Source: Salinivirgaceae bacterium (GTDB taxonomy: Bacteria; Bacteroidota; Bacteroidia; Bacteroidales; SZUA-534). From it: a stretch of DNA of 43,484 nt. Made by a program: the position numbers and the translations under genes. The stretch is from NCBI GenBank assembly GCA_017557785.1, contig JAFYYA010000069.1, positions 68,288 through 111,771 of the forward strand, written 5' to 3'. A model generated the notes under the pieces. That model had not been told where the DNA came from, searched no databases, and saw nothing but the letters and a program-made list of their open reading frames with translations. Shown piece by piece: positions 1-43,484 of the stretch (the stretch's first letter is position 1; every line of letters begins with the position of its first letter).

Positions 1-2097
1 GAAAACCCTGCAAAGTTTGAGCGTTTCAACGTACCATCCACACCAGAACCCATCTATGTGATTGACAAGGACAAAGAAATGGACAGGACAATCATTGAAC
101 TGATTTACAAAACGCCTGCCCTTCCCTACGAAATGTGCAACACAACAACATACTACGTGCAATCGTTCGTGCGCAGCATTGTGGAAATCGCTCTCAATGC
201 CCGACTTGCCGAACTTGCACGAAAAGACGACTGCCCGTTTGCTGTGGCCGAATGCTATTTCGACAACTATCTGCTTGCCAAAACTGAAGAATGCTTTATC
301 GGCGCCACCATCCCAAAAGAAGGCCGTGACAAAGATGCCGTGGCTCTGCTCATGCAGGAGATTGAACGCGCCCGCCGTTTCGGCATCACCGGCACTGAGG
401 CTTTCCGCGCCCGTCAGGATATTATGAGTTCGGCTGAGCGCCGCTATGACAACCGCGACAAGCAGTACAGCAGTTACTTTGTAAACAAGGCCGTGCGCCA
501 CTTCCTTAGCAACCGGCCCTACCCTGGCATTGCAGCCGAATATGATCTCTACAAATCGCTCGACGAGCAGTTAGGCAACACCAATATCTATTCGCAACTG
601 ATGGCCGGAGCCGCTGCGTCAATCGACACAAACTTCGTCTTTTTGGCAATGTACCCCGACAAGGAAGGTCTTGAACTGCCTACTGTAGATGAAATGAAAA
701 AGATTATTACCGATGCCCGCGCTGCTGAAGTGGAGCCGTTTGTGGACAATGTGAAGGACGAGCCGCTGATTGCAAAACTTCCCAAGAAAGGTACTATCAA
801 AAAAGAGAGCCCGTCTGACTTCGGCTACACCATGTGGACGCTCTCTAACGGCGCTCGTGTTTTCTTCAAGCAGACCGATTTCAGCAACACCGAGGTGCGT
901 ATGGTGGCTACCAGTTGGGGCGGCAACGCAACCATCAAGGACCCTGCTATGCTGCCGACAATCAAAACATTCAACAGCGTGATTGGCAGCACCGGCCTGG
1001 GCAACTTCACCACTACCGAATTGGACAAGAAACTTGCCGGAAAGCAAGTCAGCCTTCGTCCGTCACTGAGCACTTATCAAGAGTATTTGTCGGGTAGCTC
1101 GACACCGAAAGACATGCGCACACTGTTTGAACTCATCTATATGCGGTTCCAGGAACCGGCAAACGACGTTGATGGATTCAACAGTTGCATGGCACGGATG
1201 CGCACATCACTCGAGAATGCCGCCAAAGACCCGATGACCGCATTCAGCGACTCAATTAATGCCACTCTTTACGACCATAATCCACGTCAGATGGACATCA
1301 AAATTGAAGACCTTGACAAAGTCAAATATGAGGATATCCGCCGCATCTATAGCGAGCGCTTCAAATCGGCCGGAGACTTTGATTTCATCTTCACCGGTGC
1401 GTTCAACACCGACTCTCTGCGTCTGTTTGTTGAGCAGTACATTGCATCGCTGCCAGGTGTGAAGAAACGCGAGCCGCGCGCCACCGAGCAACTTGAAACT
1501 TACCATCGTGGCCCGATTGAGAATCGCTTCGAGCGCACTATGGAGACACCGCAAGCCTGGTTCTACCAATACTGGCACGGCGAACGCAAATTCAGTCCGG
1601 CAGAGCAACTTACTGCAAATGCCTACGGTTCGGCACTGCGCCAGCGTTATACCAATATCATTCGCGAGGAGAAAGGGTTTGCCTACTCTGTATCGGCATC
1701 GGCCGGAACGGGAACAGGTATAAAAGAAGGCTTCATGGTTGAGATATACTGCCCCTTCACACCGGCAAAATGCGACTCTGTGGCCATGTTGGTTCGTCAA
1801 AGCATCGATGACATTGCCGCCAACGGCGTAACAGCCGAGGAGTTGAACAGTTTCAAACTGTACCAGAAGAAGCAGTTCGACAACAATCAGCGCCAAAACG
1901 GTTATTGGTCAAACTTGATTGAGAACAAAATCGAGTGGAATGTCGATGGATACTCTGTGTTTGAAGCCAATCTTGAGAAACTCTCATCGGACGATATCCG
2001 CAACTTTGTGAAAGACGTGATTCTGCCGGCCAACAACTGCATAACCGTCATTATGCTTCCCGACGATTTCACTGAAAAAGAATTGCACGAGAGATAA
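1..2097 (+). CDS. M16 family zinc peptidase, C-terminal part (5' end outside the window)
   Basis: The reading frame is open from base 1, so the gene starts upstream of the window; the GTG at 58 is probably internal. About 698 residues are visible. Paired M16 (pitrilysin/insulinase-like) proteases of Bacteroidota are about 930 residues with two halves, and the zinc motif HxxEH lies in the N-terminal part, which is missing here. What is visible fits the later domains: a segment ending REEKGFAYSVSASAG, typical of M16 C-terminal domains, and the preceding TLSNGARVFFKQTDF stretch, which resembles the start of an M16 repeat ('L.NG..v...'). Expected role is proteolysis of peptides in the envelope; the location cannot be judged without the N-terminus. 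A strong hairpin terminator follows the stop codon. Confidence 0.85.
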   Translation, partial: ENPAKFERFNVPSTPEPIYVIDKDKEMDRTIIELIYKTPALPYEMCNTTTYYVQSFVRSIVEIALNARLAELARKDDCPFAVAECYFDNYLLAKTEECFIGATIPKEGRDKDAVALLMQEIERARRFGITGTEAFRARQDIMSSAERRYDNRDKQYSSYFVNKAVRHFLSNRPYPGIAAEYDLYKSLDEQLGNTNIYSQLMAGAAASIDTNFVFLAMYPDKEGLELPTVDEMKKIITDARAAEVEPFVDNVKDEPLIAKLPKKGTIKKESPSDFGYTMWTLSNGARVFFKQTDFSNTEVRMVATSWGGNATIKDPAMLPTIKTFNSVIGSTGLGNFTTTELDKKLAGKQVSLRPSLSTYQEYLSGSSTPKDMRTLFELIYMRFQEPANDVDGFNSCMARMRTSLENAAKDPMTAFSDSINATLYDHNPRQMDIKIEDLDKVKYEDIRRIYSERFKSAGDFDFIFTGAFNTDSLRLFVEQYIASLPGVKKREPRATEQLETYHRGPIENRFERTMETPQAWFYQYWHGERKFSPAEQLTANAYGSALRQRYTNIIREEKGFAYSVSASAGTGTGIKEGFMVEIYCPFTPAKCDSVAMLVRQSIDDIAANGVTAEELNSFKLYQKKQFDNNQRQNGYWSNLIENKIEWNVDGYSVFEANLEKLSSDDIRNFVKDVILPANNCITVIMLPDDFTEKELHER

Positions 2098-2124
2098 TTA
2101 GTTTGAATGCTAATGATATTTTCG

Positions 2125-2158
2125 AAGAAGGACGGCAGAAACCGTCCTTCTTTTTTTT
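2125..2158 (+). terminator. Rho-independent terminator after the M16 gene
   Basis: A 9-bp perfect stem (GAAGGACGG at 2127-2135 with CCGTCCTTC at 2142-2150), extended by two A-T pairs, has a 6-nt loop and is followed by a run of eight T residues. Confidence 0.9.
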
Positions 2159-2263
2159 GCTTACGCACCGTAATTCTATTTTATTAAACTTTTTCTAATC
2201 AAACAATTAGAAGGATGCGGTATAATCCCATTGCCAATTAGGGGGATTTTTTTCGGTAATTAG

Positions 2264-2294
2264 TTTGTTATTGAAAGCCAAATTCATACTTTTG
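2264..2294 (+). promoter_or_regulatory. Promoter of the tRNA-Ser gene
   Basis: TTTG at 2264-2267 and TACTTTTG at 2287-2294 are separated by exactly 19 nt. This matches the Bacteroidota primary sigma consensus TTTG-N19-TAnnTTTG. The tRNA begins 38 nt after the -7 box. Confidence 0.85.
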
Positions 2295-2331
2295 TGCCGC
2301 TCAAATGAGCACGTTCAGCACAGAACACTTT

Positions 2332-2419
2332 GGAGAGGTGGGTGAGTGGCTGAAACCAACAGTTTGCTAAACTGTCGTACGCGATTAGTGTACCACGAGT
2401 TCGAATCTCGTCCTCTCCG
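2332..2419 (+). tRNA. tRNA-Ser (anticodon GCT)
   Basis: The acceptor stem GGAGAGG (2332-2338) pairs with CCTCTCC (2412-2418), and G2419 is the discriminator. The anticodon arm reads CAGTTTGCTAAACTG with GCT in the loop, decoding AGC/AGU. A long variable arm (GCGATTAGTGTACCACG region) and the TTCGAATC T-loop are typical of a class II tRNA-Ser. CCA is not encoded. Length is 88 nt. Confidence 0.95.
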
Positions 2420-2423
2420 CAAG

Positions 2424-2449
2424 AAGCCGCCGATAAAAGGCGGTTTTTT
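2424..2449 (+). terminator. Terminator of the tRNA-Ser gene
   Basis: CCGCC (2427-2431) pairs with GGCGG (2439-2443); G-T and A-T pairs extend the stem, and six T residues follow. It starts 4 nt after the tRNA. Confidence 0.85.
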
Positions 2450-2477
2450 GTTGCATATACTGCTAGTCAACCTGAAA

Positions 2478-2867
2478 TTACTGGATTTTGGTCAGATAAC
2501 CATTAATCATCTCGAGCAGAAGATTGCCGGCAATGGGTTTCGACACGTAATTGTCGCAGCCGGCGGCAAGAATCTCTTCGCGTTCGCCGAAGAGCGCAAA
2601 GGCTGTTTGGGCGATAATCACCATTTGCGGGCAGAATTTCTTTATCTCGACGGCTGCGGTTTTGCCGTCCATGACGGGCATCATCATATCCATCAGCACA
2701 ATGTCGATGTCGGGTTGGCTGGCAACGGCTTCAACGGCTTCAGCGCCATTCTTTGCCCACACAATTTCGGCATTGGTTTTCTTAAGCAACGCCTTCAGAT
2801 ACAAGAAGTTGGTGGACTCATCTTCGGCGATGAGTATTTTTTTCCCGCTGAAATTGTATTTATCCAT
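2478..2867 (-). CDS. Stand-alone response-regulator receiver domain protein
   Basis: The protein is 129 residues and consists only of a CheY-like receiver domain with no output domain. Canonical residues are visible: acidic pocket E15/D16 (AEDE), phospho-acceptor D60 (LMDMMMP), T88 and K110 (SKP). The sequence resembles receiver modules of hybrid sensor kinases, such as the MPVMDG motif. The ATG at 2867 was chosen; a TTG two codons upstream would be in frame but is less likely. It is divergent from hflX, with the two -7 boxes 12 nt apart. No cognate kinase is encoded nearby, so its partner is unknown. It could be a phosphate shuttle or a diffusible regulator acting by protein-protein contact. 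Confidence 0.9.
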   Translation of the reverse strand: MDKYNFSGKKILIAEDESTNFLYLKALLKKTNAEIVWAKNGAEAVEAVASQPDIDIVLMDMMMPVMDGKTAAVEIKKFCPQMVIIAQTAFALFGEREEILAAGCDNYVSKPIAGNLLLEMINGYLTKIQ

Positions 2868-2893
2868 ACCCAATTTGGTTTTTCAATGCTTCC

Positions 2894-2901
2894 CAAAGGT
2901 A
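2894..2901 (-). promoter_or_regulatory. -7 box for the receiver protein gene
   Basis: Read on the minus strand this is TACCTTTG, matching TAnnTTTG, 26 nt upstream of the ATG at 2867. No clear -33 box is seen. Confidence 0.6.
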
Positions 2902-2913
2902 TAAAAATAATTG

Positions 2914-2921
2914 TAGTTTTG
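2914..2921 (+). promoter_or_regulatory. -7 box for hflX
   Basis: TAGTTTTG matches TAnnTTTG and lies 23 nt upstream of the hflX ATG. It is back to back with the minus-strand -7 box at 2894-2901. A -33 TTTG at the right spacing is not evident. Confidence 0.6.
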
Positions 2922-2944
2922 CACGCATCACACAAATCATCGCG

Positions 2945-4162
2945 ATGGGCAAGATAAACATAATTGGACAGGAAAGCGCCGAGACGGCCGTGCTTGTGGG
3001 CGTCATCACTCAGGAACAGGACGAAGCCAAGGTTAACGAATACCTTGACGAACTCGCTTTTCTGGCCGATACTGCCGGTGCTGTCACTGTGAACCGATTC
3101 ACGCAGAAGATGGACAAACCCAACGGCGCCACTTTTCTAGGTTCGGGTAAGATAAAGGAAGTTGCCGAGTATGTTGAGCAGAACAATGTCAGCCTTGTGA
3201 TTTTCGATGATGAACTTACACCCACGCAGTTAAGAAATCTTGAAAACATGTTCAAGGCGCGTGTGCTCGACCGCACAAACCTTATTCTCGATATTTTCGC
3301 GCAGCGTGCACAAACAGCACACGCCAAGGTACAGGTCGAACTGGCGCAGTATCAATATCTTCTGCCCCGCCTTACGCGAATGTGGACACACCTTGAGCGC
3401 CAACGAGGCGGCATCGGAATGCGCGGGCCGGGCGAGACGCAGATTGAAACCGACCGCCGCATCATTCTCGACAAGATTGCCCACCTGAAAGAGCAACTAT
3501 CGAAAATCGACCGCCAGATGGCCACACAGCGCAAAAACCGCGGTCAGATGGTTCGCATTGCACTTGTGGGGTACACCAATGTGGGCAAGTCGACCATTAT
3601 GAACCTATTGAGCAAAAGCGATGTGTTTGCCGAAAACAAGCTGTTTGCCACTCTCGACACCACTGTGCGAAAAGTGGTGATTGGCAATCTGCCGTTCCTG
3701 CTTTCGGACACGGTTGGGTTTATCCGCAAACTGCCGCACGGCCTTGTTGAATCGTTCAAATCGACACTCGACGAGGTGCGTGAAGCCGATATTCTACTGC
3801 ATGTGGTCGATGTGTCGCACCCAGGGTTTGAAGATCAGATAAATGTGGTCAACAATACTCTGCAAGAAATTGGCGCACAGAACATTCCAACATATGTGGT
3901 GTTCAACAAGATTGACAATTACAAATTTGAGCCCCAGGACGAGTTCGACCTGATGCCACCAACCCGCAACAACATCCCGCTCGAAGAGTTGAAACGCTCA
4001 TGGATTGCCAAAAACAATCTGCCGTGCATCTTCATCTCGGCCAAAGAGCACGTCAACATCGATGAATTCCGCAATCTGATTTACGATAAGGCTCGAGCCA
4101 TTCACGCTGAACGCTATCCCTACAACAATTTCCTGTTCGACACGTTTGACGAAGATAATTGA
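2945..4162 (+). CDS. hflX: GTPase HflX
   Basis: This 405-residue protein is a ribosome-associated GTPase which, in characterised relatives, binds the 50S subunit and splits stalled or hibernating ribosomes. The N-terminal HflX domain contains the conserved RGGIGMRGPGETQIETDRR stretch (about 154-172), followed by a coiled linker. The G domain has G1 GYTNVGKS (209-216), G3 DTVG (254-257) and G4 NKID (320-323). Length is normal. The C-terminus ends in a divergent acidic tail (FDTFDEDN). It heads a probable transcription unit with the MazG-like gene 12 nt downstream and lepA beyond, although lepA also has its own -7 box. Confidence 0.97.
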   Translation: MGKINIIGQESAETAVLVGVITQEQDEAKVNEYLDELAFLADTAGAVTVNRFTQKMDKPNGATFLGSGKIKEVAEYVEQNNVSLVIFDDELTPTQLRNLENMFKARVLDRTNLILDIFAQRAQTAHAKVQVELAQYQYLLPRLTRMWTHLERQRGGIGMRGPGETQIETDRRIILDKIAHLKEQLSKIDRQMATQRKNRGQMVRIALVGYTNVGKSTIMNLLSKSDVFAENKLFATLDTTVRKVVIGNLPFLLSDTVGFIRKLPHGLVESFKSTLDEVREADILLHVVDVSHPGFEDQINVVNNTLQEIGAQNIPTYVVFNKIDNYKFEPQDEFDLMPPTRNNIPLEELKRSWIAKNNLPCIFISAKEHVNIDEFRNLIYDKARAIHAERYPYNNFLFDTFDEDN

Positions 4163-4174
4163 CAAATAACAACT

Positions 4175-4516
4175 ATGGAACTGACAATCAAACAGGTTCA
4201 GCAGCAAGTTGATGAGTGGATAAAAACCTACGGGGTGCGCTATTTCGGCGAACTGACAAATATGGCTCTGCTCACTGAGGAAGTGGGCGAAATGGCACGA
4301 ATCATTGCACGCACTTACGGCGAGCAGTCGTTCAAAGAGAGCGACCGCGAAAAAGACCTTGCCGACGAGATGGCTGACGTGCTATGGGTGCTCATCTGCC
4401 TTGCCAACCAAACAGGCACCGACCTTACGGAAGCCTTTGCCCGCAACATCGAAAAGAAAACCCGGCGCGATTCATCAAGACACATTGAGAATCCGAAGTT
4501 GGGCAATAGGCAATAG
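4175..4516 (+). CDS. MazG-like nucleotide pyrophosphohydrolase
   Basis: The protein is 113 residues, a single all-alpha MazG-type domain as in the short MazG/RS21-C6-like family. The Mg-binding pattern EExxE (E35, E36, E39) followed by ExxD (E65, D68) is intact. Family members hydrolyse (d)NTPs or related nucleotides to the monophosphate and pyrophosphate as housecleaning; the exact substrate cannot be read from sequence. The gene starts 12 nt after hflX and so is probably co-transcribed with it. The last ten residues are low in conservation features, and the coding end runs into the lepA promoter region. Confidence 0.88.
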   Translation: MELTIKQVQQQVDEWIKTYGVRYFGELTNMALLTEEVGEMARIIARTYGEQSFKESDREKDLADEMADVLWVLICLANQTGTDLTEAFARNIEKKTRRDSSRHIENPKLGNRQ

Positions 4517-4526
4517 TTTCTTTGAT

Positions 4527-4534
4527 TATCTTTG
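4527..4534 (+). promoter_or_regulatory. -7 box for lepA
   Basis: TATCTTTG matches TAnnTTTG, 18 nt before the lepA ATG. The position implies a very short untranslated leader. No well-spaced -33 TTTG was found. Confidence 0.6.
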
Positions 4535-4552
4535 CACCTTAAAAATCTGCAA

Positions 4553-6343
4553 ATGGACAACATCCGCAATTTCTGCATCATAGCGCACATCGACCACGGC
4601 AAGAGCACTCTGGCCGACCGTCTGCTTCAGTACACGGGCACCGTCAACGAGAGACAGGCGCAGGACCAGGTTCTCGACGATATGGACCTTGAGCGCGAGC
4701 GCGGCATCACCATCAAGAGCCACGCCATCCAAATGGATTATATGTACGAGGGCAAGAAATACGTGCTGAACCTGATTGACACCCCAGGGCACGTCGATTT
4801 CTCGTACGAGGTTTCGCGCTCGATTGCCGCCTGCGAGGGGGCGCTGCTCATTGTCGACGCCACACAAGGCATTCAGGCTCAGACCATTTCGAACCTTTAC
4901 CTTGCCATTGAGCATAATCTTGAGATAATCCCCGTCATTAATAAAATCGACCTTCCGAACGCTATGCCCGAAGATGTGAAGGACCAGATTGTGGACCTTA
5001 TCGGCTGCGACCGCGACGACATTCTGGCGGCCAGCGGCAAGACGGGTGAGGGCGTGGATAAGATTCTGGAGCGCATTGTGCAAGTGATTCCGCCGCCAAA
5101 AGGCGACCCGCAGGCACCGCTTCAGGCGCTGATTTTCGATTCGGTTTTCAACTCGTTCCGCGGCATCATCGCCTATTTCAAGATTGTGAACGGTGAGATT
5201 GCGACTGGCGATTTTGTGAAGTTTGTGAACACTGGCAAGCAATATAATGCCGACGAGGTGGGCGTCCTTCGGCTCGACCGCGAACCGCGCAAGGTGCTGA
5301 AAACTGGCGACGTGGGCTACATTATTTCAGGCATCAAGACATCGCGCGAGGTGAAGGTGGGCGACACTATCACTCACGTCGACCGTCCGTGCGCCGCCGC
5401 CATCGAGGGTTTCGAAGAGGTGAAGCCAATGGTGTTCGCGGGTGTCTATCCTGTGGTGGCCGACGAGTACGAGGACCTTCGTGCATCGCTCGAGAAACTG
5501 CAACTGAACGACGCTTCACTGACTTTCCAACCCGAATCGTCGGCGGCTCTGGGATTCGGCTTCCGCTGCGGCTTCCTGGGTCTGCTTCATATGGAAATCA
5601 TTCAGGAACGGCTCGACCGCGAGTTCAATATGGACGTCATCACAACCGTGCCAAACGTTTCGTTCATCTGCCACACCAAAAAAGGCGAGACCCTTGAGGT
5701 GCACAACCCGTCGGGGCTGCCGCCTGTCAACACCATCGACTATATTGAGGAACCGTACATCAACGCGCAGATTATATCGAACGTGGACTACATCGGCAGC
5801 ATTATGAAACTCTGCATCGACAAGCGCGGCGTGCTCAAGAACCAGACCTACGTGACGGGCAACCGCGTTGAGGTGACGTTTGATATGCCGCTGTCGGAAA
5901 TTGTGTTCGATTTTTACGACAAACTGAAAAGTATATCAAAGGGTTACGCGTCGTTCGACTACCACCCCAGCGGATACGGGCGCGCCAATTTGGTGAAACT
6001 CGATATTCTGCTCAACGGCGAGGGTGTTGACGCGCTATCGTCGCTCATCCATGCCGACCACGCCTACGACCTTGGCCGCAAAATGTGCGAGAAGTTGAAG
6101 GAACTGATTCCGCGCCAGCAGTTCGACGTGGCCATTCAGGCGGCCATTGGCGCCAAAATCATTGCCCGCGAAACTGTGCGCCAGGTGCGTAAGGACGTGA
6201 CGGCCAAATGCTACGGCGGCGACGTCTCGCGAAAGCGCAAACTGCTTGAAAAACAGAAGGAAGGCAAGAAACGTATGCGCCAGATTGGAACCGTTGAGGT
6301 GCCGCAGAAGGCGTTCTTGGCGGTGCTGAAGTTGGATAATTAA
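4553..6343 (+). CDS. lepA: Elongation factor 4 (LepA)
   Basis: This 596-residue translational GTPase acts on the ribosome; E. coli LepA is associated with back-translocation and with 30S biogenesis or initiation. The ATG at 4553 was chosen because the family start is M(x)[17 protein letters not shown]; the upstream TTG at 4532 lies inside the -7 box region. Motifs seen are G1 AHIDHGKS, the switch I RGITIKS stretch, DTPGH and NKID. The family-specific C-terminal domain ends with KAKCYGGD-like, [16 protein letters not shown] and [12 protein letters not shown] signatures. Length is normal. It stands 36 nt after the MazG-like gene and is followed by a low-complexity A/T-rich spacer before the DUF4837 gene. 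Confidence 0.98.
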
Positions 6344-6412
6344 CGCAAACGCAGACTGAAAACGCAAACAAAAACTTATAACTTAACAACTTAAAACTTA
6401 ATACCTTATAAT

Positions 6413-7429
6413 ATGAAACCGACTAATTATCTGCTGATTGCCACAGCGTTTGCAGCCGCGGTTCTCACCGCCTGCACAGGCAAGGTTCGCGAGAAAATGC
6501 TTCCGCAAATATCGGGTGCCGCTGGCGAAGTGGTTGTTGTGATTGAAGACGATGTGTGGAAAGCCACCGCCGACACCATATTGAACATTTTGGCCGAAGA
6601 TGTGCCAGGACTGCCACAGAGTGAGCCATTGTTCGACGTGGTGAGAATCCCGAACAAGGCATTCACAGAGATTTTCCAGCGTCACCGCAACATTGTCAGT
6701 TGCCGTGTAGCGTCGGACAGCGCAGCAGGCATAATGGTTGCACAAGACCTTTGGGCCGCACCGCAGACTGTTGTCCGCATAACAGCCCGCAGTGCCCGTG
6801 CTCTCGACTCGCTCATATCGGCCAACCGCGATTACCTTGTGCCCCTTCTGCTCAAAGCCGAGCAAGACCGAATCATTAAGAACTACGCCACCTTCCCCGA
6901 CCGCGAGGTGATGTCGAAACTTGAGCGCTCGGCCAGCGTAACAATGACAATACCAAAGGGTTACACCTTCGATATGGACACCAGTTGCATACTCAACGGC
7001 GATACCTGCCACTTCATTTGGATTTCGCACGAGACGCCCGAAATCAGCCAGGGTCTTTTCGTCTATTATTACAAATACACTGATACTCTGATGCTTACTC
7101 GCGACCGCCTGTTGGCAATGCGCAACCTGATGTGCAAGCGTTTTGTTGGCGGTCCTGCGGACGGCTCGTATATGACCACCGTCGCATACGAGGATGTGAC
7201 CACTTTCCGCTCGTTCCACCGCCGCGGTCAATACACCGCCGAGTTGCGCGGCCTGTGGGAGACTCACGGCGACTTTATGGGCGGGCCATTCGTCAGCCTT
7301 ACGCAGTACGACGAGAAGCGCGGCCGCATTGTCACCGTCGATGGCTTTGTGTACGCAGGCAAGAAGGACAAACGCAACTATATGCGTCAGATTGAAGCGA
7401 TTATGAGCACGATGAAGTTTGCAGAATGA
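6413..7429 (+). CDS. DUF4837 family lipoprotein
   Basis: The protein is 338 residues. A lipoprotein signal (about 20 residues, hydrophobic core then LTACTG, lipobox Cys at about 21) points to export and lipid anchoring. The mature part resembles the Bacteroidota DUF4837 family: an early EVVVVIEDDVWKATADTIL-like segment, then DVPGLPQSEPLFDVVRIP and later QGLFVYYYKYTD and GGPADGSYMTT. No enzymatic motif is evident and no biochemical function is known to me for this family. Start: ATG at 6413 gives a complete signal peptide. The 69-nt spacer before it is A/T-rich and repetitive, and no clear promoter was seen. Assignment to the family is from recall of its conserved segments. Confidence 0.8.
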   Translation: MKPTNYLLIATAFAAAVLTACTGKVREKMLPQISGAAGEVVVVIEDDVWKATADTILNILAEDVPGLPQSEPLFDVVRIPNKAFTEIFQRHRNIVSCRVASDSAAGIMVAQDLWAAPQTVVRITARSARALDSLISANRDYLVPLLLKAEQDRIIKNYATFPDREVMSKLERSASVTMTIPKGYTFDMDTSCILNGDTCHFIWISHETPEISQGLFVYYYKYTDTLMLTRDRLLAMRNLMCKRFVGGPADGSYMTTVAYEDVTTFRSFHRRGQYTAELRGLWETHGDFMGGPFVSLTQYDEKRGRIVTVDGFVYAGKKDKRNYMRQIEAIMSTMKFAE

Positions 7430-7551
7430 TTGATTAATTGAAGGCATAATTAGGCATAAGGCAAAAGGCATAAGAGGTTGAGAAAGTTTAGAGACTAACT
7501 CTTCTAAACAGCACAGCGCTTCAACCTGTTCAACCTGTTAAACTTTAAACG

Positions 7552-8991
7552 ATGGACAACACCAACATAATCAGCGAGGTAACCGACAGCGAGTACAAAT
7601 ACGGCTTTGTGTCGGACATTGAGCACGACACCATTGGCAAGGGCTTGAACGAGGACGTCATTCGGCTCATTTCGAGCAAGAAGGAAGAGCCCGAATGGCT
7701 GCTCGAATTCCGTTTGAAGGCCTATCGCCATTGGCTGACACAAAAAATGCCCACTTGGGCGCACCTTGACATTCCAGAAATTGATTATCAGGATATTATC
7801 TACTATTCGGCACCAAAACAGAACGTCAAGCCTGAAAACGGCGAGATTGACCCCGAACTGAAAAAGACTTTCGATAAGTTGGGCATTCCGCTCGATGAGC
7901 AAAAGGCGCTCTCGGGCGTGGCTTTCGATGCCGTAATGGACAGTGTATCAGTAAAAACCACCTACAAAGACGCACTTGCGGAGCGCGGCATAATCTTCTG
8001 CTCGTTCAGCGAGGCCGTCCGCAACCACCCCGACCTTGTGCGGCAGTATCTTGGCTCGGTAGTTCCGCCAACCGACAACTATTTTGCGGCTCTCAACTCG
8101 GCTGTCTTCAGCGACGGCTCGTTCTGCTATATCCCGAAAGGGGTGCGCTGCCCAATGGAGTTGAGCACCTATTTCCGCATAAACGCCGCCAAAACGGGAC
8201 AGTTCGAGCGCACGCTAATTGTCTGTGACGATGATAGTTACGTGAGTTACCTTGAAGGCTGCACCGCACCCCGCCGCGATGAGAACCAACTGCACGCCGC
8301 CATTGTTGAGATTGTGGTGATGAACAACGCCGAAGTGAAATATTCGACCGTGCAGAACTGGTATCCAGGCGACAAGGAGGGCCGCGGCGGCATTTACAAC
8401 TTTGTGACCAAGCGCGGCCTGTGCAAGGGCGTGAACGCGCGGCTGTCGTGGAGTCAGGTGGAGACGGGCTCGGCCATTACGTGGAAATATCCAGGCACGG
8501 TGCTCTTGGGCGACGGCTCGTCGTCGGAGTTCTACTCGGTGGCCGTCACCAATAACCACCAGCAGGCCGACACTGGCTCGAAAATGATTCACATTGGCAA
8601 GAACACCAGCAGCCGCATAGTGTCGAAGGGAATTTCGGCAGGTCAGAGCCAGAACAGTTACCGCGGCCTTGTCAAGGTCTCGGCCAACGCCGACGGGGCG
8701 CGTAACTACTCGCAGTGCGACTCGCTGCTTTTGGGCGACAAATGCGGCGCCCACACGTTTCCTTACGTTGAGTGCCTGAACAACACTGCCGTGCTCGAGC
8801 ACGAGGCCACCACGTCGAAAATCGGTGAGGACCAGATTTTCTACTGCAACCAACGCGGCATTTCAACCGAAGACGCCGTTGGCCTGATTGTGAACGGCTA
8901 CGCCAAAGAGGTGCTGAACACCCTGCCGATGGAGTTCGCCGTTGAAGCGCAGAAACTGCTGCAAGTCAGTCTGGAAGGAAGTGTGGGGTGA
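7552..8991 (+). CDS. sufB: Fe-S cluster assembly scaffold SufB
   Basis: This 479-residue protein is the scaffold subunit of the SufBC2D complex, in which iron-sulfur clusters are built in the cytoplasm. The sequence shows the SufB N-terminal segment, including [13 protein letters not shown] and the YYSAPK stretch, followed by the SufBD beta-helix core with [27 protein letters not shown] and the [16 protein letters not shown] signature. Length is normal. Unusually, sufC and sufD are not adjacent: they lie about 32 kb away on the other strand (41200-43317). Upstream is a 122-nt low-complexity spacer with no clear promoter. Downstream, an Ig-like lipoprotein gene begins 38 nt after the stop with its own -7 box. 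Confidence 0.97.
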
Positions 8992-8996
8992 TTTAC

Positions 8997-9004
8997 TATA
9001 TTTG
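8997..9004 (+). promoter_or_regulatory. -7 box for the Ig-like lipoprotein / DUF3108 pair
   Basis: TATATTTG matches TAnnTTTG, 25 nt before the ATG at 9030 and just after the sufB stop. This suggests that the pair is transcribed separately from sufB. No -33 TTTG at the expected spacing. Confidence 0.55.
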
Positions 9005-9029
9005 AAATAGAAATAAGGAATCGATTATA

Positions 9030-10862
9030 ATGAAATCAGTTGGCAAATATTTGATTTTCAGCCTTGCGGCAATGGCCACGATTGGTTGCGCCAAGATGTC
9101 GGCACCTACCGGTGGTCCGAAAGATACCGAGCCGCCAGTGCCATTACGCAGTATGCCGGTCAACTATTCTACAAATTTCAAAGGGAAAAAGTTCATTGTT
9201 GAGTTTAATGAGTTTGTCGACCTTAAAAACGTGAGCCAGGAACTGCTGGTATCGCCGCCGGTGCCCAACAAGCCGAAGGTTGTGATGCGTGGCAAGAAAA
9301 TGGTTGTCCGAATCAACAACGAACTGGCCGACAGCACCACCTACAACTTCAACTTCTTTAATTCGATTACAGACCTTAACGAAGGCAACGTGCTTGAAAA
9401 CTTCCAATTTGAGTTTTCGACAGGCCCCACCTTCGACTCAACCTACATGGGCGGAATTATTACCGACGCCTTCACCGGCAAGCCGCTGAGCGGTGTGAAC
9501 ATTATGCTTTACCGGAATTTTTCCGACTCGACGCCACGTACGCAAAAACCCGAATGTGTAGGCCGCACCAATGCCGACGGTCTGTTCATTGTGCCGAACA
9601 TGAAGCCCGAGCCTTATTACGTTTTCGCTCTGCGCGACCTGAACAACAATCTCATCTTCGACATGCCGGGCGAAGCCATCGCCTTCTGCGACAGCGCCAT
9701 ACAGCCGTCGTTTGAGCCTGAAACTATAACCGACACCATCCGACTGATTGAACGGATATCGCGAGACAGGAAAGATACTGTCTTCCGTGACTCAATACAC
9801 ACCTACACCGTGATGGTTTCGACACTCGACAACATGAGCCTGAGCCTTTTCACCGAAGAGACTCACATACAATATCTGCACGATGTTTATCGTCCCAACC
9901 GCCGGCTCATGGCCGTTGCGTTCAACGACCAGGTTGACAGCACTTTTTCCATCAGTCCGATTGTGGACACCACCTTTGCTGCCGACTGGTGCGTCTTTGA
10001 GAGCCAACTGCCAACCGACTCGGTGGTGCTCTGGATTACCGACTCGGTGCTCTACAAGCGCGACACGCTGCGAATGCAGGTGCGTTACACAATGAAGGAC
10101 TCGGCTGGTGCCGATTATCTGCAAACCGACACTCTCGAGTTCTTGTCGAAACCCAAAACGCAGACAAAGGCTGACAAGAAGAAAGGCGGCCTTCTGTCGA
10201 AACTGAAGAAAGACGAATCCACTGAGAAGAAAGAAGAGAAAAAGAAGTCGGAACTGACCATCGAGCACAACCTGAACTCACAGTTCGACCTTGTGAAACC
10301 CATCCGCCTGAAAACAAACTATCCGGTTAAGGATTTCGATGCCGCCAGCATTGCTCTCACCAAAGTCGAAGAAGGGGAAGAATCGGCTGTCAAATTCACA
10401 ATGAGCCGCACCGAAGGCAGCATGCGCAGTTTCGACATCGATTTTAAACGCGACGAAACAACACAGTACCGTCTGCTGGTTCCGGCTGGCGCACTCACCG
10501 ACGTCTATGGCAACATCAACGACACTCTCAAGCAGGATTTCAAAACTCAGATTCGCGACTACTACAGCACGGTTGTGCTGAACGTTGAAAACGTACCGTG
10601 CAGCAATGCCATTGTGCAACTGCTCGACACCAAAGAGAAGGTGCTCAAAGAGTACACCATCAGCAGCGACACCACGCTAACCATCGACTATCTGGAACCC
10701 GGCTCGTACCTTTGCAAAATGATTTGCGACGACAACCGCAACGGCAAGTGGGATACGGGTAATTTCAACTTACGCCGCCAACCCGAACGGGTTTTCTATT
10801 TCGGTCAGAAAATCGAGACCAAATCAAGTTGGGACATCGAATACACCTGGAAAGTTGAGTAA
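9030..10862 (+). CDS. Ig-like domain lipoprotein (Bacteroidota 'PTGGPKD' type)
   Basis: The protein is 610 residues with a lipoprotein signal peptide (lipobox TIGC, Cys20) followed by AKMSAPTGGPKDTEPP. This signature is shared by a common Bacteroidota lipoprotein family that starts with an SbsA/Big-type Ig-like domain (about 35-135, here IVEFNEFVDL...ADSTTYNFNF). A second beta segment (about 140-230) resembles a carboxypeptidase-regulatory/CNA-B fold (FTGKPLSGVNIMLY...ADGLFIVPNMKPEPYYVFALRDLNNNLIFD). Residues about 375-410 form a Lys-rich charged linker. The C-terminal part ends with another DDNRNGKWDTGNF motif. No catalytic motif is seen; the role in the envelope is unknown. It overlaps the next gene by one base (TAATG), indicating translational coupling. 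Confidence 0.85.
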   Translation: MKSVGKYLIFSLAAMATIGCAKMSAPTGGPKDTEPPVPLRSMPVNYSTNFKGKKFIVEFNEFVDLKNVSQELLVSPPVPNKPKVVMRGKKMVVRINNELADSTTYNFNFFNSITDLNEGNVLENFQFEFSTGPTFDSTYMGGIITDAFTGKPLSGVNIMLYRNFSDSTPRTQKPECVGRTNADGLFIVPNMKPEPYYVFALRDLNNNLIFDMPGEAIAFCDSAIQPSFEPETITDTIRLIERISRDRKDTVFRDSIHTYTVMVSTLDNMSLSLFTEETHIQYLHDVYRPNRRLMAVAFNDQVDSTFSISPIVDTTFAADWCVFESQLPTDSVVLWITDSVLYKRDTLRMQVRYTMKDSAGADYLQTDTLEFLSKPKTQTKADKKKGGLLSKLKKDESTEKKEEKKKSELTIEHNLNSQFDLVKPIRLKTNYPVKDFDAASIALTKVEEGEESAVKFTMSRTEGSMRSFDIDFKRDETTQYRLLVPAGALTDVYGNINDTLKQDFKTQIRDYYSTVVLNVENVPCSNAIVQLLDTKEKVLKEYTISSDTTLTIDYLEPGSYLCKMICDDNRNGKWDTGNFNLRRQPERVFYFGQKIETKSSWDIEYTWKVE

Positions 10863-11680
10863 TGCGCCGGGCGGTTGCCATATTACTTTTTCTGTGCATG
10901 TGGGTTACCGGACACTCGCAGCCTACCTATACGTTCGGCAAGTTCGTTGCTGGCGAACGCTTTAAACTCGACATCTACTACAACTGGCAGTTCATTTGGC
11001 TCAACGCCGGATGGGTGACCTTCGAAATCCGCGATACAACTTGGAACGGCCAACCACTCTACCACCTTTTGAGCGAAGGCGCCACAAATCCGGGCTACGA
11101 TTGGTTCTACAAGGTCCGCGACCGCTACGAAGCCATCGTCGAACCAAAGACATACACCCCGCACTGGTTCAGATGCAACACTTTGGAAGGCAGTTTTTGG
11201 GACCGCGAAGAAGTCAATTTCAACTACGCCGACAGCATTGCCATTGTGGCAACCGAGAACGCCAAACGGGCTTTCAAAATCGATACACTGAAAGTAACGC
11301 CGTCGATAACCGATTTGATTTCAGCCATATACATCTGCCGTTCGATTGATTTTACAAAAATCGTCTATGGACAGAAAGTGCCCGTGCCGGTGATTGTCGG
11401 CAACAAAATCTACAACCTGCACTTCCGCTATATGGGCATCGAGCCTGTCACCACCCGCAGCGGCGACACTTACCAATGCCGCAAGTTTAAGGTGATGATG
11501 GTTGACGGAACCATCTTCAGCGGCGGCGAAGACCTTACCGCATGGATAACCGACGACCCCAACTGCGCGCCAATAATGATGGAAGCAAAGATTGCCGTCG
11601 GCTCGGTGAAGGCTTTTCTGGTGGAAATGCGCGGCAACCGCTGGCCGCTTAAAAAGGTGGAAACAAACAAAAAAGAGTAA
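10862..11680 (+). CDS. DUF3108 domain-containing exported protein
   Basis: The protein is 272 residues with an N-terminal signal peptide (about 1-19, ending TGHSQ). The body fits DUF3108: an early segment FVAGERFKLDIYYNWQFIWLNAGWVTFEI, the aromatic-rich middle, and a late DDPNCAPIMMEAKIAVGSVKAFLVEM strand pattern typical of 'D..r.lP.......GsV...L'. Family function is not established; the fold resembles a beta-rich periplasmic barrel. The start ATG overlaps the stop of the Ig-like lipoprotein gene, so the two are almost certainly co-translated. The stop codon lies inside the left arm of a strong hairpin terminator. Confidence 0.85.
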   Translation: MRRAVAILLFLCMWVTGHSQPTYTFGKFVAGERFKLDIYYNWQFIWLNAGWVTFEIRDTTWNGQPLYHLLSEGATNPGYDWFYKVRDRYEAIVEPKTYTPHWFRCNTLEGSFWDREEVNFNYADSIAIVATENAKRAFKIDTLKVTPSITDLISAIYICRSIDFTKIVYGQKVPVPVIVGNKIYNLHFRYMGIEPVTTRSGDTYQCRKFKVMMVDGTIFSGGEDLTAWITDDPNCAPIMMEAKIAVGSVKAFLVEMRGNRWPLKKVETNKKE

Positions 11681-11704
11681 AGGCAAAACCCGCCTTTACT
11701 CTTT
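11672..11704. terminator. Bidirectional terminator between convergent DUF3108 and TolC genes
   Basis: A 13-bp perfect inverted repeat (AAAGAGTAAAGGC at 11672-11684, GCCTTTACTCTTT at 11692-11704) with a 7-nt loop lies between the convergent genes. The A-tract on the left and T-tract on the right allow it to act from both sides. The DUF3108 stop codon (11678-11680) is within the left arm. Confidence 0.85.
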
Positions 11705-11732
11705 ATTCTTTCTACCTAAACAAAACTACTGC

Positions 11733-13055
11733 CTAAATCTTCAATTCCCTTCCGTAGTAGAAATCCAGAATCTTCATTCGGAACAGATACTCATATTTTG
11801 CCTGGATGAAGGTTGACTGCGCCTGTGCAAGGCGGTTTTTGGCTTCGTTAAACTCGAGCGGCGTAACAATTCCCAAATCGAATTTTTCTTTCACGTAGCG
11901 GAACGATTCATCGGCGCTGCTCACGGCTTTCTGACTCGACTCGTAGCGTTTCAAGGCGGCCTGTGCGTTTACATACACCTGCTGAATCTCTTTCAACAAT
12001 GTGTTTTTGGCCTGTTGCAGTTCGAGTTGTGAGTTCTGATAGTTCAACTTGCTGTTTTTCACGCTTGTGCGAGTTTGCCAACCATTGAAAATGGGGATGT
12101 TCAAAGACAAGCCGATGCTCTTGCTAGCGTGCAGGTCTAACTGGTCGCTAACTGACTGGTTGGGCATTCCCGACATTTTGTAGTAACTGTTGCTGTAGCC
12201 CGCGCTGGCGCTCAACGACGGGTACTGCTGTGCCCGTGCCACGGCAATCTGGCGATCGGCGCTCTCAACGGCCAACTCGCGGCTTTTAATCTCCGGACGC
12301 TCCTCAACGGCACGCTCATAAACCGTGTCAACCGAAAGCAGTGTGGCCGCCACCTGGTCGAAATCGATGTTCGGCACTACAATATCAAAATTCTCATTCA
12401 CGGGCAGTTCCAGCAGTTGCTGAAGAGTGATTTTCGAAATCAGCAGCGAGTTCTCGCGGTTGGTTACATCAAGTTCCTCCTGCGCCGCCTGCGACTCCGT
12501 CTCAAGCAGTTTGCCAGCGGCCAGTTTACCTGCCTCAATCTGCTGGCGGTTGGTCTCAATCTGCTCCTGCGTCAGTTGCAGTTGCTCCTGCGCCGTGGCC
12601 AGCAACTCCTTGTTCAGCAGCACGTCAAGGTAGGCCGATGTGATGTTCAGCGACATATTGTTCTTGGCCTGCTCCAGATTCTGCAGCGCCGCCTCGTAGT
12701 TAAGTTTGCTGACTTTTATCTGGTTGTATTTCGACAAGCCGTTGAACAGCGTCACGCTGGCCGATATGTGGCCCGACGTTGTCGATGAGTTGTTGTTGAC
12801 GAAGGTGTTGTCTTCGCCCGTCGACTGGCCGAACGAGTACGACTGGCTCAACCCCGCGTTCACACTTGGCAGCACGCTCAAGCGCGACTGCTCGTGCGAG
12901 TTTTTCTGCTGCTCAACGCTCAACTGCTGCTGCTTAATGGTTATGTTGTTGTCGATGGCGTAACTGATGCAGCGTTCCAGCGTCCATTCGTCCTGCGCAG
13001 TGGCCACATTCGCCACCAGCACAGCCGCCACTGCCAATATTGATGTTTTTTTCAT
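11733..13055 (-). CDS. TolC-family outer membrane channel protein
   Basis: The protein is 440 residues, an outer-membrane efflux protein forming the exit duct of a tripartite exporter. A signal peptide MKKTSILAVAAVLVANVATAQ is visible, which is why ATG 13055 was chosen over an in-frame ATG 12 codons upstream. The body shows two homologous halves of long heptad-rich helices, as in TolC: LERCISYAIDNNITIKQQ at the start of the first, the ERPEIKSRELAVESADRQIAVARAQQYPSLSASAGY stretch at the centre and LNIPIFNGWQTRTSVK in the second. It is the last gene of a five-gene minus-strand operon (ATPase, two permeases, adaptor, TolC), 113 nt after the adaptor. Substrate is unknown. Confidence 0.93.
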   Translation of the reverse strand: MKKTSILAVAAVLVANVATAQDEWTLERCISYAIDNNITIKQQQLSVEQQKNSHEQSRLSVLPSVNAGLSQSYSFGQSTGEDNTFVNNNSSTTSGHISASVTLFNGLSKYNQIKVSKLNYEAALQNLEQAKNNMSLNITSAYLDVLLNKELLATAQEQLQLTQEQIETNRQQIEAGKLAAGKLLETESQAAQEELDVTNRENSLLISKITLQQLLELPVNENFDIVVPNIDFDQVAATLLSVDTVYERAVEERPEIKSRELAVESADRQIAVARAQQYPSLSASAGYSNSYYKMSGMPNQSVSDQLDLHASKSIGLSLNIPIFNGWQTRTSVKNSKLNYQNSQLELQQAKNTLLKEIQQVYVNAQAALKRYESSQKAVSSADESFRYVKEKFDLGIVTPLEFNEAKNRLAQAQSTFIQAKYEYLFRMKILDFYYGRELKI

Positions 13056-13096
13056 TTCTGATTTTTGATTTATGATTGATGAATCGGTCAATCGGT

Positions 13097-13114
13097 GTCC
13101 CGATAACTATCGGG
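13097..13114. repeat. Short palindrome, copy 1 (TCCCGATA-AC-TATCGGGA)
   Basis: Two 8-bp arms are separated by 2 nt. A near-identical copy with GC at the centre lies at 40539-40556. It is in the spacer between the adaptor and TolC genes, among A/T-rich imperfect repeats (ATCGGTCAATCGG, CCGATTATCCAGTTATCCGA). Confidence 0.8.
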
Positions 13115-13168
13115 ATGGTGAATCGAGCATTCGATTAGCCGATTATCCAGTTATCCGATTCAACATTA

Positions 13169-14272
13169 TCAATTGATTACTGCATTTCCCTTCAACTTGT
13201 CTTCCCAGTCAAGACCGTTCTTAATCTCGATGTTGATGCCGTCCGACAGGCCAATGTCCACACTGCGGCGCTCAAAGCGCTGTTCTGCTTCGGTTGAGTC
13301 GCTCACCAGAATGTTCACAAACGAACTGTCGTTCTCGAAGAAGAGTAAGCCCTCCGAGATGGCCATTACACTGTCGTGGCGCTCCAGAATGATGTCGGCG
13401 TTGGCGCTGTAGCCCGAGCGGATGAATTGGTCTTCCTTCAGTTTGACTTTCGCCTTAATCTCAAACTGCACGGCGCCGTTCTCCTCAACACCCTTCGGCG
13501 AGATGTACTCCAGAGTGGCGTCGAAATGCGTGTCGACAATGGCGCCAACGGTCAGGTCAAGATTCATGCCCTCATGGATTTTACCAACCTCACTCTCGTC
13601 AATCTTGCCCTTGAAAATCATATCGCTCATATCGGCCACCACGGCAATGGTGGTACCGTCGTTGAAGGTGTTCGACTGCGTCACGCTGTTGCCCTCGCGA
13701 ATGGGCACGTCGATAATCATTCCGTTGATGGTTGAGCGGATGAGCGTGTTGGTGGTGTTCTGCGCCTTCTTGCTCACACCGTCTTTGATGATTTCAAGAT
13801 TGCTTTGAGCGTTGTTGTAGTTTTCTACTGCCTGATTGTAAGCCAGTTCCGATTGCTGAAAATCGCTTTCAGAAATAACCTTGCGCTCAAAGAGTTGCTT
13901 CTGGCGGTTATAGTTGATGGTCTCGTTGTCGAGATTCATTTTCTGCATTTTCACTTGCGATTCGGCCGAGTTAAGCGATTGAACGTCAGGAATAATCTTC
14001 ACTTTGGCAATCACCTCGCCCTCCTTCACCATTGAGCCAGCCTCAAGGTAGATTTCCTGCACAATGCCCGAAACCTGCGGCTTGATTTGAATCTCCTTAC
14101 GCGGCACAATCGAGCCCGTCGCCATTGTTTTGTTGATGATGTTGGTTTTCTGCGGCTTCTCGATGTTGTAAACCACAGGCGCCTTCTTGTTTTTGTTGGC
14201 CAGGAACACAATGGTCCCGATGAAAAGCACAATCACAAAAACCAAAGCCAGAATCTTAAAAAACTTTTTCAT
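13169..14272 (-). CDS. HlyD/MacA-like periplasmic adaptor of an efflux system
   Basis: The protein is 367 residues. An N-terminal transmembrane anchor (about 5-25) is followed by a membrane-fusion architecture: barrel-sandwich start (TMATGSIVPRKEIQIKPQVSGIVQEIYLEAGSMVKEGEVIAKV), a long alpha-helical hairpin (about 95-165) with many Gln/Asn, a second half-motif (RSTINGMIIDVPIREGNSV) and a beta-barrel with the GYSANADIIL stretch. Length and order fit MacA-like adaptors that couple MacB-type permeases to TolC. It lies between the second permease gene (144 nt upstream) and the TolC gene. The upstream spacer contains low-complexity repeats. Confidence 0.93.
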   Translation of the reverse strand: MKKFFKILALVFVIVLFIGTIVFLANKNKKAPVVYNIEKPQKTNIINKTMATGSIVPRKEIQIKPQVSGIVQEIYLEAGSMVKEGEVIAKVKIIPDVQSLNSAESQVKMQKMNLDNETINYNRQKQLFERKVISESDFQQSELAYNQAVENYNNAQSNLEIIKDGVSKKAQNTTNTLIRSTINGMIIDVPIREGNSVTQSNTFNDGTTIAVVADMSDMIFKGKIDESEVGKIHEGMNLDLTVGAIVDTHFDATLEYISPKGVEENGAVQFEIKAKVKLKEDQFIRSGYSANADIILERHDSVMAISEGLLFFENDSSFVNILVSDSTEAEQRFERRSVDIGLSDGINIEIKNGLDWEDKLKGNAVIN

Positions 14273-14345
14273 TTTTCTATAATTATTAATTGTTAATTAT
14301 TCATTATTAAAGACTTCAGACTACGGTCAACTGACCACAGAAACT

Positions 14346-14410
14346 TTGTCCACTTATACTCATTACTCCTTACTCATTACACTTTACTCTTTACTCCTTA
14401 TACTTTACAC
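14346..14410. repeat. Low-complexity CTTTACTCCTTA repeat in an intercistronic spacer
   Basis: Imperfect repeats of TACTCATTACTCC, TTTACTC and CCTTATACTTTACAC occur here. The last 22 nt (14389-14410) are the exact reverse complement of part of the 21-bp tandem repeat at 33077-33181, so the two spacers belong to one family of low-complexity sequence. Confidence 0.75.
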
Positions 14411-14416
14411 AAACAC

Positions 14417-15658
14417 TTACTCCTCCCTAATCGCGTCAATCGGTTTGATTTTTACTGCTCTTAAAGCAGGTAGCAAACCAGCGGCAGCACCGGCTACAAT
14501 CAGGATGGCAAGGCAGATAAGGCCCACGCCAAGATTGATGCCGGGGTTAAGGAAGATACTGTCGCTGCTAGCCAGAACCATGCCCAGGCCCTCGTTGATG
14601 AGCACGCCAAGCACAAGCCCCAGATATCCGGCCACGACCGTAATCATCACAGCCTCAGTCATAATCTGGCGGATGATGCTGGCCGGTGTGGCTCCTATGG
14701 CGCGCTTGATGCCTATCTCCTGCGTGCGTTCCTTCACAATCACCAGCATAATGTTGCTGATGCCGATGATGCCCGCCAGCAGAGTGCCAAGGCCTACGAG
14801 CCAGATGAGCACATCTATACCCGTAAACAAATTGCTAATCTGCGCAAACTGCTTGGCAAGATTGACGTGCTGCAATGCCTCGTTGTCGTCAGGCGACACG
14901 TCGCGGTGGCGGCTGCGGATGAAGCGCATAACTTCATCCTCAACATCGCCGATATTGCGGTCGGCTGGTGCGCCAATAATAAGGTCGCCAACTCTGTCAC
15001 CAATATTGTAGGTCTGCTGCATAGTGCTGAAAGGCAGACGGACAGCCCGTTGCGGATCAATATCGATGCCTATGCCTTTGCCGCCGTAAGCACCCACAAC
15101 CTTGTAGTAGACACCCGACAGACAGATATTCTTGCCAATAGGATCTTCACCGTTCGGGAACAAATCCTCACGCACACGCGGTCCGATGACGCATACTTTG
15201 CGCCGCTCGCGAATGTCCATTTCGTTGATATATCGGCCGCACTCCATCTTCAGATACTCTACCTTGGTAGTCACCGGCAACTCTCCCACCACCATACAAT
15301 CCGATGTGCGCAAGTTGTAGGTGGCACCGCTGCCTCTCCAACTGGTAATGCGCGGGACAACGTAAAGGTAGGGATACTGCTTGTTGAGAGCCTCAATGTC
15401 GCTGTTCTTGAAATCCCAGTAACGGTTGCGCTGAAAGCCGCCGTATGGAATCGATGTGCGGCTTGTCCACATTATTGTTGTGTTTTTGGCCACATTGCTG
15501 TATTGAATCTCAACGCCGTTCCGCAAGCCGTTGCCTGCTCCGTAGAGCGTTATCAGCATAAACAGTCCCCAGAACACACCGAAAGCCGTTAGTATGGACC
15601 GCGTCTTGTTCTTGACGATGGCCTGCCAAATCTCCTTATATAATTCTCTGTCGAACAT
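14417..15658 (-). CDS. MacB-like ABC transporter permease (second)
   Basis: The protein is 413 residues. ATG 15658 (MFDRELYKEIWQAI) was chosen because the family begins shortly before the first membrane helix and because the neighbouring permease starts the same way. Visible: N-terminal TM with the KNKTRSILTAFGVFWGLFMLI motif, a MacB periplasmic core domain (about 45-270), then three C-terminal TM segments of the FtsX type (about 290-310, 335-365, 375-400), with the conserved VKERTQEIGIKRAIGAT loop and PALRAVKIKPIDAIR end. It resembles the adjacent permease throughout, suggesting an ancient duplication and a heterodimeric exporter. It probably pairs with the ATPase encoded at 17059-17763. Confidence 0.93.
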   Translation of the reverse strand: MFDRELYKEIWQAIVKNKTRSILTAFGVFWGLFMLITLYGAGNGLRNGVEIQYSNVAKNTTIMWTSRTSIPYGGFQRNRYWDFKNSDIEALNKQYPYLYVVPRITSWRGSGATYNLRTSDCMVVGELPVTTKVEYLKMECGRYINEMDIRERRKVCVIGPRVREDLFPNGEDPIGKNICLSGVYYKVVGAYGGKGIGIDIDPQRAVRLPFSTMQQTYNIGDRVGDLIIGAPADRNIGDVEDEVMRFIRSRHRDVSPDDNEALQHVNLAKQFAQISNLFTGIDVLIWLVGLGTLLAGIIGISNIMLVIVKERTQEIGIKRAIGATPASIIRQIMTEAVMITVVAGYLGLVLGVLINEGLGMVLASSDSIFLNPGINLGVGLICLAILIVAGAAAGLLPALRAVKIKPIDAIREE

Positions 15659-15805
15659 TTTCTCTTTTTTTGACTTCAGACAACTGACTTTAGACAACAG
15701 TCGATGTCTTCATTTTTCATTTCTAAACTTCTTAACCTCTCAACTTCTCAACACCTGTTTCATTGTTAATTATTAATTGTTCATTGTCAACTATCCATTG
15801 TCCAT

Positions 15806-17071
15806 TTACTCATACCTCAACGCCTCAATCGGCTTAATGCGTGCCGCTTTCAAGGCGGGAATCAGACCCGCGATGGCGCCACACACCACAAGCAGCACAG
15901 TGGCACCGATAGCGATGCCAAGGTCGGCATTCGGATTCAGAAACATATTCATATCGCCGCCAGCATCGGTCGTTATTGGGCGGTTGGCAATAATCGTGTC
16001 GTTGATGTAGTCGACCACCTCCATCACGGCCACGCCAAACACCATTCCGAAGTAACCGGCAATCATTGTTATGGTTACCGCCTCCGACAGCACCAGGCTG
16101 ACAACCGAACTCGGCCGCGCGCCAAGAGCCTTGCGCACGCCAATCTCGCGGGTACGCTCCTTCACCACAATCATCATAATGTTGCTCACGCCCACAATAC
16201 CCGAAATCAAGGTGCCGATGCCAATCATCCAAATGAATATGCTGATGCCGTTGAACAGTTTCAGTGTTTGCTCATACTCCTCAAGATCATCGCTAATCCA
16301 AACGGCTCTGGTATCGTCGGGATTGAACTTGTGCAGCGCGGCCAACTTCTTGCGAATCTCACCTTTAACTGCCTGGCTCTCATCAACGCCAAATTCGGGT
16401 GCGGTGGTGAGTTGGTAGTACGACACTCGGTCTTTTCCACCTTGCAACGTCTGCGCTGTGCTGTAAGGCATATAAATATAGCGGTTGTCCCATTCGGCAT
16501 CCTTGTAAACACCCACCACGCGAAACATTAAGTTATTGATTTTCACGTACTCGCCAATTGGGTCGGTATCGGGGAAGACGGTTTTCACCACTTCGCTGCC
16601 AATGGTTACCACCTTGCGTTTCAGGCGAATGTCGGTATCGCTGATGAATCGGCCCTTTTCGATTTTCAAATTTTCACTTACCATAATGTCTGGATAGACG
16701 CCACGCGACTGGAAACTGCCATAGTTGGCCCCGTGCGATACGCTCGAACTCCACAATTGCAGCACAGGCGTCATTGTGGCCAGCCCGTCTTGATTATCAA
16801 GCATTTTGGTGTCGCGGCTGTCGAACTCAATGCGGCGGTTTTTTCCGTAGCCGTTGTACTCCATGCTTGTCCATTGCGGATAAACCATCACAAGGTTTGT
16901 GGCGTCTCTCTCAAAGTTCAGCATAATGGCATTCTTCAAGCCATTGCCCGAGCCCAGAAGCACAATTAGAATGAAGATGCCCCAGGCCACGCTGAAAGCC
17001 GTCAAGACGGTGCGCAGTTTGTTCTTGCGCATAGTCGAAAAAATCTCCTGCCATTTGTCTAAATCAAACAT
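15806..17071 (-). CDS. MacB-like ABC transporter permease (first)
   Basis: The protein is 421 residues with the same plan as its neighbour: first TM in RKNKLRTVLTAFSVAWGIFILIVLL, a periplasmic MacB core, and three C-terminal TM helices with VKERTREIGVRKALGARPSSV between the first two. The ending PALKAARIKPIEALRYE is typical. The start ATG (17071) overlaps the end of the ATPase gene by 13 bp, indicating tight coupling. Unlike E. coli MacB, the ATPase is on a separate polypeptide, as in LolCDE/FtsEX-type systems. The substrate is unknown; such systems export antimicrobials, peptides, lipids or other envelope compounds. Confidence 0.93.
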   Translation of the reverse strand: MFDLDKWQEIFSTMRKNKLRTVLTAFSVAWGIFILIVLLGSGNGLKNAIMLNFERDATNLVMVYPQWTSMEYNGYGKNRRIEFDSRDTKMLDNQDGLATMTPVLQLWSSSVSHGANYGSFQSRGVYPDIMVSENLKIEKGRFISDTDIRLKRKVVTIGSEVVKTVFPDTDPIGEYVKINNLMFRVVGVYKDAEWDNRYIYMPYSTAQTLQGGKDRVSYYQLTTAPEFGVDESQAVKGEIRKKLAALHKFNPDDTRAVWISDDLEEYEQTLKLFNGISIFIWMIGIGTLISGIVGVSNIMMIVVKERTREIGVRKALGARPSSVVSLVLSEAVTITMIAGYFGMVFGVAVMEVVDYINDTIIANRPITTDAGGDMNMFLNPNADLGIAIGATVLLVVCGAIAGLIPALKAARIKPIEALRYE

Positions 17072-17763
17072 TCTCTGGCGATTTTTATCTTGTTTGGGGT
17101 ATCAGATTCAATCACTCCATCTTTCAGAAAGACAGTGCGATTGGTCATATCGGCAATGTCGCGTTCGTGGGTCACGATGATGATGGTCTTGCCCTCGCGG
17201 TTCACCTCTTGCAGAAGGTCCATTACCTCGTACGAAGTCTTTGTGTCGAGAGCGCCCGTAGGCTCATCGGCCAGAATCACCTTCGGATTTGCGATGAGCG
17301 CCCGCGCAATGGCAATGCGCTGCTTCTGTCCGCCCGAGAGTTCGTTGGGCATGTGCTCGGCATGAGTGGCCAACCCAACACGCTCCAGATATTCATAAGC
17401 AATCTGGTTGCGTTTTTTGCGGTTAACACCTTGATAATAAAGCGGAAGCGCCACGTTCTCAAGCGCATTTTTGAAAGTTATCAGATTGAACTGCTGGAAG
17501 ACAAAACCCAGCATATGGTTGCGGAAGGCGGCGGCGCGTTTCTCGCTCATATTGCGCACCAGTTCGCCGTTTAGGTGGTAAGTGCCCTCGTCGTAGTTAT
17601 CAAGGATTCCCAAAATGTTGAGCAGCGTTGATTTTCCGCTGCCCGAACTGCCCATAATCGACACCAGTTCGCCCTCGCTGATGCTCAGGTTGATGCCCTT
17701 GAGCACGTGCAGCGGCTCGCCTCCGGTGAAGTACGACTTATGCAGATTTTCAATTTCAATCAT
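17059..17763 (-). CDS. ABC transporter ATP-binding protein (MacB/LolD type)
   Basis: The protein is 234 residues. ATG 17763 (MIEIENLHKSY) was chosen; an in-frame ATG at 17853 would add 30 residues with no family likeness. Walker A GSSGSGKS (38-45), Q-loop FVFQQFNL, signature LSGGQKQRIAIARAL, Walker B VILADEPTGALD and the H-loop VTHE are all intact. It belongs to the MacB/LolD/FtsE subfamily by its FKNALENVALPLYYQG segment. It is first in the operon and should energise the two downstream permeases. A candidate -7 box lies about 98 nt upstream. Confidence 0.95.
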   Translation of the reverse strand: MIEIENLHKSYFTGGEPLHVLKGINLSISEGELVSIMGSSGSGKSTLLNILGILDNYDEGTYHLNGELVRNMSEKRAAAFRNHMLGFVFQQFNLITFKNALENVALPLYYQGVNRKKRNQIAYEYLERVGLATHAEHMPNELSGGQKQRIAIARALIANPKVILADEPTGALDTKTSYEVMDLLQEVNREGKTIIIVTHERDIADMTNRTVFLKDGVIESDTPNKIKIARECLI

Positions 17764-17860
17764 CGTTTTTTTCGATTTTACACAATATATAGACTGCAAA
17801 AACCGAGCAATGTTACATGAAAATGAAAATTTTTTTGGTGGAAAAATCGACATCCTCAGC

Positions 17861-17868
17861 CAAAAGTA
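17861..17868 (-). promoter_or_regulatory. Candidate -7 box of the efflux operon
   Basis: Minus-strand TACTTTTG matches TAnnTTTG and lies between the unknown exported gene and the ATPase gene, implying a leader of about 90 nt. No TTTG at the -33 spacing. Confidence 0.5.
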
Positions 17869-17914
17869 AAGAGAAAGTACTTGTCCGTTTTCTTTTCTCT
17901 CTACACGAAAAAAC

Positions 17915-18925
17915 CTACTTGTAGTAATTCTTCAAATTCCGCTCAAACAGTTTCTTGTTAATGGCGTTCACCTGGCGGATGACGCCCTGCATAAGTTGCA
18001 TCCGTTGGTCAATCTCCTCGGCGCTGAGAGTTTCCTGCTGGTTGAAGACCACATTATCAATCTTATAGCCTTCGTGGTCGAGCGTCATTGCCACGGCCGC
18101 GCCAAAATCGTCGAAGATAATGACCGACGGCAGACTGTTCATCGAGTATTTCATAATCGAACGCGACACGGCGCCCTGAATGAGCGAAATCTGGTCCAAA
18201 CCGAGATAGTTTGCGCTCACCAGCAGACGAATCATATCAATGATGGCCACTTTGTTGGTCTCGCCGTCAATCTTCAGTTGCTCATACTGCTTTTGGTTAG
18301 TGCCAAGGAAAAGGTCGATGAACGATTTAGGCAGCAGTTGCATATCGCCCAATTCACCATTCTTTTGCTTTGTAAGATACTCTTTCTGAGCAAGTTTCTG
18401 ATTGTCGGGGAAGTAGTATTTCCAGTTTTTGGTGCGACGGTACGACTCGGTCATCGGTTTTGGCTTCCAGTTCGATTCGGGCCGGCGGTAGAATGGCGAC
18501 CAAAGGTTCAAACTTCTCGATTCAAGGCTGTAAATCAAACAGTTGATAAAATGAATGTATCCGCCGCCAATCTCACCGTGCAGGGCGCTCCAGAGCGTCT
18601 TTGCGCGGACGGTGTCAGAGAAAGCCATAGCGGCAGCAGTATCGCCGCCAAAACTTTCTATCCGCTTGTTTTTCAACGCACCTACAAACTCAGGGTCGAG
18701 CGTTACGGGATAGTAAGTCACTTCTTCCGACCCGACGGCCATCTGCGGCATTGTGGACGATGAGTGATAAAGGCCGCGCACATCGAGAATCGATGTTGAG
18801 TCGTTGCTGAAGGTGATGTGAATGTTGAAATCGGCACCCCACCGCATCGACGAAATCTCGTTGCGTTGTGCTGCGGCTGTTGCGGCAAGCGCAATACAGA
18901 ATATTGATATAAAGGCTTTTCTCAT
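17915..18925 (-). CDS. Exported protein of unknown function
   Basis: The protein is 336 residues and I do not recognise its family. A clear signal peptide (MRKAFISIFCIALAATAAAQ) predicts export; there is no lipobox Cys and no further TM segment. The mature part has an early beta-rich segment (about 25-90), a central Trp/Tyr-rich region (WSPFYRRPESNWKPKP, NWKYYFPDNQ, about 135-175) and a helical C-terminal half ending in a basic tail. A single ordinary gene is supported by codon usage and by its own -7 box at 18952-18959. It is encoded upstream of, and in the same direction as, the efflux operon but probably transcribed separately, since a second -7 box follows it. Confidence 0.75.
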   Translation of the reverse strand: MRKAFISIFCIALAATAAAQRNEISSMRWGADFNIHITFSNDSTSILDVRGLYHSSSTMPQMAVGSEEVTYYPVTLDPEFVGALKNKRIESFGGDTAAAMAFSDTVRAKTLWSALHGEIGGGYIHFINCLIYSLESRSLNLWSPFYRRPESNWKPKPMTESYRRTKNWKYYFPDNQKLAQKEYLTKQKNGELGDMQLLPKSFIDLFLGTNQKQYEQLKIDGETNKVAIIDMIRLLVSANYLGLDQISLIQGAVSRSIMKYSMNSLPSVIIFDDFGAAVAMTLDHEGYKIDNVVFNQQETLSAEEIDQRMQLMQGVIRQVNAINKKLFERNLKNYYK

Positions 18926-18951
18926 AATTTCAGAATCTTATTTCTGACACC

Positions 18952-18959
18952 AAAAATAC
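18952..18959 (-). promoter_or_regulatory. -7 box for the unknown exported gene
   Basis: Minus-strand TATTTTTG matches TAnnTTTG, 26 nt before the ATG at 18925. No properly spaced -33 box. Confidence 0.55.
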
Positions 18960-19057
18960 TCGGCTTATCGCGAATGCGGCACGACCAAAAAAGGAAGTTA
19001 TTTACAATGGGCTGTGAGTTTTTTTCGGATGGCAACCCTTCTGGCCGCACCCTAATT

Positions 19058-19065
19058 TATTTTTG
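19058..19065 (+). promoter_or_regulatory. Candidate -7 box for transketolase
   Basis: TATTTTTG matches TAnnTTTG, 83 nt before the ATG. The resulting leader of about 75 nt is A/T-rich and shows no strong hairpin. Confidence 0.5.
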
Positions 19066-19148
19066 CGTTTTCAGTTTGCGTTGATTACTTTTAGCGCCTT
19101 GTTTTTGAAACGAACGACATTCGATATTTTAAACTTAAATAAAAGAAA

Positions 19149-21164
19149 ATGAGTACAAACGCAACAAATCTGGCTGCCAACAACATTCGTATTTTGGCAG
19201 CGTCGATGGTCGAAAAGGCCAAATCGGGACACCCGGGCGGTGCTATGGGCGGTGCCGATTTCATCAATGTTCTTTATTCGGAATTCTTGCAGTACGACCC
19301 ACAGAATCCGTCATGGATTGGTCGCGACCGCTTCTTCCTTGATCCAGGCCATATGGCACCTATGCTCTACGCACAGTTGGCTCTGACTGGCAAATACACG
19401 CTCGACGAACTGGCACAGTTGCGCCAATGGGGCTCACCAACCACAGGTCACCCCGAGTTTGAAATCGCACGTGGCGTTGAGAACACATCGGGCCCGCTCG
19501 GACAAGGCCACAGTTATGCTGTTGGTGCTGCCATTGCAGCCAAGTTCCTGGCTGCTCACACTGGCAACCCAACTTTCGAGAAGGAGACCATCTACGCCTA
19601 CATCTCTGACGGTGGCGTTCAGGAAGAGATTTCGCAAGGCTCGGCACGTATTGCCGGCGTTCTCGGTCTGGACAACCTGGTAATGTTCTACGACTCGAAC
19701 GACATTCAACTTTCGACTGAAACAAAGGCTGTTATGAACGAAGACACAGCCGCCAAATATCGCGCTTTGGGTTGGGAAGTTATCGAAATCAACGGTAACG
19801 ACGCCGACCAAATCCGCAAGGCACTGGCACAGGCCAAAGCCGTAAAGGGCAAACCTGCTCTCATTATCGGTAAGTGCATTATGGGCAAGGGTGCCCTTAA
19901 AGAAGACGGCTCGTCGTATGAGCGCAACTGCAAGACTCACGGTGCACCGCTCGGTGGCGACGCTTACAAGAACACCATCAAGAACCTTGGCGGTGACCCT
20001 GAGAATCCGTTTGTAATCTTCCCCGAAGTGAAAGAACTCTACGCTAAACGCGCTGAGGAGTTGAAGAAGATTGTTGCCGACCGCTACGCTGAAGAGAAAG
20101 CCTGGGCATCGGCTAACGCTGACAAAGCTGCTCAATTGACCGAGTGGTTCAGCGGCAAGGCTCCGAAAATCGACTGGAGCAAAGTTCAGCAGAAAGACAA
20201 CGACGCTACACGTAACGCAAGCGCTGCCTGCTTAAGCGTTTTGGCAGAGCAGGTTCCAAACATGATTTGCGCATCGGCCGACTTGTCGAACTCTGACAAG
20301 ACCGACGGCTTCCTGAAGAAGACCACATCCTTCACAAAGGGTGACTTCTCGGGCGCATTCTTCCAGGCTGGTGTTGCTGAATTGACAATGGCTTGCTGCT
20401 GCATCGGTATGGCTCTGCACGGCGGCGTTATCCCTGCTTGCGGTACATTCTTCGTATTCTCTGACTATATGAAACCGGCTGTCCGTATGGCTGCCTTGAT
20501 GCAACTTCCTGTTAAGTTCATCTGGACACACGACGCATTCCGCGTTGGCGAAGACGGCCCGACCCACGAGCCTGTTGAGCAGGAGGCACAAATCCGCCTT
20601 ATGGAGAAACTGAAAAACCACAAGGGACAGAACTCAATGCTGGTTCTTCGTCCGGCCGACGCACAAGAGACCACAGCCGCTTGGAAACTTGCAATGGAGA
20701 ACACAGCAACTCCGACCGCTTTGATTCTCTCTCGTCAGAACATCAACAACCTGCCAGCCGGAAACGACTACTCGCAGGCTGCCAAAGGCGCTTACATTGT
20801 TGCCGGAAGCGACAACAATCCTGACGTTATCCTGGTTGCCAGCGGTTCTGAAGTTTCTACTTTGGTTGCCGGTGCCGAACTCATCCGCAAAGACGGCAAG
20901 AAGGTTCGCATTGTGAGCGTTCCGTCGGAAGGCTTGTTCCGCAGCCAGAGCAAAGACTATCAGAAGAGCATTCTGCCTGCAGGCGTTAAGAAATTCGGCT
21001 TGACCGCCGGTCTGCCTGTGAACCTGCAAGGCCTGGTTCCGGAAAGCGAAGGCGCTGTCTGGGGCTTGGAGAGTTTCGGTTTCTCGGCACCTTACAAAGT
21101 GCTCGACGAGAAACTCGGCTTCACTGCAGAGAATGTTTACAATCAGGTAAAGAAACTGTTCTAA
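19149..21164 (+). CDS. tkt: Transketolase
   Basis: The protein is 671 residues, a thiamine-diphosphate enzyme of the non-oxidative pentose phosphate pathway that transfers two-carbon ketol units between sugar phosphates in the cytoplasm. Visible motifs are SGHPGGAMGGAD with H28, RDRFFLDPGHMAP, TSGPLGQGHSYAVG, the TPP/Mg motif SDGGVQEE...YDSNDI, the catalytic Glu region GVAELTMA and HDAFRVGEDGPTHEPVEQ of the pyrimidine domain. The first Gly of the classical GDG motif is Ser. Length is normal. Codon choice is visibly different from neighbours (more GCT, GTT and CTG/TTG, fewer rare codons), as expected for a highly expressed gene. It is monocistronic, with a strong terminator after it. Confidence 0.97.
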   Translation: MSTNATNLAANNIRILAASMVEKAKSGHPGGAMGGADFINVLYSEFLQYDPQNPSWIGRDRFFLDPGHMAPMLYAQLALTGKYTLDELAQLRQWGSPTTGHPEFEIARGVENTSGPLGQGHSYAVGAAIAAKFLAAHTGNPTFEKETIYAYISDGGVQEEISQGSARIAGVLGLDNLVMFYDSNDIQLSTETKAVMNEDTAAKYRALGWEVIEINGNDADQIRKALAQAKAVKGKPALIIGKCIMGKGALKEDGSSYERNCKTHGAPLGGDAYKNTIKNLGGDPENPFVIFPEVKELYAKRAEELKKIVADRYAEEKAWASANADKAAQLTEWFSGKAPKIDWSKVQQKDNDATRNASAACLSVLAEQVPNMICASADLSNSDKTDGFLKKTTSFTKGDFSGAFFQAGVAELTMACCCIGMALHGGVIPACGTFFVFSDYMKPAVRMAALMQLPVKFIWTHDAFRVGEDGPTHEPVEQEAQIRLMEKLKNHKGQNSMLVLRPADAQETTAAWKLAMENTATPTALILSRQNINNLPAGNDYSQAAKGAYIVAGSDNNPDVILVASGSEVSTLVAGAELIRKDGKKVRIVSVPSEGLFRSQSKDYQKSILPAGVKKFGLTAGLPVNLQGLVPESEGAVWGLESFGFSAPYKVLDEKLGFTAENVYNQVKKLF

Positions 21165-21186
21165 TTGAACGGATAACTGATAAATG

Positions 21187-21216
21187 AAAAAGCCCCGCCG
21201 GTTGGCGGGGCTTTTT
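21187..21216 (+). terminator. Terminator of the transketolase gene
   Basis: AAAAAGCCCCGCC (21187-21199) pairs with GGCGGGGCTTTTT (21204-21216) around a 4-nt loop, with further T residues. The GC-rich 8-bp core makes it one of the strongest hairpins in the window. Confidence 0.95.
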
Positions 21217-21265
21217 TTATTGAATAATCTTATCCCCGAAGCAGAATAATTCAATAATTCAGCCG

Positions 21266-21296
21266 TTTGTAATACTACGGCGAAAAATTATTTTTG
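21266..21296 (+). promoter_or_regulatory. Consensus promoter of the porW/sprE gene
   Basis: TTTG at 21266-21269 and TATTTTTG at 21289-21296 are separated by exactly 19 nt, a full match to TTTG-N19-TAnnTTTG. The GTG start at 21317 lies 20 nt downstream, giving a very short leader and supporting that start. Confidence 0.85.
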
Positions 21297-21316
21297 CACT
21301 CGCTAAAAAACTAATT

Positions 21317-24016
21317 GTGTCAAGGATAAGTAAAACAGTCACCTTTTGGAGTATGGCAGCCCTTGCCGTGCTGTTGGTTTGCTGTTCGCCTGCCAAAAAC
21401 ACACCCATACGCCGCGGCTACCACAACCTGACGTCGAAATACAATGTCTATTTCAATGGAAACGAAGCGTTTAAGTCGGGTATGGAGAACATCTACTCGG
21501 CTCACCAGGAGAATTTTTCTCTGATTCTGCCGATGTTTGTCTATAGCGACAAAGAGGCCGCGCTCACGTCATATGCCGACATGAACCGAGTGATTGAAAA
21601 AAGCGAGAAGTGCATGCGCAAGCACTCAATCACAGCCAAGCCGAAGACCAAAAAAGGCAAAAAACTGTCGGATAAGAAAAAGGATTTCCAGAACAAAAAC
21701 GAATATGTGAAATGGATTGACAACGCCGAAATACTTGAAGGCAAGGCAAAAACCATCAAGCAGGACTATTTTGCGGCCATTGAGCAATTCACTCACATTG
21801 TGCACCAGTACGACGATCAGGACATCAAAACCGAAGCCTACATCTGGCTGGCACGCAACTACACCGAAATGGAGAAGTATCAGCAGGCCGACGATTTCAT
21901 CAGCACCATAACGGGCGACATGAGCAAGGTGTCGCGGAAAATGGAGGCACCGCTGGCACAGACTCAGGCCGACATTCTGCTGCGACAGGGACGCCACGCC
22001 GATGCCATTCCGTATGTGGAGACGGCAGTGAAAAAAATCCGCCGCGACCGCCGCGAAAAAATCCGACTGATGTACATTCTGGCGCAGCTCTATCAGTTCA
22101 ATGAAGACAACCGCAAGGCCAGCTATTGGTATCAGAAAGTAATCGACAAAAATCCTGACTACGAATATGTTTTCAACGCCCGAATCAACAAGGCGAGCCT
22201 TTACAGCAGCGAATCGGGCGGAAGTGCGGCACTGCAGCGCGAGCTCACCAAAATGCTGAAAGACGACAAGAACACCGACTATCTGGACCAGATTTACTAC
22301 GCACTGGGCAACATCGCCTACAACGAAATGCGCGACGACGACGCTCTGTGGTACTTCAAACAGTCGATTGCCGCAAGCACCACCAACGACAACCAGAAGA
22401 GCATCTCCTATCTGGCTGTAGCCGACATATACTTCGACAAGCCCGACTACCGCAACGCGCAGCTCTACTACGACAGCGCAATGGTGAATCTGCCGCACGA
22501 ATATCCTGATTATCAGAGCATCCGCCGCAAGGCCGAGAACCTGACCGACCTGGTAAACTGCATTGAGACCATTCACACGCAGGACAGCCTGCAGAAATTG
22601 GCCAAAATGAGCGAAGCCGAGCGCAACAAGGCCATCGACAGGAAAATTCAGGAAGTGATAAATCAGGAGCAAGCCGAAAAGAACCGCGAGAACGCAGCCA
22701 AGAACGAACTGGCGCAGGCACAGCAGATGAGCCGCCAGAACACTCAGACGGGCGGCAAATGGTATTTCTACAACCAATCGTCGCTGAGCCTTGGACAGGA
22801 CGAGTTCCGCAAGAAATGGGGCAACCGCAAGCTGGAAGACAACTGGCGCCGCAGCAACAAGACCGTCACCGAATGGGACGAGGTTGGAAGCACGGCCGAG
22901 GCTGAGGTGTCAGAAGATGCAAAAAAGGGGCTCGACAACAAGAGCCGCGAATATTACCTGGTCGACATTCCGCTCACCGATTCGGCTTATGCGGTATCGG
23001 AACAGAAAATGGAGCAGGCCTATTTCAATCTGGGCGTGGTCTACAAAGACAAATTTGCCGACTATCCGCTTGCTATTGATGCTTTTAACGACTACATGAA
23101 GAAGTATCCGAAGTCGGAGAAAGAAGTTTCGGCAATGTTCAACCTTTACAAAACTTATCTTTTGCAGAAGGACTACGCCAATGCCGACATCTATAAGAAG
23201 CGGATTATCAGTGAGTATCCTGACACCGACTACGCCAAAATTCTGAACGACCCCGATTACTACAAAGAACTCGAGAAGGCCGAAAATGAGCTCAACTTCA
23301 TGTATCAGGTGACTTACCGCTACTTCCTGAACGACGAGTGCGACAATGTGAACTCAACGTTCCGTTATGTCGACTCGGCATATCCCGACAGTCGACTGAT
23401 GCCGAAATTCGCGCTGCTCAATACGTTATGCATGGGCAAATCAACCGATTCGCTGACATTCGAGAGTATGCTGAAAAGCTATATCGAAAAGTATCCGAAA
23501 GGCGAGGAAGCCGGCTACGCACGCGACGTGATTGCCGCCCTGAACCGCAAGCCGCACGAGGTGGAGGAGAAAACCGAAGAGCAGATTCTGGCCGAAGAGC
23601 AGCTGGCCGCACAAGCCGCCTACGACTCGCTCGACGTGTCGCTCTATAATTACGATGCCGACGAGCTACACTACTACATTGTTGTTATCGACAAGCACAA
23701 ACTTGAGGAGAGCCGCGTCCGCTTCGGGCTCATCGACTTCAACGATGAGTATTTCGACTTTATGAATTTCGATGTTTCGACAGACAAACTGACGGAAGAT
23801 TACGGCATAGTGAGGGTTGACAAATTCAAGAACGCCCGCATGGCGCAGAACTACATTGAGTCGGTGATTGTTGCCGGCGAAGTGTTCGATGGCGTCATCA
23901 GCGACAGCTACAAGCAATACATCATATCGAAATCGAACTACGAGAAATTCCTTGATGACGGCAATCTCGACCGTTACAACAAGTTCTTCGACATGAACTA
24001 CACGTTGAATCCATAA
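21317..24016 (+). CDS. porW: T9SS-associated TPR lipoprotein PorW/SprE
   Basis: The protein is 899 residues. The GTG start gives a signal peptide with hydrophobic core AALAVLLVCC and candidate lipid-bearing Cys22/Cys23. PorW/SprE is required for type IX secretion in Porphyromonas and for gliding in Flavobacterium and interacts with the secretion machinery at the outer membrane. Supporting features are the early YHNLTSKYNVYFNGNEAFKSG segment shared by the family, repeated TPR-like helices (about 140-400 and 555-720; YFAAIEQFTHIVHQY, AYFNLGVVYKDKFADYPLAIDAFNDYM), a long charged Gln/Glu-rich helix (about 425-475) and a C-terminal region (about 790-895) with HYYIVVIDKHKLE. It is followed after 11 nt by an acid phosphatase gene. 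A generic TPR lipoprotein is the alternative. Confidence 0.85.
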   Translation: MSRISKTVTFWSMAALAVLLVCCSPAKNTPIRRGYHNLTSKYNVYFNGNEAFKSGMENIYSAHQENFSLILPMFVYSDKEAALTSYADMNRVIEKSEKCMRKHSITAKPKTKKGKKLSDKKKDFQNKNEYVKWIDNAEILEGKAKTIKQDYFAAIEQFTHIVHQYDDQDIKTEAYIWLARNYTEMEKYQQADDFISTITGDMSKVSRKMEAPLAQTQADILLRQGRHADAIPYVETAVKKIRRDRREKIRLMYILAQLYQFNEDNRKASYWYQKVIDKNPDYEYVFNARINKASLYSSESGGSAALQRELTKMLKDDKNTDYLDQIYYALGNIAYNEMRDDDALWYFKQSIAASTTNDNQKSISYLAVADIYFDKPDYRNAQLYYDSAMVNLPHEYPDYQSIRRKAENLTDLVNCIETIHTQDSLQKLAKMSEAERNKAIDRKIQEVINQEQAEKNRENAAKNELAQAQQMSRQNTQTGGKWYFYNQSSLSLGQDEFRKKWGNRKLEDNWRRSNKTVTEWDEVGSTAEAEVSEDAKKGLDNKSREYYLVDIPLTDSAYAVSEQKMEQAYFNLGVVYKDKFADYPLAIDAFNDYMKKYPKSEKEVSAMFNLYKTYLLQKDYANADIYKKRIISEYPDTDYAKILNDPDYYKELEKAENELNFMYQVTYRYFLNDECDNVNSTFRYVDSAYPDSRLMPKFALLNTLCMGKSTDSLTFESMLKSYIEKYPKGEEAGYARDVIAALNRKPHEVEEKTEEQILAEEQLAAQAAYDSLDVSLYNYDADELHYYIVVIDKHKLEESRVRFGLIDFNDEYFDFMNFDVSTDKLTEDYGIVRVDKFKNARMAQNYIESVIVAGEVFDGVISDSYKQYIISKSNYEKFLDDGNLDRYNKFFDMNYTLNP

Positions 24017-24027
24017 ACCACTTGAAG

Positions 24028-24831
24028 ATGAAACGCTTATCAGTCATTTTGGGATTAGTGGCGGGCATTGTCGCCACATCGTGCACACCAAAAACCAACA
24101 GCCAGACCGACGGCGAGCCTATGACTCACCTGCTGCTGGCCACCGCTTGGTTTCAGCAGTCGGCCGAGATGCGCGCCTGCTATTATCAGTCGTACATGCT
24201 GGCCAAAATGGCACTGAAGGAGAATCTGCAGAACTACAAGGGCGCGAAGCCCGCAGCCGTGGTGCTCGACATCGACGAGACGGTGCTCGACAACAGCCCC
24301 TTTGAAGCCAAACTGATGGCCGACCGCCAAAACTACTCTGACAGTGCGTGGATGGCATGGTCGGCACGCGAAGAAGCACTGGCGCTGCCCGGAGCTGCGG
24401 AGTTCATTGCATACGCGCGTGAACTGGGCGTTGATGTTTTCTTCATCTCGAACCGCGTTCTTGATGAGCGTGAACGGACTCTTAAAAACCTTGCCACAGC
24501 AGGAATGGCCGTCGACTCGGCTCACCTTCTGCTCTACGACCTGAGCAAAGGAACATCGTGCAAAGACGAACGCCGTGATTTGGTATCAGAAACACACGAG
24601 ATAATTCTTTTCATTGGCGACAACCTTGGCGACTACACTTCGCTCTTCGACCGCCGCGACAGTTCGCTTGCCCTGCATCTGGCCGACTCACTGCACGAAG
24701 ATTTCGGTCGCAAGTTCATCATCCTGCCCAACCCCATGTACGGCGAGTGGGAGAACGCCATCTATGGCCACAACCACAAGCTGCCGATGACCGAAAAGAA
24801 CCGGACGATGCTGGAGCTGTTGAGGAAATAA
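24028..24831 (+). CDS. 5'-nucleotidase/acid phosphatase lipoprotein, e(P4) family
   Basis: The protein is 267 residues from ATG 24028 (a TTG two codons earlier was not used). The signal has a lipobox VATSC with Cys19. It is a class C HAD phosphatase: motif I DIDET (81-85) with nucleophile D81 and D83, then DNSPFEAKL, motif II in FFISNR, and the late acidic motif FIGDNLGDYTSLFD. The family (Haemophilus e(P4)) dephosphorylates nucleotides and other phosphate esters at the outer membrane, feeding nucleoside salvage. It is 11 nt after porW/sprE and so probably in the same transcript. It ends before a 337-nt spacer that holds a leader-like element. Confidence 0.93.
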   Translation: MKRLSVILGLVAGIVATSCTPKTNSQTDGEPMTHLLLATAWFQQSAEMRACYYQSYMLAKMALKENLQNYKGAKPAAVVLDIDETVLDNSPFEAKLMADRQNYSDSAWMAWSAREEALALPGAAEFIAYARELGVDVFFISNRVLDERERTLKNLATAGMAVDSAHLLLYDLSKGTSCKDERRDLVSETHEIILFIGDNLGDYTSLFDRRDSSLALHLADSLHEDFGRKFIILPNPMYGEWENAIYGHNHKLPMTEKNRTMLELLRK

Positions 24832-24926
24832 AACCACCTGACAACCGTATTTTTACCCGGCGCAACCGAATTTAAAACCGTTGCCGCCGAATTTGAATTT
24901 GTGCACACCGTGCCCGAAAGCGACCT

Positions 24927-24934
24927 TATATTTG
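24927..24934 (+). promoter_or_regulatory. -7 box of the leader before the fibre gene
   Basis: TATATTTG matches TAnnTTTG. Transcription should start near 24940, just before a 10-codon open frame. No -33 TTTG at 19 nt; one occurs at 25 nt (24898-24901). Confidence 0.55.
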
Positions 24935-24950
24935 CATCGTTCAATCAACC

Positions 24951-24983
24951 ATGAAAAATGTGGAGAATCTGGAAATACCTTGA
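24951..24983 (+). CDS. Possible 10-codon leader peptide MKNVENLEIP
   Basis: An ATG lies 17 nt after the -7 box and opens a 10-codon frame that ends with TGA at 24981-24983. The stop falls in the left arm of the following hairpin, an arrangement seen in attenuators. No amino-acid bias is evident. This is a positional inference; translation is not shown. Confidence 0.3.
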   Translation: MKNVENLEIP

Positions 24984-25013
24984 TTTCACCCCCGAAACTC
25001 AAGGTATTTTTTT
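24973..25013 (+). terminator. Hairpin terminator/attenuator upstream of the fibre gene
   Basis: AAATACCTTGA (24973-24983) pairs with TCAAGGTATTT (24999-25009), an 11-bp perfect stem with a 15-nt loop, followed by further T residues to 25013. With the -7 box at 24927 it would delimit a transcript of about 75 nt, either a small RNA or a prematurely ended leader of the gene at 25169. The remaining spacer (25014-25168) is A/T-rich and holds no gene that I can support. Confidence 0.7.
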
Positions 25014-25168
25014 GTGCCCGAAAACAAACCTTGTCAATAAAATACATCCAAACCGTTTATTTATTATTTTTACACACTTTTGAGTGCGTCAGCAACCGCT
25101 CGCAAAAGTACAAACAACTGAAAACCAAATAGAATTGATTAAAAAAGTACATTAAACGCTTTATTATC

Positions 25169-28100
25169 ATGAAACATTTTTTCACCCCAATCGTGGCAAT
25201 TGCTCTTACGCTGAGCACAATGACAGCCGTGGCACAAGCCGACGGATTCTCGTACCAAGCAGTGGTTCGTGACGCCAGCGGCGAACTTGTTGACAACTCG
25301 AAAGTAGGTCTACGCCTGACGCTGACCGACAAAGATGGCAACCAGATGTATCAGGAGACACACACACCAACGACCAACAATTACGGTGTGCTGACTGTTA
25401 CAGTGGGAACCGGTACGCACGCCGAAGGCCAGAGCCTTCAGAATGTGAACTGGGCTGGCGGCGACGTGTGGATGCGCGTTGAGATTGACCCTCGCGGCGG
25501 CACCAAGTACACCAATATGGGCTCAACCAAATTGCAAGCCGTGCCATACGCCTATTTTGCAATCAACGGCGGAAATGGCGAGAAGGGCGATCCCGGCGAA
25601 AAAGGTGACACGGGCGATAAAGGCGATGCCTTTACTTACGAAGATTTCACTCCGGAGCAACTTGCCGCACTGAAAGGTGAAAAGGGTGACAAAGGTGATA
25701 TGGGCACAAGCCTTACCAACAGAGGCAGCTGGTCGGCGAATGAAACCTACAATTCGGGCGACTACGTGTTCCACCGCAGCTCTAGCAACCAACTTGTCAA
25801 CTCAATGTGGATTGCACAAAACGATGACATAAACAGTTCGACCGAACCATATCTGGACAGCGAAAACTGGATTGAGCTCCAGGCAGAAAAGGGCGAAAAG
25901 GGTGACAAGGGTGACAACGGCGCACCCGGTTTGCCAGGCGAGCAAGGTCCAGAGGGACCGGCAGGACCGGCAGGACCAGCAGGTCCGCAAGGTGAACCCG
26001 GCGCACCCGGCACTGGCTTGACAAATAAAGGTTTATGGGCAGCTGGAACAGCATACGAATCGGGCAACTATGTGTTTTCCCGCAGCACCGACAACGCATC
26101 GCTCAATTCGATGTGGATTGCAAAAAATGACATAACCAGTGCCAATTCGACAACCGAACCTTATCTGGATACCGAAAACTGGGTTGAATTTCAGGCTCCA
26201 AAAGGAGAGCAAGGCTTGAAAGGCGACACGGGCGAGAAAGGTGACGCTTTCACCTATTCAGATTTCACTCCTGAACAACTCGCCGCTTTGAAAGGCGAAA
26301 AGGGCGACCAAGGTGCAAAAGGCGATAAAGGAGATGCCTTTACTTACGAAGATTTCACTCAGGAACAACTCGACGCTCTAAAAGGCGAAAAGGGTGACAC
26401 TGGTGCAAAAGGCGATCCGGGTACTCCTGGTGCAAAAGGTGACCAGGGAACACCGGGCGAAAAAGGTGACAAAGGCGACAAGGGCGCAAAGGGTGATAAA
26501 GGTGATAAGGGCGACAAAGGCGATGCCTTCACTTACGCCGATTTCACTCAAGCTCAACTCGACGCTCTGAAAGGCGAAAAGGGCGACCAGGGTATTCAGG
26601 GTCCCAAGGGTGACAAAGGCGACACCGGCACCGGCCTTACCAACCGTGGCAGCTGGACAAGAGGAACAAGCTACACCACAGGTGATTATGTATTCTCGCG
26701 CAGTACCAACGATGCGAACGTAAACTCAATGTGGATTGCCAAAAACACCATAACCAGTGCCAATTCGACAATCGAGCCTTATCTCGACCTTTCAAACTGG
26801 GTTGAATTCCAGGCTCCCAAAGGCGACAAGGGTGATCCCGGCCGCGACGGCATGCAAGTTGCCGGACAACGCGGACAGACGCTTGTCCACAATGGCACAA
26901 CATGGGTTGCAACTGACGAAATATCGCTCAAGAAACTCGATGTGAAAGGTACAACCACAAACGACGACGCCCTGTTCGAAGTTAAGGACAAAGATGGCAA
27001 CGTAGTGTTTGCCGTTTATCCCAATGGCGTTCATGTTTATATTGATCCGGATGCTGATGCCAGCAAGATGAAACGCAGCGGTTTCCTTGTTACTGGACGT
27101 GAAGCAACAAAGGATGGCATCAACAGCGATTATTTTGCCGTAAATAGCTATGGTACACAAGTATATGTGGGCGAAGGCGACGACAAGATGAAACGCAGCG
27201 GATTCCTTGTAACCGGACGCGAAGCAACCAAATCTGGCGTTAACAGCAACTATTTTGCAGTTAACGACGATGGTACACAAGTGTATATTGGCGAAGGCGA
27301 CGATAAGATGAAACGCAGCGGTTTCCTTGTAACTGGACGCGAAGCAACCAAGTCGGGTATCATCAGCGACTATCTCTCAGTGAACGACGATGGTACAAAA
27401 GTGTATGTGGGCGATGGCACCAGCAAGATGAAACGCAGCGGTTTCCTTGTTACTGGACGCGAAGCCACAAAGGCAGGCGTTAACAGCAACTATTTTGCAG
27501 TGAACGACGATGGCACGAAAGTCTATATCGACGACCAGCTTGAAAACGATGCCAAGATGAAGCGCAGCGGTTTCCTTGTTACTGGACGTGAAGCAACCAA
27601 AGACGGCAGCTCAACAAACTATATGAAAGTGGCCACCGACGGTACACAGGTGAAATTCGACACCGATGCCAGCAAGATGAAACGCAGCGGTTTCCTTGTT
27701 ACTGGACGCGAAGCAACCAAAGGCGGTGTTGACTCCGACGTTTTCGAAGTAACCCCCGACAGCACCCGCGTTTATGTTAACGGTGGCGGCAGCAAGAGCG
27801 GTTTCGGCGTTGAAGGTAAAAGCGGTGGCGACAAGAGCGGTTTTGCCGTTACCGAGAAGGGTGATGATGGCAGCGCAGGCTATATGAACGTAACATCAGA
27901 AAACTTCTTTGCCGGCTACAATGCAGGAAAGAAAACCACAAGCAGCACCGGCACTAATAACACGTTTGTGGGTAACAACGCCGGTGTGGCCAACACTACA
28001 GGTTCAAGCAACGTATTTGTAGGTAAAGAAGCCGGTTACACCAACACCAAAAGCCAAAACAACGTGTTTATTGGTAATCAGGCTGGATATAAAACCAACG

Positions 28101-30610
28101 GAACCTCAACAACAACAGTTTACAATGCCCTTGCTGGAGGAAATGAGACGGTTTATTACGGCTCAAACAACGTATTCTTAGGTAACCGCGCCGGTTACAG
28201 CAACGTTACGGGTATTAACAACGTGTTCCTTGGAAACAATGCAGGTGTGAAAAACACAGCCAGCAACAACGTATTCTTGGGTTACAACAGTGGAGCGGCC
28301 AACACAACTGGTAGTGACAACGTATTCCTTGGAAACTATGCGGGCAGGAATAACACCTCTGCCAGCCAGAACGTGTTTGTGGGCTACTATGCAGGCGTAT
28401 TGAATACAACAGGTGCCAACAACGTATTTATTGGTAACAATGCCGGCCGCAACAACAAAAGCGGTGCAAGCAACGTGTTACTTGGCTACTATGCGGGTTA
28501 CAATAATACCGCATCGTACAACACCATGCTTGGCTATCAGGCTGGTAAGGCAAACACAAGCGGTATTAACAACGTATTCCTGGGCTACAATGCCGGTTTG
28601 TCGAACACCGAAGGTAAGAACAACGTGTTTTTAGGAACAAGCGCCGGTAACACCAATACCAAAGGCGAGAGCAACGTATTTATTGGCAACTTGGCGGGTT
28701 ACACCAACTCAACCGGCAACTACAACGTATTTCTTGGCCACTATGCAGGAAACGCCAACACAGCATCGTACAACACATTCCTTGGCTTCCAGGCAGGTAA
28801 AGCCAACACAAGCGGCGCCAATAACGTATTCCTGGGTTACAATGCCGGTCTGGCAAACTCAAGCGGCTCAAACAACGTCTTCTTGGGAACAAGCGCCGGT
28901 AACACCAACACCACAGGCGCCAGCAACGTGTTTATTGGCAATCAAGCAGGTTACTCCAACTCAACCGGTAACTACAATGTGTTCCTTGGCTATCAGGCAG
29001 GTAACAAGAGTACCGCTTCAAACAACACCTTTCTTGGTTATCAGGCAGGATTGAACACTACATCCGGAGCCAGCAACGTCTTCATGGGAACTAATGCTGG
29101 TAACACCAACACCACAGGCGCCAGCAACGTGTTTATTGGCAACAATGCAGGTTACACCAACTCAACTGGTAACTATAACGTGTTCCTTGGCTACTATGCG
29201 GGTAACAAAAACACTGCATCGTACAACACCTTCCTTGGTTACCAGGCAGGTGTGAGCAACACAAGCGGTGCCAGCAACGTGTTTCTAGGCTACAATGCAG
29301 GTATGAGCAACACAAGCGGTGCCAGCAACGTGTTCATCGGCAACCAGGCAGGTTACACCAACTCAACTGGCAAATACAACGTGTTCCTTGGCTACTATGC
29401 AGGTAACAAAAGCACAGCATCGTACAACACCTTCCTTGGTTACCAGGCAGGTAAGGCCAACACAAGCGGTGCCAGCAACGTGTTCCTGGGCTATAATGCA
29501 GGTGCGGCCAACACATCAGGCGGCAGCAACGTGTTCCTTGGCAACGCAGCTGGTAACGCCAACACAGAGGGAGAAAGAAACATATTTATAGGAACAGAAG
29601 CCGGCAAATCATTTATAAAGGGTTCGCAGAACATTCTAATAGGCACACGCACGGGACTATCGATAAAAAGCGATGATGCGAGAGTTTGGAATACTGTTAT
29701 AATAGGATCTGACGCTGCGAAGAATGTGGAAAACAATATTGGTTATAGTACAATTATTGGAAGTTTTGCCGCTGAATATGCGACAGGCGTTGATAATTGT
29801 GTGTTTATTGGACACCAAGCGGGGCAGTATAATGAATTTGAAACTGGAGCAAGCGGTTGCGGTTATGGCAATGTATATTTAGGTTCCCAGGCTGGAGCCC
29901 TTTGGAAACGAGGCAGATACAATGTGTTTGTTGGCCAAGATGCCGGAGGCGCCAATGTTGGCAGCGGAGAAACGACGGTATTTGCAAATGGAACAGGCAA
30001 TATCTTTCTTGGGGACCATGCAGGATATAGATTAACTACGGGTTCTTATAATGTTTTTATTGGTTATCAAGCAGGTTATTATCAAACCAATACTAGCAAC
30101 AAGCTGTTCATTTCCAATAGCAGTACAAGCTCTCCGTTGATTTGGGGCGATTTTAGCACATCTTCTGTTATAATTAACGGCAGTCTCACTTACACATCAG
30201 ACGAGCGCTTCAAGGAGAACATCAAACCACTTGAAGGTTCGTTGCAAAAGGTGCTTAATCTACGTGGTGTAAGCTATACTTGGAAAACCAAAGCCGAGAT
30301 GGCCGAGATACGCGGTGTCACACCAGATTCGGACGATTTCAACACCCGCATCCAAGAAGGCACACAGCTTGGCGTCATAGCTCAAGAGGTTGAGAAGATT
30401 GTTCCTGAAGTAGTCATCACTGAAGAAGACGGCTTCAAATCTGTTGACTACATCAAACTTACCCCCGTGCTCATCGAGGCCGTAAAAGAGCTGAAAGCTG
30501 AGAAAGATACTCTTCAAGCCACTGTTGAGAGCCAGCAGAGCAAGATAGACAACCAGCAACAGCAGATAGACGAACTGAAACGCCTGATTGAAGAATTGAT
30601 GAACAAATAA
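25169..30610 (+). CDS. Giant collagen-like / beta-roll fibre protein with S74 chaperone domain
   Basis: The protein is 1813 residues. A signal peptide (about 1-23, ending AVAQ) and a Bacteroidota N-terminal beta domain (25-130, GFSYQAVVRDASGEL) come first. A collagen-like GXY shaft follows (about 137-560), carrying four GDAFTYxDFTxxQL linkers and three Trp-rich inserts (about 179-238, 282-341, 487-546). Next are six repeats with KMKRSGFLVTGREATK (residues 633, 673, 713, 753, 796, 836), then about 41 units of the VFLGxxAGxxNTxGxxN type (about 913-1650), resembling trimeric beta-roll heads such as YadA. The C-terminus is a peptidase S74 intramolecular chaperone with S1677 and K1682 (SDERFK) as the likely Ser-Lys dyad, followed by a coiled coil (about 1765-1813). 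I infer a trimeric, self-processing surface adhesin. No T9SS C-terminal sorting domain is seen. Tail-fibre-like proteins of this sort recur in Bacteroidota; this assembly is unusually elaborate. Confidence 0.9.
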   Translation: MKHFFTPIVAIALTLSTMTAVAQADGFSYQAVVRDASGELVDNSKVGLRLTLTDKDGNQMYQETHTPTTNNYGVLTVTVGTGTHAEGQSLQNVNWAGGDVWMRVEIDPRGGTKYTNMGSTKLQAVPYAYFAINGGNGEKGDPGEKGDTGDKGDAFTYEDFTPEQLAALKGEKGDKGDMGTSLTNRGSWSANETYNSGDYVFHRSSSNQLVNSMWIAQNDDINSSTEPYLDSENWIELQAEKGEKGDKGDNGAPGLPGEQGPEGPAGPAGPAGPQGEPGAPGTGLTNKGLWAAGTAYESGNYVFSRSTDNASLNSMWIAKNDITSANSTTEPYLDTENWVEFQAPKGEQGLKGDTGEKGDAFTYSDFTPEQLAALKGEKGDQGAKGDKGDAFTYEDFTQEQLDALKGEKGDTGAKGDPGTPGAKGDQGTPGEKGDKGDKGAKGDKGDKGDKGDAFTYADFTQAQLDALKGEKGDQGIQGPKGDKGDTGTGLTNRGSWTRGTSYTTGDYVFSRSTNDANVNSMWIAKNTITSANSTIEPYLDLSNWVEFQAPKGDKGDPGRDGMQVAGQRGQTLVHNGTTWVATDEISLKKLDVKGTTTNDDALFEVKDKDGNVVFAVYPNGVHVYIDPDADASKMKRSGFLVTGREATKDGINSDYFAVNSYGTQVYVGEGDDKMKRSGFLVTGREATKSGVNSNYFAVNDDGTQVYIGEGDDKMKRSGFLVTGREATKSGIISDYLSVNDDGTKVYVGDGTSKMKRSGFLVTGREATKAGVNSNYFAVNDDGTKVYIDDQLENDAKMKRSGFLVTGREATKDGSSTNYMKVATDGTQVKFDTDASKMKRSGFLVTGREATKGGVDSDVFEVTPDSTRVYVNGGGSKSGFGVEGKSGGDKSGFAVTEKGDDGSAGYMNVTSENFFAGYNAGKKTTSSTGTNNTFVGNNAGVANTTGSSNVFVGKEAGYTNTKSQNNVFIGNQAGYKTNGTSTTTVYNALAGGNETVYYGSNNVFLGNRAGYSNVTGINNVFLGNNAGVKNTASNNVFLGYNSGAANTTGSDNVFLGNYAGRNNTSASQNVFVGYYAGVLNTTGANNVFIGNNAGRNNKSGASNVLLGYYAGYNNTASYNTMLGYQAGKANTSGINNVFLGYNAGLSNTEGKNNVFLGTSAGNTNTKGESNVFIGNLAGYTNSTGNYNVFLGHYAGNANTASYNTFLGFQAGKANTSGANNVFLGYNAGLANSSGSNNVFLGTSAGNTNTTGASNVFIGNQAGYSNSTGNYNVFLGYQAGNKSTASNNTFLGYQAGLNTTSGASNVFMGTNAGNTNTTGASNVFIGNNAGYTNSTGNYNVFLGYYAGNKNTASYNTFLGYQAGVSNTSGASNVFLGYNAGMSNTSGASNVFIGNQAGYTNSTGKYNVFLGYYAGNKSTASYNTFLGYQAGKANTSGASNVFLGYNAGAANTSGGSNVFLGNAAGNANTEGERNIFIGTEAGKSFIKGSQNILIGTRTGLSIKSDDARVWNTVIIGSDAAKNVENNIGYSTIIGSFAAEYATGVDNCVFIGHQAGQYNEFETGASGCGYGNVYLGSQAGALWKRGRYNVFVGQDAGGANVGSGETTVFANGTGNIFLGDHAGYRLTTGSYNVFIGYQAGYYQTNTSNKLFISNSSTSSPLIWGDFSTSSVIINGSLTYTSDERFKENIKPLEGSLQKVLNLRGVSYTWKTKAEMAEIRGVTPDSDDFNTRIQEGTQLGVIAQEVEKIVPEVVITEEDGFKSVDYIKLTPVLIEAVKELKAEKDTLQATVESQQSKIDNQQQQIDELKRLIEELMNK
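27065..27719 (+). repeat. Six-copy repeat encoding KMKRSGFLVTGREATK in the fibre gene
   Basis: Copies begin at 27065, 27185, 27305, 27425, 27554 and 27674. The first four are spaced by exactly 120 bp (40 codons); the fifth is 129 bp after the fourth and the sixth 120 bp after the fifth. The 16-residue core is invariant while the linkers (xGxxSxYFAVNxDGTxVYxG) vary. Confidence 0.95.
28523..29581 (+). repeat. Higher-order 252/201-bp tandem repeats in the beta-roll region
   Basis: Units starting with the codons for TxLGxQAG recur at 28523, 28775, 29027, 29228 and 29429. The spacings are 252, 252, 201 and 201 bp. The long version has five 16-17-codon units and the short version four, the difference being one 51-bp unit. 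The last copy is partial (three units). Confidence 0.93.
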
Positions 30611-30638
30611 AATAAGGAATAATAATTCAATTTGATAT

Positions 30639-30990
30639 GTAGAGACGGTGCATGCACCGTCTCTACGTGTTTTATGGGTGTGTATTTTGCACGTTTGTAG
30701 AGACGCACCATGGCACGTCTCTACGTTAGAAAACGTTGTTTTTAATTGTCCGAAGGACAAAATCTGCATAACCGCGGGTGAGCGTAGCGTAACCCGTGGT
30801 AATATGCCACATCCCGAAAACCAATCCGTAGGATTGAATCTTGCCAAGATTCACTCTTTCAGAGTGTGTCTCATTACACGGCATGTTCCGGCGGCTGCGC
30901 TTCGCTTGCGGCCGGTTATGCAAATCACGTCTTCCAGACGTTTTATGTCCACATGTTTGTAGAGACGCGCCATGGCACGTCTCTACGTTA
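30639..30990. repeat. Palindrome-rich intergenic element between fibre gene and porE
   Basis: Three 28-bp palindromes of the form GTAGAGACG-N10-CGTCTCTAC lie at 30639-30666 (perfect), 30697-30724 and 30959-30986. The last two sit in 36-bp direct repeats (30693-30728, 30955-30990) that differ at one base. Between them are short hairpins with 6-8-bp arms and 3-nt loops at 30746-30760, 30822-30836, 30835-30853, 30852-30866 and 30927-30941. A larger hairpin spans 30771-30800, and a 10-bp long-range stem joins TGCATAACCG (30765-30774) to CGGTTATGCA (30913-30922). No coding frame is supported. The first palindrome, 29 nt after the fibre stop codon, may also end its transcript. Confidence 0.85.
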
Positions 30991-31084
30991 TCGCAAAAAA
31001 AAATGAATAGATGAACAAAAATCCTTATTTTCGCAAATTGTTTATTAAAAAGTTGACATTCCGCAATTTGATTCAATATTGAAA

Positions 31085-33067
31085 ATGAAGAGAATTATTG
31101 CAATAACCATCGCCGCACTCGCAGTGCTTCCGGCATTTGCGCAGCGGGGCATCACCGCCAAAGCCGACAAGGCTTTTGAATTGGGAAAATATTTCGATGC
31201 CATCGACGAGTACAAATACGCCTACGCAAAGGCCAAAGACAAAAACAAGAAGAACGATATAATGTTCATGGTGGCCGAGAGCTACCGCATGGTTCAGAAC
31301 AGCCGCCAGGCTGAGATCTGGTACCGCAAGGTCATCAAAAAAGGTTACGAAAATCCGCTTGCAACACTCTACATGGCCGACGCCATGCGCGCTCAAGGCC
31401 AGTATGAGGATGCCATGAAGGAATATCAGAACTACACAAAACTCAATCCGTCGGACGACCGCGGACCGGCAGGCGTGGAGTCGTGCGCATCGGCCATTGA
31501 GTGGATGGGGCAGCCCACCCGCTACAAGATTGAGAACATGCACTATTTCAACTCGAAATACAGCGATTTCGGCATCGCCTACGCCAAAGACGACTACAGC
31601 ATGGTGATTTTCTCGTCGTCGCGTGAGGGCTGCACGGGCGGCAAAATCAGCGGCGTAACGGGCGAGTACTACTGCGACTTGTTCCGCTCACGTGTCGACC
31701 GCAAGGGAAAATGGTCGGAACCGGTGCCACTCGAGGAGAACATCAATACGGCACTTGAAGAAGGCATGCCTTCAACCAATAAAAAATGCAACACCTTGTA
31801 TTTCACCAGTTTTCGCGAGGATAAGAACAAAAATATGGTCTGCAAGATTTTCTGCTCGGTGAAAGAGAACGCCGAATGGGCCGACCCAACAGAACTTAAT
31901 CTGGCACCCGACACAGTTGCAGTTGGTCATCCGGCCATCAGCGACGACGAGTTGACACTCATCTTCGTTTCGGAGATGGCTGGCGGCTACGGTGGCAAAG
32001 ACCTTTGGAAAACAACCCGTGCCAACAAATCGTCGGAATGGGGCAAGCCAGTGAATATGGGACCTGCCATCAACACTGCAGGCGACGAGATGTTCCCCTA
32101 CATCCACCCCGAAGGCACGCTTTACTTCTCGTCGAACGGCCACCCGGGAATGGGCGGACTCGACATCTTCAAAGCCAGCGAAGGCTCATCAGGTTGGAAA
32201 GTTGAGAACATGAAATACCCCATCAACAGCTCATCGGACGATTTCGGCATCTGCTTCGAGTCGGAGATGGAGCGCGGCTATTTCTGCTCGAACCGCCCCG
32301 GCGGCAAGGGTTCTGACGACATCTACCAGTTCTCTCTTCCGCCGATTGAGTTCACACTTACAGGCATCGTGCGCAACGGCAAAACTGACGCCATCATTGC
32401 TGGTGCGGAGGTTAACCTTATCGGTAGCGATGGTACAAACATCACCGCCAAAACCGAGACCGACGGCTCTTACAACTTCAATCTGTCGCCAAATGCCGAC
32501 TACCGTATTGTTGTGAAGCGCGGCGGCTTCCTTAATTCGAAAGACAAAACCACTACCAAAGGCCTGACCGACAGCGAGCAGCTGAAAGTGAACATCGACC
32601 TTCAGCCTGACGACCGCCGTATGGACCTTGACGGAATCGAATACGAGTTCAACAGTGCCAAGCTGAAACCGTCGTCGATTGCCGGACTTGAGGTGCTTGT
32701 GGGCATCCTGAACGACAACTCGAACATCACCATCGAGATTGGTTCGCACGCCGACTATCGCGGAAGCGACGAGGCCAACAAGAAACTGTCGGATGCCCGT
32801 GCTAAATCGGTTGTTGACTTCCTGACCACTTACGGTATCGACCGCGAGCGACTCGATTCGCACGGCTACGGCGAGGAGATGCCGAAAGAAGTGGACAAGA
32901 AGATGGCTCAGAAATATCCGTTCCTGAAAGAAGGCGACATCTTGACCGAAGCGTTCATCAAGCGCTTGCCTGACGACCAGCAAGAGATTTGCAACCAGAT
33001 CAACCGCCGTACCGACTTTGCCGTTACCGGCCGCGATTACGTTCCAAAAGTTCGCAAACGTCGATAG
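31085..33067 (+). CDS. porE: T9SS component PorE-like protein (TPR, beta-propeller, CRD, OmpA-C)
   Basis: The protein is 660 residues from ATG 31085 (an in-frame TTG lies two codons earlier). A signal peptide (about 1-20, ending PAFAQ) lacks a lipobox Cys. Domain order: TPR helices (about 25-140), PD40/WD40-like beta-propeller (about 150-410; repeated YFSSNGHPGMGGLDIFKA and YFCSNRPGGKGSDDIYQF), carboxypeptidase-regulatory-like domain (about 415-505; GAEVNLIGSDG...DGSYNFNLSPNADYRI) and OmpA C-terminal peptidoglycan-binding domain (about 510-650; GSHADYRGSDEANKKLSDARAKSVVDFL). This is the order of Porphyromonas PorE (PG1058), which is proposed to tie the T9SS machinery to peptidoglycan. Generic OmpA/PD40 proteins are the alternative. 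A weak -7-like box TATTTTCG lies at 31026-31033. Confidence 0.88.
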   Translation: MKRIIAITIAALAVLPAFAQRGITAKADKAFELGKYFDAIDEYKYAYAKAKDKNKKNDIMFMVAESYRMVQNSRQAEIWYRKVIKKGYENPLATLYMADAMRAQGQYEDAMKEYQNYTKLNPSDDRGPAGVESCASAIEWMGQPTRYKIENMHYFNSKYSDFGIAYAKDDYSMVIFSSSREGCTGGKISGVTGEYYCDLFRSRVDRKGKWSEPVPLEENINTALEEGMPSTNKKCNTLYFTSFREDKNKNMVCKIFCSVKENAEWADPTELNLAPDTVAVGHPAISDDELTLIFVSEMAGGYGGKDLWKTTRANKSSEWGKPVNMGPAINTAGDEMFPYIHPEGTLYFSSNGHPGMGGLDIFKASEGSSGWKVENMKYPINSSSDDFGICFESEMERGYFCSNRPGGKGSDDIYQFSLPPIEFTLTGIVRNGKTDAIIAGAEVNLIGSDGTNITAKTETDGSYNFNLSPNADYRIVVKRGGFLNSKDKTTTKGLTDSEQLKVNIDLQPDDRRMDLDGIEYEFNSAKLKPSSIAGLEVLVGILNDNSNITIEIGSHADYRGSDEANKKLSDARAKSVVDFLTTYGIDRERLDSHGYGEEMPKEVDKKMAQKYPFLKEGDILTEAFIKRLPDDQQEICNQINRRTDFAVTGRDYVPKVRKRR

Positions 33068-33076
33068 TTAGAGAGT

Positions 33077-33200
33077 AAAGTATAAGGAGTAAAGTGTAAA
33101 GTATAAGGAGTAAAGTGTAAAGTATAAGGAGTAAAGTGTAAAGTATAAGGAGTAAAGTGTAAAGTATAAGGAGTAAAGTGTAAAGTATTAGGTGTAAGGA
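33077..33200. repeat. 21-bp tandem repeat downstream of porE
   Basis: Five perfect head-to-tail copies of a 21-bp unit (AAAGTATAAGGAGTAAAGTGT) start at 33077, 33098, 33119, 33140 and 33161. A degenerate sixth copy begins at 33182. No spacers, so it is not a CRISPR. The rest of the 220-nt spacer up to 33287 is A/T-rich with no supported gene. Confidence 0.97.
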
Positions 33201-33287
33201 GTTAAGTTAATTCGCTTTAGATTACAACCAACTCTGCATTAATCATTAATCATTACACATTACTCACTACTCATAAAACACTGGAGT

Positions 33288-34127
33288 ATGCTGACTTTCA
33301 AACTAAACAACAGCATTGACATGCCCGCAATGGGCTTTGGCACGTGGGCTATTGCCGACGGCACCGACACAGTCGAGGCTGTTAAAATGGCTATCGGATG
33401 CGGATTCCGTCACATCGACACGGCATCGTTCTACAAGAATGAAACGGGCGTGGGTCGTGGCATTGCCGAAAGCGGCATCAATCGCAGCGAGCTATGGGTG
33501 ACAACCAAAGTGTGGCCTACCGAGACTGGCTACGACAACACTTTGTGCGCTTTCGACGCATCGCTCAAGCGCCTTGGTCTCGATTATATCGATTTGTATC
33601 TTATTCACTGGCCAGCAACACCGTCGCGCCACACCGACTGGCGCGAGCGCAACCTTGACACCTGGCGCGCCTTCGAGAAACTCTATGCCGACGGCCGCGT
33701 GCGTGCCATTGGAGTCAGCAATTTCCTTACGAGCCATCTGCAGCCGCTTATCGACAGCTGCAAGGTGCGTCCGATGGTTGACCAACTTGAGATTCATCCG
33801 GGATACACTCAGGCCGATGACGTGGCTTTCTGCCAATCAAACAACATTGTGGTTGAAGCGTGGAGTCCGTTTGGGCGCGGTGCGGTTCTCTCAAACCCCG
33901 ACCTGACGGCTATTGCCGCCAAATACAACTGCTCAGTGGCTCAGCTATGCCTTGCGTGGTGCCGCCAGAAGCAGATTGTGCCGCTGCCAAAATCGGTAAC
34001 GGCCGAACGTGTCAAAGAGAACCTGGCGTCATTCAACATCAGCCTGTCGGCGGAAGATGTGGAAACCATCGACCGTATGCCGAAGTTCGGCTGGTCGGGT
34101 GAGCACCCCGACACAGTGGGGTTCTAA
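33288..34127 (+). CDS. Aldo/keto reductase
   Basis: The protein is 279 residues, a cytoplasmic NADPH-dependent oxidoreductase of the AKR superfamily with a (beta/alpha)8 barrel. The catalytic tetrad is visible: D44 and Y49 in GFRHIDTASFYKNE, K74 in VTTKVW and H107 in YLIHWP. Other signatures are AIGVSNF, VDQLEIHP and the cofactor-binding PLPKSVTAERVKEN. It is closest in length and motifs to the AKR5-type 2,5-diketo-gluconate/methylglyoxal reductases; the substrate cannot be assigned. The ATG at 33288 begins the first beta strand region directly. It is 12 nt upstream of the metallophosphoesterase gene and likely co-transcribed. Confidence 0.95.
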   Translation: MLTFKLNNSIDMPAMGFGTWAIADGTDTVEAVKMAIGCGFRHIDTASFYKNETGVGRGIAESGINRSELWVTTKVWPTETGYDNTLCAFDASLKRLGLDYIDLYLIHWPATPSRHTDWRERNLDTWRAFEKLYADGRVRAIGVSNFLTSHLQPLIDSCKVRPMVDQLEIHPGYTQADDVAFCQSNNIVVEAWSPFGRGAVLSNPDLTAIAAKYNCSVAQLCLAWCRQKQIVPLPKSVTAERVKENLASFNISLSAEDVETIDRMPKFGWSGEHPDTVGF

Positions 34128-34139
34128 CAACACCTAATA

Positions 34140-35243
34140 ATGAGCAGAATGTTATTGATTCCACTGCTGTTTATTGCAATTATCGGTCTGGCCGCCTACT
34201 ACATGGCCAGCCGCGTGGCGTTTGCCACAGGCATTGGCAAATGGTGGCTGTTTGCCGGTTTTTTTGTGCTTGCCTTCTTTTCGATCAACTCGATGATGGC
34301 CGCCAAAAACTACTATCCGGTGCTTCATCCGGTGGTTGTGGTGCTGTCGGCAATGGTGGGCGTCTTCCTTTATATGCTCATGGTCACTCTGCTGACCGAC
34401 CTTGCGAACTTGTTCGTGCACTTCCAACCCAAAACCTTCGGTTTGATAGTTGCCGCCGGAACCGTCCTGATTTCGACCTTCGGCATTGTCAACACATCGT
34501 GGCCGCGGCTGAAAACCATCGATATTGAGTTGCCGAAACTGACTGAACCTGTGCAGATTGCGCAACTGTCGGATGTTCATTTGGGGCATTTCCGCGGGCG
34601 CCGCAACCTTGAGAAACTGGTCCGCATTGTAAACCAAACCGATGCGCAGATGGTTGTCATCACCGGCGATATGTTCGAGAGCTTCTACAACCTTGAGCCG
34701 GCAACCCTTGAGCCGCTGAAAAAACTCACGGTGCCAATCTTTTTCGTCTCGGGCAACCACGATATGTACGTCGATGTTGACAGCGTGAAGCAGCTGATGC
34801 GCGATGCGGGTGTCAACGTTCTGGAAAACAGCATGACGGAATGTTGCGGCATTCAGATTGTCGGACTCGATTATATGCGTCCCGACGACCGCACCATCGA
34901 CCATATGCACGCCGGTGTGGGTGCAAAAACCATTGAGAACACACTGCCGGAAATAGCTATTGACAGCACCCGACCGTCGATTCTGCTGCACCACAACCCT
35001 GTGGGCGCAGAATATGCCGAAAAAGCAGGATTCGGGCTTTATCTGGCCGGCCACACTCACGGCGGACAGCTCTTCCCCGTCACTCTCTTGAACGACCGTA
35101 TTTTCAACTACAACCGCGGCTTGTACCGCTGCGGCAGTCTGCAAATATACACGTCGGAAGGTTCGGGCACGTTCGGTCCGCCAATGCGTATTGGAACCAA
35201 AAGCGAAGTAACGCTCATCAGGCTGAAGCCGACTACACGTTGA
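34140..35243 (+). CDS. Membrane-anchored metallophosphoesterase
   Basis: The protein is 367 residues. Four predicted membrane helices occupy about residues 4-24, 34-52, 62-88 and 100-118. The calcineurin-like phosphoesterase domain follows, with all metal-binding motifs: SDVHLG (D145, H147), GDMF (176-179), GNHD (205-208), LLHHNP (around 284) and GHTHGGQ (304-310). It resembles YkuE/YaeI-type enzymes that act on lipid-linked phosphoesters such as UDP-sugar lipids, but the substrate is not known here. The 3' end overlaps the 3' end of ychF by 11 bp on the opposite strand, and no terminator fits between them. Confidence 0.93.
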   Translation: MSRMLLIPLLFIAIIGLAAYYMASRVAFATGIGKWWLFAGFFVLAFFSINSMMAAKNYYPVLHPVVVVLSAMVGVFLYMLMVTLLTDLANLFVHFQPKTFGLIVAAGTVLISTFGIVNTSWPRLKTIDIELPKLTEPVQIAQLSDVHLGHFRGRRNLEKLVRIVNQTDAQMVVITGDMFESFYNLEPATLEPLKKLTVPIFFVSGNHDMYVDVDSVKQLMRDAGVNVLENSMTECCGIQIVGLDYMRPDDRTIDHMHAGVGAKTIENTLPEIAIDSTRPSILLHHNPVGAEYAEKAGFGLYLAGHTHGGQLFPVTLLNDRIFNYNRGLYRCGSLQIYTSEGSGTFGPPMRIGTKSEVTLIRLKPTTR

Positions 35244-36339
35244 AGCGGAAGTGCATGATATCGCCGTCCTCAGGCTCGTAGTCCTTGCCCTCGATGCCGA
35301 TTTTGCCGGCGTCGCGGCAGGCCGATTCCGAGCCAAGCGTCACATAATCGTTGTATTTAATAACCTCAGCACGGATGAATCCCTTCTCAAAATCGGTGTG
35401 GATGATGCCGGCGCACTGTGGTGCCTTCATTCCGGCTTTGAATGTCCAAGCGCGGGTTTCGTCGGGGCCGGTGGTGAAATATGTCTTAAGATTCAGCAGT
35501 TTGTAGGCGGCTTTGATGAGTTTTGCCACGCCCGGCTCTTCAAGGCCAAGGTCGCTCAGGAACATCTGGCGCTCGTCGTAGCTTTCGAGTTCGGCAATGT
35601 CGGCCTCAATGGCAGCGCCGATAATCAGCACGTCGGCATTCTCACCCGCAACGGCCTTCATCACCTTCTCGGTGTAGGCGTTTCCGGTTTTCACCGATGC
35701 CTCGTCAACATTGCAGACGTAGAGCACCGGCTTGTCGGTGAGCAGGTTAAGGTCGGTGAGCAGCTCTTTTTTCACGGTGGCGTCAACCTCAACGGTGCGG
35801 GCCGATTTGCCCTGCATAAGAGCCTCGCGGTATTGGGTTAGCAACTCGAGCTGTTTCTGCGCTTTCTTGTCGTTGCCCACTTTGGCAATCTTCTCAACCT
35901 TCTGAATGCGGCTCTCAACCGTCTCAAGGTCCTTGAGCTGCAGCTCGGTGTCGATAATCTCCTTGTCGGAAATCGGATCAACTGGTGCACCACCCTCACG
36001 AACGATGTTGTTGTTGTCGAAGCAGCGCAGAACGTGGATTATGGCGTCGGTCTCGCGGATGTTGGCCAAGAATTTATTGCCAAGCCCCTCGCCTTTGCTG
36101 GCGCCCTTCACAAGACCGGCAATGTCAACAATCTCGATGGTTGTTGGGATGATGCGCTTCGGATTGTCGATGGCTGCAAGCTTGTTCAGACGCTCATCGG
36201 GCACGGTGATGACACCCAAGTTAGGCTCGATGGTGCAGAACGGAAAGTTGGCCGCTTGCGCCTTGGCGTTCGACAAACAGTTGAAAAGTGTTGATTTGCC
36301 CACATTTGGCAATCCTACAATACCGCATTGAAGTCCCAT
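35233..36339 (-). CDS. ychF: Redox-regulated ATPase YchF (OLA1 family)
   Basis: The protein is 368 residues from ATG 36339 (MGLQCGIVGLPNVGKST); an ATG far upstream would add 41 unrelated residues. G1 GLPNVGKS is intact, the switch region has NFPFCTIEPN and DIAGLVKGASKGEGLGN, and G4 is the YchF-type NVDE (YVCNVDEA), which shifts preference towards ATP. The C-terminal TGS domain shows TYFTTGPDETRAWTFKAGMKAPQCAGIIHTDFEKGFIRAEV. YchF is a universally conserved ribosome-associated ATPase, negative for oxidative-stress response in E. coli. The gene has a good -7 box 25 nt upstream and converges with the phosphoesterase gene. Confidence 0.97.
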   Translation of the reverse strand: MGLQCGIVGLPNVGKSTLFNCLSNAKAQAANFPFCTIEPNLGVITVPDERLNKLAAIDNPKRIIPTTIEIVDIAGLVKGASKGEGLGNKFLANIRETDAIIHVLRCFDNNNIVREGGAPVDPISDKEIIDTELQLKDLETVESRIQKVEKIAKVGNDKKAQKQLELLTQYREALMQGKSARTVEVDATVKKELLTDLNLLTDKPVLYVCNVDEASVKTGNAYTEKVMKAVAGENADVLIIGAAIEADIAELESYDERQMFLSDLGLEEPGVAKLIKAAYKLLNLKTYFTTGPDETRAWTFKAGMKAPQCAGIIHTDFEKGFIRAEVIKYNDYVTLGSESACRDAGKIGIEGKDYEPEDGDIMHFRFNV

Positions 36340-36363
36340 TTCTCTCGATTTTAAAATTTGCGG

Positions 36364-36393
36364 CAAAAGTAGCAATAATGTGGAATGAGTAAA
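36364..36393 (-). promoter_or_regulatory. Promoter of ychF
   Basis: On the minus strand TACTTTTG (36364-36371) matches the -7 box, with TTTA at 36390-36393 as a near -33 box 18 nt away. It is 25 nt upstream of the ATG. Confidence 0.65.
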
Positions 36394-36678
36394 GTGTATT
36401 GTGACACAGGAAAGGGAAAAAACCTGCTCTACGGGCATTTGCGGCGGTATGATGAGAAACATCGTTGGGGTTGGGAAGCCGGCAGATTGGCCACGAATCG
36501 GGTAGGATATTGTTTTTCACATGATTCGCGCCCGTTTGCCCGTGTTTTTTTTGCGACTATAAACATTCCCTCTGCATCAAATCGCCATGCGCATTTGCCC
36601 GTAGAGCCCGGTTTTCAGGTTAGTTGTCAGTTAGTAGAAAAATGGTTAGTTGTTTGTTAGTAATCAATTATTTAGTAG
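36394..36678. other. Intergenic region without a supported gene
   Basis: About 285 nt lie between the ychF promoter and the stop codon of the M56 gene. I see no gene, strong hairpin or tRNA. The part near 36620-36678 is TTAGTTG/TTAGTAG-rich low-complexity sequence similar in style to other spacers here. Confidence 0.6.
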
Positions 36679-39600
36679 TTAGTTGTTGACTGCATTATTC
36701 AGTAGATACAGATTAGCCTTCAAACCGCGGTTTTCAATGTTAGCCTTGCTGGCTTCGTATTTGATTTTTTCATCAACTTCTACAAAGTTGATGCACGAGC
36801 CATCATCCAAAGCCCCGGGGAAATTGCTGACAATAAGCGTTGCGGCGTTTCCTACTTTTTCTATGGCCGGTTTCAGTTTGAATATTTCACCCGTCGGCAC
36901 ATAAAGAATTTGGCAGTTTGGTATATCGCCAACGTTGTTGACGCCAACCACCTTAATAGGTTTGCCGTTCACTGTTTTGCCGTTAGTTATTGCTTTGAGT
37001 TGACTCAGAACCTCGGTCTTGCCCAAAACGCACACCACAAAATCGCCTTTGGTTGCTGGCCACTCAACATGTTTGGTGAAATTATAAATGAGCATAGACA
37101 AAAACTTTGCGTTTTGCTCAACCGGATTTAACGAACTGTCGTTTTGGCTTTGCTCAACCGAATTTAATGAACCGCTGTTTTGGCTGGCTTGTGGCATAAG
37201 TTTGCCGTTCATTGCTTCTTCCACTGTCTTTTCAAGTTCATTGCTGGCAATATCGCGCTTTAGAATGGTGCCATCAAGACCGAAGAGTATTATTTCGCCG
37301 TTGCCAAATCCATACGTTCTGTTGGCTTGGTGACTTACATCGTAATACACCTTGTGGCTGACATCAAAACCTTTAAGAGATTCTTTGAAATAGTCGGGTC
37401 CTGAAATATAGTTGCACACAATAGAAATTGCGTCGATTGGTTTTCCTTTGAACTTTTCAAGCAGAGCATCGATTGCTTTTCCCGTTTCTTTACTTTTTTC
37501 ATCGGGCGGATAGCAGAAATTCACGAGCACATACCGGCCTTTGCCCACAATGTCTGACAGGCTCGGGCGGTTGTTTGGGTTGCTCATATTCTGCAAATCC
37601 AAATCGGCGAACATCTTGCCTGGTGCGGTGTTGGTGCGAGCTTCCTCACGGCGCTTTTGCGACTCTGCAATACTCTTTTTCCATTCATCGTCTCGTTGTT
37701 TCAGAAGTTTCACCATCGGGTTTTGCAAAGTTTTTTCGGGCAGAATGCTGTAATCGGCATTCCAAGGTCCTATCAGATATTGCATTACCAAACCAAGATT
37801 GTTGGCGTTCTTTTTCACATATTCATTAATGGCGGCATTGGCCTTATCGCCTTGTTTGTCAAATATTTCGTTGAATTTTTTCTCGGCTTTCTCCCATTCG
37901 GTGTAGAATTTTGAGCCGGTCAGTTGGTACGAAGGCATTTCCATCCTAAATCCCGGTCCTTCGTCTCGCTTAATTCCGGTTGAAGTCAAAGTGAACTGCG
38001 CATTCTCGCCGGGGACAAACGGAATGCTTATTTGATAATTATATACCGGTACACCATCGTTCAAAGTTTGCAGAACCCATACCATGCACGGATTGTCGAG
38101 ATAGGTATTGAATGTGGCCATGCCATTGCTATCAAGTTCAACATCGTCCGACAGACAATAATTTTTTGTATTTTCATCGGCACTCATAAGTTCAAGTCTG
38201 AAACCCGTAACCTCGTTTGTGAGTTCGGTTTTGAAAGTTATGCTGAAGTTCGGCTTGGGGTTGGGGGTCAGGTTTTCTCTGATATTCTCAACAATCACGG
38301 TTATATCCTGGCCATTCACATCAGCCGATTGATTAGCGCCATTTGCATTAATGAATGACACTTTCTTGCTGACTTTCTGCACCAAATCGAAATGGGCGAC
38401 ACCTTTGGGCAGCGGCTCGAAGGCGTAGCGGGCGCCGCGGATATAGTCAATGTAACGGTTGCCGCTGCTCTCGTTGTGCAGCATTTTGTACAGATTACCC
38501 GCCGAATCGCGCAGGCAGACATCGGAATTCAAATCGCCACGCTCCCAATGCGCCGCCGAAAGGGTGACAACAGTCCGTTTCTCGCAGAAATCGACATGTT
38601 TAACCTTTTGGTTGTTCCAATTGCCGTATTTCACGTTCTCCCACGTTTTGTACAAGCCATCGGGCTTGGCCGCATTCTCGTTCAAATGGTGGTTTTTGCA
38701 GTAGGTGTCGGCCAAGCGGCGAATCTTCGACACATAATTGGTGTATTGGCCCGAATAGTGTCCGTTGTGAACTGTCAGTTCGAAGGTGACGCCCGGCGCT
38801 GCAAAGGTCTCAATCCAAGCCGAGCAAATCTCGCCGCCGGGGAATATGCAGCGTATGCGGCACACGGTCAGGTCGTTAAGTTCAACCTCGTAGTGGAACT
38901 TCTTATCCACCACCGGCACGCAGGCCACGGGTGTTTCAATAATATCGAATTTCTCATCGGCAAAATAAATCAGATAACACGAGTCGGTAATTTCCGGGTC
39001 AACGGCGCCCTCAATCACAAATTTGCCGGGGCCGAGCGTTTGAAAAACTGTGCGTTCGGTGGTTGTCTGTGTTGTGGCGGCAGTCCTTATTTCCTTGATA
39101 AGTGCGTCAATGCGGGCATTAACTTCGTTTGCTGCATTTGTTTCGTCTCCTCCTTCTTCAACCATCATTTGCGCATCCATAGCAACAAACATATCTTCGT
39201 AGTCGGTAAGGGTTTTCAATCTCTCCATTATGTTTTTTTGGTAGGCGAAAAGCGTATCGTTGATAAATGTGAATATCGATTCAAGTTCCTCGCGATCGGA
39301 ATTGTTCCATTTTTCCGAAACTTCCAACAATTCAGCCTGCAATTTTGGAAAATCCTCATTATGAATCTTTTTGAGCGCAAGTTTGTCGGGGGTGTCGGGG
39401 TTTCTGTCAATATAAACCCAATTTTTAGTGAGCAAATGTGAATAGTTCACCATCGATTTACATTCCAACAGTAGCTTCTGCGTAACATAAGTTTCGTCGG
39501 GTGACAGTGCCGCAGGATTCGGTTCCGCTCTCTTTTCAGTGAAGGTGAACGCGCAGAACATTACGCCAATCCACGCCAAGGTGCCGATTTTGGCCACGCG

Positions 39601-40491
39601 GCCGAGCGTGCCGACAGCCGATTTTTTCATCTCGATAAACCGCTGGCGGATAAACGAGTGGTTGAAACCGTTCACCACAGGGCTCGACACGTTCATCACC
39701 ATCTCCAAAAGCGTTGTCTGATAAGCGTTTATGTTGACATTGGACTCAATCACGTCGTGGTCGGCCTGGAACTCGTGCACGTTGCGCAGCTCATTGCGGC
39801 AAAGCCATACAAACGGGTTGAACCAAAACAGTCTGGTTATCAACTCCATAAACCACACGTCGGCATAGTGGCGGTGGCGGATATGCGCTTTTTCGTGGCG
39901 GATAATCATACTCTTTCCCGGCTCGTGAAGACTCGCGGGCAGAAAAATGGTTTTGGCGAACGAGAAAGGCGTGTTGACGCTTGGCGAGCTAATCAGGCTG
40001 TAGCCCTCGGCGGTGTTTTCAACATCCATTTTCGATTTGATAGCCAATACTTTGCCGATATGGTAAGCCGCCAACAGCAACAGCAGCAGCGATATGGCCG
40101 GAACGGTCCACTTGAGCATCGCCATCCAATCGATAACTATAGGTTGCTTTACCTGAACGGGTTCGGCAACTGGTGCGGTGGCTGGCATAGCGGCTGGCAC
40201 TGCAGCTGGCGCGGCGGTGGTCACTTGCGCGGGCGCAATGTCGGGCGCATAGCCGGTCTCAACAGGCGCGGTTGGCGCGGTGTAGTGGCCGAAGTCAATC
40301 TGCTCAATGGCAAACTCTGTTCCCGTTGGGTAAACTTCGAACGTCAGAACGCTGATTATCAGGCTGACAATCGGCAGGGCAAGCAGATACGCGCGACTGA
40401 CGGCATAGCTGGCCTTTCCGCGCAGAACAATCCGGTAGAACACGAACAAAAGCGCAGCCGAAGCAATGAATTTCAAAAAGATAAGTAGCAT
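36679..40491 (-). CDS. M56 (BlaR1-like) metalloprotease fused to DUF4369-, thioredoxin- and YfiR-like domains
   Basis: The protein is 1270 residues. The N-terminal M56 part has TM helices at about 4-22, 34-50, 125-148 and 306-325, zinc motif HEKAH (199-203) and E240/D244 in HEFQAD, as in BlaR1/MecR1 antirepressors. A Pro/Ala-rich linker lies at about 71-118. The extracytoplasmic part has a DUF4369-like domain (about 485-590), further beta-rich segments (about 630-900), a thioredoxin-like domain (about 975-1110) where the usual CxxC position reads FCYPPDEKS (no redox pair), and a C-terminal YfiR/DUF4154-like domain (about 1130-1265; YNFTKHVEWP, FVVCVLGKTEVLSQL, CQILYVP). It lies 110 nt downstream of a BlaI-type repressor gene. 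I infer that it senses an envelope signal and cleaves or triggers loss of the repressor. No penicillin-binding sensor domain is seen. Confidence 0.85.
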   Translation of the reverse strand: MLLIFLKFIASAALLFVFYRIVLRGKASYAVSRAYLLALPIVSLIISVLTFEVYPTGTEFAIEQIDFGHYTAPTAPVETGYAPDIAPAQVTTAAPAAVPAAMPATAPVAEPVQVKQPIVIDWMAMLKWTVPAISLLLLLLAAYHIGKVLAIKSKMDVENTAEGYSLISSPSVNTPFSFAKTIFLPASLHEPGKSMIIRHEKAHIRHRHYADVWFMELITRLFWFNPFVWLCRNELRNVHEFQADHDVIESNVNINAYQTTLLEMVMNVSSPVVNGFNHSFIRQRFIEMKKSAVGTLGRVAKIGTLAWIGVMFCAFTFTEKRAEPNPAALSPDETYVTQKLLLECKSMVNYSHLLTKNWVYIDRNPDTPDKLALKKIHNEDFPKLQAELLEVSEKWNNSDREELESIFTFINDTLFAYQKNIMERLKTLTDYEDMFVAMDAQMMVEEGGDETNAANEVNARIDALIKEIRTAATTQTTTERTVFQTLGPGKFVIEGAVDPEITDSCYLIYFADEKFDIIETPVACVPVVDKKFHYEVELNDLTVCRIRCIFPGGEICSAWIETFAAPGVTFELTVHNGHYSGQYTNYVSKIRRLADTYCKNHHLNENAAKPDGLYKTWENVKYGNWNNQKVKHVDFCEKRTVVTLSAAHWERGDLNSDVCLRDSAGNLYKMLHNESSGNRYIDYIRGARYAFEPLPKGVAHFDLVQKVSKKVSFINANGANQSADVNGQDITVIVENIRENLTPNPKPNFSITFKTELTNEVTGFRLELMSADENTKNYCLSDDVELDSNGMATFNTYLDNPCMVWVLQTLNDGVPVYNYQISIPFVPGENAQFTLTSTGIKRDEGPGFRMEMPSYQLTGSKFYTEWEKAEKKFNEIFDKQGDKANAAINEYVKKNANNLGLVMQYLIGPWNADYSILPEKTLQNPMVKLLKQRDDEWKKSIAESQKRREEARTNTAPGKMFADLDLQNMSNPNNRPSLSDIVGKGRYVLVNFCYPPDEKSKETGKAIDALLEKFKGKPIDAISIVCNYISGPDYFKESLKGFDVSHKVYYDVSHQANRTYGFGNGEIILFGLDGTILKRDIASNELEKTVEEAMNGKLMPQASQNSGSLNSVEQSQNDSSLNPVEQNAKFLSMLIYNFTKHVEWPATKGDFVVCVLGKTEVLSQLKAITNGKTVNGKPIKVVGVNNVGDIPNCQILYVPTGEIFKLKPAIEKVGNAATLIVSNFPGALDDGSCINFVEVDEKIKYEASKANIENRGLKANLYLLNNAVNN
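37114..37185 (-). repeat. 36-bp in-frame duplication in the M56 gene
   Basis: Two tandem copies of a 36-bp unit (37114-37149, 37150-37185) encode similar 12-residue segments (SLNxVEQ/QNxxS pattern). They form the linker just before the YfiR-like domain. Confidence 0.9.
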
Positions 40492-40538
40492 AGTTGTATG
40501 GTATTAGTAGTTAGTGTTTAATTGGTATCAGGTATTAG

Positions 40539-40556
40539 TCCCGATAGCTATCGGGA
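40539..40556. repeat. Short palindrome, copy 2 (TCCCGATA-GC-TATCGGGA)
   Basis: A perfect 18-bp palindrome, identical to the one at 13097-13114 except for one central base. It lies in the spacer between the BlaI and M56 genes. Confidence 0.85.
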
Positions 40557-40570
40557 TTAGGTGTTGGTAG

Positions 40571-40589
40571 GGACGCACCGCGTGCGTCC
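40571..40589. repeat. GC-rich inverted repeat in the BlaI-M56 spacer
   Basis: GGACGCAC (40571-40578) and GTGCGTCC (40582-40589) flank a 3-nt loop. With the preceding GTA it recalls the GTAGAGACG palindromes at 30639-30986 and may be a diverged member. It begins 15 nt from the previous palindrome and could weaken read-through from the repressor into the M56 gene. Confidence 0.75.
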
Positions 40590-40601
40590 GCTTTTTGAAT
40601 C

Positions 40602-40997
40602 CTATTTATCATTTGTGTTTTTCGGTTCATCACCCTTATCCATTTCCTTCAGAATCTCGGCAAGTTCCTCGCGGCTGATTTTCTCGCTTTTGGCAAAGAA
40701 CGAGAAGAACGACTTCATCGAGCCGCCAAAAACAGTGTTGCAGGCGTCGTTCATAAAACCGCCTATGTACTCGTCGCGGCTCAAAATCGGACTGTAAACG
40801 TAGGCCTTGCCAACTCTCTTGTAGTCCACAACGCCCTTTTTGGTCAGAATCTGCATAAAGGTCAGAGTTGTGGTATAAGCCGGTTTCGGTTCGGCCAGCA
40901 TATCGTGAATCTGCTGCACAGTGGCCTTGCCTTTATCCCACAAAATGTTCATTAGATGAAGTTCAGCTTTCGTAAGTTGATTGTTTTCCTTTTTCAT
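40602..40997 (-). CDS. BlaI/MecI/CopY family transcriptional repressor
   Basis: The protein is 131 residues. The N-terminal winged helix (about 8-80) shows LTKAELHLMNILWDKGKATVQQIHDML and TTTLTFMQILTKKGVVDYKRVGKAYVYSP, the classical BlaI/MecI DNA-binding pattern. The C-terminal helices (about 85-125) serve dimerisation in the family. Such repressors bind TACA/TGTA-type palindromes and are removed by a BlaR1-type sensor protease, which is encoded next (36679-40491). A perfect operator candidate overlaps its own -7 box, so autorepression is likely. The neighbouring palindromes lie in the 110-nt gap to the M56 gene. No beta-lactamase gene is present in the window. Confidence 0.93.
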   Translation of the reverse strand: MKKENNQLTKAELHLMNILWDKGKATVQQIHDMLAEPKPAYTTTLTFMQILTKKGVVDYKRVGKAYVYSPILSRDEYIGGFMNDACNTVFGGSMKSFFSFFAKSEKISREELAEILKEMDKGDEPKNTNDK

Positions 40998-41020
40998 ACC
41001 ATATAATTTTAAAATCTTAG

Positions 41021-41036
41021 TACTACAAAAGTAGTA
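41021..41036 (-). promoter_or_regulatory. BlaI-type operator overlapping the repressor's -7 box
   Basis: TACTAC-AAAA-GTAGTA is a perfect inverted repeat resembling BlaI/MecI operators (ACTACA...TGTAGT type). The minus-strand -7 box TACTTTTG (41026-41033) lies entirely inside it, with GTTG 19 nt further upstream (41053-41056) as a -33 box. The ATG is 23 nt downstream. A repressor bound here would block its own promoter. Confidence 0.75.
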
Positions 41037-41199
41037 GTTATTTTTAAACGCACAACAGGTAAGTGAAAATTTTTACGTATTTTTTAGTAATGATTGGTTA
41101 AAGTGATGGCTAAAACACTATAATTCTTTCGTTTGTGGTCTGAAGCTCGTTTTCGAAATAAATAAGAGCAAAGACCTTTCCTTTTAAACCCTAACCTTC

Positions 41200-42558
41200 T
41201 TAACCTTTATTGCACTTCATAAAGCAGTCACCGCAGGCTGCGTGGCGACCGCGAAGGCGGTTTTCAATCATTTCAGCGTAGCGTTCGGCAAGGATTGGTA
41301 TGCGGATTGTGCGAACAACCTCATGTGCGAATGCCGACATCAGCATCATTTTTGCCTCCTCTTCGCCAATGCATCTTTGGCGCATATAGAACAATGCGCT
41401 CTCGTCAAGTTGGCCTACAGTGGCGCCGTGGCTGCACTTCACATCATCGGCGTAAATTTCGAGTTGCGGTTTGGTATACATCCTCGCCGATGGCGATATG
41501 CAGATGTTTTTGTTCGATTGCTGGGCATTGGTTTTCTGTGCACCGGGGCGGACAAGCACATAACCGCTGAACACGCCAACCGATTCGTCGTTGAGCACGT
41601 TTTTATAGAGTTCGTAGCTGGTGCAGTTTGGCACGGCGTGGTCAACGTAGGTGAAATTATCAATATGCTGATGCCCTGCCGGCAGCGACAGTCCATAGAT
41701 GTTGGCCTCAGCGTTCTGACCCGCCATCAGCACCTCAACGTTGTTGCGCACAAAGCCACCATGAAGCGTCAGTGTGTTGGCAAGAAGTTGGCTGTCGGCG
41801 TTTTGTTCAATCAGCAACGATGCAATCTGCGACGAGCAGTCGTTCAGGTTCTGAATGCAGTAGCAATCGAGTTGCGCATTTGGTTGCAGCACCGTTTCAG
41901 TAACGTTGTTCAGCAAGAACTGGCTGTTTGAGAGCGTGTGGTCGCAGATGACAATTTTAGCCTGGCTGCCGCGTCCAGCAACAATCAGATTGCGCTGGTT
42001 CACCATCAGCGGATTGTTGCCCGTCAGCACGTTGACAATCTGAATTGGTTTGTCAACAACCACATTATCAGGAATATACAAGAAAAGTCCGCTTCGTGCG
42101 AAAGCGGTGTTCAGGCTGATTGTTGTGTCATCTTTTTGGGCGGCCAGACGGTTGTAATTGGCTTCAAAAATATCAGGGTATTTATTGGCGCCATCTGCTA
42201 TTCCGGTTGCCACAACATTTGCTGGTATTGTACTGTTTTTCAGGTCAATCCAGCCGTTATTTATAATTATGGTGTAAGTATCAAGGTCGGGAACAGCGCA
42301 GTGGAAAACCGACTGACCATCAGTTGTTCCTAACTTGCTGATATAGTAGCCATAAGCATGGCCGAAGGCGGTCATAATCTCTGTAAATCGATACCGTTCG
42401 CAGCCTTTTCGTGGCAGGCCCAGAGCATCGAACTGACTGATGGCCGTTTCGCGCACGCGGTTCATCGACGCTGGCATACCATCGGCAATTTGCGCGGCAT
42501 ACTGGCGATAAAGTGCTGTAAGTTTGTCTTTTATACCGACTGAACTAACGTTTTCCAT
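41200..42558 (-). CDS. sufD: Fe-S cluster assembly protein SufD
   Basis: The protein is 452 residues, the SufD partner of the SufBC2D complex. The SufBD beta-helix core is recognisable in the second half; DDVKCSHGATVGQLDESALFYMRQRCIGEEEAKMMLMSAFAHEV is the SufD signature with the interface histidine after CS. The N-terminal helical region is more divergent, as usual (FDALGLPRKGCERYRFTEI, 'aPG...'-like). The gene starts 3 nt after sufC, so the two are co-transcribed. The start codon, ATG 42558, gives a normal length. It ends CGDCFMKCNKG; the Cys-rich tail is uncommon and may bind metal. No sufB is beside it in this window. Confidence 0.93.
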   Translation of the reverse strand: MENVSSVGIKDKLTALYRQYAAQIADGMPASMNRVRETAISQFDALGLPRKGCERYRFTEIMTAFGHAYGYYISKLGTTDGQSVFHCAVPDLDTYTIIINNGWIDLKNSTIPANVVATGIADGANKYPDIFEANYNRLAAQKDDTTISLNTAFARSGLFLYIPDNVVVDKPIQIVNVLTGNNPLMVNQRNLIVAGRGSQAKIVICDHTLSNSQFLLNNVTETVLQPNAQLDCYCIQNLNDCSSQIASLLIEQNADSQLLANTLTLHGGFVRNNVEVLMAGQNAEANIYGLSLPAGHQHIDNFTYVDHAVPNCTSYELYKNVLNDESVGVFSGYVLVRPGAQKTNAQQSNKNICISPSARMYTKPQLEIYADDVKCSHGATVGQLDESALFYMRQRCIGEEEAKMMLMSAFAHEVVRTIRIPILAERYAEMIENRLRGRHAACGDCFMKCNKG

Positions 42559-42561
42559 AAA

Positions 42562-43317
42562 CTACTTGTTGTCGAATTCGCTTTTTATCCAGTCGTAACC
42601 TTTCTCCTCAAGCTCAAGCGCGAGCTCTTTGCCGCCAGTCTTCACAATCTGGCCGTTGTAGAGCACGTGAACCACATCGGGCACAATGTAGTCGAGCAGG
42701 CGCTGATAGTGCGTGATGACAATGGTCGATGTTTCAGGCGTTTTGAGTTTGTTCACGCCGCTGGCCACAATTCGCAGGGCATCAATGTCAAGGCCCGAAT
42801 CGGTCTCGTCGAGAATCGACAAGCGCGGCTCGAGCATCGCCATTTGGAAAATCTCGTTGCGCTTCTTCTCACCGCCCGAAAAGCCTTCATTCACAGAACG
42901 TGACGTGAGTCGCGAGTCAATCTCAACCAACTGGCTTTTCTCGCGCATCAGTTTCAAATATTCGGCAGCCGAAAGGGCGGGCAGGCCGTTGAATTTGCGC
43001 TTCTCGTTGACGGCGGCGCGCATAAAATTCACCATACTGACGCCGGGAATCTCAACCGGATACTGGAAACTCATAAAAAGGCCCAAACGTGCGCGGTCCT
43101 CGGGCGGCATTGCAAGCAGGTCGCGGCCAAGGAACGTCACCTCACCGCCATCGACAGTGAAGCGGCTGTTGCCCGTCAGTACCGACGAGAGCGTGCTTTT
43201 TCCTGACCCGTTGGGTCCCATAATGGCGTGCACCTCGCCCGCATTGATGTGCAGATTGATTCCTTTGAGTATCGGCTTTCCATCAATCGAAGCCCGTAAA
43301 TCTTTTATTGTCAGCAT
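42562..43317 (-). CDS. sufC: Fe-S cluster assembly ATPase SufC
   Basis: The protein is 251 residues, the ABC-type ATPase that drives conformational change in SufBC2D. Walker [10 protein letters not shown] (34-42), signature [10 protein letters not shown] (146-155) with the SufC-specific basic stretch, Walker B LSILDE (167-171 region) followed by [10 protein letters not shown], and the H-loop [12 protein letters not shown] are all present. SufC-specific segments [20 protein letters not shown] and [30 protein letters not shown] support the assignment over other ABC ATPases. It is first of the visible sufC-sufD pair; upstream is a 19-bp tandem repeat up to the window edge, and no clear promoter was seen. 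Confidence 0.97.
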
Positions 43318-43344
43318 ATTTCGAACTATAACTATATACTATAA

Positions 43345-43484
43345 CGATAACGTAAACTAAAAACGATAACGTAAACTAAAAACGATAACGCAAACTAAAA
43401 ACGAAAACACAAACTAAAAACGAAAACACAAACTAAAAACGAAAACACAAACTAAAAACGAAAACACAAACTAAAAACGAAAAC
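43345..43484. repeat. 19-bp tandem repeat upstream of sufC (continues past the window)
   Basis: Seven complete 19-bp units start at 43345, 43364, 43383, 43402, 43421, 43440 and 43459, and an eighth begins at 43478 and is cut by the window end. Units change from CGATAACGTAAACTAAAAA through CGATAACGCA... to CGAAAACACAAACTAAAAA, with the last ones identical, showing ordered spread of variants. No spacers. It covers almost all of the sequence upstream of sufC. Confidence 0.95.

Follow-up and report, generated by a model that had tools for sequence, protein, structure and literature searches.

The closest described counterparts of the gene considered here are the mosaic adhesive trimers (MATs), fibres which predatory Bdellovibrio uses for prey recognition (PMC10769870). 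According to the paper describing them, 21 proteins have in common a domain rich in beta structure, about 130 aa long, that follows the signal peptide; 13 MATs end in an S74 domain with an SDxxxK motif and eight lack S74, and the proteins of Bdellovibrio bacteriovorus are typically about 1,000 aa long (PMC10769870). For Bd3182 the S74 domain was shown to cleave itself, and the authors of that paper expect the N-terminal domain to be located on the cell surface, bound to a partner yet to be identified (PMC10769870). Here we describe a gene of a Salinivirgaceae bacterium, found in a 43,484-nucleotide stretch of DNA (the window), which probably encodes an exported, cell-encoded, self-processing, modular and trimeric adhesin of the fibre type, working in the manner of a Bdellovibrio MAT. 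The likeness to MATs such as Bd3182 lies in the signal peptide, a beta-rich N-terminal domain (N-domain) with detectable homology and the long fibre; in both systems some members end in S74 with SDxxxK while others have other ends, and there are many paralogues per genome. The window protein differs in its Bacteroidota host, its 1813 aa and a score under the MAT_N cut-off, and it has a collagen shaft, Trp-rich inserts and an SGFLVTG stalk, the word "collagen" being absent from the main text of the MAT paper (PMC10769870). No report of such fibres in Bacteroidota was noticed among the literature matches listed, a scope outside which most subscription papers and bioRxiv lie.

The gene is a single intact and unbroken ORF, with exactly the ends and the 1813 residues that the original prediction had given it (Table 1). 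By eye, the signal peptide would be cut at AVA/QADG, about residue 22, and three relatives have a start similar to that of the window protein. This peptide had been predicted from the sequence, as had a GXY shaft with three inserts and six exact stalk repeats, and all of these were recovered: a pattern search found eight GXY runs of at least four triplets, the shaft is interrupted by Trp-rich inserts starting at about residues 179, 281 and 487, and KMKRSGFLVTGREATK occurs six times unchanged, at residues 633, 673, 713, 753, 796 and 836. Four DAFTYxDFTxxQLxALKG connectors, seen by eye, also lie in the shaft and were absent from the original prediction. For the roll, about 41 VFLGxxAG units had been claimed, which is close to the 39 units of a relaxed pattern (starts from residue 932 to 1629, mostly 16-17 residues apart); the strict form occurs 14 times. 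The stalk and roll repeats are beyond chance, because Tandem Repeats Finder scores their arrays at 302-841 and because the six stalk copies have in common a constant stretch of 48 bp, 88-96% alike, which differs only at synonymous positions. A structural model of stalk and roll was too poor for a fold search (mean pLDDT 43.9), with the last roll units reaching about 70-80.

Table 1. Features of the fibre gene and its neighbours, in window coordinates.
Feature	Positions	Strand	Basis
Mosaic S74 fibre gene, 1813 aa	25169..30610	+	ORF, translation, Pfam
Signal peptide, residues 1-22	25169..25234	+	by eye: hydrophobic core, AVA/Q
N-domain, residues 23-133, predicted beta-sandwich	25235..25567	+	model, NF053851 match
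Collagen-like shaft, residues 134-563	25568..26857	+	Pfam, pattern search
Trp-rich insert 1, CBM5/12-like below cut-off	25703..25894	+	
Trp-rich insert 2	26009..26206	+	
Trp-rich insert 3	26627..26824	+	
SGFLVTG stalk, made up of six repeats (about 40 residues) that all start with KMKRSGFLVTGREATK	27065..27790	+	
NVFxGxxAG roll, about 39 units mostly of 16-17 residues, phage tail fibre-like	27962..30103	+	
S74 domain (intramolecular chaperone and protease), residues 1677-1749, with the dyad S1677/K1682	30197..30415	+	
C-terminal stretch, coiled-coil-like, residues 1750-1813	30416..30607	+	by eye
porW/sprE, T9SS lipoprotein	21317..24016	+	NF052312, 662.2 bits, cut-off 250
e(P4)-type acid phosphatase lipoprotein	24022..24831	+	TIGR01533, 248.8 bits, cut-off 216
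porE, T9SS OmpA-family protein	31079..33067	+	NF052230, 677.6 bits, cut-off 600

Across genes, the stalk repeats are near-uniform inside each gene and differ from gene to gene (window 27065-27790; L104 7627-8310; L095 5181-5914), with KMKRSGFLVTGREATK in the window, KVRRSGFLITGRDATK and close forms in L104, and K[AT]RRSGF-VTGRTA[TS]K forms in L095. This is the pattern expected from duplication or homogenisation within genes.

The profile searches that had been proposed as a check came out in part as foreseen, with S74 and Collagen over their Pfam cut-offs and the YadA head not listed at E<=1. Collagen (PF01391) scores 51.7 bits against a cut-off of 27.2. Legionella Lcl and the streptococcal SclA/SclB are alike in having a collagen-like repeat stretch, with partial NCBIfam matches, however, the window protein lies far under these family cut-offs (58 of 500, 57.6 of 400 and 51.1 of 325 bits). 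The roll had also been named YadA-type, a name we dropped since the window protein has no Pfam YadA_head match. Neither this head nor the C-terminal anchor is among the Pfam families listed for it at E<=1, a limit at which HMMER filters already discard weak matches, and without an anchor match a trimeric autotransporter was likewise rejected. Trimeric autotransporters with YadA heads are nevertheless comparable at the level of the family, with Pfam YadA heads present in three sister proteins (scores of 108, 118 and 280 bits), but differ from the window protein itself, which has no listed match to either module.

Weak matches to CBM5/12 (PF02839) were obtained at E<=1 for five of seven Trp-rich inserts (the three of the window and two each from two sister proteins), the best at E 0.015. 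Insert 1 reaches 15.8 bits and the sister protein L120 20.9 bits, both below the cut-off of 26.2, and an insert profile compared with solved structures found as its best match a chitin oligosaccharide deacetylase, below threshold at E 0.057. Chitin or cellulose as the ligand of these inserts would be a guess, albeit one with some support from such matches.

The link to MATs is carried by the N-domain. The NCBIfam model NF053851 (Bdello_MAT_N) matches the domain in the window with an E-value of 6.5e-9 over model positions 15-79 of 162, at 35.8 bits, below the curated cut-off of 60. The same model matches all 17 of the 17 aligned N-domain rows (best E 1.1e-11) and finds 14 places in the window's own genome, identical to the 14 found by the N-domain profile, with a best score there of 43.4 bits and none over the cut-off; in 14 control genomes it matches nothing. 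On these matches, we call the N-domain a remote homologue of the N-terminal domain of Bdellovibrio MATs. Because the curated cut-off is not reached, we do not class the window protein as a MAT member and speak only of a protein that works like a MAT. A structural model built from four sequences gives a beta-sandwich with block pLDDT values of 75-87 over residues 21-100; against the PDB it had no match at E<=1e-3, the best being a phage XM1 neck protein (9.1e-3), and the sequence profile of the domain reached only E 0.16 there.

By eye, this conserved domain stands behind a signal peptide in S74 and non-S74 members alike, which suggests a common site for holding the fibre. It is therefore unlikely, in our estimation, that the protein is a secreted and non-anchored matrix or coat protein, that is, a released fibre with collagen and roll as an extracellular scaffold, although such a role would agree with the lack of any membrane anchor or lipobox visible by eye in the chain.

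The distal parts, in contrast to the N-domain and stalk, resemble phage fibres. Of 50,697 phage records, 600 match the whole protein, but no record matches 80% of its length in a single place; in the best 30 of the 600 the match lies inside residues 943-1787, five of them also matching from the shaft on, and some records among the matches listed cover roll and S74 together. The fibres or spikes of Roseobacter phage CRP-7 and Prochlorococcus phage P-SSM2, for example, share 29-33% identity with roll and S74 from residue 943/944 to 1786. Among the best 25 of 38 PHROGs families, the first is a virion structural family (head and packaging) at 250 bits, followed at 235 bits by a tail spike family over the end of the roll and S74; tail fibre families match roll and S74 too, as well as the collagen part. 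Alone, neither the N-domain nor the stalk has a match in the 50,697 phage records at E<=0.01, so that in these two parts the protein differs from phage S74 fibres. A cell-encoded chimera is thus supported, in which shaft, roll and S74 are phage-fibre-like and N-domain and stalk have no phage match.

This mixed make-up bears on whether the gene could instead code for the tail fibre of a prophage, or derive from a phage, and work for a virion rather than for the cell. The phage-fibre-like roll and S74, with their 600 matching records and PHROGs tail families, would fit a virion gene; the signal peptide and the two parts without phage match would not. The surroundings also speak against it, as the neighbours of the fibre gene are housekeeping and T9SS genes, with an aldo/keto reductase and a transketolase (616.8 bits, under its 682 cut-off) in addition to porW, e(P4) and porE, and the window's own genome holds eight S74 genes on eight contigs. 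We regard a virion gene as extremely improbable and rejected it on the neighbours and on the lack of phage matches for N-domain and stalk.

The C-terminal domain is a Peptidase_S74 (PF13884; 60.6 bits against a Pfam cut-off of 22), as had been predicted. The motif SDERFK lies at residues 1677-1682, with an intact Ser-Lys dyad S1677/K1682, and 137 residues run from S1677 to the end, in agreement with the positions and fragment length originally proposed. SDxxxK was found in 34 of 38 S74 sequences (the window and L001-L037, L005 being the window's own gene), 32 by a motif script and two by eye (L023 and L036), the remaining four (L022, L030, L034 and L037) having given nothing readable. From the dyad, a cut between T1676 and S1677 is predicted, and the S74 end is probably a phage-type folding helper that cuts itself off. 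In a tree of 20 S74 domains, in which 12 of 17 inner branches are weak, the window's domain groups with a roll-bearing paralogue from another locus of its own genome (support 100/99), apart from the genes that occupy the same locus in genomes G006 and G007. Repeat type is clustered on this tree more strongly than chance would give, with six changes, a number equally low in six of 200 shuffles; for the roll class taken by itself no such clustering was seen, 187 of 500 shuffles being equally low.

The fibre gene belongs to a paralogue family. The window is the end of its contig in an assembly of 3.0 Mb, 94% complete and 7% contaminated, and ten genus mates have five to 15 S74 genes each; at least one S74 gene was found in 39 of the 60 genomes surveyed, own included. 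Of the 14 places with an N-domain in the own genome, five have an S74 domain within the ORF, another five are complete proteins that lack S74, and four are cut by a contig end. Conversely, five of the eight own S74 ORFs have an N-domain and the other three run off the contig end on their 5' side. The complete proteins without S74 have other ends, two with a SGFLVTGREATK stalk and one with InlB-type B repeats, and in front of S74 the sister proteins carry the window-type roll, YadA heads, NYGV-type repeats or mixtures of these. Because the 14 N-domain places bear S74 as well as other ends, this is one chassis with several kinds of distal part. That chassis, together with the remote kinship to Bdellovibrio MATs, is what we consider the standout feature. 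The original prediction had seen it in the number of trimeric modules in one chain, a point now weakened, as long S74 ORFs, of about 800-1800 codons, are common across the genus.

Matching stretches of the own-genome paralogues are about 64-81% alike, and with no near-identical exchange among them recent gene conversion was rejected. Eight own-genome contigs begin or end within N-domain or S74 genes (L068, L069, L070, L071, L120, L121, L123 and L128), and therefore the true number and full length of the fibres are not readable from the assembly.

The setting of the gene was compared with that of its relatives. PorE proteins at least 77% identical were found at 11 loci, all from MAGs, nine of them Salinivirgaceae, mostly from ruminant stomach, and two uncultured Bacteroidetes. 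Three of 12 genus porE loci, those of the window, G006 and G007, have the order porW/sprE, e(P4), fibre, porE. In G005, porW, e(P4) and porE follow each other with 446 bp between the last two and no fibre gene there, a fibre gene lying further downstream; blocks of 40 and 60 bp in this gap, 85% alike, match both outer flanks of the occupied site. At the other eight loci porW is absent from the stretch covered on the upstream side of porE, which was only 6-7 kb long in two of them, and G008 has porW about 7.6 kb downstream of porE. Because of these differing arrangements, the neighbourhood of the fibre gene is not a conserved functional unit. From the gene's place behind porW/sprE and ahead of porE at three loci (the window, G006 and G007), the protein might be thought to serve type IX secretion or gliding as a structural or accessory component of their machinery. 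With that place found in only three of the 12 loci, no fibre gene between e(P4) and porE in G005 and the other S74 genes on other contigs, we think this role very improbable and keep to a fibre adhesin.

The distal modules at this one locus are themselves different: the same-locus genes of G007 (by Pfam) and G006 (by pattern only) have YadA-type distal parts. Since the N-domain of the window is 76% identical both to that of the same-locus G007 gene and to that of an own-genome paralogue elsewhere, replacement of the whole gene would be as likely a history as a swap of modules.

Two intergenic elements were seen beside the gene. The gap that separates the fibre gene from porE contains a palindromic repeat, GTAGAGACGNNNCATGNCACGTCTCTAC, three times (30639-30666, 30697-30724 and 30959-30986), and at up to three mismatches it is found nowhere else in the window; the repeats fold as hairpins. 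Of the 85 copies in six genomes, 19 are no more than 1 kb away from an S74 domain on its 3' side, where about 0.2 would be expected from an even spread, a comparison not corrected for intergenic bias, in which the 19 copies are near 10 of 51 listed S74 genes (41 having none) and clusters at the same gene are not independent. A RAYT (Y1_Tnp) as mover of these palindromes was rejected, with no Y1_Tnp found in the own genome. In the gap between e(P4) and the fibre gene (24865-25020), a TATATTTG box at about 24927, which we take to be of the Bacteroidota -7 type, precedes a hairpin that has a run of T. The 151 bp around box and hairpin are 89% alike in G006 and G007 (fold z -3.1), and this leader matches nothing in Rfam over the gathering score, with three weak minus-strand matches, the best at E 0.026; it may code for a small RNA or simply act as a terminator. 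Further along the window (36679-40491, minus strand), a 1270-aa protein joins a BlaR1/M56 peptidase part (59.8 bits) to a YfiR/HmsC-like C-terminus (100.4 bits), a fusion that is, to our knowledge, unusual.

A possible way for such a fibre to leave the cell is the type IX secretion system (T9SS), whose substrates are targeted by a C-terminal domain, the CTD (PMC10994853). No type A or type B CTD model matched the window protein, either over the whole chain at E<=0.01 or over its final 172 residues at E<=5, and without a CTD match a classical T9SS substrate was rejected. Help from the T9SS without a classical CTD is possible. In a phylum sample of 296 genomes (227 of 228 SprA matches over the cut-off), the N-domain occurs in 64 of 228 SprA-positive and 0 of 68 SprA-negative genomes (Fisher 6e-9), some of the 64 being counted on matches that are partial and weak, with E-values as poor as 5e-4. 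An order sample of 199 genomes has it in 124 of 189 SprA-positive and 0 of 10 SprA-negative genomes (4e-5). Both associations ignore relatedness, with G000, G289 and G297 present in both samples; 17 of the 20 SprA-negative genomes listed (of 68) in the phylum sample are from one family, and the 10 of the order sample are from five families. Of the 296 phylum-sample genomes, 88 have S74; it is accompanied by SprA in 87 of these and by the N-domain in 46.

These counts would fit export through SprA without a type A/B CTD, guided by the S74/coiled-coil end, the N-domain or a partner. However, the CTD is the signal by which T9SS substrates are targeted (PMC10994853), the SprA-negative genomes come from few lineages, part of the positive count is made up of weak partial matches, and 164 of the 228 SprA-positive genomes are without the N-domain. 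Bdellovibrio has MATs but is not known to have a T9SS, and this speaks against the N-domain as a T9SS signal as such. Overall, we would put forward SprA-dependent export only tentatively, as a doubtful option.

Returning to the fibre adhesin that we favour, the signal peptide would direct the chain to the periplasm. The N-domain, common to S74 and non-S74 members, would be cell-proximal and keep the fibre on the cell, and the fibre itself would consist of the collagen-like shaft with its carbohydrate-binding-like inserts, the SGFLVTG stalk and the long phage-fibre-type roll. At the other end, the S74 domain would gather three chains and aid folding of the roll, then use its Ser-Lys dyad for a cut at T1676/S1677, so that the 137-residue piece would come off and the tip be exposed. 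A far broader scheme can be drawn up, a phylum-wide Bacteroidota family of MAT-like proteins in which common ancestry with the Bdellovibrio MAT N-domain provides a universal cell-side socket, the T9SS translocon aids export without a CTD, phage-type distal modules are swapped between loci and the palindromic repeats behind the genes are recombination points; taken as a whole, we judge it distinctly unlikely.

If the narrower reading of an adhesin working like a MAT is true, the fibre plan of a predatory bacterium would extend to the Bacteroidota, with a link at the level of sequence in the cell-side domain. What holds such fibres on the cell would then become testable, a point at which the MAT paper leaves the surface element to be identified (PMC10769870). 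The same would apply to the exit of S74-ended fibres from a Bacteroidota cell to which they offer no CTD-type ticket.
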